Origin: Salvia splendens
Taxonomy: Eukaryota > Streptophyta > Magnoliopsida > Lamiales > Lamiaceae
Assembly: GCF_004379255.2 (NCBI RefSeq)
Contig: NC_056034.1
Span: 6,698,501-6,762,500 of the forward strand
Direction: 5' to 3'
DNA length: 64,000 nt
Part shown: one piece after another, positions 1 through 64,000 of the stretch
How positions within the stretch are numbered: the first letter of the stretch is position 1
Layout: the number at the start of each line of letters is the position of its first letter
Notes under the pieces: model-generated
What the model saw: the letters and a program-made list of their open reading frames with translations, nothing else
Told to the model about the DNA's origin: nothing
Database searches by the model: none
Translations under genes and position numbers: made by a program

Positions 1-1680
1 CAGACTGGAAAGGGAGAAAGGCCAAATACGTAGTCTCCAACATTGCGCAAAGTCACCTATCAGAAATGGCCTGAGCCTTCGAAACTGCTCTATATGAAGA
101 AGAAGACATTCCGCAAACATTTGAGGAGGCAAGTAAACATAAGCATTGGAGGGAAGCCATGAAGAAGAAGATAGACGCCTTAGTAAAAAATGGTACATGG
201 GATAAATGTACATTGCCAAGAGGAAAGAAGCCAGTTGGATGTCGGTGGATATTCACCATAAAAAAGAGGACAGATGGTTCAATCAAGAGATACAAGGCGA
301 GACTTGTGGCTAAAGGATACACCCAAGTATATGGAGTGGATTATGAAGAGACATTCTCCCCAGTGGCAAAGATGGAGACTGTGCGGGCACTATTATCTAT
401 AGCAGCTTGCAAAGACTGGAATCTACACCAGTTCGACGTGACTAATGCATTCCTCCATGGAGAACTAGAAGAGAACAAGGAAGTATACATGGAAGACCCA
501 CAAGGTTTTTCCGGGGAATTCAGAGAAGGAGAAGTTTGCCGGTTACGAAAAACCTTGTACGGTTTGAAACAGTCTCCACGGGTCTGGTTTGGCAGGTTTT
601 GCCAAGCTATGTTCAAGCACGGATTTCAACAAAGCCAGTCCGATCACACACTCTTCACAAAAAGAAGAGACAACAAGGTAACTTGCCTGCTTATCTACGT
701 TGATGATATGATTATCACGGGAGATGATGTAGAGGAGATCCAGAGGTTGAAGGAGAATCTGTTCAAAGAATTCGCGATGAAAGATCTAGGAGCACTGAAA
801 TACTTCTTGGGGATAGAAGTGTTGTGATCCAAACACGGAATATTCCTAAGGCAGAAAAAAGTATGTTCTAGATCTATTGGCTGAAACAGGTCTCCTTGAA
901 TGTAAGCCCGCAGACACTCCAATGGTTCCTAACCATGGTTTGAAGATAGAGGAAGGAGCAGAGCTCGCAGACAGAGAAAGGTACCAACGGCTTGTCGGAA
1001 AACTCATCTATCTCTCACACACCAGACCCGACATTGCATACGCCGTGGGTATTGTAAGTCAGTTCATGCACCTACCTCAAGCTAATCACATGGAAGCTGC
1101 ATTGAGGATCGTGCGTTATTTAAAAGGAACTATAGGATATGGGGTTTTCCTAGCAAAGAGAGAAGACTTGGAGATTGATGGATACACCGATGCCGACTGG
1201 GCAAGCAACCCGGTGGATAGAAAATCTACGGGAGGCTACTTTACTTTCATAGGGGGAAACTTGGTGACATGGAGAAGTAAGAAACAAAAGGTTGTAGCAC
1301 TGTCTAGTGCTGAAGATGAGTTCCGTGGAATGAAGAGTGGACTCATGGAAATCCTTTGGCTAAGGAGGTTGCTCACAGAAATTGGGTTCCCACCTACTCA
1401 AAAGAGTCAGTTGTTTTGTGACAACAAGGCCGCCATAAGCATCTCAGAAAACCTAGTGCAACACGACAGAACAAAGCACGTGGAAGTGGATCGGCACTTC
1501 ATCAAAGAAAAACTAGACGGCGGTGTTATCGAGTTTCCGTTTGTCCGTTATGAAGAACAACTCGCGGACATACTCACCAAAGCAGTTCTGCCAAAAGTCT
1601 TCAAGGAAACGTTGGCCAAGTTAAGCATTGGAGATACCATTGCTCAACTTGAGGGGGATTGTCAAACATACCAAAATTGA
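1..1680 (+). pseudogene. Ty1/copia polyprotein remnant (RT and RNase H)
   Basis: This is the 3' part of a copia pol gene: reverse transcriptase from about 159 to 827 and RNase H from 877 to 1680. The RT part shows the copia RT start (W-x-Lys-x-Lys region after position 230), the FDV-x-NAFLHG block, the LYGLKQSPR block and the catalytic YVDD box near 697. The RNase H part shows the SHTRPDIAYAV block, the YTDADWA motif near 1183, the DNKAAI block and the HVEVDRHFI block. The frame is broken twice just after YFLGIEVL: a TGA at 825-827 where the family has Trp, then a one-base insertion near 861 that moves the reading frame. A further stop occurs near 70. Gag, protease and integrase would lie to the left, outside the window. 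It is a dead copy. The family call is firm and the lineage within copia is not determined. Confidence 0.93.
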
Positions 1681-1894
1681 AGGACACAATTAGAGGAGAA
1701 AGATATGTAATTGATATAGAATTAATGTGTATTACATTGTCCTAGAATAGGTTGATCTCTTACCTAAAATACATTGTAATTCACTCCTACATAAGGAGGT
1801 AGAACTGAGACATACATATATCAAAAAAGAAATGCAATACTCTTCTCCCAAAAGCTTCTAATATGTATCACCTGTTCAAGTCTCTCGATTACCA
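1651..1894 (+). repeat. copia polypurine tract and probable 3' LTR
   Basis: A purine run (GAGGGGGA, 1651-1658) at the end of the RNase H frame is followed by TGTCAAAC at 1660, the usual place for the PPT and LTR start. The right end is inferred at a CA near 1893-1894, because homology to the Bet v 1-like gene starts right after it. The LTR would be about 235 bp. The 5' LTR is outside the window, so both the LTR limits and the target duplication are unproven. Confidence 0.5.
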
Positions 1895-2001
1895 TCGTTA
1901 AGAGTACTCGATCGTAGATCAAGTTATACATTGCTTCTCGTTTCCCTCTACCTTTATCACTTCGAATCTCACACGATACGACGTGAACCCTAGATCCATA
2001 A

Positions 2002-3948
2002 GAGTATCTCCAGTAAGACTGGACGTCAAATAGCCCTCACATAGCCTTCACACTGCCACATCATCAACACTACCTGCCACATCAGCTTGCCACATCAACT
2101 GGACATCAAATAGCCCTCACATAGCCTTCACACTACCTATCCACATCACTAATAACAATTATATAATTTAATTTACACTCGTATCAACATACGGAATGTA
2201 ATTTACGAGACAAATACATTTAAATTGAATAATACTATTAAAATTTCAAAAAGTACAATAATTTTAAAAAAAATACATTTAAAAAAATTACATAAATTTA
2301 CATAAAAACTAACGCCTTGCAATCCTCTGCGCCCACAACTCTTCAACTAAATCCTTTGGAGTCGAATATGAGCCTCCGTCTGACGCATGTCGGCATGTGC
2401 TTGGAGGAGGGCTTCTTCATCGTGAGGTACCCCACCTCGTACGTTGGCGGTGGCGACGCCGTGGCTTGGACCGGCCTCATTATCGTCGTTGGCCCAATCA
2501 GTCAGTTGTACACCTTCATCTTCGACAATCATGTTGTGCATGATAATACAGGCGTACATTATATCAGCAATGCAGTCGACATTCCACAAACGCGTTGGTC
2601 CCTTAACTGCAGCCCATCGAGCCTGAAGCACACCAAATGCGCGCTCCACGTCCTTTCGCGCCGACTCCTGCCGCGTCGCAAAGTAGGCCTTCTTCGCATC
2701 TGATGCGCACCGGATCGTCTTCACAAAGACGGGCCACCTAGGGTATATCTCATCCGCCAAGTAGTAGCCCATATCATGCTGGTTGCCGTTGGTGACAAAA
2801 CTGATGGCCGGACCGACGCCCTGGCACTGCTCGTTGAAAAAGGGCGACGAGTTGAGGACGTTTAGGTCGTTGTTCGAAACGGCTATCCCAAAATGCGCAT
2901 GCCAAATCCACAACCGGTAATCAGCTACGGCCTCGAGGATCATCGTGGGATTTTTTCCCTTGTAGCCGGTCGTGTAAAACCCCTTCCAGGCAGCGGGACA
3001 GTTCTTCCACTCCCAATGCATACAATCTATGCTGCCTAACATTCCCGGGAACCCATGCTGATCCCCGTGCATCCGCAGCAGATTCCGGCAATCTTCGGGG
3101 GTAGGCTTTCGGAGATACTGATCACCGAATACTTCGATCACGCCCTGACAGAAATACTTCATACATTCGATGGCAGTCGTCTCACCGATGTGGAGGTATT
3201 CGTCCCACATGTCTGCCGCGGTGCCGTAGGCCAACTGCCTGATTGCCGCAGTACACTTTTGAATAGGGGTGTGGCCGGGTCTTCCAGCCGCATCGTGCCT
3301 GAAGCGGAAATACAGATATCGCTGCTCCAAAGCGTTAACAATACGCATAAACAAGTCCTGCCTCATCCTAAAACGACGCCTGAAATGGTTGGCGTTAAAA
3401 CGCGGCTCCTCTGCGAAGTAATCTGTGAACAGACGCTGATGTGCAGCTTCATGATCACGATCAACCACTTGTCGACGGTGGACAACTGATCGTGGGCGAG
3501 GTGCCGCCGGCTGCATATAACTCTGCATCCATCGATCAACCTCACGGCTCGTATAGGCATCTAGCTCTTCGTTCATCATACGCTCGTACTCATCCGCATC
3601 CCCACCACTACCACCGGCATTACTCATTTCTTAAATTGATCTTGTACAGAAAGTAAGGTAGAGAGAGAGTACTCGTTAAAACAAGTGGTGCGAATGAAAA
3701 TGACGTTCAAAGCGCGTATATATAGTGTTTTCAAAAGAAAAAAAAATAAAAAATAAAATCTGACGCCGGTTTGACGCCGATCCGGGACCCACAATGGCGC
3801 CGTGAGGATCGGCGTCGGAACCGGCGTCATCGCGCGAATCGGCATGGCCACGCCGATTTCGCCGACGCCGGTTCCAATGGTTCGGCGTCAGAACCGGCGT
3901 CGGTGAAAAATCGGCGTCGCAATTTTGACGCCGGCATTGGAGATGCTC
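2002..3948 (-). mobile_element. PIF/Harbinger element A, 1947 bp
   Basis: The element is bounded by imperfect TIRs (GAGTATCTCCA... at 2002 and ...TGGAGATGCTC ending at 3948) and by a 3-bp TAA duplication at 1999-2001 and 3949-3951. Both the TIR type and the TWA target are typical of PIF/Harbinger. The empty site is visible in the intact paralogue near 63080. It contains one transposase gene on the minus strand and no room for the Myb-like second protein that autonomous family members usually carry. Near the left end a 34-bp stretch at 2031-2064 is repeated at 2100-2133 with one difference, and CCACATCA is repeated between them: possible transposase-binding subterminal repeats. Confidence 0.93.
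2347..3627 (-). CDS. Harbinger transposase, element A (nearly intact)
   Basis: A 426-codon DDE_4 (PIF/Harbinger) nuclease starting at ATG 3627. It shows an N-terminal acidic region, the helical block with FRRRFRM, the first Asp in GSIDCMHWEW, the second Asp in SNNDLNVLNSS and the Glu in ARKDVERAFGVLQ. These are the expected catalytic Asp-Asp-Glu. Relatives in this window end in a D-L-(I/V)-E-E-(V/L)-W-A tail. Here one A appears to be missing in the Gln-Lys codons near 2350, so the frame ends about 17 codons early; the expected tail is readable in the next frame. Catalytic residues are intact, so activity is not excluded. It could be named ALP1-like by similarity, but TIRs and TSD show it belongs to a transposon. 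Confidence 0.9.
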   Translation of the reverse strand: MSNAGGSGGDADEYERMMNEELDAYTSREVDRWMQSYMQPAAPRPRSVVHRRQVVDRDHEAAHQRLFTDYFAEEPRFNANHFRRRFRMRQDLFMRIVNALEQRYLYFRFRHDAAGRPGHTPIQKCTAAIRQLAYGTAADMWDEYLHIGETTAIECMKYFCQGVIEVFGDQYLRKPTPEDCRNLLRMHGDQHGFPGMLGSIDCMHWEWKNCPAAWKGFYTTGYKGKNPTMILEAVADYRLWIWHAHFGIAVSNNDLNVLNSSPFFNEQCQGVGPAISFVTNGNQHDMGYYLADEIYPRWPVFVKTIRCASDAKKAYFATRQESARKDVERAFGVLQARWAAVKGPTRLWNVDCIADIMYACIIMHNMIVEDEGVQLTDWANDDNEAGPSHGVATANVRGGVPHDEEALLQAHADMRQTEAHIRLQRI

Positions 3949-4390
3949 TAAATCCACCTTCCACAACCTCTACCTCCTTCACACGCTTCTCGTGATCCAC
4001 CACCATGAATTTCTCCTTGAACGACTTCAACCCCCCTCCAATCCCTGCTCAATTAATCAATTAAATTAATTAGGATAATTACATAGATCTAGCGGAATTT
4101 AATTGAATTGAATGTGGATGGTACCTGGATGGAAAACGACCTCGAGAATGGTTCAGGCGCCGCAGTCGCCTTGGACGACGTCGATCCGGCTGATGAGGTC
4201 GGGGAGGGCTTCCTTCGCCACTTTGGGGAGCTGTAGAGTGCTGTAGAGCTTCCACGCTTCGGTTGTCGGTACGCGAACCGTCTTCTCACCGGATATTGTT
4301 CCGTACATCTTTGATTTTCGGTTGTGGCAGAGGAGATGTCTATGCACTACAAAGAGGAGTTGAGATCGAGAGGGTTATTATTTATAAAAT

Positions 4391-5183
4391 AAGGGTGTGT
4401 TTGAATTGGTGCATTTAATGGCCCAATGTAGTGTTCAATTTGTTGGTTAAATTTTCTATCTGACTCGTTTAATGGGCAAGAGCCCTTTAAATTATGGCTG
4501 AAAATGATTGTTTTATTATCATGAAAAATTCAGTGATAATAATATGTGCAACACTATTTCGATCTTAAATTACATAGAATTTACTAATATAGCCCTCGGC
4601 AGTAGAAATATAAAAATCATCTTTATTAGCTTTGAAACATCACTTGAAAAGACTAGTTCAAGACATAATTGTTTTATGTCAGTAGGTGAAATAATTCCGC
4701 GACACATTCTACCATCACACTAATAAAAATATGAAACATCTATGTCACTAATAATTCCGCTGGTGGATAACTTCGACCTGAGCTCGATTAGGATGGTTAT
4801 GTCTGGGGCGGCTCTGCTCAGCCGCGTGTCGTAGGCGGTTTTTGGACAGGTGAAAAGTGAAAAATAACTGATATACCTAACTTCATTTTTCATGTCCTTT
4901 AAATGATCATTTAATACCGAACACTAAATTCAATTTAATCATTCCCTATATTTGTGTAGAGATTATAAGAATTATACTACTAATTGATTTACTTTATTTT
5001 ACTCTAAATTCAGTGTTAGGAAAATTAGTTGGGTAGGTCGGCTTAATTTGTCATTACTCCTTATTGATGTGTTGCATATATAACTAATCGATTCGAATCT
5101 TTATTATGGTACCACTTGCATCTCATACTTTGTCAATTTTGAATCATAATATAACTAAATATTGCTTACGAAAAAATATAGTA
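4391..5183. other. AT-rich spacer, no gene seen
   Basis: No coding region, RNA gene or repeat with clear ends was recognised. A short GC-rich patch near 4790-4850 has no clear identity. Confidence 0.6.
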
Positions 5184-5401
5184 TGGACAAACAGGCTAGG
5201 AAATTTATTGTTTATTAGTCAGCCCATGAATTTACTATTTTTGTCTAATATCATGAATTCCTTGTGGTCTATCTAACACATCTAAAATAATGTGGACAAA
5301 CAGGCTAGGAAAGTTATGTTTATTAGTCAGCACATAAATATACTATTTTTGTCTAATATCTTTAAATTCTTCGTGGTCTATCTAACCCACCTAGAATAAA
5401 A
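5184..5401. repeat. Two-copy tandem duplication, about 109-bp unit
   Basis: The block starting TGGACAAACAGGCTAGGAAA at 5184 recurs at 5293 with a small deletion and scattered substitutions. Each copy ends in a GTGGTCTATCTAAC stretch. The copies differ by roughly a tenth of their bases, so the duplication is not recent. Confidence 0.85.
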
Positions 5402-5486
5402 AAGGATAGAAATTATGATAATATTATTATTATACATGGCTAATTGCATCTGAGTAATTTGTGGGCCTGCCAAAGTAGGACTCATA

Positions 5487-5737
5487 CTCCCTCTGTCCCA
5501 CTATAAATGATGGATTTCTTTTGGATAAGGAAATTAAGAAAATGATATATATTGAGTTTAAGTGGAGAGAGGAAAAAGTAAGGGAGAATAAAGTAAGAAA
5601 GAGAAAGTAAAGTAAGAGGGAGAGAATAAAGTAGGAGATGATTGAAGTTTTGTTTTTAGCTAAAAAAAGGAAATTGATCACTTATGGTGAGACAATTCCA
5701 AATGAAGAGTTGATCACTTGTAGTGGGACGGAGAGAG
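5487..5737. mobile_element. Stowaway-like MITE, 251 bp
   Basis: The terminal inverted repeats are CTCCCTCTGTCCCACTA at 5487 and its near-complement ending GGAGAGAG at 5737, with a TA target on each side (5485-5486, 5738-5739). The interior is AT-rich with runs of GAGA/AGTAA and has no coding capacity. TIR, target and size fit Tc1/mariner-type Stowaway MITEs. Confidence 0.85.
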
Positions 5738-5867
5738 TATAAGATTGCAGTTCAACTATTGTACCTAAATATGGGGTACTTATAACATTTAGTATACGTC
5801 ATTTTTTAAAATAAATATATTTCGGACAGTGTCAACTCGAAAATTGCCAAAAAAATCAATTTTAATC

Positions 5868-6121
5868 ATGACCTCTTTTTGGCGAAATGTTGTCCATGCT
5901 TGACTCGACACGAGCTTTAAGAAATGTGAAGAAAAGTGGGTGGAAAAAGTTAGTGGAATGTAGGTTCCATATTTATATATTGGTTTTATAATAAAATGTG
6001 AGTGTAATGAGTTGGTGGAAAGTGGGGTCCATTTACCAAAAGTGGAAAAAAACAAAGTGGACAACATTTCGTTGACGAACCGAAATGGCAAAACTGGACA
6101 ACATTTCACGGACGGAAGGGG
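5868..6121. mobile_element. Degenerate Stowaway-like MITE
   Basis: An inverted repeat (GCGAAATGTTGTCCA near 5883; TGGACAACATTTCACGGACGG near 6096-6116) surrounds about 200 bp with the GAGCTTTAAGAAATGTGAA and GTGGGGTCCATTTACC blocks seen in other such MITEs here. The right end is followed by TATA. The left terminus is not precise. Confidence 0.6.
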
Positions 6122-6192
6122 TATATCTTTTATGTTACTTTATCTATTTCTTTAATTAAAGAAAATAAGTAGGTGGGTTCATGATAAATTAG

Positions 6193-6605
6193 GGTTACAA
6201 CATGACTGAGGTCGGGCCGGTCTTATCTATGTTGCCGTCCTTCGTCAAGTTGCCACTACCAACTAAGTCCGGCTCATGCGGCAATGTGGTCCGCAACGCC
6301 GAGCTCAACAAGGTCATCGACCTGGACACCGGCTGCTCCTTCCCCCTCAACCAACCGGGCGAAATTTGCATCCGTGGACCCCAGACCATGAAAGGCACTT
6401 ACTTCTTAATTAGTAATTTGCAACTATACTAATATATATTTATTTCATGCAACAATTAGTTGATTCATAAATATGTGAAATAGGGTACTTGAAAATAGAC
6501 GTGGACGGGTGGCTCCACACCGGAGACATCGGGTATGTGGACAACGATGACGATGTTTTCATTGTATAAAGGGTCAAGGAACTCATCAAATTCAAAGGCT
6601 TTCAG
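6193..6605 (+). pseudogene. 4-coumarate:CoA ligase gene fragment
   Basis: Two exon pieces match the middle of plant 4CL enzymes, which activate hydroxycinnamic acids to CoA esters in phenylpropanoid metabolism. Piece one (6193-6394) begins at an AG and carries [20 protein letters not shown], and [16 protein letters not shown]. Piece two (6484-6605) carries [12 protein letters not shown] and KELIKFKGFQ and ends at a good GTAATT donor. Defects: a TAA at 6567-6569 at the position of the conserved catalytic-loop Asp, a GC instead of GT at the inner donor (6395), and about ten residues missing at the start of piece two. The N-terminal AMP-binding part and the C-terminal domain are absent. The exon limits suggest it came from genomic DNA rather than a processed transcript. 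Confidence 0.88.
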
Positions 6606-6686
6606 GTAATTTACATATACTTGTACTAGTATTTATTATATATATATATATAAAATAAATACTAGTACAAGTATAAGTAAATTATA
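6606..6686. repeat. AT-rich perfect-type hairpin
   Basis: Arms of about 32 bases (GTAATTTACATATACTTGTA... at 6606 and its complement ending near 6686) flank a short (TA)n loop, with one or two mismatches. It starts exactly at the splice donor of the 4CL fragment. No target duplication was seen, so a mobile origin is not shown. Confidence 0.7.
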
Positions 6687-7075
6687 TATATCGAGTCCCA
6701 TTATTCACAAATCCGGTCTTAAAGACCGAACTAGAGACCAAATTAGTGCCATCCATTTTCTTAATCTTGTGGTTAGGATTAATTTACAATTAATTTAATA
6801 TTTTATTCAATATTTTTTATTATTTTTTTATTATTTTTATTTTCTAAAAAATTTTATAATTTTTTTAAAAAAATTTTAAATATTTTTTATTCAATAAAAA
6901 CTTGCCGGAGTAAATAATGAACTATATTCACTAAATAATGAACTAAATGAACGTATGTTATGAAGTAATTTTTCGCATTCATTACTTACCAAATTTACTT
7001 CAACTGAAACATAAAATTCTGGCATAACACATTATGAAGTAAATTCTGGCATAAAATTTAAAGATCAACAAATGT
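6687..7075. other. AT-rich spacer, no gene seen
   Basis: Mostly A/T runs. Short repeats of AATAATGAACTA (6915-6950) and of AAATTCTGGCATAA (7013, 7042) are present; no element ends or coding sequence were recognised. Confidence 0.5.
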
Positions 7076-8655
7076 AGGATACACGCCGTCATCCCTGACA
7101 ACGGCGCCATTTGAGAACTCACGGACATCTTTCTAGTCTTCACTTTCATCATTTTCATTTATCGTTGCGGCTTGCTCAAGTTAAATCATCAAACTGATCC
7201 AGCTGGTCTATGCTTGCCTTTTACCTGCAAAATGCCGGTGAATGGATCCACTGGAAACTCAGGCTGATCAACTTGACTTAGATTCGACTTGAGTGAGATG
7301 AACCGAAGATCTAAAAAAATGTGTTCTCAAAACCTTAACCCACAATACTATTAACTAGTATAGGGAAGTAAAGATCGATCCCACAGAGATGATGCGTTTG
7401 ACATTTGTTGTTGGACATATAATGGGAATGGTTGCGGCCACGCTTTCTAGGTGGTGGGTTAAGTTAACTACTGGACTTGAGAGACTAAACTAATTAAACT
7501 TACCAACTCATTAGAAGAAACTAAAACTACTTGATCAACTCAGCTAAACTCTCCAATAATGGACAAACAGCATAAACGGGGGACTGTCAGTCCCCTGCAA
7601 AGTGTACGATAAAGTAAAAACTTTTAATAACTTCATCTTCTTTACCAAATCAACATGGAAAACATAGCAAAGAACAGATCTGAAAAGCTATGGAAGACGA
7701 AACATCATAACAACTCATAAATTTAATCTACTCCTAAGATCTAAGCTACGATTACGTAAACAAGAAACTAACCCAATATCATGCATAAATGAAACATAAA
7801 CTACTAGATCTAAACATCATACACAGATTACTCATGATTTCCTTCACAACAAGACAGAAACTTATACAGAAAACTCAGATCCAAACAAATCAAAGCATAA
7901 TAAGACATTTTGAGCAAAGGCTTGCAACATAAAAAGGAAATCAGAACATGCCAGAAATAGTATGCATGAAACAAAACACATCAGCTGGAAACGAAAACAT
8001 AATGCCAAATCTACTAAATCAAAAACATCCAAAGTCGATAACATCAAAAGTAAACTGAAAACAAACTACGAAAGCTGGAAATTGTTTCATCGCTCCTCTC
8101 GAAGCGGAATGACAGAACCGAAAGCTATAAACACAATAAAACCAACACCAAACGCCAACTAAACTAAACTAAAACAGGACCAAGTGTGTGTGTGACGGAA
8201 ATCAGGAAGATGAAGTGAAATGAACTCCGACTTTAGCCCTAGAAGAGAACTGAATTCCTAAAGATATTTTAAGAATGCATGTGACACCCCCCTGACCGAG
8301 AGCTCCTTCTTCTTGTGTTGGGCTTTCTTTATATAGTGAGGTGTAGGTCTCTAAATCTAATCCCTAGGGTACCATTCTCTCCGAAATGTCATTCCTGCCC
8401 TTCTCATTTTGTGGTGGAGTCTTAAGCTCTATCTCCCATGCAGAGGACTTCTGCTAGCTCCACTCAATTCTTGATTTGATCAACTCAATGCTGCAGTTTC
8501 TTGGCTTCTTTCCTTGATTCGTTCATCCGCCCAACTGATCTATTCGTTCACTAAATATGGCGGATTTTCACGTACACCTGGCTCAAAATTGGACATTAGT
8601 TACAGAATTTGATGTAGGTTTACCATAGAACACGTGCATGAAACGCGCCTCATCA
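7076..8655 (-). mobile_element. Truncated LTR retrotransposon: one long LTR plus primer-binding site
   Basis: Read on the minus strand, a sequence starting TGATGAGGCGCG at 8655 runs about 1.54 kb to a CA at 7112. Two bases later comes TGGCGCCGTTGTCAGGGA (7110-7093), the kind of primer-binding site found next to plant Ty3/gypsy 5' LTRs. Inside is a block in the style of long plant LTRs (GTGGGATCGATCTTTACTTCCC near 7390). No coding domain or second LTR is present, so this is a truncated 5' end. LTR limits are by eye. The lineage is unknown. Confidence 0.55.
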
Positions 8656-8903
8656 GTAAGTCGGCTATTTTCTTGTGGAGAACTGCAATTGAGGCATCGA
8701 TTTCATCACCCCGTCACTAGAAATCTAGTTAACAATTTGTTTTTCGCTTTATATTCACATAAGTTGATTTCGTACAACATCTATAATGACTTTATCTTCA
8801 ATCAAGTTGATTTTGTGCAACTGTAATGGGTAAGCATGCAAGAATTATGAATTTAAATTGGAGTTTTGATTTAAAAATAATAAGCTAGAGAGTGATAATT
8901 TGA
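8656..8903. other. Spacer, no gene seen
   Basis: Short AT-rich stretch between the LTR and Harbinger B. A 62-codon open frame inside it has no recognisable features. Confidence 0.5.
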
Positions 8904-8906
8904 TAA

Positions 8907-10806
8907 GAGCATCCCCAATCGTGCTCTTAGCTAAGAGCACTGTTGTGGGACCGGTCCAATTTTATTTATTTTTTATTTCATGCTCTTAGCTAAGGTACAA
9001 TACCCCTAATCATGCTTTTAGCTAAAGCATGCTTCATGGGTCACACTATTCCATTATTCAATTTAAATACTTCAATTACTAAAAATACTTCCATAATAAT
9101 AAAATACATTAATAAACCCGAAACACAATTACAAATCCCTAAAAAAAGTGCATAATTAAAATTCTAAAAATTTTAAATTGCATAATTAAAATCCTAAAAT
9201 AAAAAAACCACTACCCGTGGTTGAATTTCACCCAAAGGTGTTCGACTAGATCTTATTGTAGTTAGATGTGGGCTTTGGTGTCGCGCATTGTTATTCTTTT
9301 GTCTATCCTATCTCGCATCATTATATGCCCACCTCTGTGGGGGGAGGTTGCGGTTGAGCTTCCGGTAGCATCCTTATAGGAAATGTTTGCTGCATCCGGT
9401 CCTTCGTCGTTTATTATCATGTTGTGCAAGATAATATACGTGTAAATTATGTCGGCAATATTGTTTTTGTACCACATCCAAGTCGGGGCCTTCATAATGT
9501 TGAATCGAGCTTGAAGAATCCCGAGCGCTCTTTCGACGTCTTTCCGAGCAGTCTCTTGACGTTACGCAAAAAGAATTCATTCGGCTCTTGTGGCATGTTG
9601 AATGACTTCATGAACGTCGGCCACCTTCGGTAGATACCATCAGCGAGATAGTACATCATGTGGCATTGACGGTCGTTGGCCGTGAAATCGATCTCCAGTG
9701 CTACACCATCTAAAACATATTTGAAGATGGGGGAAGAGTATAGCACGTTCAAGTCGTTGTTGGATCCGGCCGCACCAAAATATGCATGTCAAATCCGTAG
9801 ATGGAAGTCGGCGACTGCCTTTAGGATGAGTGTCGGGCTGTCTCCTTTGTGGCCGCTTACGTGTGCCCCCCTACAACCTACCGGACAATTTTTGTACTTT
9901 CAATGCATGCAGTCAATGCTGCCAAGCATGCGGGGAAATCAGCGGTATGCTTCGTGAAGATGAAGCAGCTGCCGACAATCTTCAGTGTTGAGTGCCCGAA
10001 GGATTCATCACCGAAAGTAGCGCGAATGTCGGCTTAAACATTTTTTACGCAGTCGATTCCACTCGATTTCCCCACATGCAAATACTCGTCGAAAATATCT
10101 AACGATTGCCCGGTAGCAAACTGTCGGATGGCGCAAGTACACTTTTACAAAGGAGAGAGACTTACCCGACCGGTTGCGTCTCGCTGTGTTTGGATGTATA
10201 GATCATGGGCAGGCAATGTGTTAGAAATACGCATAAACAAGTATTTTGACATGTGAAAATGAAAAAATCCTTCGGGAATCGTGGTTTGTCGCAAAAATAG
10301 CCGTTCACGAGCCTTTCGTTGGCTCCCTGCTGATCACGAGCGAATAGCTGCGAGTTTTTTTCAGTTGCGAAGAAGCGGCATAATATTGTTGATAGTATGC
10401 TTGTCCTTCTTGCCCCGCTTCATCAATCAATCGGTCTAGATCGTTCAGATCCATTTGGTGAATTGTATGAAGAAATATGAGAGAAGTATGAGTGAGAGAT
10501 TGTTTGATGTAAAAAATGGGTGATGAATGAGAGTATTTATAGATTTGGAGATAAATTTTTTTTTTAAAAAAAAGGTCATAAACGGCTCTATTTTTGGGAA
10601 GTGTTTTTTTTTTCAGATTAAAAAAAATTATATATTTTAACGGATCGCGACTGGGCGTCGCCGCCTGTCCCATGCGTACCGCCTACTGAAAGAGCACAAC
10701 TTTTAGCTAAGAGTACGTCTGTGCCGACAGCAGGAGCGCAACGGTGTGAAGGCACGCTGTCGTGCTGACAGTGCGGCACATTAGCTAAGGCTGCGTTTGG
10801 ATGCTC
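8907..10806 (-). mobile_element. PIF/Harbinger element B, 1900 bp
   Basis: TIRs GAGCATCCCCAAT at 8907 and the related ...TTTGGATGCTC ending at 10806, with TAA duplications at 8904-8906 and 10807-10809. One decayed transposase lies on the minus strand. The subterminal regions repeat TTAGCTAAGAGCA-type motifs (8928, 8983, 9017, and near 10700 and 10780), plausible transposase-binding sites. Confidence 0.9.
9211..10454 (-). pseudogene. Harbinger transposase pseudogene, element B
   Basis: A DDE_4 transposase starting at ATG 10454 (MDLNDLDRL) and ending near the stop at 9211. Recognisable parts are the FGAAGSNNDLNVLYSS block around the second catalytic Asp (near 9750), YLADGIYRRWP, and IADIIYTYIILHNMI. 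It is broken by several frameshifts and stops. One stop is the TGA just before HAYFG (near 9790), the same position as in elements C and E. It resembles element C most in its N terminus. Not functional. Confidence 0.88.
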
Positions 10807-10809
10807 TAA

Positions 10810-11751
10810 AAGCCAATTAGCTGATGAATAGTGTGAATGCGCTTAATGGGTATATTCGTAATAGTGCAGGATAGGGTGGGCTGATGGATCACGTGCCGCA
10901 CAAATTGCACGTGTGAGAGGGCCATGGGCTGCGTTAGTCACGCAAACTTGCTGTTGTCACGATAACCTTTACCCATTCTTACGGCTATGGAATTCTAGTA
11001 AAGAAAAAAGGACAATTTAATTAAATGCTATTGCCCATAGCCTTCAAGAAAATATAAACTCCTATTAATTTTATTGTTCATTTTAAGACGCGATAAATTA
11101 AAGAATCTTGGGAATATACATGAAAGAATATATTCCATTTACCAAACGAAATATGATTAATTTTGCTTCTAATTCAATCCGTATCATTTTCCAGAATATT
11201 AGCTGCCCACAATTATCATCTCAACATATACGTACGATATACGGATGTATGTATAGGTCGACATGTATAACAAATTATACGAGAGTTTTAATTTATTATA
11301 GATATACGGAAATATGATTGTGTAATCTGTATTTTCTTGTAGAGAGAAATATTTTGGGGAAGAACTTGTTGAAACTCGGCAACACTGCCAAAACCATCAA
11401 AAGCCGATACATGCCTTCAGTAGTAAACTCTCCTCGTATATTTCCTTCTGATTTCCGGCAAACATTCTCGCTGCAGCAAATCCCACAAGTTTCTGTATTG
11501 GGGATTTTTTTCCAGATCTTTTAATTATATATGTGAATTCCAGTGAATGATTTTCGATATATCCACTCCAAGCTCTCTAATTCCAATCCAATTTCCGCTA
11601 TTAATCAATTAATCATCACACAGTAACACAGAGAGAGAGGCAAACATTTTCCATTTCCTGAATTTGGCCTAGTTTATTATCGTTTGAGCTTTGCCCGATT
11701 TCGATAATTGCTTGGATAATTAATGCTTGATCGACCGGCGGCAACCCGTCG
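10810..11751 (+). other. Upstream region of the AIPP2-like gene
   Basis: No second gene was seen. The part closest to the start codon (about 11580-11751) is probably 5' leader: it contains a GAGAGAGAG run and has no upstream ATG close to the start in frame. No convincing TATA box was found. Confidence 0.45.
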
Positions 11752-14700
11752 ATGAGAAATCAGAGGCAGCGGACTCTCCAAGACATATGCGATGTCACTC
11801 CCACTCTATCTCAGCCGCAGGCATGTTTTTTTGATGTCCTTTTTGAAACCTAACCTTTTAGGGTTCACTTGATTCCTCACATTTTGATTTCCTTTTTTTA
11901 ATTACTTATTTTGCAAATCTCTGGCACGCTCGTTGCTGTGGTTGTCTCAAGTTTCAGTTTTGATTCATTCGATTGTTTGATTTAAATGAGATATGTGATG
12001 AACTTGCAGATTTTTGGGCACTGGATTTATCTCTACACACGAATGCATGCCTTACCTGGAATAGTTATAATTTGACAAGTGTATAGAACCTGTTACGCCA
12101 CTTAAGTGTAGTTGTGCTGACGGAGTCTTTGGTGTATTATGTAAATATATATGCTCTGGTTGTGTTATTTTCTCTGTGCTAGCGGTTAGACCTTAAGTTT
12201 TTCATTATTGTATTTTATGTGTTCGTCAGATTACCCCAGTATTGAGAGGAAACGTTAGGATGCAAGGACCAAGTGATGAAGCAAATTGTGACTCACTGAC
12301 CAATATGGTGAGATAATATCCGGTAAACACTTTTTTGCATCATGTCCTGTTGCATTTGCATCTTTTGCACTTCTGTCTTGCTCTTCCTCTTCATAGTTGC
12401 CCTAAATTATCATAGAGTGCTCATCTTTTTTATTTTTTTATTACTGTGATGGTCTAAGATGGCTCATCTTATTAAACTTTTGAAGATTTGTGATGAAAAT
12501 TAGAGCTCTTTGAATGTTATTCGAAGAGTACTTGTTTTTTCTAATTTGGCATGTGCGGTTACACATCTTCTGTGTCTCTCTCTCAGAGCTGATAAAATAC
12601 TTTAGATGTTTCATAATTCTTTTTTCATTTTATGTTGATGACAATGGTGCATCTATATACTTCACATTAGCAGTTGAATCAATAAATGTGCAAGATGTCA
12701 GCTGTGCACTGCATTTTGATCCTACTTTCTCCTCTGATGCTTCCAGCACGCAATTGTTCTGGCTTAATTCATGCTCTAAGTTAACTCATTTTATTGATTT
12801 GTTAATTGTTTAGGTGACATCTGAAAATAGCAGCCGTTGCTCCAGTAAAAGCTCAAAGGACCATTTAGGGAAGCCTTGGTCGTGCAACTTGTGCTCTGCT
12901 CCTTGCTCTTCCTGCTTTCATATTAATAAGGCTGTACTGAAATCAAACAATGATCCTGGTGGAGAAACCTGTGCTGGGAATACTGAAACTGGGCAATTAA
13001 GCATACTGAGCACTGTTGGAGGCATGGATTCAACTGCTGATTCCTTTTCTGAAAATGCAGCAGGCAAGGCTTCTTCAAGGACTTCCAATGCATCCGATGG
13101 CTGGAGATCTCCAGAAGGTCATGATGATTGCTTGTCATGTGTCAGTGGAACTGACGAACAGTTGAATAGAAAATCTGATACAGAAGATAGTGGGAATAAG
13201 TGTAATAAGCAGAACGGTGGAGAAATTTTTAGGAAGATGTCACCTAGTAGCTCACAAACTGGGACATATTCACAAAATTCAGGCACAGTAGGAGTTTATC
13301 ATACAAAAAGCACTGATGATGCTACTGACATACAGAAGGTTCGGAATACCTCTGAAGCTTCCAATGGTAAGAACTTACCACATGAAGAAAACCCAGTAAA
13401 GGTAAAGGATGATAGGCCTTCAGATACTAAAGTAGAGCTGTTGAAGGGTTCAACTGAGCATTTAAATTCATCATCACCTAATGGCGTGGCTTCTGATGAT
13501 GTTTGTGGTGATCCTCCAAAAATGAATTTGAACCCCACAGAGAAGAATGATGACATGGAGATTGACCCTCATCCTGCTGATGAGAGTGATGACTCAGATA
13601 TGGTGGAACAAGATGTAAGAAAGTGGTATACAGTCCAGTTTCATATAGTTTGATAATGTGGACAATCATTATGTTTTGATGGTCTTAATTCTACCCATAT
13701 ATATGGAACAACAAAAATGTTCATATTTCTGGGATCTCTCTGATAAACCTATAGTTTGTACAAGCCCCTTTGATTATGGACTGTCACCCCCTTTGATTAT
13801 TTAGCAAACTAATAAATTCTTCGGAGTTTTTTTGAGTTCATGAAGCCTGGAGATCATGAAACTAAATATATGTGGGGTGGACTAGCACTTGTGTTCAGTT
13901 ACATGGTTATTTTTCTGATGACCATTTCTAGACCTTAATTTTCCAAATAGACTTCAGATAATTCTAAGCACTTGATGATTAAAATCTGGTCCCAATATTG
14001 CTATTGTTCCTTTTATTTTGAAAAAGTTAAGTATCACTTAATGTCGACAAGATGCTGCTGCTGATTTTTCTACTGGCATATGCATATATGAAGGATGTTG
14101 AAGATTTTAGTTGTTTATAAGCAAGATATTGCACCATATACAATTTCCTCATGTAATTAATTCTTTTCATACATGTGTCTGTTAATTTTTTTCTGATGAA
14201 TAGGTGAAAGTCTGTGATATCTGTGGGGATGCCGGGAGGGAGGATTTGCTTGCTATATGCTCTCGGTGCACTGATGGAGCAGAACACACGTAAGTATTTG
14301 AATTCTTGAGAGATTTTAACCATGTGATTTTGCAAACTTGTGCATTGAAATCATTCTTATTTTCCAGGTACTGTATGCGGGAAATGCTGGAGAAACTCCC
14401 TGAAGGTGAATGGCTTTGTGAAGAATGCAATACACTGGAGCTGGCAGGAAAAGGAAAGCAAGAAAAGATTGGAAGTGTGTATGAAAATGAGAAAAATAAT
14501 TCATCAGGTCGAGTAAGTGAAAATTTAAACAACTCTGATGTTGAGGGACGCAGAACAAAGAGTTCAACAAAAAATCCTTCTAAAAGGCTTCGAGACGACG
14601 AAGATTCTGAAGTTTCTTCTATTGCAAAAAAGCCTGCCCTTGAGTCGACAGTTAGGTCGCCAAAGACGTCCAATTCCAAACAAGCTGTTCTTTCTCGCAT

Positions 14701-17700
14701 GAGTTCTTTAAAAAACTTAGATAAGGGTAGACTACGGTCTCCAAATCGTTCTACTTTAGACACAATCCCAGCTAATGATGTTACAGAATTGGCCAAGCCT
14801 TCTTTAGATGCACGAGGGCTCAATTTACGAGGTAATAATGCGTATTTGGCCAAGCCTTCTTCTTTGTCTTACTATGTTGGCCATTGAGTGGAAGTGTAAT
14901 ATGACCATGTTAAGTTAGTCTTTCATGACTTTGAGGTTTCCACTGGCAATCATCTCAGTTCCTAGTCCTAGATTATTGACAATTTCTTTCCGTTCTTGCA
15001 GGTAATTTCTCAAAATCTAATTCTTTCCATTCTCTGAATTCAAAACCAAAGACCAAGCTCGTAGATCAAGTTGTTATGCAGAGGCAGAAATCAGCTAAGG
15101 AACATGGTTCTTTTCGTCTTAAAGAGGATGTTGTCAGATCTATAGGCAAATCTATGTCATTTAGATCTACAAATCCCAATCGTTCTGAATCAAATATAAA
15201 GATGTTATCTCCTAGATCATCTAACATCCATGACGTTAAAAATACAAAAGAAAGGAGTGCATTTGAAAGGCAGCGCTCATTCAGAACAGAACATCCATCA
15301 AATAATTCAGTGATGGGTGCTTCCATGAGTTCGACATCACGAATTGATAAAAGACCATCCTTCAGGGCAGAATCATCTTCACTTGCCTCCCCAACCAATC
15401 ACCAGGAGGTGAAGCCAGTACAAACTGATGGTAAATCAACAGCATTATCGAGGTCATTTAGTCTTGCATCTCGAAGGAATGCAGATTTACCCAGTACTAC
15501 AGGTAGAGTTGGATTTCAGCTTTCTCAGGTGGTTTCTGATATAGCCTTTTTCTCCTTTGAACTACCACTTATACAGTTACTTCATGATTTTTTTATATTT
15601 GTATAACCAGGTGAATTTAAGAGACCATCAAAACATGGCCATAGTATTCCTGTGGTTTCATCAGCCAATGGAGCTAATAATACTGAACAAAAATATAATC
15701 ATGCTAGCTTGAAGCAGGATCCTGCCTTACGTGATGTTTCTGAAAAGTTGTCTATTAGTGCTAGTGAAGGTGTATCTGATGGATTGGTTCAGTCTAAGGA
15801 TTTAGCAAATTCTACTGACCGACCTAGGGAATATTCTGGAAGCCGCTTGGGCCCACCATCTATGAGGTCCTCAAGAGATGAAAGTGACAACCTGAAAGCT
15901 GCAATTGAAGCTGCTGTTCTGAGGAAACCAGGAGTTTACCGGAAGCATAGAGCTTCTGGTCAATCTGATCAGTCATCTGCTCAAATATTGGCTCCTGTAG
16001 CTTCTCATATAGACCACATGTCAAGTGCCAAAAGTAGAAAGCTATCTTCTGACGCGGAGCTAGCTGAGTGGCCTCCAATATCTCGGAAATTTACTTCTGA
16101 CCCTCTTAAAGAGGAAACTCCCAATTGCATAAAGCAGCCCTTGCTGCTTAGTGGGGAGGGTGCTTCTTCTGGAGTTCGAGATGGTGTCCATGTTGGCATT
16201 TCCTCGAGGGATGCACTCAGTAATGTTCCAGCAGTAATGCCTCTATTGTTGAAATCCTTAGCAATCCCTGAGCATGAATATATTTGGCAGTATGCACTTA
16301 TCTCTCACTCATTTTATTTTGATTGTTTACCTCCAGAAAAGCTTTGGTAGTTTCATATTCTCCATCATCCTGAGAGCTGTGTGCTCTGTATGTGCAGGGG
16401 AAGTTTTGAGATTTGCCGAAGTGGTCAAACATTTGATTTGTGGGATGGAATCCAAGCTCATCTATCTACATGCGCTTCACCTAAAGTTGCTGAAGCTGTA
16501 AACAAATTTAATAACAGAATTATACTCTATGAAGTTCCTCGCACAAGCACCTGGCCTGCCCAGTTTCAGAAAAATGGTGTTGGAGACGATAACATAGCCC
16601 TTTTCTTTTTCGCTAAAGATCTTCAGAGGTAATATCTTGTTGTTTTCCTTACACACACAAATAATCTCGTATTAGTTTGATTGGTATTGCCTTTTATATT
16701 TAAAAGTTTGGCTCTTTAATGGTACAGTTATGAGAAAATTTACAAAGTTTTACTGGATAATATGATGAAGAATGACCTTGCTCTCAGAGGAAATATCAAC
16801 GGTGTTGAGCTCCTCATATTTCCTTCTAATCAGCTTCCTGTTAAATTGCAACGTAAGTGGAGAAACTGTCTCTTTTTTCTTCTCAATTTGCACTTTTGCA
16901 GTATAAGTGAAACACCTGCTCATACATTGTAATATGACCTTTCTTTTTCCTGTGCCTGTGTTTGATTTCCCTTGTATTAAACATTGATTTTGATGTAAGG
17001 TGAAATGATCTCATAAGTTTTGTCATAATTGATACATCTTTATGATATCACATTTCTCATTCAGGGAGTTACCTCTGTAATGATTGAGCACTTCTAATAT
17101 GGTGTGACTTGGAAGTTCTTAAGACTGGATTGGTCAGATGTGCCTGTGTTAGGTGTCAACCAGACAATGTGAACTCCAATGATGCTGGCTTACACCAATG
17201 CTATGGGTTGTCCTTTAGTGTTATTTAACATAAAGTTGTGATATTAGAAACCTGGTTAGATGTTTATGCCATAGAACATTGAATGTAATAGTCACTGACT
17301 CATGCTTCTACTGTTATGTGAGTGTGATGTTGCAAGCCACGGTACAATTTATTTTTCTTCATTTACATGCAGGGTGGAATATGTTATTCTTCCTGTGGGG
17401 TGTTTTCAGAGGAAAGAAAGAACCTAGCCCGCAGCAAATGCCTGAATCCACAATTGCACCTCGAGATATTCCTCCTCCAATAATGTCTTTGCCTGAAAAT
17501 AGATGCTCACTCACGCCTATTTCTGATAATGCAAGCCAAAATAGACATCCAGGGCTTAATGTGCCTGCTTCAGAAGAGTTACAGGGTGTACCTAGTGTTG
17601 TTAAAAGAGATGTTGGTATGGATATATCTCTTCTGGATCAGCTTGGAAATGGGCTAAATTCTAGTTCGTCATCTACAGCAAAAGGTGATGGTCCAAAGCA

Positions 17701-19055
17701 ATGTGGAGGGTGGGGTTCTTATCAGGTACTGTTCATTTTTTAGAACAATTGATATCATGCAGATGGGCTAGATTGAAAACTATTAAATGATCATACTGTG
17801 GCAGACTTCATAGTTGTCTGCCATAGCATTATGCACACACCCACCTTCATACACATTTCCTTCCTCTTGTTCCCCTTTTTTAAGTTCCGAAGTTTTGTTT
17901 TTCCGGCTTCAGAGTCTTTCCTTGGTTAGTGCTGTAGTCTAAATTAGCCTATTTTTTCTGCTCTTTGTTTGTTCATGGTAGTTAAAGGTTTTGACTTTGT
18001 TTGTTTTGCTTGGCTGATGTTTATTAAGCTTTATCTGCTGGCATTTATATTATTTCAAACAGGAAAATGCCATCAATTCAGGGTGCTGCCCCCCTGTTGC
18101 TGTGACGGGCCCTGAAGCTGGAAGGGACCAAACGCTAATGGAAACTAAAACTCCACTTGACAATCCATATTCACTACATGATTCCTGCGCATCAGTGGCT
18201 AGCACGCCTAAGGACCGCACATGTGAAGGAGTTATATTGGAGAAAACAGGTCATCTAGATGAGTTGAAGTTAAGAATGGATGCTATAGATCTATCAAGGG
18301 ATGCAGAACCGCCCATGGAGGATGACAGGTGCATTACAGACCTAAATGTGGAGCCCGACAAATGGCTGTTTAGCCATAAAGAACCGGTGCTTCCTGGACC
18401 GTCATCTTCAGGGAATCATAATCTTTCTTCTGGAACTGGTTATGTGTCGCCCGGAAATGATAATATGCACAATGAAACTGTCAGAACACTTGAAAAAGTA
18501 AGTACACACTGACGAACACTTGCTATATGTATACATGGCAATATAATTTTATCTTAGACTTGTATTGGTGATGGTTTTGTGTCATAGGTAAATCATGTTC
18601 CTACGGTCTCATATGCACTGCAGAGTCAACATGGTGAATCTGATCTTGGGTCTATCCCTAAATACTATGAACATGGGCATGGTGAAAAGTTCTTCTTCCC
18701 TGTGCAATCGCAGCCACCCAATCCCTGGAAAACACATCTACTGGATGATGATGGGCTGAGTGACAAAGCACCGAATCTAGAGCTTGCTTTAGGGGCCGAA
18801 AGAAAACCACAGAGTTTGGGCATTGAGCCGCTATTTCTTAGTAAAATAGATCATAAAGTACACGATGAACGTATTCTGGAAGAGGCAAGGAAGAAGAAGG
18901 CAGAGGAGGATGTATCAGCATCCCTTTCCCTTTCTCTGTCTTTTCCCTTCCCAGAGAAGGAGGTGGAGGCCAAAAGTGAGCAGCAGCTCATGTCTCAGAG
19001 GAAACATGTGAATACCTCTTCAAGGTTTCTATTTGGAAAATTGAGAGACAATTAG
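11752..19055 (+). CDS. AIPP2: PHD-finger protein of the AIPP2/PAIPP2 type, 12 exons, 1429 aa
   Basis: Modelled exons: 11752-11820, 12230-12307, 12814-13614, 14204-14289, 14368-14831, 15002-15502, 15611-16289, 16398-16628, 16728-16852, 17373-17725, 18063-18497, 18588-19055. All phases agree, giving one 1430-codon frame. The first intron would use a GC donor (11821). A CNLCSAPCSSC cysteine cluster lies near residue 75. A PHD finger follows at about 317-366 (CDICGDAGREDLLAICSRC ... GEWLCEEC). A SPOC-like C-terminal domain lies at about 888-1028 (FEICRSGQTFDLWDGIQAHLS ... LLIFPSNQLPVKLQ ... FLWGVFRGKKE). Two LxLxL motifs sit at about 1338 and 1387. In Arabidopsis this family works with a BAH-PHD partner and the phosphatase CPL2 to repress genes, and its PHD binds unmodified H3K4. 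That role is inferred here. AIPP2 and its paralogue PAIPP2 cannot be told apart by eye. Confidence 0.9.
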
Positions 19056-20015
19056 ATAGTGTTGGGGAAAATCATAATGCTGATTAATCTATAATTTTGC
19101 TAGGTATTTTTCCTTCTCTTCAGTTTGCAACTTCCAACAGTCCTAAACGGCTGGTTGTATATAAGTAGAGTATAGTAGCCTCATGACTCTTTGTGATAAG
19201 AAATTTTTTTCTCTCAGCAGATTGCTTTTTATCCACTCTTGCATTGTGATGAAGGCTTAAACTAAAGTTATTCAGTGTTCTTTACAATTTATGCTTCAAC
19301 TCCGCACTTGGTTCATTTAATGAAAATTGTCAAGTGATGGTATGTTAAGAGTTGTTTCGCAATCAGATTTAACTTTAGAGTTGGTACCTAAATTTTGAAA
19401 TTGCATCAAATGTGGTTCTCAAAACTTAAACAATATCTTCACGTCCCTAAACTTGATGCCACCATTTCTTTTTCTAAATTTGCAGCCCGCATGCAGGGGT
19501 TGTCATCGGCAATGAGCCTTCGTTCGACCAGGCCATTATCCACTACTAAGTACCAAATTTGTGTACTATAATAGAATAGAAAAATCTACACAAAAAGTTG
19601 GACTGTCTCAACAAATTATCATTTCTCTGCAATTATAATTAAATTAGAATGTTCCTTAAGGACTAAAGTATGTTAGAACTAAAAAAAAGTTCAAAGAAAA
19701 GTTCCTGTAGCAATATTGAAGTTATCGATATAATTAGAAAGTTTATGTAGGAATTACGTTTTTAACTTAAAACACGAGTCCCACTTTTCCAACTCAGAAT
19801 ATGAGTATATCTCAGTCTAATAGATTCCACAAATTTCACCATCGGAACTCCGAAATCATATTGATGGCATATTTGAGGTGTATTTGACATTTTGCATTTG
19901 GGTAGAATAGCAGATCATTGATTTCTGTTTCTTTACATAATTATTAGGAGTACTCTCCATACATAGAGTACTATTAAAGAATGAAAAGAAACAGAGAGTT
20001 GGAAGCAAGTCGGAG
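19056..20015. other. 3' flank of AIPP2-like gene and spacer
   Basis: The first few hundred bases are T-rich and probably 3' UTR. The rest holds no recognised gene or repeat. The two flanking genes converge here. Confidence 0.5.
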
Positions 20016-20519
20016 TCAGCTAGCGGAAGAGGAAAGAAAGAGGGCAATTTGGTCCAGAAAAGTAAGATGCTGAGGCCGATCCATGCGCCTCACGTATCCC
20101 TTGGCCGCTTTTTCCGTGTAGCAATTATACGCCTCTCCTCCGCTCCTCCGCCACATCGCCTCCGCGTAGCTCCCGTGGGCGTAGTACGCCTCCACCGTCT
20201 CCGCCTCTGTCTCGATCTGGATCGGCAGGCGCTCGTAGTGGCCCCGGCCGATCCCCTCGAGGTCGTCCATCCTGGCGACGGCGGCGGGGGAGACGGCGTA
20301 GATCTCGCCGGAGACGCGGTGGCCGAGGCCGGGAAGGTTGAGGAGGAAGGGGACGCGGTAGGGCCCGCAGACGAGGGGGAGGGGGTGCAGGGTGCGGGCG
20401 GCGCGGACAAATGCGGCGTCGCCGGTGGAGATGAGGTCCTGGAGGAGAGCGTGGTTGGAGAAGCCCTGCTTCAGAGTGCCGTAGGTGAATATCAGCGTCG
20501 CCTCGGCCACCACTCCCAT
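20016..20519 (-). CDS. Gamma-glutamylcyclotransferase-like (AIG2-like) protein, 167 aa
   Basis: Single-exon gene starting at ATG 20519. It has the GGCT fold signatures: the substrate loop FTYGTLKQG at residues 11-19, GEIYAV near 70, and the acidic DDLEG near 85, whose Glu is the expected catalytic acid. These proteins release 5-oxoproline from gamma-glutamyl compounds; the closest match I recall is the Arabidopsis protein At3g02910. Length is right for the family (about 160-190). Coding DNA is much more GC-rich than its surroundings, with many third-position G/C, so the opposite strand is also open but shows no domain. It faces the AIPP2-like gene tail to tail. The substrate is not predictable from sequence. 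Confidence 0.9.
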
Positions 20520-20628
20520 TCAGGATTTCTCTTTCGATTTTTTTGGATGTGATGTGAGATTCTCTTGAGAATTAATATGATACTATTCTCGTACGGCAAT
20601 TCACCATTAAAATCTTGCTCCGCTGCTC

Positions 20629-20638
20629 TATATATATA
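20629..20638 (-). promoter_or_regulatory. Probable TATA box of the GGCT-like gene
   Basis: TATATATA on the minus strand about 110 bases upstream of the start codon, a normal plant distance. Confidence 0.45.
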
Positions 20639-20641
20639 CTC

Positions 20642-21682
20642 CACATATGCACATAATCCTGTGTTTTTGTGTACGTATCCGTGGGGTATAGTATATTTCT
20701 GTAATACGGAATGTGTGTATGTACGTATCCGTGTGGGGCTCACACGCCATGTAATAGTACTAATTTGTATGGAAAATATAATTTCTTCTAAAATAGTTGA
20801 ATTGTATTTATTGTCTCATTATAATTGAGTTATTTTTTTTTTGCAAAATGCTTTATACTTCATACTTTTTACCTCTTTATTTTAATATTTAGATATTAAT
20901 TTATTAAATTCGTGCTTAATAGAATTGATTCAACTATCTTAAAACCGAGAAAGTATTATATCGTGAAATTTGGATCGCCTATTGTCTATTTGAATGCTAT
21001 ATAAAAATAAAAATTGTCTTAAAGTTAAAAAAATTACTACGACCGTATTGAAAAAAATTTAATATGTCTTGAACAAAACATAAAGAAAATACAAGACTAA
21101 AAAATTGTAATGAAAGAATGTGTAAGAGGTGACTTTGCATGTCTCATTGGACATATCAAAATGATGATTATGGACGCTCTCTTGGTACAATTCTTGTTAT
21201 CTACGTAGTATTACAAAATAATGTGACGTGTCGATTTGTTTGTTTTCTTGATGCTACTTCTAGGATGCTAGCGGACCCTATTTTAGAAATAGCTCGAAAT
21301 TAAAATAAATTGAATGGCAAAGATATTATGGACAAAATAGATTTTAAATTTGTTTTTGTTTTTTATTTGTACTTTTATTTAAACGTGTCATATAACTGTG
21401 TAGTAGTAGCAGAATTAATTTATTGAAGACGATTCTGGCATTGGTTGCAAGCTGAAATCAATGGAGTCTATCCGGTTATAATTCCGATGCAAGAAGTCCA
21501 ATGCAAATATGAACACATCTTACGAATATGCACAAGAAGATATGTCTCTTTTGTCGTTCGTTTTTTGTTTGGATCCAAGATTATGTTTTATCTTGAGCCC
21601 ATAATCCTTACACGTGCTCGTTTCATTCATAACAATTTACTGAGAGTCTTTTTGGACCAAAAATAAAATAACGCCAATAAAA
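20642..21682. other. AT-rich spacer, no gene seen
   Basis: No coding region or element ends were recognised on either strand. The open frame at 21445-21666 has no domain and is probably chance. Confidence 0.5.
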
Positions 21683-21699
21683 TATTTTATGGCATTATT

Positions 21700-21807
21700 T
21701 TTATTATTATTATTTTTATAATTAAATAACTTTAAATTTAAAGTTCGTGCCACGGAGGACTCGAAGCTCAGGCATTAACCTCTTTACCGCTTGACCAAAT
21801 CACACAC
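21700..21807 (-). mobile_element. Short tRNA-derived SINE
   Basis: On the minus strand a tRNA-like head shows an A box (GGTCAAGCGGTAAAGAGG, near 21796-21779) and a B box (GCTTCGAGTCC), then a short body and an AAT-rich tail ending near 21700. A 17-bp duplication flanks it: TATTTTATGGCATTATT (21683-21699) and the same with one difference at 21808-21824. Head, tail and long TSD fit a SINE of about 108 bp. Confidence 0.82.
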
Positions 21808-21840
21808 TATTTTACGGCATTATTGATTAATAAGATAGTA

Positions 21841-22103
21841 CTCCCTTCGTCACCTCATGGTTAAGGCGAAACTTTTTGGTACAGAGTTTAAGAAAAGGAT
21901 GTTGAGTGTTAGATAAATAGATAAAAAAAAGTAAGAGAGAGAAAAAAAATAGAAAGAATAAAGTAGAAAATAAATAAAGTAGAAAGAATAAAGTAAAAGA
22001 GAGTAAAGTCTAAAAAAGTACTGTATTATGTGTGGAAATGACTCAACTATGAGGGAACTTTTCGAAATGGAAAAATGACTTAACTATGAGAGAACAGAGT
22101 GAG
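21841..22103. mobile_element. Stowaway-like MITE, 263 bp
   Basis: TIRs CTCCCTTCGTCACCTCATGG at 21841 and an imperfect complement (…ATGAGAGAACAGAGTGAG) ending at 22103, with TA on both sides (21839-21840, 22104-22105). The interior has GTAAGAGAGA/AAAGTAGAAA runs like the MITE at 5487. No coding capacity. Confidence 0.8.
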
Positions 22104-22231
22104 TAGTACTCAAATTATTTTATAGATAGAATGTAAAGAGATAAAATTATTCATATCATAATGTTTTATATGTATGATTTAAGTTATTCAATAACCAATC
22201 GGTTTGATAGTTAGTTACTTATGCGAGTGGG

Positions 22232-24136
22232 TAGGGGTGGGAATACGGATATCGGGTATTGGGTTTACCCGAACCCAATTCCCAATTTTATGGGATTGTG
22301 TATGAGATTGGGTAATGAAATTTAAGATAATTCGGGTATTGGGTAACCCGATCGGGTATCGGGTATTACCCGAACACCCGATTTATTATTTAGACTATTT
22401 TTTAATACCCAATTTATTATTTAGACTAATTTTTAATATCCAATTGGTTTTTGACTTTTGAATTATATTGTTGATTGTTTCTATATTTGATTCAATGTGT
22501 AATACTGTAAAATTTACATATTGCATAATCAATTTCCTTAAAACAAAAATAATAATGCACTTTAAAATAAGGGGTAACTACCTTAAAAGTCACAAACTTT
22601 CACCAAATTCCAGTTTTTCTCACGAACTATAAAATTGGCGTATAATGTCACGAACTTTATATTTAGTTGCCGTTTTCCCATGATGTGTTTTCCGACTATG
22701 AAGCAAGCTGGTGTGTGTTTTTAAGATGACGTGGCTGCTGACCTGTTAAAAAATTTATTGACTAGCCCAAAATCCCCAAATAACCCTACCCTAAAATCAG
22801 ATATATTTTCTCCTTCTCAATCTCACAATAGCAGCTCCGTTGTTTCTTTGCATCAGCAGCAATTTGCCATCCACGTCGTCGCCGGCGTCGGTTTCCTTTT
22901 CTTCAATCGCAACTTTCCTTCTCTCAAATCGTGTCGGTTATCACTACTCTACAAAACTCTCAACTCTCATAACAAAAGCGAGTGAAACTAAGTCAACTAG
23001 GAATTCAGATAGAGAAATGTAAACAAGTTAAAGAGCTGCCCCAACTTGACACGTTCTGGAATAGATGTTTAAGCTGCCACGTCGCCCCATTTATTTGCAG
23101 GCAAGCAGATTAGCCAGAGGTTGCAATATGGGACCTTCACCTTGCACATGACCTCGCCGCAGCAAGCGTCTTCAAACTCGATCACTTCATCTTCCGAAAC
23201 AGCACCGACAGCCTCTACCTTGGCCACAACAGATTGAACGGATTCAGTTTCCAAGCATAAAACGAGGCCTCTTACGGAAGATTTCACTGGAGAAGATGAA
23301 TCGTCGGTTAGGTCGGAAACAACAAACACGAAGGATCTGATCTTCAGCTCAGCAGAGCAAATGAGAGGAAGCTTCATCTCCTCCTTCCTCTTCGGATCAT
23401 TCTACTATGCACAGTTGAATCACCTCTGCCCCCAAATCAAAATTGAAATCGAAACAAAAAAAAATGGGAATTGCAATTGCCAGAAATTGACTAAATTCGA
23501 AACAATCTTGGAAATGTAAAAGATTCAATCGAAATTGGGATTAAAATCTGAACCTTGTGGCTTGCAATTTGGGAATAAAATTGAATTTAAGGTGTAATAT
23601 CATGAAACGACGTCGTTTTATCTATGTAAAATGACGTCGTTTTGTGAATTTCCAGCAATCTCCCGGTCAACTTTCAGGCTTGCCACGTATGCAAATTTTC
23701 AACCGGAAAATTGCAGGGTCGAGTCAAATGGGAAATACCAGTAACCCGATAAAGTTCGTGACATTATACGCCAATTTTATAGTTCATGGAAAAAACTGAA
23801 ATTTGGTGAAAGTTTGAGACTTTTAAGGCAGTTACCCCTTAAAATAAATGTGACCCATTTTGTAGTTTTGTACGATAAAATATATGCAATATTAAAGATA
23901 TTATCTATTCAAATATTTTCTATATTTAAATTATTATAATATCAATTTAAATTTTATAGTTATTTACATATATAAAGAGTTTGGGTACCCGATTCGTCGG
24001 GTTTGGATACCCATAGTGGGTATTGGGGTACCTGAAAATATATCAAGTCGGATATCGAGTAAGTATTTTATATGATTTTTTGGGTACCCGGTTTTTTCGA
24101 GTCGGGTACCCATGGGTACCCGTATTCCCACCCCTA
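22232..24136. mobile_element. hAT-like non-autonomous element, interrupted
   Basis: Termini TAGGGGTGGGAATACGG at 22232 and its complement CCGTATTCCCACCCCTA ending at 24136. The flanking 8-mers are CGAGTGGG (22224-22231) and CGAGTAGG (24137-24144), 7 of 8 alike, as expected for hAT. The body consists of CGGGTA/TACCCG-rich repeats and has no coding region. A MULE-like element (22571-23838) is inserted in it, so the unbroken element was about 630 bp. Confidence 0.82.
22571..23838. mobile_element. MULE-like element with long TIRs, 1268 bp
   Basis: The ends GGGGTAACTACCTTAAAAGT (22571) and the complement ending CAGTTACCCC (23838) extend as inverted repeats for about 90 bases. A perfect 9-bp duplication TTAAAATAA flanks it (22562-22570 and 23839-23847), the hallmark of Mutator-like elements. 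It has no transposase. The interior (about 22670-23740) is less AT-rich than its surroundings and has a 102-codon open frame on the minus strand at 23069-23377 that I do not recognise, plus a repeated AACGACGTCGTTTT-type palindrome near 23606-23643. Captured host DNA (Pack-MULE) is possible but not shown. Confidence 0.88.
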
Positions 24137-24356
24137 CGAGTAGGGATTTATTCTCGACCTTCGACGGCCCTTGTCTCATTTTCTTGAGCTTAATGATCAA
24201 ATGAAGCAATTAAACATTGGTAGAAGCCTAGAAACATATCTCTATCTTGTTTTTTCCTTGCATACTATTAAGGTTTCCGAAATACAAAATTGTTTAGATA
24301 TTCCCAAATTCGGAAGTAAATCTTTTCATGTGCGAGGATAAATTAGTTTAATTTAT

Positions 24357-24597
24357 TGCAGCAAAAAAGGCGATACTCTGGCCCTATATCATGTGAGGAG
24401 GTTCAATCAGAATAAGCAGTAGTCCGTTAAGGGGAAAGCCTTAACCCACTGGCTGTCAGAAGCCCATCTCTCAAGCATCACACTTGTGCCTGAGAGATGG
24501 AAGCAACTACACGACAACAGTGGAATTTGAACCCAGACTCATTGCAGCAAGATCTACTCATCCGTTGCCAACTGCGCTGGCTTTGCGGGTAAATAAA
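24357..24597 (-). mobile_element. tRNA-derived SINE, about 240 bp
   Basis: On the minus strand the head carries an A-box-like GCGCAGTTGGCAACGG and a B-box-like GGGTTCAAATTCC about 40 bases apart, then a body and a T-rich end near 24366. TTTAATTTAT is found on both sides (24347-24356 and 24598-24607) as a probable target duplication. It is not a functional tRNA gene: no acceptor stem or anticodon arm can be folded. Confidence 0.75.
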
Positions 24598-24607
24598 TTT
24601 AATTTAT

Positions 24608-25146
24608 AATACAAGGGGTCTCATGTCGTTAAAACAAATGGGTATAATTGACTAAAATATAGTTATAATTGTTCACCTACAAACTCTAGCTAGAATATTT
24701 AATTTGATAGTATATGATAAATATGATGAAGATCGAATGATATGAAGGCTTGGAGACTTTGTCACTTGACCCATTTGTTCTCTCCACGTGGTCCAGCTCT
24801 TTCTCTCTCACTCTTCATATTTCTTAAACAATATTAGTAGGTGGTGTCGGTTTCGAGATATATTTAATATTAATATATAATTTAGGATCGAGTGGTTAAA
24901 TTATTTTAGTTGAATTGGACTACCTATAATCAATTATCCAATGATTATCCATCTAGGATTGAATTATGAAATTGAATCCCGAGATACAATCTTGTAATCC
25001 AAACACATCATACCTATATTATTTCAATAGTTTCTATTGAACACAAAATTTAAAAAATTATACTTAATATAATAAAATAAAATAAATAATACAGAAACAA
25101 ATAAAATAGAAAATAAACAGAGTAATAAAGTAAGATAAATTAAATA
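24608..25146. other. AT-rich spacer, no gene seen
   Basis: No coding sequence or repeat with ends was recognised. Confidence 0.5.
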
Positions 25147-25403
25147 TTCCATTCCCTCCACCATGTAAAGTTTGTCATATATTGATCTAGTACGAGTTTT
25201 AAGAAATGTAATCAAAGTGAGTCGAAAAGTTAATGAAATGGATGTCCTATTTTTATGTAGTACACAATTTTTGTAAGAAAACATAAGTGAGAATTAGTTA
25301 GTAGAATGTGAGGTCCGGTGCAAAAAATGGTAAAAGTGAAATGTGACAAGCTTTGTAGGTCTAAGGGAAATGGAAATATTTGACAAACCTTTTGGGACAT
25401 AGA
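25147..25403. mobile_element. Degenerate Stowaway-like MITE
   Basis: Imperfect inverted ends (CATGTAAAGTTTGTCATA near 25162; TATTTGACAAACCTTTTGG near 25378) enclose the TAGTACGAGTTTTAAGAAATG and AGAATGTGAGGTCC blocks also seen at 5868-6121 and 46621-46872. The termini are eroded. Confidence 0.6.
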
Positions 25404-26199
25404 TATATCTTTAGCATAAAATAAGGTGTAGATTTTTTTAAAAAAAATACGAAATTTGATTAAATTCTGGTTGATCCCATAACTTTGAAAAATGACCAAT
25501 TACTCATATATCATAACTTTGATATCTTTCTCAGTTGTCTCATGAAAAAAAAATCATCATTCTACAATTATGAATTTATCACATGTGTAAAAATCAAAGA
25601 CACAATTGAATAATATACTAAACGACGTCGTATAAGTAGCCGAAAGTTTTGTTCGCATGGTACGTCGGTTTGCCAAATCATACATAATTTATCCAAAATC
25701 ATGAACTTTGAGACACTTGAGAAATTTTGAAAGTTCCAAAATTGATTAAAATTTGACCAAAATTTATAATTTTTTTATAATTTATCCTAAAATAAAATGA
25801 TGCATACAATAAGATATAACACGACAAAAATAAGGCTTAAATAACATAGACTAAATGATATAAAATGTTTATCATGGCATTGTAAACGCGTAGAATAAAC
25901 ATTAGGCATACCACAAAAGTTTATTGAGGTCCAGCCCACATAAATATGAGAATTGTTTGGTGATAATAGTGGGTTTATTGAGGTCCAACCCATTGTTTAA
26001 TAGTACTCCTACTACTTACAAAGATAGCAACGTCGGCAATTGGCATTCACTTTTGTCCACTCATCTCGAACTCCATTCGCTAACCCATCTACTTCAAATC
26101 CCAATTTCATCTCCCATTTTTATTGGAAGCATCAAATTCAAATTTAATCATATTATTAATATTATTATTATATTAAAAGATATTGTTTCAACCATATTT
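25404..26199. other. AT-rich spacer, no gene seen
   Basis: No coding region recognised. A short phrase GTTTATTGAGGTCCA(G/A)CCCA occurs twice (25919, 25974), a small local duplication. Confidence 0.5.
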
Positions 26200-26349
26200 A
26201 TTGAACCGAATTCAAATTTAGCATTCATAAAATATTACTATTTGTTATTGTTTTGATAATTAAATTACTTTTCTATTGAACCGAATTCAAATTTAGCATT
26301 CATAAAATATTACTATTTGTTATTGTTTTGATAATTAAATTACTTTTCT
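26200..26349. repeat. Perfect 75-bp tandem duplication
   Basis: The 75 bases at 26200-26274 are repeated without a visible difference at 26275-26349. Both copies end in AAATTACTTTTCT, which is also the target duplication of the SINE that follows. Identity points to a recent event. Confidence 0.93.
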
Positions 26350-26433
26350 AAATTTTATTTATAAGCAAATGATTGAAATTTAAAGGTCACGTCACGGTGG
26401 ACTCGAACCCGAGACCTTTAGCCTCGAACATCA
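26350..26433 (-). mobile_element. Truncated SINE with target duplication
   Basis: On the minus strand there is a B box (GGGTTCGAGTCC) but no complete A box, followed by a short body. AAATTACTTTTCT flanks it (26337-26349 and 26434-26446). The head sequence around the B box resembles the SINE at 21700-21807. Confidence 0.65.
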
Positions 26434-26504
26434 AAATTACTTTTCTCACCTACTCACATCATGTTCTATCAAAGTAATGTTTGTTTACTAAGAGCACCCA
26501 CAAC

Positions 26505-26712
26505 CAGTGGCGGATCTAGGGGGCATGAGGGGGCGGTCGCCCCCTCCGTGCGACTATTTTTCCCTTATCGGGATGTAATTTTACCATGTCCGCCCCCTCT
26601 GTTTGCCTCCGGCGTCGCCCCGAATAACAAAAAAAATAGCCATGTCCGCACTAAACCAAGCTAATACTATATATTCCGCCCCCTCCATTTCCGGATCCTG
26701 GATCCGCCACTG
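26505..26712. mobile_element. hAT MITE inside the end of Harbinger C, 208 bp
   Basis: Termini CAGTGGCGGATCTAGG at 26505 and the complement CCTGGATCCGCCACTG ending at 26712. A perfect 8-bp duplication CCCACAAC (26497-26504 and 26713-26720), made from the Harbinger terminal sequence, flanks it. CAGNGGCGGA ends plus 8-bp TSD are typical of plant hAT MITEs. No coding capacity. Confidence 0.93.
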
Positions 26713-26953
26713 CCCACAACCCTGCGAGCACGGTTATGGGCCCGGCCCCACTTTTTCTGCCTGCTCTCTAGCAAGAGCACAACACCCACAGCTGTGCTCT
26801 TCCGCAAGGACGAGCACAATTCAATTTAAAATTAAATTAAACAAAAACATTTTCATAATATTAAAATTCATTAAAAAAACCTAAATAATATTACAAATGA
26901 CAAATAAAATAAAAACGACATAATTAAAATCCTAAAAATTAAAAATTACATAA

Positions 26954-28267
26954 TTAAAATACTAAAAATAAAAAAAAACCACTACTCGTTGCGAATTTCG
27001 CCCACATGTGTTTGATTAGGTCTTCTTGTAGCTCAATGTGGGTTCGGGTATCGCGCATTGCGTGCCTTGTCTCGATCCTCTGGCCCTCCGTCGTATGCAC
27101 ACCTCGGCGTGGGGGATACCTCGCGGTTGAACTCCCGGCTTCATCCTCGTCGTAGAAGCTAGCCGCCCTCGGTCCTTCGTCGGCTATGATCATGTTGTGT
27201 AAGATAATACACGTGTACATGATGTCGGCGATATTATTCACGTACCAGAGCCGAGCCGGGGCCTTCACAATGTTGAATCGGGCTTGAAGGACCCCAAAGG
27301 CTCTTTCGACGTCTTTCCACGCGGACTCTTGACGCTGCGCAAAAAGAACTCGTCTCGGGTTGTGCGGGTTGCTGAGCGTCTTCACGAAAGTCGACCACCT
27401 TGGGTAGATACCATCGGCGAGATAGTAACCCATGTGGTATGTATTTCCGTTGATGGTGAAGTCGATCGCCGGTGCTACACCATTCATCACATCATTGAAG
27501 AGTGGTGAAGAATAGAGCACGTTCAAGTCGTTGTTGGATCCGACAACGCCGAAATATGCATGTCAAATCCATAGGCGGTAGTCGGCGACCGCCTCAAGGA
27601 TAAGTGTTGGGCAGCCGCCTTTGTGACCGCTTAGGTGTTGCCTCCTCCAAGCAGTCGGGCAATTCTTCCACCTCCAATGCATGCAGTCAATGCTGCCAAG
27701 CATTCCGAGAAAGCCATGGACTGATTCGTGAAGACGAAGTAACCGTTGGCAATCATCGGTGGTGGGTACCCGAAGGAATTCATCACCGAAAGCTGAACGA
27801 ACGCGCTCGCAAAATTTTTTTAGACAAAGGATTCTAGTGGACTCACCGATATGCAAATACTCGTCGAAGAGGTCGGCCGTTTGCCTAGTAGCGAGTTGTC
27901 GGATGGCACACGTACACTTCTGCAACGGCGTGATACTTTGCCGGCCGGCTGCATCTGGACTTGTTTGGAAGAATTCAACACGTGCGGACAATGTGTTGAC
28001 AATTCGCATAAACAAGCGCGTTGACATGCGAAAACGGCGCCTGAAGTAATCTGCCGGAAACCGCGGCTGGTCGGCAAAGTAGTCGGCAACGAACCTTTCG
28101 TGGGCTCCCTCCCGGTCACGATGGATGTAGCGGCGAGTTGATCTAGTTCGTTGAGGAGGAGGAGCGGGGGTATTCACCGCGACATATGCTTCGTAAGCGG
28201 CACGATGTTGTTCGTAGTATTCTTGTTCTTCGCGCTCCGCTTTCGCCATAAGATGGGTGAAATCCAT
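26954..28267 (-). pseudogene. Harbinger transposase, element C, one in-frame TGA
   Basis: From ATG 28267 (MDFTHLMAKAEREEQEYYEQ) the frame is open for 438 codons except for a single TGA at 27565-27563. It shows FRRRFRMSTRLFMRIV, the first catalytic Asp in GSIDCMHWRW, the second in GSNNDLNVLYSS, and the Glu in AWKDVERAFGVLQ. The TGA replaces a conserved Trp just before HAYFG, and is followed by C (TGA CAT). No other defect is obvious. It is called a pseudogene on the usual rule; readthrough would restore a full-length enzyme, so the status is open. Confidence 0.85.
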
Positions 28268-28850
28268 TTAAGGTTTTGAGTGAGAGATGAAGGTGTAGAT
28301 AGTATGTATGAGAATTATGAATGAGAGATGAATGAGAGATGATTTGATGTGATAAATGGATGATGAATGTGTGTATATATAGATGATTTCGGGGAAAACA
28401 AATAAAAAAATTTCAGAAAAACGGGCAAAAAAACGGCCATATTTTTGGGATTTGGAAAATATTTTTTTAATTTTTTTATCGATTTTTAAAATTTAATACA
28501 GAATTAAAAAAATAAATAAAAATATTCAAAGAGCCGTTGCCCAATCGCGTGCCGCCATGTCACCAGCTCGCTGGCACGGACGTGCTCGATGCATCGAGCA
28601 GTGCCGTGCCAGTGGCGCGAGAGCAGCAGCGGACGTCCGTCCACCGTTGCAGATGCTCTAAAATATTTGCTTAAATGATAAAAATGCCTCCTATCATGTT
28701 TTATCTACCGATTTAGTTGAAGGATAAATTAGTCATGGAATTAATTAATTCACGGATATTACACAAATACACATATTATGTGCATATAGCATTTTCATAA
28801 TAAAAATGAATAGAATAGATGCAATTTCAAATTTATGGATGTGCTTTTCA

Positions 28851-29356
28851 GAGTGTCCACTATGGGACCGCCGCGCCTATAGTCCCGACGGGGGCGATCC
28901 CAGGGCGGTCTATAGTGGAGGTGTTGTCCGCCCCCGGGGCGGACGAGGAGTGTGGGGGCGGTAGGCGGCGGACGGGCATGCGGCGACAGGGGGCGAGGAC
29001 GCGGCGACTCCGGGGCGGACGCGGCGGATTGGCGGGGCGCCTATAGTGGAACGGTGCCCGACGCGGCTATAGGCGGTGTTTTTTTGAATTCGATTTAATT
29101 CACCTATAAATACACCCCATTCCATTAAATTTTCGTTGTATAATTTTTCCTGTACTTTAATACGACGAATATTTAGTTGTATTTTATTTTAATTATTCGT
29201 TATATAATTTTACCCTTTTGCAATACAATTTTGGGGCTATTGGAAGTGTTGACCATAGTGGCGGAAACAAAATTTTTGGACTATAAACAAAAAAATTGAG
29301 GCTATGGACAAAAACTGAGGCAAGACTAATGGAGTGTCCCCCTTACGGTGGACACC
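28851..29356. mobile_element. Tourist-like MITE derived from the Harbinger E family
   Basis: About 506 bp with ends GAGTGTCCACTATGGGAC (28851) and ...GGTGGACACC (29356). Its left part (CTATAGTGGAGGTGTTGTCCGCC) and its right part (GCTATTGGAAGTGTTGACCATAGTGGCGGA) follow the two ends of element E at 48742-50763 almost phrase by phrase, with the transposase missing. The flanking triplets (TCA, TAG) do not match, so the target duplication is eroded or the ends are off by a base. Confidence 0.82.
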
Positions 29357-29419
29357 TAGTGGTACAACACAGTTACCAAACCACAGACAATCCCATCAAT
29401 TTCAAAGTGAAATGTCATC

Positions 29420-29535
29420 TGTGACGACAAATTACTGTTTTTGGGGTGAAACACAGTTATCCTTAATTTAAGCAGAGTCAGATTAAAATGTACTGAGACG
29501 ACAAATTACTGTTTTAGGATTGAAACATAGTTATC
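29420..29535. repeat. Two-copy direct repeat
   Basis: A stretch of about 45 bases starting GACGACAAATTACTGTTTT occurs near 29422 and again near 29492 with a few differences. No element ends are visible around it. Confidence 0.75.
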
Positions 29536-29616
29536 CTTGAATTATGAAATTTCTAATAAAAACAGGTTTACCATATTTTTGTCAAATCAAGTAGGTTAGG
29601 TCGACTCGTAGCATTA

Positions 29617-31549
29617 GGGCATTAGCAATGGGGCGCCCTAAGGCGCGCTACGTCAGTAGTTTTATCCTTCTACCTCCCCACCTGCAGTGGGGCGCCCTAA
29701 GGCGCGCCACGTCATCATTTTTTTAATATTTACAAAATTCATACGAATAAAAAAAAAATACATTAAAATACGAATTTCAAAAACTGAATTTCATTTAATA
29801 AAAATTAATACATTACAATGCGAATTAAAAAAAATGCAAACTCAGCGACGGCGGTTACGAGCCCACACTTCTTCAATCATGTCGCTCATGACCTGCGCAT
29901 GCTCCTGTTGGTTGCGCATTGAGGCCTGTCTAGATAGAACCTCTTCGAAGCCTAACGGTAACCCTCTATCGGGTGTGTCGGTCGATGTGCCGGAAGAGCT
30001 AGATGCACGGTCGTCTTCATTCCAGTCGGTGATGCTTCCGCCTTCACTCTCGACTATCATGTTGTGGATGATTATGCACGCATATATGACATTGGCGATG
30101 ACTTCCTTGTACCAGAAACGAGCCGGCCCTTTCACAATTGCCCACCGTGATTGGAGCACCCCAAATGCCCGCTCGATATCCTTCCGCGCCGCCTCCTGCT
30201 TTTGCGCAAATAAAACCCTCTTCTCACCAATTGGCAGCTGACTGTCTTTAGGAAAACTGGCCACCGTGGGTAGATGCCATCGGCCAAGTAGTACCCCATA
30301 TGGTATTGGCGTCTGTTGGCAGTAAACTCGATGGTCGGGCCATTGCCGTTACATTGGTCGGTGAAGAGGGTGGACGAGTTGAGGACGTTGATGTCGTTGT
30401 TCGACCCGGCTACGCCGAAGTAAGCATGCCAGATCCAGAGCCGATGGTCAGCGACGGCTTCGAGGATCATCGTCGGGTGGCTGCCCTTGTATCCACTTGT
30501 GAATTGGCCTCTCCACGCCGTCGGACAATTCTTCCACTCCTAGTGCATACAGTCGATGCTCCAGAGCATCCCGGGAAACCCGTGCGCCCTCTCGTGCATC
30601 TGCATCAGACCATGGCAATCAGTGGCTGTCGGCTTGCGCAAATATGTGTCGCCATAGGCCTCTACTATCCCCCGACAAAAGCTCTTCAGACACTCGCGGC
30701 CTGTAGTCTCCCCACAGTGGAGGTACTCGTCAAAAAGGTCCGCCGTGGTGCCGTATGCCAACTGACGAATAGCAGTCGTGCACTTTTGCAATGGTGTAAG
30801 GCCGGGTTTCCTGATGCCGTCCTCCCGAAACGTGAAGTATTCATCACGTGAAGACAATGTACGAACAATGCTGAGAAAAAGGTACCTCGACATTCTAAAC
30901 CGGCGGCGGAAAATAGTCGGGCCTCATCGCGGTTGATCGGCAAAATAGTCTTCAACCAGACGTCTGTGAGCTTCCTGGTGGTCGCGTCGGACATACGACC
31001 TTTGTCGAATAGGCCAATGGACTTGCTCAGCCGCCGCTGCCGCCGCCGCGGCCGCCGCCTCCTTCTCGCGCTGCATTTGCGCATAGCATGCCGCCATGGC
31101 CTCTTCAACGGCTGCATCTAATGCTTCGTCAAGCGAACCACCAGATTCAGATGAACTAGAACTATTGATGTCGTCGCCGAGATTCATGTTGGTTAGATGT
31201 AGAGAGAGAATATGTAAAGAGATAGTCGATATGTTCGTATGCACAACTGAATGAGAAACGAGATTTAAATAGAAAATCAAAACCGCGTGCCATCGTCCGA
31301 GTCGATCGTCCGCGACCTCCACAATGGGGCGGATGATGGCGCGGACGATAACCATCGTCCGCGACAGCCGCAATGGGGCGGACGATGGCGCGGCCGATGG
31401 CCATCGTCCGCGCTATCCTCCGCGACCGAAGTATAGGGCGCGACTATCGTCCGCGCCCTATGGCACGCACCCGCAATGGGTGCGGACGATGGATGGCGCG
31501 GACGATTCTCGCTATCGGGCGTGCCATCGTCCGCCCATTGCGGATGCTC
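29617..31549 (-). mobile_element. PIF/Harbinger element D, 1933 bp
   Basis: Ends GGGCATTAGCAATGGGGCG (29617) and the complement of GAGCATCCGCAATGGGCGG at the right (31549), with TTA on both sides (29614-29616, 31550-31552). The left terminus is duplicated: GCAATGGGGCGCCCTAAGGC at 29625 recurs as GCAGTGGGGCGCCCTAAGGC near 29684. The right 250 bases contain many copies of GCGGACGAT/ATCGTCCGC in both orientations. One broken transposase gene. Confidence 0.9.
29842..31187 (-). pseudogene. Harbinger transposase pseudogene, element D
   Basis: Starts at ATG 31187 (MNLGDDINSSSSSE), with a poly-Ala run near residue 45. All catalytic blocks can be read: SIDCMH, GSNNDINVLNSS, ARKDIERAFGVLQ. It is broken by a TGA near 30926-30924 (with a small deletion before the FRRFRM block), a TAG at the Trp after SIDCMH near 30541, and a frameshift near 30240. 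At the Trp before HAYFG it keeps TGG, unlike B, C and E. The end is near 29842 (IEEVWARNRRR). Confidence 0.88.
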
Positions 31550-31552
31550 TTA

Positions 31553-32471
31553 ACACTCATCCTTTACCAGTGATATATTTTTTGTAATTACTTGAAATTC
31601 TCCTAATTTTTTCTATGCTTAAAACTTCATTTCCATTTCATAAAAGTTAGTAGTACTCCTTATTAACTAAGTTTATGAAAAAGATTCAATGAATATATTC
31701 GTAAACTTTGGCAATCAATATATCTGAAATATCAACAAAATTTATGAGACTTGATTGCATTATGTATGCAAGGCTAACTTGCCTACTCGGGCATGTGAAT
31801 ATCCGCTAAAGTCGATGTCGCATTAGGTAATGTAGAAAATAGGTAAAATAAAATATAAGTATCACTTTTTAAATTTGGCCATTTAGCTTAATTTAATGAA
31901 CATTAATTTGAACTACTTTGTCACTTGAACTTTGCTATTATTACAACCTTTCGATCTTCTACCAGAACCAGATACCTCATGTTGTAATTATTCTTCACAA
32001 TATTCGAATAAATCGTTACTTCATTATTTTTCATCATACAAAGATGGCATAAATCCATTCTATAAAACATGTTACATGCTTTCAAAAAAAACGATTACAT
32101 TGAGGCGGTAGTATTAATGGCAAATTAAAAATTGTGCAGATTTATGGAGGTGTTAGTCAAATTTAGGGGGCAAAGCGATTCCAATTAAAAGTAACAAGTA
32201 GTACTATAATAAATTAATAAAATGAAATAAAATTAGAAGATTAGGCATTAGTCATGCAAGAAAATAGAAAAATAAAATTGGTTGGAATTGGAGAGCGTCA
32301 TAAATCGGGGATAGAAAAAAGGAAACCTTTTGGCTTTTCCCATTGCCTTGAGTCTATAGCTGAAAGTTCTTCGCCTTTCCCTTTCTTCTATTCAATAAAA
32401 AACTCTGCCCACATACATTTCCTCTCATTCTCAATTTCATCAAAACTCCACTATTTCTGCACCTGCAATCA
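31553..32471. other. AT-rich upstream region of the PLATZ gene
   Basis: No other gene or element recognised. The last about 100 bases are probably 5' leader. No clear TATA box. Confidence 0.5.
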
Positions 32472-33524
32472 ATGGTTAGTAATACAACTCTCTTCATCAA
32501 TTACTACCAATATGTGTCGATCGACGCCATCGATTCTCGAATGCAACAGTATTCATGCATTTACACTGATTGTATTTGATTGACTCTGTGTGTGTGTGTT
32601 TTTCCTGATCGATCGAGACTTTTTAATCGACGAATTGAATCGCTTTTATACTCTCCGATCGTGATTTCAGGGCGATGTAGAAGACGACGACGGCAGCAAA
32701 TGGCCGCCGTGGCTGCGGCCGCTGCTACAGAGCAGCTTCTTTGGCCAATGCAAGGTGCACGCGGCGGCAGCGCACAAGAGCGAGTGCAACATGTTCTGCT
32801 TGGATTGCATCGACGGACCGATTTGCTCACTTTGCCTCAACTTTCACAAGGATCACCGCCATATTCAGGTCAGAATAGCTCAGAATTTTTGCCTCCAATC
32901 ATTCAATTTTTAGCTAGAATCGATCAATTTAACGAGATAGGATTTTATTTGCAGATACGGAGATCGTCATACCACGATGTGATTAGAGTGGGGGAGATTC
33001 AAAAGTACTTGGACATAGCAGGGGTTCAAACCTACATTATCAACAGCGCCAAAATTGTGTTCCTGAATCAGCGCCGCCGCCCTCAGCCGCGCCCCGGCAA
33101 AGGCGCCGCCACCAACACCTGCTGCGTCTGCGATCGCAGCCTCCTCGATTCCTTCGATTTCTGTTCCATTGGCTGCAAGGTCTGAATTTACGAATTCGAA
33201 ATTCAGTTTCAAATATAAAATTCTGTTGATCGAATCAAAATCTCAAATCCCCTCAATTTGGCACTCATTTTATCTCCGCAATGGCTGCAGATCGTCGGAA
33301 CATCGAAGAATTTCGATAAGGAGAAGATGAGGACGGATGACGGTGGCGCTTCCGACTCGGACGAGTCGTTCGAGTCGATGAACGCCGCCAGCATCCGTAA
33401 ACAAGTTGTTAGAAGCAAGGTGCAGGGATTTACTCCGTCGACGCCGCCTCAGACCGCTGCAGCGAAGCGGCGGAAGGGCGTTCCTCGCCGAGCTCCCACC
33501 GGCGGGCTTCTACTAGGATATTGA
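32472..33524 (+). CDS. PLATZ zinc-finger protein, 4 exons, 219 aa
   Basis: Exons 32472-32474, 32671-32868, 32955-33179, 33291-33524, all introns in phase 0. The first coding exon holds only the ATG, directly followed by a GT donor; the alternative is a start upstream that I cannot see. The protein begins [20 protein letters not shown] and contains the PLATZ zinc-binding region at about 28-140: C-x2-H then [36 protein letters not shown], the [27 protein letters not shown] block, and [20 protein letters not shown]. The C-terminal part is Ser/Asp-rich, then basic ([11 protein letters not shown]). PLATZ proteins bind A/T-rich DNA and repress transcription or affect RNA polymerase III; the target here is unknown. 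Confidence 0.93.
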
Positions 33525-34769
33525 AAAGGTAATGATGATGGCGTTGTGATTCCAGCAAACTGAGCTGTGGCAATGGAAGCCGATGCCGGAACACCAAAAC
33601 TGCATAGTGCGGTATGTTTATTTGCAGTGCACTGTTACATTGTGCAAAAAATAAAAAAGTAAAAAATAAAATTGGAAAAATTAGCATCATATGTTGTGTA
33701 ACATAGTAAAGTATAAAAAGAATAAAGGGCTAGATAGATTTGAGGGAGAAGCAGCACATCATTCTAATCCTCAATTTGTGATCGAATTACCGAAATATGT
33801 GTATATATCACTTTATGTAATTAGTATGTACTTGTAATTCCATAGTTTTGACAAATAGTAATTATATGGAGTACGATTTTGCTTCCACTATAAACATATT
33901 CACACCTTGCTTTTGATTTTACAAGTGATGATAATGGGGTCAAGAAATTGGAAATTTGAGTTGATGATTCTTGTTTCATATGGTTGAATTTTTATTTATT
34001 TTGATGAGGAAAATAATGAGCAACTTTTGACGAGAATAAAGGGGCAGCCAGCCACCAAAGCAAGATTTAATATTTATCAGTGGCGTTGCCCATTGTTGTT
34101 TCCACTTTAATAGAGAAGTATTTTTTTGTCGATGGGGAACTAACATGATTACATTAATGATATATTTTATAATGAAAGATGCCCATTTATTTCAATAATT
34201 TATTCTTCACGGGCCAACCACATTACCCAATATTCATGTTCATACCTCCATTTTATTCTCTTCTTTTATAAAAGAATAGTACGTAGTAGTATTATATTTT
34301 CGATATTATTCACATATATCGGCTTTTGAGACCGAAGAAAAGTGAAGCTGAAAAAAAAATGTATGAAAAATTAAGTTTCTATGATAAAGAATCGTGTAAA
34401 GGGATGGGCGGTATGCCAAACTTCAATATGAAACACATTAATAATTAGGCGAATAAGGATATCAATCAATCAAATCAAGCAGTAGCGATATACATCTAAT
34501 GTTATTTTGGTTGAGTTACGTGTCGCAGTATCAATCATAACCTAAGTTATGACAATGTATAGCAATAAGAATTTATTTCAGTAATATTTTATCGATCGGG
34601 CCAAGTCGAAAACAATTCTTTATAAAAAAAGACATGCAAACTCAGAAGTCGATTCGATGGTTTTCAATTATTTTAAACATGATTAAGGCTGAAATAATTA
34701 AGTTGGACATGGGTTGGTATTAGGTTGATAGAAAACGAAAGTTATAGTGGATTAAAAACTAGGGCTGAC
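33525..34769. other. AT-rich spacer, no gene seen
   Basis: The first 200-300 bases are probably the PLATZ 3' UTR. Beyond that no coding region or element was recognised. Confidence 0.5.
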
Positions 34770-34787
34770 AATTTTTGACACGACACG

Positions 34788-35504
34788 TGATGGGGTGCGT
34801 ACTAAACAAGCCCAACAGCAACGACGGCCCATCAGCCCAAAGCCCAAGCAGGAGTATGAGTTCGGCATTACCAAAGAGTTCGGCCTCAGCCTACAGCTCG
34901 GTAAAAGCCAACCTATCAAGCTCTGCTCTCAGGTCGGCATCAAGCTCTACTCTCAGATCGGCAACCAAAGCAGGAGTATGAGTTCGGCATTACCAAAGAG
35001 TTCGGCCTCAGCCTACAGCTCGGTAAAAGCCAACCAATCAAGCTCTACTCTCAGATCGGCAACCGAAGCAGTTCGGTCTCAGTATTCGACCGAACAAGGA
35101 GTTAGTGGACCCATACAGGATGTCCAACACACCCACTACCACGTGGTGTCAACTCAGGCCACGATCGTAGGCCATGACCTACGCTACATCCACGATCTTA
35201 GGCCATGACCTACACGACATCCACGACTTAGGGTGGTGATGCAAGCCACGATCTTAGTTCAAGATATAAATAGAACTTAGATCAGATAGAAGAGGGTTAA
35301 GCTCTCTAGAGATAAAACACCATATAGCAAATAGCAAGTTTGTATTTGTAAGCTGTAGAAAACAGATCAAGCAATACAATCTTGCCCTCCCTTTTTCCCG
35401 TGGACGTAGATTTACTTCAGTAAATCGAACCACGTAAATTCTTTGTGTCATAATCTTCATTCTCTACCAGCATTTACAAACATCAGAAATTCGCGGATTC
35501 ATCA
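34788..35504 (+). repeat. 5' LTR
   Basis: 717 bp, TG...CA. Contains an internal near-tandem duplication: the block from GCAGGAGTATGAGTTCGGCA at about 34849 recurs at about 34971. ATCTTAGGCCATGACCTAC-type repeats occur near 35165-35215. I saw no difference from the 3' LTR at 45193-45909. Confidence 0.95.
35265..35272 (+). promoter_or_regulatory. Probable TATA box of the LTR
   Basis: TATAAATA inside the 5' LTR, repeated at 45670-45677 in the 3' LTR. Transcription would start about 30 bases further on. Confidence 0.65.
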
Positions 35505-35505
35505 C

Positions 35506-35523
35506 TGGCGCCGTCTGTGGGAA
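35506..35523 (+). other. Primer-binding site
   Basis: TGGCGCCGTCTGTGGGAA starts one base after the LTR end. This is the common Tat-group type. The matching tRNA was not determined. Confidence 0.8.
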
Positions 35524-35579
35524 GCAGAGAACAAAATTTGTGATAAAGCGAATTTTTGATCCATTTTTTCCACCCAAAA

Positions 35580-37694
35580 ATGCATACCAGATCGCAGAGT
35601 ACCCGCATTCCTGCCCGTGAGAACCAGGAGGAAGCCAATCCATCCCATAGGTCTGGAAAACAGCCTAGGGATAAATCCACCACCAGTTCTCATGGCGAAG
35701 GAACAGGCCGCTCCAAAAATCGTCCCACTGAGTCTTCCCAGCAGCCTGATTTGAATGAGGCTGTCAAGCTGTTCTTGGCTGAGAAGCAGGATGAGTTCTT
35801 AGCCTTCCTGCAAAAGAGCCAAGAGCCGAAGACGAAAACGGAGGATTCTCCTTCCTCATCCAGACATGAAAGTCACTACCGCAGTAGTGCCGTGTCTTCC
35901 AGGAAGAAGAATCCTCAACCCCGACATATTCCTGTTCTTCCTCGGTACCGGAATCACAGGAGAACTCAATCTCCTCCATACCGACGAGATATCGGATTCG
36001 CCGTGTACGGAGCACTGAAGACTCCGTTCTCGGACGACATCACCCGAACTCCCCTACCACAGAACTACCGAACTCCGTCGATGACTTACGACGGGCTCGT
36101 GGACCCTCACGATTTCTTGGGGCGCTATCAGTATAACATGGCGAACCAGGGTCTCAACGAGGTCCACATGTGCAAGCTGTTTCCCGAGCTGCTCATCGGG
36201 AACGCGAGAAGGTGGTTCGATAGCCTCCCCCAGGGCAGCATCAGATCTTACCGAGATCTAATGGATGCCTTCCACAGGAGGTTCTTTCAGAAAGCGGAAG
36301 CCCGAGTCACTTCGGCTCAGCTGCTTTCCATTCGTCAAGGTCGCGACGAAAAAATCAGCGACTTTATGACAAGATTCCACAAGGAATGCCTGCAAGTGGA
36401 CGATCTCAACGATCTGCTTGTCATCTCGGCATTCCAAAATGGAATCTTGCCCGGAGCTCTCTACAGGAAGCTCGTTGAGTGCGGTCCGCAGACAGCTCAG
36501 GAAATGTGGGACATTGCGGACCAGTACTCCCGGGCCGATGAGGCAGACCGTCGCAAACGGTCGTTAGACAGCTCATCGTCCCGAGGAGACAGGAGGAAGC
36601 CCGATCATAGCGATCAGGGACATCCTCGCCGAACTCCTTTTGGCGATCAGGGACATCCTCGCCGAACTCCTTTTGAAAGGATTCAAAGGACTCCGGTGCA
36701 AGACAGATTGGGACCCCGTCTCAATCCCGAGAAGCCGCCCGCTCAGTTCGTACCGCTGAACAAGCCGAGAGCGGAAATTTTCGAACTACACTCTGACCTG
36801 TTCGAAAAGCCAAAGCGGATGACGAAATCTGCCGCGCGCCGACCCCAGGATAACTACTGCTCCTACCATCAAGACCACGGTCACGATACCGAGGAGTGCA
36901 GAAACTTGGCTGCAGGTATCGATGTTCTTGTGAGGGCAGGGACATTGAAAAAATACCAAAGCAAGCAGTCAAAGAAGAATAAGAAGCAGAGAGGAGCGAA
37001 CTGCGCCCCTCAGGATCCGAAAAAGCAGCCGGATCCCGAAGACGATGACGAGCCGCAATATGATGGAGTAATCCTGACTATTGACGCTCTCCCTGCTGGG
37101 AAGACCAAGTCGTCCCTGAAGTCAGAGCGCAGAGGCTCCAATCGAGAGGAGCCAACGCATAAAAGGCTGAAGCAGGACGAAGTGATTACGTTCTCGGATG
37201 CTGATCCCGTCCCGGCCATCTCTCCTCACCAAGACGCCATTGTCATCCAAGCCGGAGTGGCAAACAAACTGATCCACAGGGTGTTTGTGGATACAGGAGC
37301 GTCAGTCAGCATTCTTTTTAAGGAGTGCTTCGACAAACTAGAAGTGGACCCAGCTCGGCTCAGCCCGGCTCCGCTTCCCCTGAAGAGCTTCGCCCAGGAG
37401 GACACCCGCCCTGAAGGTATTATCAGCCTTCCGATCACGGTGGGGAAAGCGCCTACTAGCTCCAGTACGATGATTGAGTTTTTCGTGGTGAAAGCTCGGT
37501 CCCCGTACAACGTCATCCTGGGAAGAGACTGGCTCAACACAGTTCGGGCCATTTGCTCCACTTATCACCTCACCATCAAGATCCCTACTAAAGGAGGGAT
37601 AGCGGTCATCCGAGGTGACCAAAAGAGAGCAAAGGAATGTCTGCAAATTGCGCTTAGAAGTGCCGAGCAGTCAGATCGGCACCACCAAGCATAG
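35580..37694 (+). CDS. Tat-group Gag-protease, 704 aa
   Basis: Starts at ATG 35580 (MHTRSQSTR), 75 bases after the LTR. Residues 1-130 are Ser/Arg-rich and probably disordered. The retrotransposon Gag capsid domain lies at about 165-290 (the FPELLIGNARRWFDSLP and FHRRFFQKA blocks). A zinc-knuckle-like C-H-H-C element (CSYHQDHGHDTEEC) lies near 430. A pepsin-like protease follows with active site DTGAS at about 571 and the VILGRDWL flap-side block near 645. A repeated GDQGHPRRTPF phrase near 350 is a short tandem duplication. The frame stops at TAG 37692-37694; the pol frame continues in phase. Confidence 0.93.
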   Translation: MHTRSQSTRIPARENQEEANPSHRSGKQPRDKSTTSSHGEGTGRSKNRPTESSQQPDLNEAVKLFLAEKQDEFLAFLQKSQEPKTKTEDSPSSSRHESHYRSSAVSSRKKNPQPRHIPVLPRYRNHRRTQSPPYRRDIGFAVYGALKTPFSDDITRTPLPQNYRTPSMTYDGLVDPHDFLGRYQYNMANQGLNEVHMCKLFPELLIGNARRWFDSLPQGSIRSYRDLMDAFHRRFFQKAEARVTSAQLLSIRQGRDEKISDFMTRFHKECLQVDDLNDLLVISAFQNGILPGALYRKLVECGPQTAQEMWDIADQYSRADEADRRKRSLDSSSSRGDRRKPDHSDQGHPRRTPFGDQGHPRRTPFERIQRTPVQDRLGPRLNPEKPPAQFVPLNKPRAEIFELHSDLFEKPKRMTKSAARRPQDNYCSYHQDHGHDTEECRNLAAGIDVLVRAGTLKKYQSKQSKKNKKQRGANCAPQDPKKQPDPEDDDEPQYDGVILTIDALPAGKTKSSLKSERRGSNREEPTHKRLKQDEVITFSDADPVPAISPHQDAIVIQAGVANKLIHRVFVDTGASVSILFKECFDKLEVDPARLSPAPLPLKSFAQEDTRPEGIISLPITVGKAPTSSSTMIEFFVVKARSPYNVILGRDWLNTVRAICSTYHLTIKIPTKGGIAVIRGDQKRAKECLQIALRSAEQSDRHHQA

Positions 37695-37700
37695 CAATCA
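37689..37700 (+). promoter_or_regulatory. Candidate leaky stop: UAG followed by CAA UCA
   Basis: The stop TAG (37692-37694) is followed by CAATCA, which fits the CAR-YYA consensus of the tobamovirus-type readthrough signal. The frame then stays open to 40985, with no ATG until 37722. Readthrough would make a Gag-Pro-Pol fusion. This is inferred from sequence only. Confidence 0.65.
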
Positions 37701-40700
37701 CAGCAGCCGGAGTCAGAGGCGATGACCGAAGTCATACATGAGCCGAACTCGATGACAGTTCAGCTGTACGAAGACGATCCATCCAGAACGGTTAAGATCG
37801 GCTTCGCTGGAACGCCTCTACTTCGGGAAAAAACCATCCAGCTCCTCAAGGAGTACAAAGACGTCTTTGCATGGTCTCCGTTGGACATGACCGGAGTGCC
37901 CCCCGAGGTAATCACTCATCGTTTAAATATTGATCCTTCGGTCCGGCCGATAAAACAGAAGCAAAGACTCTTTGCGGCAGAACGAAGTCAAGTCATCCAT
38001 GACGAAGTCCGTCAATTATTGAAGGCGGATGTGTTATTCGAAGTGAAGTACCCTTCGTGGGTGGCCAATCCTGTCATGATCAAGAAAAAGGAAGGAGGAT
38101 GGCGGATGTGCATAGATTTCACCGATCTAAATAAGCACTGTCCCAAAGATTGCTATCCCCTTCCGAACATAGATAAAAAAGTAGAAGCTCTGATAGGCTT
38201 TGAAATTTTTTGTTTTCTTGATCTATACAAAGGATACCATCAGGTTTTAATGGATGAGATTGACGCTTCAAAGACAGCCTTCATTACTGATTTCGGCATT
38301 TTCGCTTATAAAAAGATGCCATTCGGTTTAAAGAATGCCGGAGCCACTTATCAAAGGATGGTAGACAAGCTTTTTCGGCACCTGATTGGAAAGGAGGTCG
38401 AAGTGTATGTTGACGATATAGTCGTCAAGAGCAAAAGCACCTCGGAGTACGAGCACAACCTCAAGTCCACTCTCAACGTGCTCAAGAAAGCCAACCTCAA
38501 ACTTAATCCCCAAAAGTGTACCTTTTTGGTAGATTCGGGAAAGTTTCTGGGTTGTTGGGTTTCAAAAGACGGACTCAAGGCAAACCCCTCAAAAGTTCAA
38601 GTCGTTCAGAACATGGCAATGCCGAAGTCCATACATGACGTGCAAAGGCTAACCGGATGTCTAGCCGCACTGAGTCGATTCCTTTCCCAAGCTGCCGAAA
38701 AGCAACTGCCGTTCTTCAAGGTGTTGAAAAAGGCACCAAAGTTCGAGTGGGGAGCCGAGCAGAAAAAGGCCTTTGACGAGCTTAAAAGTTATCTAGCCGA
38801 GCTTCCTATTCTCTCAGCTCCAGCCGAAGCCGAAGTACTATTCTTATACTTAGCGGCATCGGATCAAACCATCAGCGCGGTGCTTGTACGAGAAGAAGGC
38901 CTAAAGCAGTTTCCCATCTACTTTACAAGCCGAGCATTAAGAGGTCCAGAAACAAGGTATCAACCTCTGGAAAAAATTGCTCTGGCGTTAGTAAATGCAG
39001 CAAGGAGACTGCGGCCATACTTCTATGCTCACAAGGTATGCGTCTTAACCGATCTACCTCTTCGGCAAGTTTTGACCAAGCCAGAAGCATCAGGCAGAAT
39101 CGCCAAGTGGGCTATAGAGTTGGGAGAGCACACAATTGAATATCTACCTCGGAAAGCCATCAAGGGACAAGCCTTGGCAGATTTTCTTGCAGAAGCGAAG
39201 TTCGATCAAGCAATTCCTGTTATTGCCGAACAGAAGAATTCTGCCAATGCCGAACTAGCACAGCCCTTGGAATCCGAAGTAGAGCCGCCGGACTGCTGGA
39301 GCGGATTCGTAGATGGAGCTTCAAACAAGATGGGAAGTGGAGCTGGTATTTTACTTGTCGCTCCCGACGGACACGAGGTAACCTACTCACTTCGTTTCCT
39401 ATTCCCCACTACTAATAATGAAGCCGAGTACGAAGCCCTCCTGGCCGGACTCCAGTTAGCGCAAAGTCTACTCGTCAAATCTCTCAAAGTCCATTGTGAT
39501 TCACAAGTCATAATAAATCACATGTTGGGTACAAGTGAAGCCCGTGACGAGAGAATGAAGAAGTATTTGGACAAAGCGCAAAGCATCAGCCGAAGTTTCT
39601 CCTATTTTCGGATAATCCGCATTCCCAGAGCGGAAAATAGCCGAGCAGATACCTTAAGTAAGTTGGCCTCAGATCCGAGCTCAAAGGCGGAAGAATTAAT
39701 GCATCGAAGCATTGATGAAGCCGAGGTACATTCTGTATCCAGCTCGCCGAACTGGATGACGCCGATCTTGCAGTATCTGGATCAAGGACAATTGCCCGAG
39801 GATAAGAGAGAAGCTCGGAAGATCACGTGCCGAGCACTTCGGTACGAACTTCATGAAGGATTCCTCTTTAGAAAGTCTTACCTCCAGCCGTTATTGCGGT
39901 GCGTAGGACCAGAAGAGACGGACTACATCCTCAGAGAAGTTCATGAAGGATCGTGCGGTAGCCACATCGGAGCCAGAGCTTTAGCTAAAAAAGTTCTGAG
40001 ATGGGGATATTATTGGCCAACCATGGTACAAGAGGCAGTGCAGCTCGTCAAGAAGTGTACGAAGTGCCAAATTCATGCAAATGTCCCAAGGATGCCGCAG
40101 ACCGATCTATACACTATGCAAAGCCCTTGGCCTTTCATGCAATGGGGCATAGACATAGTGGGACCACTTCCTCAAGCTCCTCGGCAAATGAAATTCCTTA
40201 TCGTTGCCGTGGACTACTTCACGAAGTGGGTGGAGGCTGAACCATTAGCTACGATAACGAGCTCAAAGGCATTGGACTTCGTCTGGAAGAACATAGTGTG
40301 CCGATTTGGCATACCCCACATCCTCATCTCGGATAATGGGACTCAGTTCACCGACAAGACGTTCAAGAATTGGTGCCAAGAGCTGAACATTCAACAGCGG
40401 TTCACTTCGGTCTCCCATCCCCAAGCAAACGGACAAACGGAAGTAACGAACCGGATTCTGGTGAAAGGGTTAAAAGCTCGGTTAGAACAAGCCAAAGGAC
40501 AATGGGTAGAAAATCTCCCTCAAGTCCTATGGTCCTACCGAACTACACCCAAAACCTCCAACGGTGAAACTCCGTATAGCCTGGTGTACGGCACTGAAGC
40601 CGTAATTCCGGTGGAGATCGGCGTACCCAGTCCCCGAACTCTAAATTTCTCCTCAGAAATGAATGACGACGGACTGAGAGCAGAACTAGATCTCGCCGAA

Positions 40701-40985
40701 GAAAGAAGAGAATTGGCGTGCATAAAAGCAGCCAAGTATAAGGAGCAAGTAGCCCGGTATTATAACCAAAGGGTGAAAAAGCTTCAATTTCAAGTGGGAG
40801 ATCTCGTCTTGAGAAACAACGAAGTAAGCCGAGCAGAAAAGCTGGGCAAACTCGAACCCACCTGGGAGGGTCCATATCGGGTGTCCGAAGTCCTCGGCAA
40901 AGGGTCTTATAAATTGACTCACATGTCAGGAGAACAAGTACCCCGAACATGGCACATCTCCAACCTCAAGAAGTTCCACTTGTAA
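37695..40985 (+). CDS. Tat-group Pol: RT, two RNase H domains, integrase
   Basis: Open in phase with gag after the TAG; the first ATG is at 37722, giving 1087 residues if initiated there. The RT has WVANPVMIKKK, MCIDFTDLNKHCPKD, the FLDLYKGYHQ block and the YVDD box at 38406. Next comes the gypsy RNase H-like connection (YLAASD ... RYQPLEKIALALV), then a second RNase H of archaeal type (FVDGASNKMGSGAG, NNEAEYEALLAGL, VHCDSQVIINH, RADTLSKLAS). The integrase has an H-H-C-C finger (ending CTKCQ), the core (WGIDIVGPLP, ISDNGTQFTD, QANGQTEVTNR) and a C-terminal GDLVLR ... TWEGPYRV block. Length and order are complete for Tat elements. Expression could use readthrough, or internal initiation on a spliced RNA. 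Confidence 0.95.
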   Translation, partial: QSQQPESEAMTEVIHEPNSMTVQLYEDDPSRTVKIGFAGTPLLREKTIQLLKEYKDVFAWSPLDMTGVPPEVITHRLNIDPSVRPIKQKQRLFAAERSQVIHDEVRQLLKADVLFEVKYPSWVANPVMIKKKEGGWRMCIDFTDLNKHCPKDCYPLPNIDKKVEALIGFEIFCFLDLYKGYHQVLMDEIDASKTAFITDFGIFAYKKMPFGLKNAGATYQRMVDKLFRHLIGKEVEVYVDDIVVKSKSTSEYEHNLKSTLNVLKKANLKLNPQKCTFLVDSGKFLGCWVSKDGLKANPSKVQVVQNMAMPKSIHDVQRLTGCLAALSRFLSQAAEKQLPFFKVLKKAPKFEWGAEQKKAFDELKSYLAELPILSAPAEAEVLFLYLAASDQTISAVLVREEGLKQFPIYFTSRALRGPETRYQPLEKIALALVNAARRLRPYFYAHKVCVLTDLPLRQVLTKPEASGRIAKWAIELGEHTIEYLPRKAIKGQALADFLAEAKFDQAIPVIAEQKNSANAELAQPLESEVEPPDCWSGFVDGASNKMGSGAGILLVAPDGHEVTYSLRFLFPTTNNEAEYEALLAGLQLAQSLLVKSLKVHCDSQVIINHMLGTSEARDERMKKYLDKAQSISRSFSYFRIIRIPRAENSRADTLSKLASDPSSKAEELMHRSIDEAEVHSVSSSPNWMTPILQYLDQGQLPEDKREARKITCRALRYELHEGFLFRKSYLQPLLRCVGPEETDYILREVHEGSCGSHIGARALAKKVLRWGYYWPTMVQEAVQLVKKCTKCQIHANVPRMPQTDLYTMQSPWPFMQWGIDIVGPLPQAPRQMKFLIVAVDYFTKWVEAEPLATITSSKALDFVWKNIVCRFGIPHILISDNGTQFTDKTFKNWCQELNIQQRFTSVSHPQANGQTEVTNRILVKGLKARLEQAKGQWVENLPQVLWSYRTTPKTSNGETPYSLVYGTEAVIPVEIGVPSPRTLNFSSEMNDDGLRAELDLAEERRELACIKAAKYKEQVARYYNQRVKKLQFQVGDLVLRNNEVSRAEKLGKLEPTWEGPYRVSEVLGKGSYKLTHMSGEQVPRTWHISNLKKFHL

Positions 40986-41227
40986 GAGACAAAAGTCCGG
41001 TCAGTCCGTCTCGTGTCTAGTTCGGTCATAGGGGTATGTGTTTTTATTTGTTTGTTTCTTACTTGCACCTCTTGTCGTTTTATAAAAAGTTTAAAGTTTT
41101 TTCTTTCGTCTTTTTCATTTTTTCTCTCTGTGTTTTGTCCCTATGTGCTTGTCGTCTCTTACAAATGGTACCAAGGTATATCGTTCTTTAAAGACTGATC
41201 CCCTTTTTAGATCGATTATTAAAGACT

Positions 41228-41398
41228 ATTGTGAGTCCAAGCTTCTAAGGAGGATATAAGACCACAATTCAGCTTAACAAGCAGTCCGTCTGAAACGAAC
41301 TGCAATAAGCCAACGATTGTGAGTCCAAGCTTCCAAGGAGGATACAAGACCGCAATTCAGCTTAACAAGCACTTCGTCTGAAACGAACTGCAATAAGG
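41228..41398. repeat. Two-copy tandem repeat, about 89-bp unit
   Basis: A stretch from TTGTGAGTCCAAGCTTC to CTGCAATAAG at 41228-41309 recurs at about 41317-41398 with a few changes. A further phrase GATCCACGCGATAAA(A/C)CTCGCCGAATTAGGAC recurs at about 41408 and 41541. This is part of the non-coding tail after pol. Confidence 0.85.
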
Positions 41399-41625
41399 GA
41401 AAGTCCGATCCACGCGATAAACCTCGCCGAATTAGGACGACCAAGTTCGGTCAAAGAAGTTTACCTCATAAGACCGGGGACGACCATGTCTAGTCAAAGA
41501 GGTTTACTGCATAAGACCACTTCGGTTAACTGGGAAAGTCCGATCCACGCGATAAAACTCGCCGAATTAGGACAAGGGAAAGTTCGATCCCGGCGACAAA
41601 AATCGCCAAATTAGAACACAAACCA

Positions 41626-41859
41626 AGTCCGGTCAAAGATGTTTATTTCATCAGACCAAAGACGAGTCCGGTCGAAGATGTTTATTTCATCAGACCAAAG
41701 ACGAGTCCGGTCTAAGATGTTTATTTCATCAGACCAAAGACGAGTCCGGTCGAAGATGTTTATTTCATCAGACCAAAGACGAGTCCGGTCAAAGATGTTT
41801 ATTTCATCAGACCAAGGACCAAGTCCGGTCAAAGAAGTTTACTTCATAAGACCGAGGAC
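41626..41859. repeat. 39-bp minisatellite, five near-identical units plus one degraded
   Basis: The unit begins AGTCCGGTCAAAGATGTTTA and repeats every 39 bases, with single-base changes between units. A sixth, changed unit ends near 41859. Because 39 is divisible by 3, the array is open on both strands as a 13-residue repeat. I do not take that as evidence of a protein. Confidence 0.93.
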
Positions 41860-41994
41860 AAGTACGATGAAATTTTTTCGCTAAGCTGTAAATACAGTGT
41901 TAGAAGCGAAAACAAAATTTCATTTATCAAATCTTGTTCGGCATACAACTCCGCTACCCTACAAAATGGCGTTACGCTATTACAAAGGACTATT

Positions 41995-42783
41995 CTACTG
42001 TCCAGGGTTGCTGAAGTTAAGCCACCTATCTGCAAAATCCTCTGGAAGCCGAGTTCGGTTGTTCCGAGCAGATGAAGAATAAGCAGGTCGACGAGATGCT
42101 ATCCTCGACCCAACGCCTCTTCCCCGAGCCCGAGAAGTCCTAACACCTCGGCGATGAAGAGTCTCTGCAATAAGCATCTGCTGATCTTGCTCGCTCATAG
42201 TCACAACTCCTCGGCGAATTTCAGTCCGTCCCCGTCTTGACGATTCCGGTTGCTCCTGAGCCCGTTCTCGACTTGACGTTTCCGGCTGTTCCGGAGTTCG
42301 TTGTTGGCTGGGAGTAGGATTTTGAACAAGGGAACCAGAGGTTTGATCTGGAGTGCGAGCATCTGTTGGCGCGATATGCCGGAGGAATCTCTCAATTGAG
42401 GGACGCCGGGCAAGAACAATGTCGTACCGAGAAGCCCAGCGCCGCAATGATTTCACGACTTGTTGGCAAGCCGAGCTCTCCAGCGCATTGTTCCTCCGGA
42501 GTACATTATACTCCTCCCACAGTTCGTCAACTCGTTCCTGAACTTCTGATACGGTCATTCCCCCGCGCACACGGATGTAATCCTCATACGCAGTCCTCTC
42601 AGCAATGGCCGTATTCAGCTCGGCCTCCAGATCTTTCTTATCGGACTCTAAGTCCTTGATATCGGCATCCAGCTTCACTAAACGAGCCAGAAGCTCGTCA
42701 TTTTTCGTCTGATCGGCTATAGCTCTTCTCTCAGCTTCGTCCAAAGCCGAAGAGTACAGCCGTTTCCAGTGAAGTATCTCCAT
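41995..42783 (-). CDS. Antisense ORF of the Tat element, coiled-coil protein, 262 aa
   Basis: Open from ATG 42783 (MEILHWKRLYSSALDEAERR). Residues about 10-110 are heptad-like, rich in Glu, Lys, Leu and Ala; residues about 135-190 are low-complexity Thr/Pro/Gln/Ser; the C terminus is Arg-rich. A CAAGGAG-type AG just upstream of the ATG means it could be another exon of the antisense gene at 42984-44841 rather than a separate gene. No known domain was recognised. Confidence 0.6.
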   Translation of the reverse strand: MEILHWKRLYSSALDEAERRAIADQTKNDELLARLVKLDADIKDLESDKKDLEAELNTAIAERTAYEDYIRVRGGMTVSEVQERVDELWEEYNVLRRNNALESSACQQVVKSLRRWASRYDIVLARRPSIERFLRHIAPTDARTPDQTSGSLVQNPTPSQQRTPEQPETSSRERAQEQPESSRRGRTEIRRGVVTMSEQDQQMLIAETLHRRGVRTSRARGRGVGSRIASRRPAYSSSARNNRTRLPEDFADRWLNFSNPGQ

Positions 42784-42983
42784 CTCCTTGGGTACAAAGC
42801 AGCTATATTAGTTCGGCAGCTGTACCGAGCAGATAGTAAAATACAACAGGAATAAAGGCGAGTACGAAAAGCTATACGAAGACAAGTATAGAGAATTTTT
42901 CATTCACAAGGAAAATTTTACACTAGGAGGGCATCAAGGCCATTTTACAAGGAAGAAACTAGACTAAGAGAAGGGAGACGAAA

Positions 42984-44841
42984 TCATACTCCGCCAGCTT
43001 CGTCTCCGGCTCCTCGGTCTGGTACAGCTTCCTTCTCCTGGGCTACCTCAGCCTCGGCCTCGACTCCTGCCGGCCTCGCCTCCGCCTCCTGATCGGCCTC
43101 CTTCTCCGGATGCCCGGCCCGCTCGACTTCGGCCTCCAGCTCCAGCGGCTCGGCCTCACCCTCTCCGTTGTAAGTCGAAGCGGGTGAAACGGGTCCCACG
43201 GAGGCAAAGATAGCCTCCAGGTTCTCGTCCCGATCAGCTCGACAACTCCGGACTCGGTCTGCAGAAAGCAGGACCGAGGATGAAGCGAGCTCCTCAAGGA
43301 GCGGCAGATTCTGAAGCCGAGCTGCTATCTCTCGGCTGTACAGAGGCAGCACGACGTCGGCCCCCTGCTCGCCCTTATCGGTAATTAGCCTTACCAGACT
43401 ACCGACAAAGGCCGAGAACTGGCTGCTCAAAAAGAGTTTCTCCGTGTAAACACGGAGAGCCTCCCCTTGGGCAACCACGGCAGCAGCATCGCTCCGCTTC
43501 GTCTGCTCTCGCTGGATGACGAGCTGGTTTTTGGCAAACTGAGCTTCATCCTGGGCCGAAATCCTAGCAGCTCTGGCCTTCTCAAAGTTAGCCTCAGCCT
43601 GTTCGGCCCGATGACAAGCAGCCGCCAACTTCCTCTGCATCTCGGCATAGTCATTGGACGCTTTGGAGAGTTCGACGGCGACGAGCTTGGAGAGCATATC
43701 GTTCCTCTGAAAATGAATAAAGAAAAAAGTCAACAAAGGGACCACAAAAATACAGAAAAAAAGCAAGGCCAGAAAATCAAGAAGAGAATTCACCTCGGCG
43801 AAGTCCGTGGGCCATAAAAACGGCTCACAGATATGTTCCGAAGGAGGCGCCAAGACCACGTCTTTCTCTGGCGCTCTCGGGGGCTTCTGGGCCTTCCCCC
43901 TCCCCTTTGCCGAAGTTGACTCCGGCTTCTTCGGATCCGAAGAGGTTTTTTGCCTTTTCGGAGTCCTCTCGGCATCAGACGCCGAGCTGGTGGTTTTCGG
44001 CCTCTCCGGCTCCTTGGACTCCGAAGATTTTCGGGTAGCCTTGTTCAGCATGAACACTGCCAAAAAGCAAGAAAGCAAGGTTAGTTTTCTTCGTTAAAGC
44101 AGTAGAACATAAAGGTAAAGAGAAATCCTCACCCTCGGCCTCTTCGTCCGAAGACGAGATGTCGAACACGACGTCGCCCTTGACGAGCTCAGACTCCGTG
44201 TATTGTTTCCTAACTATGGGAATCTTGTTGAGCTCGTCATCGAGCTCGGCCAATGGTTCTAACCGAGGGTGAGGAATCACGGACTTCGGCCCTCTCCAGG
44301 GGAAGCCCGGAGCCGCTGTCCTATCATAAAAAAAGAAGCGGTTTTGCCATTTCGGCCACTTGGTTTTGCAGAATGCCCTAAAAGGCTGTAAGGGGATCAA
44401 GTAAAACCAAGATCCCTTCCTTTTAAATTGGAAAAAATTAAGGATTGCCCGCAGAGACAGATCCTTATCTAACCTACGGAGTTCGGCAGCAAAAGCCGAC
44501 AAGTGCCTCCAAGAATTCGGAGTCACCTGACCTAAGGGGAGTTGAAAAAAATCAAGAAGCTCTACAAAAGGTGGGGGAAGAGGGAAACGAAGCCCGCATT
44601 CTAAGCAGGCTTCGTAAACGGTGGCATAACCCTCCGGCGGGTCGTTAGCCCTATGATCATCGTCGGGAACCACCGCCTTCCCCCCAGGAAAAGAGTATTT
44701 TTCGTAAAGGGATATCACAGTATCCTTGCTCAAGATACTGTGAAAATACTCTGCGGTCTTCTCCCCGGATTCTTTCCGGCTAGAAGACCCCTTACCCCCT
44801 TTTCTACCGCTACCAGACTCAGACGAAGAGGAAGCAGACAT
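42984..44841 (-). CDS. Antisense gene of the Tat element, 3 exons, 564 aa, Transposase_28-like
   Basis: Read on the minus strand from ATG 44841 (MSASSSSESGSGRKGG). Exon 1 is 44841-44133, exon 2 44056-43794, exon 3 43706-42984. Both introns are GT-AG and the phases match (total 565 codons). Exon 1 encodes a globular part (FHSILSKDTVISLYEKY, GYATVYEACLECGLRFPLPPPFVELLDFFQLPLGQVTPNSWRHL cut here as landmarks by region) like the 'putative gypsy type transposon' domain (Transposase_28) known from antisense ORFs of Tat elements. Exon 2 is basic and nuclear-localisation-like. Exon 3 is a long coiled coil with an acidic Glu/Ala tail. The function of these proteins is unknown. The second intron is AT-rich, unlike the exons. 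Confidence 0.78.
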
Positions 44842-44971
44842 GGTTCTTACTCTTTGAAAGTTTGAAGAAATCCTGAGGAAATTTTTGAAAGCGGAAGGAA
44901 ATTTTTCACGCAAAAGATAGAGAGTGCAGAAGAAGCCAATAGCAAAGGTGTTCAAATGATGAAGAAAGGCG

Positions 44972-44980
44972 GTATTTATC
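44972..44980 (-). promoter_or_regulatory. Possible TATA box of the antisense gene
   Basis: GATAAATAC on the minus strand about 135 bases upstream of ATG 44841. It is weak by itself; it is the only AT-rich TATA-like site between the 3' LTR and the start. Confidence 0.35.
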
Positions 44981-45180
44981 AGATTTGGAAAAGATTTCAA
45001 ATCATCGCACCGTTTCATATCCCACCTTTTCAGGATTCGACGGCCGGATTTTACTGTCGCATTTAATGCCGCATTTAATGCAGTCACGCGCAGGGCACGT
45101 CCCCTGACTTCAGCCTCCCCCGTACCCTTTTCCAGAATGCCGAAGTGACTCGCTTCGCCGAAGTGATTCACTTCGCTTTT

Positions 45181-45192
45181 CGGGGGGGGTAG
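45181..45192 (+). other. Polypurine tract
   Basis: CGGGGGGGGTAG directly before the TG of the 3' LTR, the expected place for plus-strand priming. Confidence 0.75.
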
Positions 45193-45909
45193 TGATGGGG
45201 TGCGTACTAAACAAGCCCAACAGCAACGACGGCCCATCAGCCCAAAGCCCAAGCAGGAGTATGAGTTCGGCATTACCAAAGAGTTCGGCCTCAGCCTACA
45301 GCTCGGTAAAAGCCAACCTATCAAGCTCTGCTCTCAGGTCGGCATCAAGCTCTACTCTCAGATCGGCAACCAAAGCAGGAGTATGAGTTCGGCATTACCA
45401 AAGAGTTCGGCCTCAGCCTACAGCTCGGTAAAAGCCAACCAATCAAGCTCTACTCTCAGATCGGCAACCGAAGCAGTTCGGTCTCAGTATTCGACCGAAC
45501 AAGGAGTTAGTGGACCCATACAGGATGTCCAACACACCCACTACCACGTGGTGTCAACTCAGGCCACGATCGTAGGCCATGACCTACGCTACATCCACGA
45601 TCTTAGGCCATGACCTACACGACATCCACGACTTAGGGTGGTGATGCAAGCCACGATCTTAGTTCAAGATATAAATAGAACTTAGATCAGATAGAAGAGG
45701 GTTAAGCTCTCTAGAGATAAAACACCATATAGCAAATAGCAAGTTTGTATTTGTAAGCTGTAGAAAACAGATCAAGCAATACAATCTTGCCCTCCCTTTT
45801 TCCCGTGGACGTAGATTTACTTCAGTAAATCGAACCACGTAAATTCTTTGTGTCATAATCTTCATTCTCTACCAGCATTTACAAACATCAGAAATTCGCG
45901 GATTCATCA
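45193..45909 (+). repeat. 3' LTR
   Basis: 717 bp, the same length as the 5' LTR, with the same open frames and the same internal duplication. I saw no mismatch by eye. It is followed by the ACACG target duplication. Confidence 0.95.
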
Positions 45910-46620
45910 ACACGATAACACGACACGAACCGGCACGAAAATAATGGGTTTGTGTCAGAGCTTATTGGGTTCGTGTCCTTATTGGGTCGACCCGTTAAGG
46001 ACACGAAAATTTCGTGTCGTGTTCGTGTCGTGTTCGTGTCGGGTTCGTGTTATCCGTTAACAATACGTGTTCGTGTCGTGTTCGTGTTATCCGTTAACAA
46101 ATAATATTTTAATATTATTAATTCTTATTATTTTCATTTTTAATAGGTTTAACCGTTATCAGGTCGTGTTGTTATCGAGTCGTTATCGTGTCATCTCGTG
46201 TACGTGTTGTTATCGTGTCGTGTTGACCCGAATTGGTTCGTGTCGTTAATGGATTCGTGTCGTGTTCGTGTCTGAGGGTTTCGTGTCGTGTTCGTGTTCG
46301 TGTTTGAGGTTTTCTTAACGGGTCGTGTTCGTGTTTGTTGTTATCATGTTCGTGTCGTTATCGTGTCGACACGATAATGACCCGACACGCACGATTTGCC
46401 ACCCCTAGATTAAACCCAATGAATATAATTGATGCGAGTAAATGGGCCCAAGCTGAAGCAATAGAAAACAAAAGTTATAACGGGGGAATTAGTCTTGTGT
46501 AAGTTTATTTAATACCCAATCACAATATACATTGCTATCAGTCTAGTCCAAGCCCGTGTCGTTTCACTGATGGCTGGGTCTTGGTTCGCCCGCCCAATTG
46601 ACAACTCTAATAAGTAGTAC

Positions 46621-46872
46621 TTCCTCCCTCCGAGAATAGGAGTCTCGTTTTTCCATTTTAGTTCGTCCGTGAATAGGAGTCCTGGTTAATTTTTACCATA
46701 AATGGTAATATGATTCTACCTTCTACTAACTCATTCCTCTCGCATTTCATTTAAAACTAATATATATAGGTGAGACCTCTATTCCACTAACTTTTTTCCA
46801 CTCACTTTTCCTAACATTTCTTAAAACTCGTGCCGCCAAGAAATGAGACTCCTAATGGCGGACGAAGGGAAT
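46621..46872. mobile_element. Stowaway-like MITE, about 250 bp
   Basis: Ends TTCCTCCCTCCGAGAATAGGA (46621) and ...CTCCTAATGGCGGACGAAGGGA (46870) form an imperfect inverted repeat, with GGAGTCTC as the best conserved part. The interior shares the TAGGTGAGACCTCTATTCC and ACTCGTGCCGCCAAGAAATG type blocks of similar MITEs. TA target likely, exact base uncertain. Confidence 0.75.
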
Positions 46873-47756
46873 AATAACTAATATCAAAATACGATATGAA
46901 ACCATTGTATGCATGTTATTTTATATCATATACTGACTAAACTTCAATGAATTTTGCTGCCAGTGGCAACGCCGAATTGCCTTAAATTCTTCCTGAGCTC
47001 AGTCTTTAACTTTTTGAATCAAATACTTTCCCTCAATATCAACTAAAATTAAGTCAAGTTTCCGAGTAAGGGCACATGTAGTTATTTAAAAAAAATTAAT
47101 TATAGCCGATAACCTAAAGTTTCAACAAACTTTTTTAAACAACCCTCAACTTTGAGAAATTATTTGATCATAAACACAATCACACCAAAATTGTGGCATT
47201 TGTTCTTCATTGAAATTTGACCTAAAAAAGGATGATTAATCACTATGAAACTAGAGTCTAAATCTAATGCCTTATATATTAAACCGTCATCGATGGTCGA
47301 ATCATACTTGAAAGTAACTTCCGGTTTCGATTCCGATTCAAACCACATTGATGGTTTGATGATGATGTGCATGTATAACAGTATAAGGAAATATTTGAAG
47401 ACTATAAAAGGTCTAAGATTATTTCTATATGGAAGACCCTCTTGTAATGGCTTGAACTAACCCAATCTAATCCAATGTAGTCTTAAAGCTCTCCATTGCT
47501 CTTCCATTTCTATATTTACATTTCTGTCTTTCAATTCTATTTTACAACAATGAGATGAGAACCATACAAAAAATTAAATTTAGACAGAATTACCCTTCGC
47601 TTTCTAGATTTTGTTGACGGTCGCCCATTTTGAATTCTGATAAAAAAATAGTTGGACAATATTCAGATGATAGATAATTGAAACAGTCACCTTTCCAGAT
47701 GGATATATGTTCATGCTACTTCATACGTCCATTATAGATTTAATATATATATTGTA
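46873..47756. other. AT-rich spacer, no gene seen
   Basis: No coding region or element ends recognised. Small open frames at 47160-47460 overlap on both strands and have no domain. Confidence 0.5.
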
Positions 47757-48318
47757 AGGGTTTGATCAATTGAGATTTTTTAGCCTAATTGAGAATTGAG
47801 ATGCATTATTAGCCACTCATTTTTATTAAATGAGTGGTCAAGACTTTGCCACATGAAAAATATTTTTAGATTAATTAATTATGAAAGGGCGGACTGATAA
47901 TTTCATGATAACATTTTATTCAATAAATACTTTTTTTATTTTATTTTATTTTTTTAAAATTTTATTTTATTTTTAAATTTTTTTTGTCAACTACACACAT
48001 ATAATGTCAACTACATATACAATTCATGTCTACTACACACATATAATGTCAACTATGTGTACAATTCATGTCAACTACATATAAAATTCATGTCAACTAC
48101 ACACATATAATGTCAACTACATATACAATTCATGTCAACTATACACATATAATGTCAACTATAAGTTGTTGACCTTTGATGTGCAGGCTATTGACGATAA
48201 TGCTCCCTAGTTGACATAATCTACTTGCAGTTGACATTTCGAAAATGTTGTGAATGCGTGGCTGAAAATGCATATCAATTCTCAATTAAGCTAAAAAATC
48301 TCAACCTAACAGGACCCT
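47757..48318. mobile_element. TIR element with internal minisatellite, about 562 bp
   Basis: Inverted ends of about 50 bases: AGGGTTTGATCAATTGAG... then ATTTTTTAGCCTAATTGAGA (47757-47810) and the near-complement TTCTCAATTAAGCTAAAAAAT ending at ACCCT 48318. Between them, 47985-48165 is a minisatellite made of TGTCAACTACACACATATAA and TACAATTCATGTCAACTAC-type phrases. Flanks ATATTGTA and ATATTATC are similar but not equal. Class not determined (hAT- or MULE-type MITE). Confidence 0.65.
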
Positions 48319-48738
48319 ATATTATCGTAGCATAATTCTGTAAGAATTTTATTATCATTGTATGATGTACACCCATAATCTGTCTACAAGAGTGTTGAGA
48401 AATAATCCTATAGATTGATATTTGGAATTCACGGCAGTGTAGCACCACCATCCATTGTTTTCTTAGAACTAGATAATCATGGTAGACCAAACAGATTGCC
48501 ATGATCCCTTCCTCATCAATTTCTTATGTTAGAAATAGGAGTATTTAGATCCTTCAACTAGAATAGGAGTATGCACTGAAACTACCAAATACCCCAATCC
48601 AGTTCATAGGTACACAAAAATTAACATTTCCTCCAATAACACACTATTAGCCCTTTGCCACACACTTGAATTCTTTACATATACACTGATGCAGACTCAA
48701 AAAAAAAAATCGTTGTGTGTGTTAGTGGGCGACAGCCT
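48319..48738. other. Spacer, no gene seen
   Basis: No coding sequence or repeat recognised. Confidence 0.5.
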
Positions 48739-49098
48739 TTAGGGTGTCCACTATGGGACGCCCGCGGCTATAGCCGCGGGTTGGGGCGGTAGGCGGGCGC
48801 ATTATAGTGGCGGAGTTGTCCGCCCCGCGGGCGGAAACCATTTCGGGGGCGGTATGCGGCGGACGCGCGTTCGCCGACTCCAGGGCGAGGACGCGGCTAT
48901 GGGGGGGGGGGGGGGGTGGACGCGGCTATAGGCGCGCCGCCTATAGTGGCGGCGCCAACCGCCGCGGCTATGCCGATTTTCAATTTTTTTTTTTACATTT
49001 CAATTCCCCTATAAATACACCACACTCCATTCATTATTTTCACACCATTCCAACACAACATCTATACAAATTTCTCTCACTATAATTTGGGGTCGGAA

Positions 49099-50403
49099 AT
49101 GAACAATTAGTGGAGAGACAGTTGGAATGCTCTGATTCAACATGTGCAACACCAGGCCGCCCAGGAGGTAGCGGCCCGTTTGGCGGAGGAGGCGGAGGAT
49201 GCGGAGGATCCGATCCCTCGCACCATTACTCATCGGCGGACAATCCCACGAGACCACGTCGGTGCTCACCAACGTCTAATGGATGATTACTTCGTGGATA
49301 ACCCCCGTTATCCACCCGAGATATTCCGCCGGAGATTCAGGATGTCGCAGCGGCTGTTCAACTATATAGCGGCGAATTTGGCGGAGCGTTACCGGTGCTT
49401 CACCCTCCGGCGTGATGCGGCTGGCCGGATCGGGCTGTCCACACAACAGAAGTGCACCGCTGCAATCCGACAGCTTGCCTACGCCGGACCAGCGGACATG
49501 TTCGATGAATACCTACAGATGGGTGAGACGACTGGCCTCACGGTGCTTAGGCAGTTCTGTAAGGGGATCCGGGAAATTTTCGGTGGGGAGTTTCTACGGA
49601 AGCCCAACCCGGATGAGTGTCAGCGCCTACTGGATATGCACGGGTCGGTGCACGGCTTCCCAAGAATGTTAGGAAGTATCGATTGCATGCATTGGGAGTG
49701 GAGGAACTGCCGCGTGGCATGGAAAGGCCAGTTCACTACTGGATTCAAAAGCAAGCATCCAACGATGATACTGGAAGCCGTTGCGGACTATCGTCTGAAG
49801 ATCTGACATGCGTATTTCGGCGTGACAGGTTCGAACAACGACATCAGTGTTCTTCAGTCGTCACCGCTCTTCAACGAGGAGTGCCGGGAGGAGGGGCCAG
49901 AAATCAGCTTTGTAGCCAACGATACGCAGTACAGTAGGGGCTACTATTTGGCAGATGGAATATATCCGCGGTGGCCCGTATTCGTGAAGACTGTCCGCCA
50001 ACCGGTAGGACCGAAGAAACAATATTTTGTGCGCAAACAAGAGAGTGCTAGGAAGGACGTTGAGCGGGCTTTTGGTGTCCTCCAATCGCGGTGGGCTATT
50101 ATACGGTGTCCGGCACGAGTTTGGCACGAAGATGATGTCGCGAATATTATGTTAGCCTGTATCATATTGCATAATATGATAATAGAAGATGAAGGATTTG
50201 TGGCAGAGCGATGGGCGCCGGAAGAGGGCGCAAGTACAAGTCACGGTGTCGCCTCCGCGCCGATCCAGATGGGCGTACCATGGAGCAATGAATATTTGAT
50301 CCAACGCTTCGCTGATATGCGCAGGACCACATCACATAACACACTGCAGGCCGATTTGATAGAAGAAGTGTGGGCACGTAGGGGAGGTGGGGGCGTTGTT
50401 TAA
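49099..50403 (+). pseudogene. Harbinger transposase, element E, two in-frame stops
   Basis: From ATG 49099 the 435-codon frame is open except for a TAG at codon 4 (49108-49110) and a TGA at 49804-49806. Catalytic blocks are complete: GSIDCMHWEW, GSNNDISVLQSS, ARKDVERAFGVLQ, then LACIILHNMI and the tail LIEEVWARRGG. The TGA falls at the Trp before HAYFG, as in B and C, and is followed by C. If translation starts at a later codon the first stop is bypassed; the nearest in-frame candidate is a GTG at 49144. Confidence 0.87.
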
Positions 50404-50540
50404 ATTTGGTAGTGATTTGTACTAGATTCAATGTAGTGTGTGATTTTAATTTTAATTTTAATTTTGTGTGTAATTCTAATTTTAATTTTAATTTTAATTT
50501 TAATTTTAATTTGTATTTTATTTATATTTATATTTTTATT
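50404..50540. repeat. (TTTTAA)n-like simple repeat in element E
   Basis: AATTTTAATTTTAATTTTAA-type hexamer-like run downstream of the transposase stop (about 50435-50540), inside the 3' part of the element. Confidence 0.85.
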
Positions 50541-50766
50541 TTAAATTCGTATAGTCGGCTTCTTCTAATTACGTATAGCCCGATAAATTTGTTTATAATT
50601 ACTTGAAACATAAAATGAAAGTTGATTATAAAATTTGAGGGCTATTGGAGGTGTCCACCATAGTGGCGGACACAAAATTTTGGGACTATGGACAACAAAA
50701 TTAGGGCCATGGATAAAAATTGGGGCGGGGCTATTGGGTGTGTCCGCCTTATAGTGGACATCCTTA

Positions 50767-51516
<750 letters not shown>

Positions 51517-51832
51517 ACAATGATACATTCTGAGTCTCTGACAAAGTTTAACAACCGCCTTTTACAGGAAGGCTTGTAGCCCTACTTGCGTCAATCCAAG
51601 AGAGAGAGCAGTTGACAGACTGCACTGTTCTTCTTCTCCGTATCTTCCTCCCCACAACCTCATCCATTTCTCCATCCCTTCTCTCTCTACACTCTGTAAT
51701 TCGCATATAGATTCCATAAACACGTTCACCACAGATTTATATTCACAAAATGCCTGCATTTCATTGATTCCCGTTCCCTGCCCAACGAATCACTCATTCT
51801 TCTGCATAATCGAGCGTAGTCGGCCGTACATC

Positions 51833-54800
51833 ATGTCTACCCAGCCCAAGTAAGCACCTTTTTTCTCTGCGGATCTCATATGAGATTTCCTTGCTTTTCC
51901 ATGTTTTATTAAGTAGATCATCTCGAAATCACTGTACGTTTCGTGATCTGGTCTTCATTATGATTGTCATTTCGAAAATCAGTTTCGATTTTGTATGTCT
52001 CGTGATCGTCGTCGTCGGGGACATTTTCCCGGGAAAATCCTGCCGCTGGTAATTTCAAAATGCTGCGGTTTATTACTTTCCAATTTTCGTAATTCTTCTC
52101 GATATATAACTGTTTTGAGAGAGGTGAAGTTCGTGTCAACTAATCATACTCGATGGTTATGTTGAATTGATGAATTTTGTTGGCCTAATAGATCTGCTGT
52201 ATCTGGAGCTCCGGCTAAAGTATCAATGGCAACCACTCGTGTGAGCAAGACTAGCAGCAGGGGAGCAGTTAAATCCAATGCGGATGCTGCTTCTCCCCTG
52301 CAAAGTTCTCGCCTCTCGGTTGATCGCTCCCCTAGATCTGTTCCATCGAAGCCTGCAGTCGACCGCCGCTCTCCCAAACTCACCACTCCGCCTGAAGTAA
52401 GTCTTAGTATTTGGTTGTATTTGATGATGGATTTTGATATACTTTTTGCATTTGTTGGATGATTTTAAAGGATGATGCAACACTGCGAAAATGAGGCTTC
52501 ATACTCAAAACAACGGATTTGATCTGTCTAGCTAGATTGTCAATGAGAAAAACTAGTAGTGAATGTTCTATCAGAATTCGTTGTTAATGTTGATACCTGT
52601 TGCTGTTTCCCTGGCAGAAAAAGGCGGCTCGTGTTTCAAAACCGTCTGAAGTTCAGCCTGAACTGAGTCTAGCTAAGGAAGAACTTAAGAAGGCTGAGGA
52701 GAAGCTGGTTTTGGTTCAGAATGAAAAAGAGAAGGCTCTTGATGAATTGAAAGAAACCCGGAGATTGGCTGAGGAAGCAAATGAGAAGCTCCGGGAGGCA
52801 TTGATTACACAGAAACGAGCAGAAGAGAATTCTGAGATTGAAAAGTTTCGAGCAGTTGAAATGGAGCAGGCAGGCATTGAAGCTGCTCAAAGAAATGAGG
52901 AGGAACGGCAGAAAGAGCTTGAAACGGTTAGGGACCAGCATGCGGCGGATGTTGCTGCTCTTCAATCTGCCACTCAGGATATTCAGAAGGTGAAGGAAGA
53001 ACTAGCCCAGATAAGTCATGCAAAAGAGCAGGCACTGCAGCATGTAGAAGATGCAACAAAATTGGCAGAGGCTCACGCACGAAAGGTTGAAGCTCTCTCA
53101 GCTGAGTTGGCCCATATGAAATCTGTGCTTGATTCTAGAGTCGAAATGGAGGCAAGTGAAAAAGATAAGTTTGTATCAGAACTGAAATCAGAGATAGTTT
53201 CCCTGAACCAGCAACTTAAAAAGGCTCAAATGTTGGAGGAGAATTTGGCAGAAAAAGAGGCTATCATAGAGCAACTAAATGTTGACCTCGAGGCTGCAAA
53301 AATGGCCGAGTCTTATGCTCGTAACCTGGTGGATGAGTTGCAAGAAAAAGTTAAGGAATTATCATCTCAAGCTGAGCAAGCAAAGAGATTGGAGAGATCT
53401 GCATCAGAATCACTGGAATCTGTGATAAAACAACTTGAAGGAAGCAATGATTCATTGCATGATGCCGAATCACAGATTGGATCGCTCAAGGAGAAGGTAG
53501 TCCTGCTGGAAATCTCTATCGACAGGCAGAAAAGGGATCCGGAGGAGTTAGATATCCTCCTCGAACTCGCGAAAGAAGAAGCTTCCAAAATGGCAAAGAA
53601 GGTTGAATCTCTGAGGTCTGAGCTTGAGACCTTAAAAGAAGAAAAATCTCACTCTTTAAACAATGAGAAACTTGCAGCTGAAAATGTCCAAACTCTGTTG
53701 GGAGAGAAAAATAAACTCATTAATGAGTTGGGAAATTCAAGAGATGAGGAAGAAAAAAGTAAGAGAGCATTAGAAAGTCTAGCATCAGCATTACATGAAG
53801 TTTCTTCAGAAGCAAGAGATGCCAAAGAAAAGCTCTTGTCTTTTCAAGTTGAGCACGAAAACTATGAATCTCAGATAGAGGATCTGAAGTTGGTTCTCAA
53901 AGGAACAAATGGGAAGTATGAAAGCATGCTTGGTGATGCCAGGAAAGAAATTGAAGCTCTGACTAATTCAATCGAACAGTCCAAGCACGATCATCAGAAC
54001 TCAAGAGCCGAGTGGGAGCAGAGGGAGCTTCACTCGATGAATTCTATCCAGAAATCTGAAGAGGAGAAATCTTCTGTGGAAAGTGAAATCAATAGCCTGG
54101 TTAATCTGCTGAAAATGGCGGAGGAAGAAGCTTGTGCCACAAGACAGGAGGAGGAACATTGGAAAAATTCGTTCAAAGAAGCTGAATCGGAAGCCATTTA
54201 CCTAAAGGAAGTCCTTGGTGAAGCAAAGGCGGAGAGCATGGGATTGAAAGAGGTTTTGATGGACAAGGAAAATGAACTGCAGAATTTTCTTCAGGAAAAT
54301 GACGAGCTGAGGAAAAGAGAAGCGTCATCGTTAAAGAAGATTGAGGATTTATCTAAACTGCTTGAAGAAGTTCCGGCTAAGAAGCATGAGGAGGAAAATG
54401 GTGAGCTCACAGACAGTGAAAAAGATTACGACATGCTCCCAAAAGTGGTCGAGTTTTATGAACAAAATGGCACCGGAGAAGAGAAGCCTAAGGTGGAAAA
54501 CCAATCTCAGGAGACAGAGCTACCAGTACCTGCAAAGGAGACACTGCATGAAGTTCATGATGTTATTAATAATGAATTTGTTCAGACAGCTTCAAAAAAG
54601 GAGAATTGGAATGGGAAAGTAAAAGAAAATGAGTTAGAGAAGGGCAGTGATGATGCTACAGAAGTTGATCTTAAAATGTGGGATAGTTGCAACATTGAGG
54701 AAAAAGACTACTCTCCAGAGGGAGAGGGAGAGGGAGAGGGAGAGGGAGAGACAGAGCAGGAATCCTTGGAGGACGAAGTGGAACACAAAGCCGAGGGCAC

Positions 54801-54960
54801 AGACAGCCAAGAGCAGGCTAACGGTCATTCAACAGAGAATCCTGACAACGGCGGAAGCTCACCAACAAAGCAAAACGGGTTGAAGAAGAAGAAGAAACCG
54901 TTGCTTCATAAATTTGGGAGCCTACTGAAGAAGAAGAAGGGTACTACCAATCAGAAGTAA
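51833..54960 (+). CDS. WEB-family coiled-coil protein, 3 exons, 854 aa
   Basis: Exons 51833-51849, 52192-52396, 52618-54960, phases consistent. The protein starts MSTQPKSAVSGAPAKVSMATTRVSK, a Ser/Arg/Lys-rich stretch that could act as a plastid transit peptide. A near-continuous coiled coil runs from about residue 85 to 680 (AKEELKKAEEKLVLVQNEKEKAL onward in heptads), as in the WEB (weak chloroplast movement under blue light) family. The best recalled relatives are At3g02930 and At5g16730, annotated chloroplastic. The C-terminal part is acidic with an (EG)n run encoded by GAGGGA repeats at about 54718-54748, and ends in a basic tail (LLHKFGSLLKKKKG). WEB1 and PMI2 of this family help chloroplast movement; whether this subgroup does is not known to me. 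Confidence 0.9.
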
Positions 54961-56180
54961 TGCATCAACTACCTATTCTGTTTCCTATCCACTTGGCTTT
55001 AGGAGGTATACAGGAGACCATACATTGCAGTATAATTTGTGAATGGTTTTTTTTTTTCATTTTTATCTTATTTTGGCTCTCGTGGAGTCTTGAATATGAA
55101 AGGCTTGTATCCTTTTTAGAAATTTTTTTGTACCTATCTCACAATGTGATTAGCTTGTGTGCATTAGATCTCATTAAGAGGAAGTTTCTTGTCAGTTTAA
55201 TGTAGTTTGATGACGCAGGCAGATTGATTTATTTATGTGTTTTTATCATTGTAAAATGACTAAAATCTAAAATAGGGGCCAAGGCGTGTTTATTGACCAG
55301 TAAACGTAAATGGTACTCATATCATATGGTGTGGTGGTGTTAATGTATTATCCTCCTTATATATCTATTTCCTCAATAAAAAGGACAGATAAAACCATTA
55401 AAATCATATTTTCTTCTTGCACATGTCTAATAGAGATATAACATCACCAAGACTTAGTACTATTTCTCATACAAAAAGTACTCGACAAAGAAAAAAGTCT
55501 AGTAGGAGTAGTATTTAATAAATGCAAAAAAAAAAAAAATTATGGATCTCATTACCTATAAAATATATGAATACAACATCCTTCTGTAAAGAATAAAAAA
55601 GTGTAGGAATCAAAGTAAGCGAGTGTATGAAGTTTGGAATCGTTTGTGTAGCGGGCCCAAAATAAATGTAATTAAATCAGGTTGGTATAATTGTTCGCTG
55701 ACTTTCGACTAATCCCACAATTTTTTTAAATTGAAATACTATACAGTATACAATTATAATTTTCAATTTTCTTTGTCTAAACTGATGAAAATTGAAAATA
55801 ATATTGACATTACAACAATATATTGTTTTTAATAAAATGAGATCATTCAATATATCCAAAATAAGGACTAGTACTAGTATGATTTTTTCGTCATATCATC
55901 TTAATTCCGATTTTGATCATCACATAATAATTAAAAATTGAAAAAAAAATAATGTTATACTCCATTTTAATACGTACTCCACTGTATAAAATATTTACTT
56001 TTATGAGTTAAACACGAATTAGGCGTTTAATATTCACAGTAGAATTAAATACTACCGCAGTAGTAGATAAAAACCAATTTAAGCGAAAAGTTGCAGGTCA
56101 TATTGATATTCGGATGAACAGCTTTCCGCAAAACTGAAGTATTTACTGAGGTTGATGATCGTTGGAGTAGCATAGCAAAG
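54961..56180. other. WEB 3' flank and spacer
   Basis: The first about 270 bases are T-rich, probably 3' UTR. The rest is AT-rich, with no gene recognised. The leader of the next gene must lie in the last about 150 bases. Confidence 0.5.
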
Positions 56181-58796
56181 ATGTGGATTGCAGTGATAAG
56201 CGGTTTGATTATCTACCTTATAGTGAAGCTCTTCCTCTACGAGGACGACACACTCCTCGATCTCTCCTCTTCCCACTTCAGCGCCATCTTCACCGTCGCC
56301 AAAAGGTTTTGTAATTTCTTAATTAATTAAATTTCATGAAATAGAATCGTCAATAACGTTGATTATTGAGGGCTTCGTATGTGATTTTGGTTTGGCGCAG
56401 GCTGGAAAAGCTTTATCATGGAAGCAAAGTCTACATTGGCCTCCAAATTCCGGACGCCGATTCCGCTTCTCGCCAGAATATTGACCTTGTTCTCGTTACT
56501 CAAGAGTGAGTAATCCCTCTTTTATTTAATTTTTCTCGTTTAATTTGATTTTGGCTGTAGATCGTTACCATCCATTCAGAGTTATAGTTTGATAGGATAT
56601 TGGTGTTGCTTGATTTATTAAACAAGAAAGGAATTGTATGGTGATGTTGCAGGGGGGCTATGGTGATTGCGGTGAAGAATATATCAGGATTTGTGTCCAC
56701 TGATAAAGATGGAAATTGGGTTTGCACTGATGGGAAGCACCATAAAACTGAAGTGATTTCTAATCCTGTAAGTTGCTTCTTAGCTCTGCTTGAAGAAGTC
56801 CTCTGATAATCCATTTTGTTCTTGAATTTGTAGCCCTTGGTGTACCGGAAATGCCTAAGATTTTTACCAGTTTTGAGTTTGTTTTATCTATCTTTGTGAC
56901 AAATGGTATTGATGCCTACCTTGCTCAATATCTGCTGTGTGCATTTTTTTTCATGATAGTTTAGTTTAGATCGTAGTTTTGTGTGGTTCTGCAGGTACCT
57001 GAAACCAAGCGATTGATTCCCATCCTTGAAGAATATCTTGAACAAAGGGGAGTTTCTCTTCCAGAGGGATATTTTTCTGTTAAAGTGATATGTCCTAACC
57101 CGAAATTCAGGTATGAGTTTAGTGTCTTTGGAAATTGAATTTTTGGAGTTGTTTCTTTCATATTATTGGTATCTTACTTCTCTGTCTTCTGAAGTTTCTG
57201 CATGTTTAATGTTTGGTGGGGTGGATTTCTCTTGGTCCCTACTGTGAAGACATCTTTTCGCTGACAAGAAATCTTACCTTTAGTCTTACATGAATCTTAC
57301 AAAGTTGAGGAGACTTTGTATTCAAGCAAAATCATAATTTCAATAGTTAGGGGAGGACTTACAACTTTACTTATAGACAACAAGCCTCGCTCTAATTTAG
57401 AAATGAATCATAGAATGTTCTCGGCTTTGGCTAGTAACAAAATTATATCTTGACCACCAGTCATTAAGTATGGTACTTAGTGCTTTAGAGAAGTTAGATT
57501 ATATTTGCTCTCACCGAATAACTCCACGGCAGACAATATTACGCTAAAACACTAATTCTTTGGCAAGGAAAATTCAATTTGGAACTATTTTAGTTTCTCA
57601 TAGCCATGTAATAAGGGGAAGAGGGGGCCTTTTGTGGAGGTTTGGAAGAGAAGGGTTTTTTTTTGGGGGGGGGGAGGTGGATGGAGAAATTTCTTCGTTG
57701 TTCAACTCTAATTCTGCTGCTCTTCTTGCAGTTCCATTGATTCAGATTCATTTCCACCTGAGGTCATCACTTATGATCAATGGAAAATTTTAAAACCTGG
57801 GCAGAGAAGTCTGTATTCTGGATGGATCAAAGGTGTGTTTGGTGGCAAGGATAAAACACAGCAGTCATTCTATGATCAGCTTAATTCGGCCCTCAGCACT
57901 GCCCCTATATCAGATAGGTGTGCCACCATGCCGCTCTACTTGTTATTGCATGACATTGTTGTTGATTCCATTGAAGTTAAATGGCAAATGCATAGTCGAG
58001 CATGTCTTTGAGGATTATGTCGAACTCATCCATGTGTTCGTCCTAAAGAGAATATATGTTGGATCCCAACACCTCATGTATTAATAAGCTAGGTGCATAA
58101 AGAGTTAAAAACAAAGATTACATGAAGCTTCTGATATTAAATTATACTAATGAATATGCAATTGAGATTTTGTAGGTATCATGCTATATCTTATCCAACA
58201 CATTGATATTTTATAGTGTGATTTTGTATGATTCTATGTTTAAGATTACATCACAAGCATTGGGGTACTCTGGAATTTTTCCCTGTTTGATAAGGTTATA
58301 TCTATCCTCTTTGTGCGTGATATGTGAAAAAATCAGCTTATCTACGCAGGCTAGAGCTCAAAGGAAACAAATATGTTCTAGGAGAATTTATTGAATTCAA
58401 AGGGAAAGAAGAAGACGTACATAGTTTGAGAAGGATCAAAAGGTCTAAGATTAGTCAGCTGAGCGTTCAGAAGATAAGCATGTTTGGTTTGGGTAAGTCC
58501 TCTAAAAATTCCCTGTTCCACATTACCATGTGCTTTAGAATTTTAGATTATAATTTCACTACAGTTGCAATATTTTGGTGAATCCTCAATTATTTCCACA
58601 ACTTGCAGCTCATTCAACTGTCCAAGTTTTGTTTGCACCCCGTGATTATCGTGCTGATGGGTCTTCAAAGGCATCATCACATTGGGAAGAGGTGACTGTC
58701 AGATCTAGCACGGAGGTAGTTTTTCAACCGCTAAATTCTACAAAACCGCACAAGTACAAGCTGTCTTCAGTGATTTCCATGTCACTGAGTGCCTGA
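56181..58796 (+). CDS. Membrane-anchored NERD-domain-like protein, 7 exons, 325 aa
   Basis: Exons 56181-56305, 56401-56505, 56653-56767, 56995-57110, 57732-57917, 58350-58492, 58609-58796; phases agree and give 326 codons. An N-terminal membrane segment (IAVISGLIIYLIVKLFLY, residues 3-20) is followed by a nuclease-related (NERD)-like domain at about 38-165: an LYHGSKVYIGLQIP strand, NIDLVLVTQEGAMVIAVKNISGFV, and NPVPETKRLIPILEEYL. In NERD nucleases the Asp in 'xIDxxxV' and the Glu in 'xExKN' are catalytic; the Asp is kept and the Glu is Ala here. The C-terminal 130 residues are basic and beta-rich and unfamiliar to me. The first donor (GTTTTG) is weak. Function unknown; a non-catalytic membrane role is my inference. 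Confidence 0.75.
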
Positions 58797-59419
58797 AAAT
58801 ACATGATGGACAAGGCAGCAATTCATGTGAGACGATGCTTTCATGAGGGCAGCAAGTGCTCGATACATCCAAGTTTTATAATTTGCAGCTAAAGGAAAGC
58901 TGACCCATGTTTGCTGAGTTTTACTTTGAAGTTGGACTTGTTATACGCGACTTATTTCTAAAGAGTAGATGAATATTTCAAACTACACTCATCAAAGCCA
59001 TTTGAATTTACTCCATTTTGCTAGGGGCCATTATATTTTAAACATGCAGTTTGAAATTTCGAGACGATAAGAATCCTATAATTCATTTTGATATTCTTTA
59101 GATTGGCAGGGGCTTAAGCATTCTTTTAAATTTACTTGATGAGTTCGTCAGTGACTTAAACTTCTAATTTATTGGTAGGCAAACATCATATTGATTGAGC
59201 CTCATCTAACATTGTTAAATTTATTCTTCTTCTAATTAGATTATTTTTATTGAAAGAATGCTATCTTACTAATTTGAGAATGCGTTAAAATGCGAACACA
59301 TGCTTAATAAAGCTTGAACGAGATAAATATGGAGTAGTATTATTTTAAATAATGGCAACGATGTTAATCAGCAAAATAATCTAGGATAATCTTATCTACC
59401 AAACGTGCCCTGTGAAGCC
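58797..59419. other. 3' flank of the NERD-like gene and spacer
   Basis: Probably 3' UTR in the first 150 bases. No other feature recognised. Confidence 0.5.
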
Positions 59420-60430
59420 ATTCCCAAGTTTCTTCAACTCAATTTGGCAGCCTTCAACACCTGCAACTCAAACATCACTCACAAAACATAGCTGATTGAG
59501 ATTGATTGAAACAGTCTAATAAATGATGTTATTTGACACTGACCTCATCATTCCAATTAGTCCGCGAGAGCTTGAACAGAAAGTCCGCATATGATCCCAA
59601 TTCAAAGCCCCTGCAACCACCATTGGTGAGAAACAAGCTTGTTTTTCAAATGTAGTCTGCAGATACTTACCATGCCCCCGAGGTGAATGACGAAGGCAAG
59701 CAGAGCAGCGCAGCACAAGGAATGGCTACGACATAGTAAGCCCCGAGATTGACGACTGCACACAGAGTTTGCCGTCCACACCCTCTAGCAGCTCCTGATA
59801 GCACACTGGAAACCATCCAAAAAGTTTGATACTGCCAGTAGAGGCAAGATTCTCGCCATGTATACGATCACTTCCTTTTCTTTGCTGTACAGCTTTCCCC
59901 ACACATTTCGGACTAATACTGTTACTGCTGCTATGACCGCTCCTTCTGAGGCTGCAGTCGATGCTGCTGCAATCACAGCAAGACGCAGCGTATGCTGCAT
60001 TGCCAGCTCCCAGTTCCTTCGCCACTCTTGTGCTCACTGCACCTCCAAGACCAACAGATATCATATACACCATCCAGCAGGTATTCAGGCTTATCGACAA
60101 TACTGATGTCTCTTAACGTCGGGTTTGGGAGAAGACCGGATAGAAGAACAACCAAACACAGAGCATTTGGTACTGCTTGGCGCCATAGGCTTGGCCACAA
60201 AGAGTTTCTAAAGCGCTCACCATTCCTAGCAAGACGCTGAAGCCGGTGACTGCAGCGAAAGAAGTGGCCATGGAAGCGGAGGAGAGTTGCAACTCACCGG
60301 AGGTGACCAACAAACATCAAAGAAATTACTTGTACAAAGTGGAGAAGCATGTTTAGTATTTTCAGAGGTATAGCCAATCCTACCTGCTTATTTCCTTCCT
60401 TCATCAATTCTTTCATTCCAAAGCTGTATA
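59420..60430 (-). pseudogene. MATE (DETOXIFICATION) transporter pseudogene
   Basis: On the minus strand, pieces of a plant MATE efflux carrier can be read in order: a first transmembrane region (QVGLAIPLKIL ... [10 protein letters not shown], near 60380-60300), [21 protein letters not shown] and [14 protein letters not shown] (60290-60150), then after a large internal gap LSISLNTCWMVYMISVGLGGAV and VAKELGAGNAAYA (60100-59990), RNVWGKLYSKEKEV, LAVSNFLDGFQC (59850) and FVIHLGGM followed by a GTAAGT donor (near 59670). A short exon-like piece with RTNWNDE follows near 59545. The middle transmembrane helices are missing and at least three frameshifts or stops are present. It is not functional. 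MATE proteins normally export organic cations or metabolites across plasma or vacuolar membranes. Confidence 0.85.
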
Positions 60431-60811
60431 AATCTGCATGCTCTGTTGGAAAGAAGAGAAACAATCAATAACAGAATTACAACAAATAATGTAAATATGT
60501 AATGATTCATGATTGAATAAATATTAAGAGAAATACTATAAAACAAACACACTACCAACTGAAGCAGGCGTCCCATCCATGGCCTCACGATGAGAATTGT
60601 CAAGAGGTGATCCATCTATTGCCGGAGAAATTGATGGCGGCGGTCGCGGAGGAGGAGAATTCATGGATGGAATCGGGAGAGGTGGCGGCGGCGCTATGAA
60701 AGTGTTTAGAGTGTATGAAAATTAATTTGGAGTATTCACTTATTTAAGTATGACAAAAAAATTAAGGAAAAAGACAAATATAGAATATATTTAATACACC
60801 TCAATTTATAA

Positions 60812-61450
60812 GGTCATCCACGTCTCTGTCTCAAAACCGTCTCAATACCGTCTCATTCATTAACTATTCATGGGCCCCACTGCACTTTTTACCTCATCTC
60901 TTAACTAAAAGACAACACCTGCAACCCTCCATCTGTTAACCATCTCATCCCTTGATTATTCATTCAATTTCATATTTTCTTTTTATTTTCAACAAATTCA
61001 ATTAATAAAAACACACTTCATTAAGAAAATTACAATTTAAAATCCAAAATTTTTTTTTTAAAAAACACATAATTAAAATCTTAAAAAAATAAAAAAGACA
61101 AAATTTAAAAAAATGATGGGGGATTGGATTAGATGAATGTAGGGAAAAAAGAAAATTTAAAAAATCTGCAAAAAAAGGGCAAAAAATTGGTAAAAAAATT
61201 TTTCCAGATTTTTTTTAAAAAAATAATTCAAAATCGCCGAAAATCAACGCCCACTCGCAGAGCCGGCGAGTGAGCGTCACGACCCAACCGCTGCTCACCA
61301 CGTGACCGATGCGCTTGGCGAGCCAGCTCGCCAACATGCTCTCGGCGGAGGGATACAGGACTAGACGGAGTGGCCGCATCGCTGGCTCGATGTTGTCTCG
61401 TCTCACCGAGGCGAGATCGAGACAGCATCGAGTTGCCGCTGCAGATGCCC
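60812..61450. mobile_element. Tourist-like MITE of the Harbinger B/C type, 639 bp
   Basis: Ends GGTCATCCACGTCTCTG (60812) and ...CCGCTGCAGATGCCC (61450) are related to the B and C termini. The interior keeps their transposase-flanking phrases (ACACATAATTAAAATCTTAAAAA near 61064; AAAAAAAGGGCAAAAAATTGG near 61170) but no transposase. Flanking triplets are TAA (60809-60811) and TGA (61451-61453), one base different. It reads as an internal deletion derivative. Confidence 0.78.
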
Positions 61451-61453
61451 TGA

Positions 61454-62868
61454 CCTTCTATAATTAATTTTTTACTACATTACTAATCTGTTCAGTCTAT
61501 ATTTTAGGGAATTAATCATTAATTTGATCCTTAAAATCTTCACTATAACTATTCTCCACATATTTACACATTAAATTCTTTAATACAAAACGTCCCTATT
61601 TTTTTGATGGATGGTTTCTATCCTTTTTTAATTTATCGTAATGATAAAAGGATATTGACAAAAATAATTTTAAAAGTATCAAAAATAGATTAACTAATAT
61701 ATTTATTTCCCAATATTTTTCTATAAGTTCAAAAATAGTGGTATATTTATATTCCTTATTTTCAATTTTATTTAAATATTTAATTTGTTTACTCACTTTA
61801 CTCATATTAAAATAAATCGAAGACTATTATTTAGTCGTATAGTGTTTTACCTTGCAATAGTAGTTCAATGCAATAAGAATAAGACGTCATATTATTATGG
61901 ACAAAATTTAATTTAATATTATATATTCACTGTTTATCTTTTTTCTTTTTTCGTGATGCTATTGAGGACTATATTTTCATTTAAATAATTCAAATAGGGA
62001 GTATGTAATTATATAGTGCTAGTATTTGTCAAATTTTAACACTATATTACAATTTTCATAAATACAGTTATACCATTATAAAAGTTAATATATTTTGTTT
62101 TACGTCATTATTTCAATTAAATTTGAAGCAAATAACAATACATGTTTATATTTTCTCATACAGTGATGTCAATCCACTTTTAACATATTAAAACTTTTAT
62201 AATTGTATGATAGTAGTATTTATTTAAAATATAGTTATCGAATTAATGACATCTATTGTGTTAGTTTTATATTAAAGAATATTTTATCCTATTTTTTTCA
62301 AACATCAAAATTACTAGTTTAATTTACAAATAAAGCTATTAATTAGTATTCTCAAAAGACACATAATTAGGAGAGTAATTTACTGTTATAGAAACCAGTA
62401 AATGACATTAAATATCATGTGCCGTTAAATTTATTTTCAATCGGAGAGAAATTTTCTGCCCGTCGTCCATCAATATTTATCACTGGTTTTCTATCTTTTT
62501 ATTTCATTCACTAATAATTATCACACTTACTTTTTATTATAAACTAATACCATATGGAGTGTAAAAGTACGTACGAGTATGACTCACATTCCATTACTTT
62601 TTTCAATTCACTTTCGATTAATATTTTTTAAATTTATGACGGGATAAAGTGTGACGTTTATCTAACAGAGGGAGTAGGATTTTCTTGTGGTGGCTTTTTA
62701 AAGATTTCATAGTTATGAATTGATAAAATATGAAGATTCATATTGATTGTTGTTATTAAAAGCAAGGAAAAGAGAAAATGAAATACAGATATATAGTCGT
62801 AGTCGGAGGATAGAAATTTATTTTAGTAAACATGAAAACAAAACAAACAACCCCAAGTTAATAGTAGA
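61454..62868. other. AT-rich spacer, no gene seen
   Basis: Very AT-rich. No coding region or element ends recognised. The last tens of bases before 62869 should be the 3' UTR of the Bet v 1-like gene. Confidence 0.55.
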
Positions 62869-63441
62869 TCAATTGCCATTGTTGGTGTTGTTGCGGAGCA
62901 AATACTGAGCAGAGAGTTGCATGATGGCAGTGAGTGGTTGAATGGAAACGAGCGCTACATTCGCTGCGGCCTCTTCCTTAAGCTCGTATTCGATCGTAGA
63001 TCGAGTTATACACTGCTTCTCGTTTCCCTCCACCTCTATCACTTCGAATCTCACCCGATACATCGTGAACCCTAGATCCAGATATCCACCTTCCACCACC
63101 TCTGTCTCCTTCACTCGCTTCTCGTGATCCACCACCGTGAATTTCTCCTTGTACGACTTCAATCCCCCTTCCATCCCTACTCAATAAATCAATTTAATTA
63201 ATTAGGATAATCTAGCAGAATTGAATTGAATTGAATTGAATTGAATGTGGATGGTACCTGGAGGGAAAACGAGCTCGAGAATGGTACCGGCGCCGCCGTC
63301 GCCTTGGACGACGTCGATCCGGCTGATGAGGCCGGGGAGGGCTTCTTCCACCACTTTGGCGAGCTGGAGAGTGCTGTAGAGCTTCCATGCTTCGGTTGCT
63401 GGTACGTCAACCGTCTTCTCATCGGAGATTGTTCCGTACAT
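62869..63441 (-). CDS. Bet v 1/PR-10-like (norcoclaurine-synthase-like) protein, 163 aa
   Basis: Two exons on the minus strand, 63441-63258 and 63176-62869, joined by a GT-AG intron in phase 1. I chose ATG 63441 (MYGTISDEKTVDVPATEAWKL) because family members start this way; an upstream in-frame ATG at 63486 would add 15 unusual residues. The START-like fold is recognisable: the glycine-rich loop GDGGAGTI near 45, SYKEKFTVVDHEKRVKE, the Gly-Gly turn VVEGGYLDLGF, EYELKEEAAANVALVS and the C-terminal helix. Relatives bind hydrophobic ligands, and some catalyse steps in alkaloid synthesis; the catalytic Lys, Tyr and Asp set of true norcoclaurine synthases cannot be judged here. A broken duplicate lies at 1895-4390. 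Confidence 0.9.
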
Positions 63442-63544
63442 CTTCGATTTCCGGTTGTGGCGGAGGAGGAAGAGATGTCTAAGCACTACTACAAGAGGAG
63501 GAGTTGAGAATGAGAGGGTTATTATTTTAAATTAGAGCAACGGC

Positions 63545-63551
63545 TTTTATA
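63545..63551 (-). promoter_or_regulatory. Probable TATA box of the Bet v 1-like gene
   Basis: TATAAAA on the minus strand (in CCTATAAAAG) about 105 bases upstream of ATG 63441. The broken copy near 4390 does not keep it in the same form. Confidence 0.6.
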
Positions 63552-63559
63552 GGATTAAA

Positions 63560-64000
63560 ATAATAGTGGCTGTCGAATAAAAGGACAAATGAAGCAGGCA
63601 GCGGATGCACCGCTGAAGATCCTTTCCCTTCCCTCCCAATATATTTTTATATTATTATCACTGTTTGATGAATTCAAAATCCAACACTAATCGACGTGGT
63701 CTTTCACGAACTCCAATTATTAATTTAATTAATACTGATTCATAATTCAGATTAATATCGCATTCACTATATTATAATTTATAAATACAACTAATATGAC
63801 TCACATTTTTTAGATTCATATCCTAGTCACTATCCTTTAAATCCGTATAAACAAACTAAAATGCTAAAGTAATCTAAATACTAGTTGTGGGATGTAAAAT
63901 TCCACCGCTAATCTTTGGAATAAATACTGTAAGAAGCGTTGTTGTACGTGAAAAATAACTTGTTTGGATGGCACTACTATTGTTATAGTTGTGATGTTTT
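63560..64000. other. Upstream region of the Bet v 1-like gene
   Basis: AT-rich, no second gene seen before the window ends. Confidence 0.5.

Follow-up and report, generated by a model that had tools for sequence, protein, structure and literature searches.

Structure of the retrotransposon

The window, i.e. the whole stretch of 64,000 nucleotides of Salvia splendens DNA analysed here, contains an LTR retrotransposon flanked on either side by a 5-bp ACACG target-site duplication (34783..34787 and 45910..45914). Its two 717-bp LTRs (5' LTR, TG...CA, 34788..35504; 3' LTR, 45193..45909; both on the + strand) show 0 differences in 717 positions. A putative primer binding site (TGGCGCCGTCTGTGGGAA, 35506..35523, + strand) was labelled by its position just inside the 5' LTR, and a putative polypurine tract (GGGGGGGGTAG, 45182..45192, + strand) was likewise assigned by position.

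The first open reading frame (ORF1, 35580..37694, + strand) begins at the first ATG of the gag-protease (gag-PR) frame, terminates at a TAG, and encodes Gag, with a capsid domain and a zinc-knuckle-like motif (CSYHQDHGHDTEEC, 36858-36899, + strand), followed by an aspartic protease. The Pfam match to the protease falls under its cutoff (22.6 of 28.2 bits), but the motif DTGA (37290-37301, + strand) is nonetheless present. ORF2 (37695..40985, + strand) occupies the frame of ORF1, ends in a TAA (40983-40985, + strand) and encodes reverse transcriptase (RT) with the motif YVDD (38406-38417, + strand), RNase H, an additional RNase H and an integrase in which the D-D-35-E spacing is kept. The Pfam matches follow the GAG-PROT-RT-RH-INT order of Ty3/gypsy elements, with the additional RNase H located between RH and INT (RT_RNaseH 373-468, RVT_3 530-648, Integrase_H2C2 730-785). 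Between pol and the 3' LTR, the element harbors an 85-bp repeat in two copies that are 93% alike (41225..41397, + strand), 3' tandem repeats in the form of a 39-bp tandem array, a part at 41587..41899 (+ strand), and several antisense ORFs. Two of these, encoding 262 aa (41995..42783, - strand) and 364 aa (42984..44078, - strand), have no Pfam match, and the third (43975..45324, - strand), which starts within the 3' LTR, matches the Retand marker Transposase_28 (PF04195, E 5.6e-11). The three antisense ORFs follow one another (41995-45324, - strand), the one with Transposase_28 coming first in their reading direction, and may represent exons of a single antisense gene.

The initial annotation had described a Tat retrotransposon, and the analysis refines this assignment: by its features, the element is a member of the Retand clade (Tat, Ty3/gypsy), all three Retand features that we tested being present. 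It shares with the clade (for example Retand, RIRE2, Cinful and Grande) the additional RNase H, which is common to Retand and Ogre, the antisense Transposase_28 ORF, a Retand feature according to PMC11963269, and tandem repeats, here the 39-bp array (PMC6317226; PMC11963269). The sizes of its LTR (717 bp), internal region (9.7 kb) and pol-3' LTR interval (4.2 kb) are within the ranges given in PMC11963269.

The identical LTRs, the exact target-site duplication and the presence of the protease, RT and integrase motifs indicate that the element has decayed little, which favours the readthrough reading discussed below and agrees with the earlier description of two intact-looking coding parts in a young copy. 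Assuming 1.3e-8 or 7e-9 substitutions per site per year, the absence of LTR differences bounds the age of the insertion at about 0.16 or 0.30 My, respectively (95%). Elsewhere in the window, three similar-looking ORFs (2347-3627, - strand, 426 aa; 27563-28267, - strand, 234 aa; 49144-49806, + strand, 220 aa) may encode proteins resembling Harbinger-type transposases.

The in-frame stop and its sequence context

Direct reading of the junction between the two ORFs (...CAC CAC CAA GCA TAG CAA TCA CAG CAG...) places the stop (37692..37694, + strand) immediately ahead of the hexamer CAATCA (37695..37700, + strand). Read from 35583, the gag frame contains only two stops, TAG 37692 and TAA 40983, and TAG 37692-37694 is hence the sole in-frame stop from the gag start (35580) to the pol end, a distance of about 1,800 codons. 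No change of frame occurs at the TAG, and the region downstream lies open in the same frame with its domains. A frameshift between gag-PR and pol is ruled out, since both ORFs share one frame. These readings bear out the initial annotation, which had placed Gag-protease and RT-RNase H-integrase in phase across a single TAG, with the frame open from there to 40985 and the next six bases fitting CARYYA. The TAG is located in the protease-RT (PR-RT) linker (37665..37757, + strand), a segment of about 31 codons, and the fall of the only stop into so short a segment favours the proposal that it is read through.

The hexamer CAA UCA fits the consensus CARYYA, which after UAG defines the type-I readthrough signal of plants (PMC2754532; PMC2194720) and takes the form CAA UYA in TMV and BNYVV (PMC2754532). 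In a plant dual reporter, readthrough at the sites of these two viruses reached 32% and 11%, respectively, and the residue identified at the TMV UAG in plants was tyrosine (PMC2754532). The likeness to tobamoviruses and BNYVV is by motif only: UAG followed by CAA UYA is common to both, whereas the viral stop lies in a replicase and is preceded by CAA, in contrast to the GCA that precedes the stop of the element. This difference in the pre-stop codon weakens the case for readthrough; a TMV mutant in which both flanks of the stop were altered kept less than half of its readthrough, though replacement of the 5' CAA alone left readthrough still significant (PMC2754532). Downstream RNA folding was ordinary (z -0.43; -1.94 over a wider stretch), which also counts against readthrough, although, according to PMC2194720, a type-I context works by itself. 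A downstream stem acting as a readthrough stimulator was rejected, its fold being no better than those of shuffled sequences.

Within the window, the + strand carries two TAGCARYYA sites and the - strand none, against 1.95 expected per strand under equal base frequencies; the nine-letter word as such is not unusual. CARYYA follows 6 of the 6748 stop triplets found in any frame and on any strand. Inside the gene, in-frame CARYYA appears at just 5 of 1795 codon pairs, including the one after the stop, and both this scarcity and the type-I CAA-UYA form of the context favour readthrough. However, two of the five (37668 and 37695) belong to the linker, where Gln and Ser codons (CAR, TCA) abound, and the chance of drawing CARYYA is 1.6% from the 31 linker sense codons, compared with 0.25% from whole-gene codons. 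The second linker hexamer (CAG TCA, 37668-37673) follows a sense codon 27 bases upstream of the post-stop one; its presence, the linker composition and the 1.6% chance all weaken the readthrough reading. The rarity of the hexamer is suggestive of readthrough, not proof of it. With the TAG site itself excluded, 765 one-step nonsense changes are possible in both ORFs, 17 of them in the linker, and 1 of these 17 also precedes CARYYA. A random stop would therefore rarely join place and context, though not astronomically rarely.

Organization of gag and pol in relatives and known systems

The best 120 of 3621 pol matches (45-55% identical over pol, with Coffea at the top) and 3 gag matches were each compared with gag-PR and pol separately. 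Among the best 120 pol matches, 91 combine a gag-PR match and pol in a single predicted protein and 29 carry pol with no gag-PR match, the linker being where several of the latter begin. These figures are not counts of true organization: a predicted intron may conceal a stop, a pol-only protein may have a mispredicted start, and the set is the best 120 of 3621. The gag-PR match extends to the last part of the protease in 86 of the 91, and the 3 gag matches are all devoid of pol. The 91 two-part proteins weaken the case for readthrough. In 66 of them, those with both ends aligned (25 were dropped), the median PR-RT gap is 30.5 residues versus 30 in the element over the same intervals, and it is within 15 residues of the element's in 52 of the 66 (extremes -39 and +102). 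The linker of the element does not exceed those of relatives in length, which argues against an extra insert such as an intron. At the codon level, the linkers of relatives look unalignable.

Of 63 recently active Retand clusters, 26 are reported to split gag and pol between two ORFs and 37 to have a single ORF (PMC11963269). A split is thus compatible with activity and is no sign of death, a point in favour of readthrough. The share of one-ORF elements is given as 29% in monocots and, as the sentence reads, 83% in eudicots (PMC11963269), and the predominance of one ORF in eudicot elements weakens the case. The available text of PMC11963269 gives ORF counts only, leaving aside the place and frame of the break and the expression of pol. 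Retand clusters without some domains have amplified (PMC11963269), and an Athila relative with one ORF is described in PMC1142308.

The sister Tat clade Ogre is organized alike, with GAG-PROT in ORF1 and RT-RH-INT in ORF2 (PMC6317226), and its regulation of the same boundary favours readthrough in the element. In Ogre, however, the ORFs are on average 274 bp apart and the region is partly spliced (PMC6317226), whereas here they are separated by one stop codon. The in-frame type-I UAG at the PR-RT linker belongs to this element and is not described for Retand in the available parts of PMC11963269 and PMC6317226. Likewise, no report of a plant Ty3/gypsy element that reads through a UAG from gag-pro into pol appears among the titles and abstract starts of the literature matches listed. 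Stop-codon suppression has been reported for another plant retroelement, the soybean Ty1/copia element SIRE1, but there it serves an envelope-like ORF after pol (cited in PMC2194720), and the stop of the present element falls between gag-PR and pol. Murine leukaemia virus does have an in-frame UAG between gag and pol, whose readthrough sets the ratio of the two (PMC2194720). Unlike a type-I context, that site requires a purine-rich spacer and a pseudoknot. The murine leukaemia virus protease, moreover, lies 3' of the stop, whereas that of the element lies 5'. For Candida Tca2, the surroundings of a UGA resembling that of MuLV proved insufficient for readthrough in a yeast test (PMC2194720), a warning against inferring readthrough from site resemblance.

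Searches for DNA of the same family covered several collections. Viral contigs, queried with the pol protein and a 17-member pol alignment, yielded no confirmed relative. Genome contigs yielded 8 loci, 7 of which come from metagenome bins of bacteria or archaea (30-34% identical). The eighth, on Streptomyces clavifer contig BMWJ01000029.1 (L001), encodes a plant-like Ty3/gypsy polyprotein (39% identical) that is open in one frame from the protease-like match to the RT match; it was set aside as evidence on the junction for being too distant, and its occurrence in a bacterial assembly is probably contamination. None of 30 plasmid records has a place covering 80% of pol, and E. coli genomes contain no match to 36500-39000. 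The full gag-PR protein retrieved 3 matches, the nearest of which (P0121, 50% identical) is a Retand-like gag fragment filed under Escherichia coli, again a probable contamination; its sequence breaks off inside the protease, and it was rejected as junction evidence. A protein search with the protease end gave no match among the only 192 candidates that shared words, and so carries little weight.

Proposed readthrough of the UAG and its alternatives

On balance, the evidence leans towards readthrough of the UAG, by which the element would produce Gag-PR together with a minor Gag-PR-Pol product, a reading that draws on one copy. This grading, like those of the alternatives below, is our judgement and was not computed. 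Most ribosomes would stop at 37694 and release Gag-protease, and a minority would insert an amino acid at the UAG owing to the next six bases, CAAUCA (tyrosine in the TMV context; PMC2754532). The latter would go on in frame to yield Gag-PR-RT-RH-aRH-IN. Structural Gag would in this way stay in excess over RT and integrase, which would be tethered to Gag for packaging. The proposal presumes that the stop is inherited within the family, that readthrough proceeds at some rate and that the resulting ratio is of importance to the element.

An ordinary nonsense change is the strongest competitor, although we consider it less likely. It would have arisen in this copy once inserted, or in a parent whose movement intact relatives supported in trans, with CAATCA following by coincidence and other family members keeping one gag-pol ORF. 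Such an origin accords with the 91 of the best 120 pol relatives whose two parts form a single predicted protein, with the single ORF of 37 of 63 Retand clusters and of 83% for eudicots, and with the amplification of domain-lacking Retand clusters (PMC11963269). The codons of the linker make CARYYA a 1.6% event, and an insertion age that may, at the rates given above, reach about 0.16-0.30 My leaves time enough for a stop to appear. The identical LTRs are themselves compatible with a stop already carried by the parent or introduced by an error of reverse transcription, and single nonsense changes arise easily; both points, together with the evidence coming from one copy only, weaken the readthrough reading. 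Against a chance change stand the 17 of 765 one-step possibilities that fall in the linker, just 1 of which also precedes CARYYA, and the lack of any other in-frame stop from gag to the pol end. The initial annotation's view that a chance nonsense mutation is less likely holds insofar as readthrough ranks ahead, but is tempered by the 1.6% chance that the linker codons confer on the hexamer. Its proposal of programmed readthrough is supported in part, its account of phase, motif, anatomy and youth being correct, and had left unweighed both the abundance of CAR and TCA codons in the linker and the possibility of reinitiation.

Reinitiation would express the two ORFs without readthrough, ribosomes stopping at the TAG and some of them restarting at ATG 37722 to make free Pol. 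This ATG (37722..37724, + strand), in frame, is the first after the stop, 27 bases on, with a G at -3, and among predicted proteins alone 29 of the best 120 pol relatives have no gag-PR match, several starting in the linker. We nevertheless find this route improbable: eukaryotic ribosomes reinitiate inefficiently after an ORF as long as 704 codons, free Pol would be without a Gag tether, and the model has no need of frame-keeping in the nine codons, free of stops, that lead from the TAG to the ATG.

Removal of the stop by an intron, as between GAG-PROT and RT in Ogre (PMC6317226), is more improbable still. It is possible to draw 54 frame-keeping GT-AG pairs of at least 60 bases around the stop, and 2 of the 11 GTs in 37480-37690 are, by eye, passable donors (37488, GTG|GTGAAA; 37615, GAG|GTGACC). 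Both, however, fall in the protease-coding part, ahead of the homology end at about 37664; by eye, none of 13 AGs is preceded by more than 54% pyrimidine; the stretch 5' of the stop has just 16% T; and the linker has no extra segment relative to relatives. With splice sites judged by eye, no Ogre-type intron-like segment separates the ORFs, which adjoin in frame. A single-base assembly error at the TAG is the least probable explanation of all, given that 5.4 kb of coding sequence holds no further in-frame stop and that the LTRs agree perfectly.

Should readthrough be correct, the element may, more tentatively, represent a Retand lineage in which a leaky UAG of tobamovirus type at the PR-RT boundary takes the place of the one gag-pol ORF found in most relatives and of the intron used by Ogre. 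Two sister Tat clades would then have different RNA-level switches at one place, and part of the 26 of 63 two-ORF clusters may work in this manner. If true, the UAG could set the amount of polymerase that the element makes; control of the Gag to Pol ratio in plant Ty3/gypsy retrotransposons is little understood, since a single ORF is common among them. In an apparently young element, so short a readthrough signal would lend itself to a standard reporter assay, and it raises a well-defined question for the two-ORF Retand clusters that have been catalogued.
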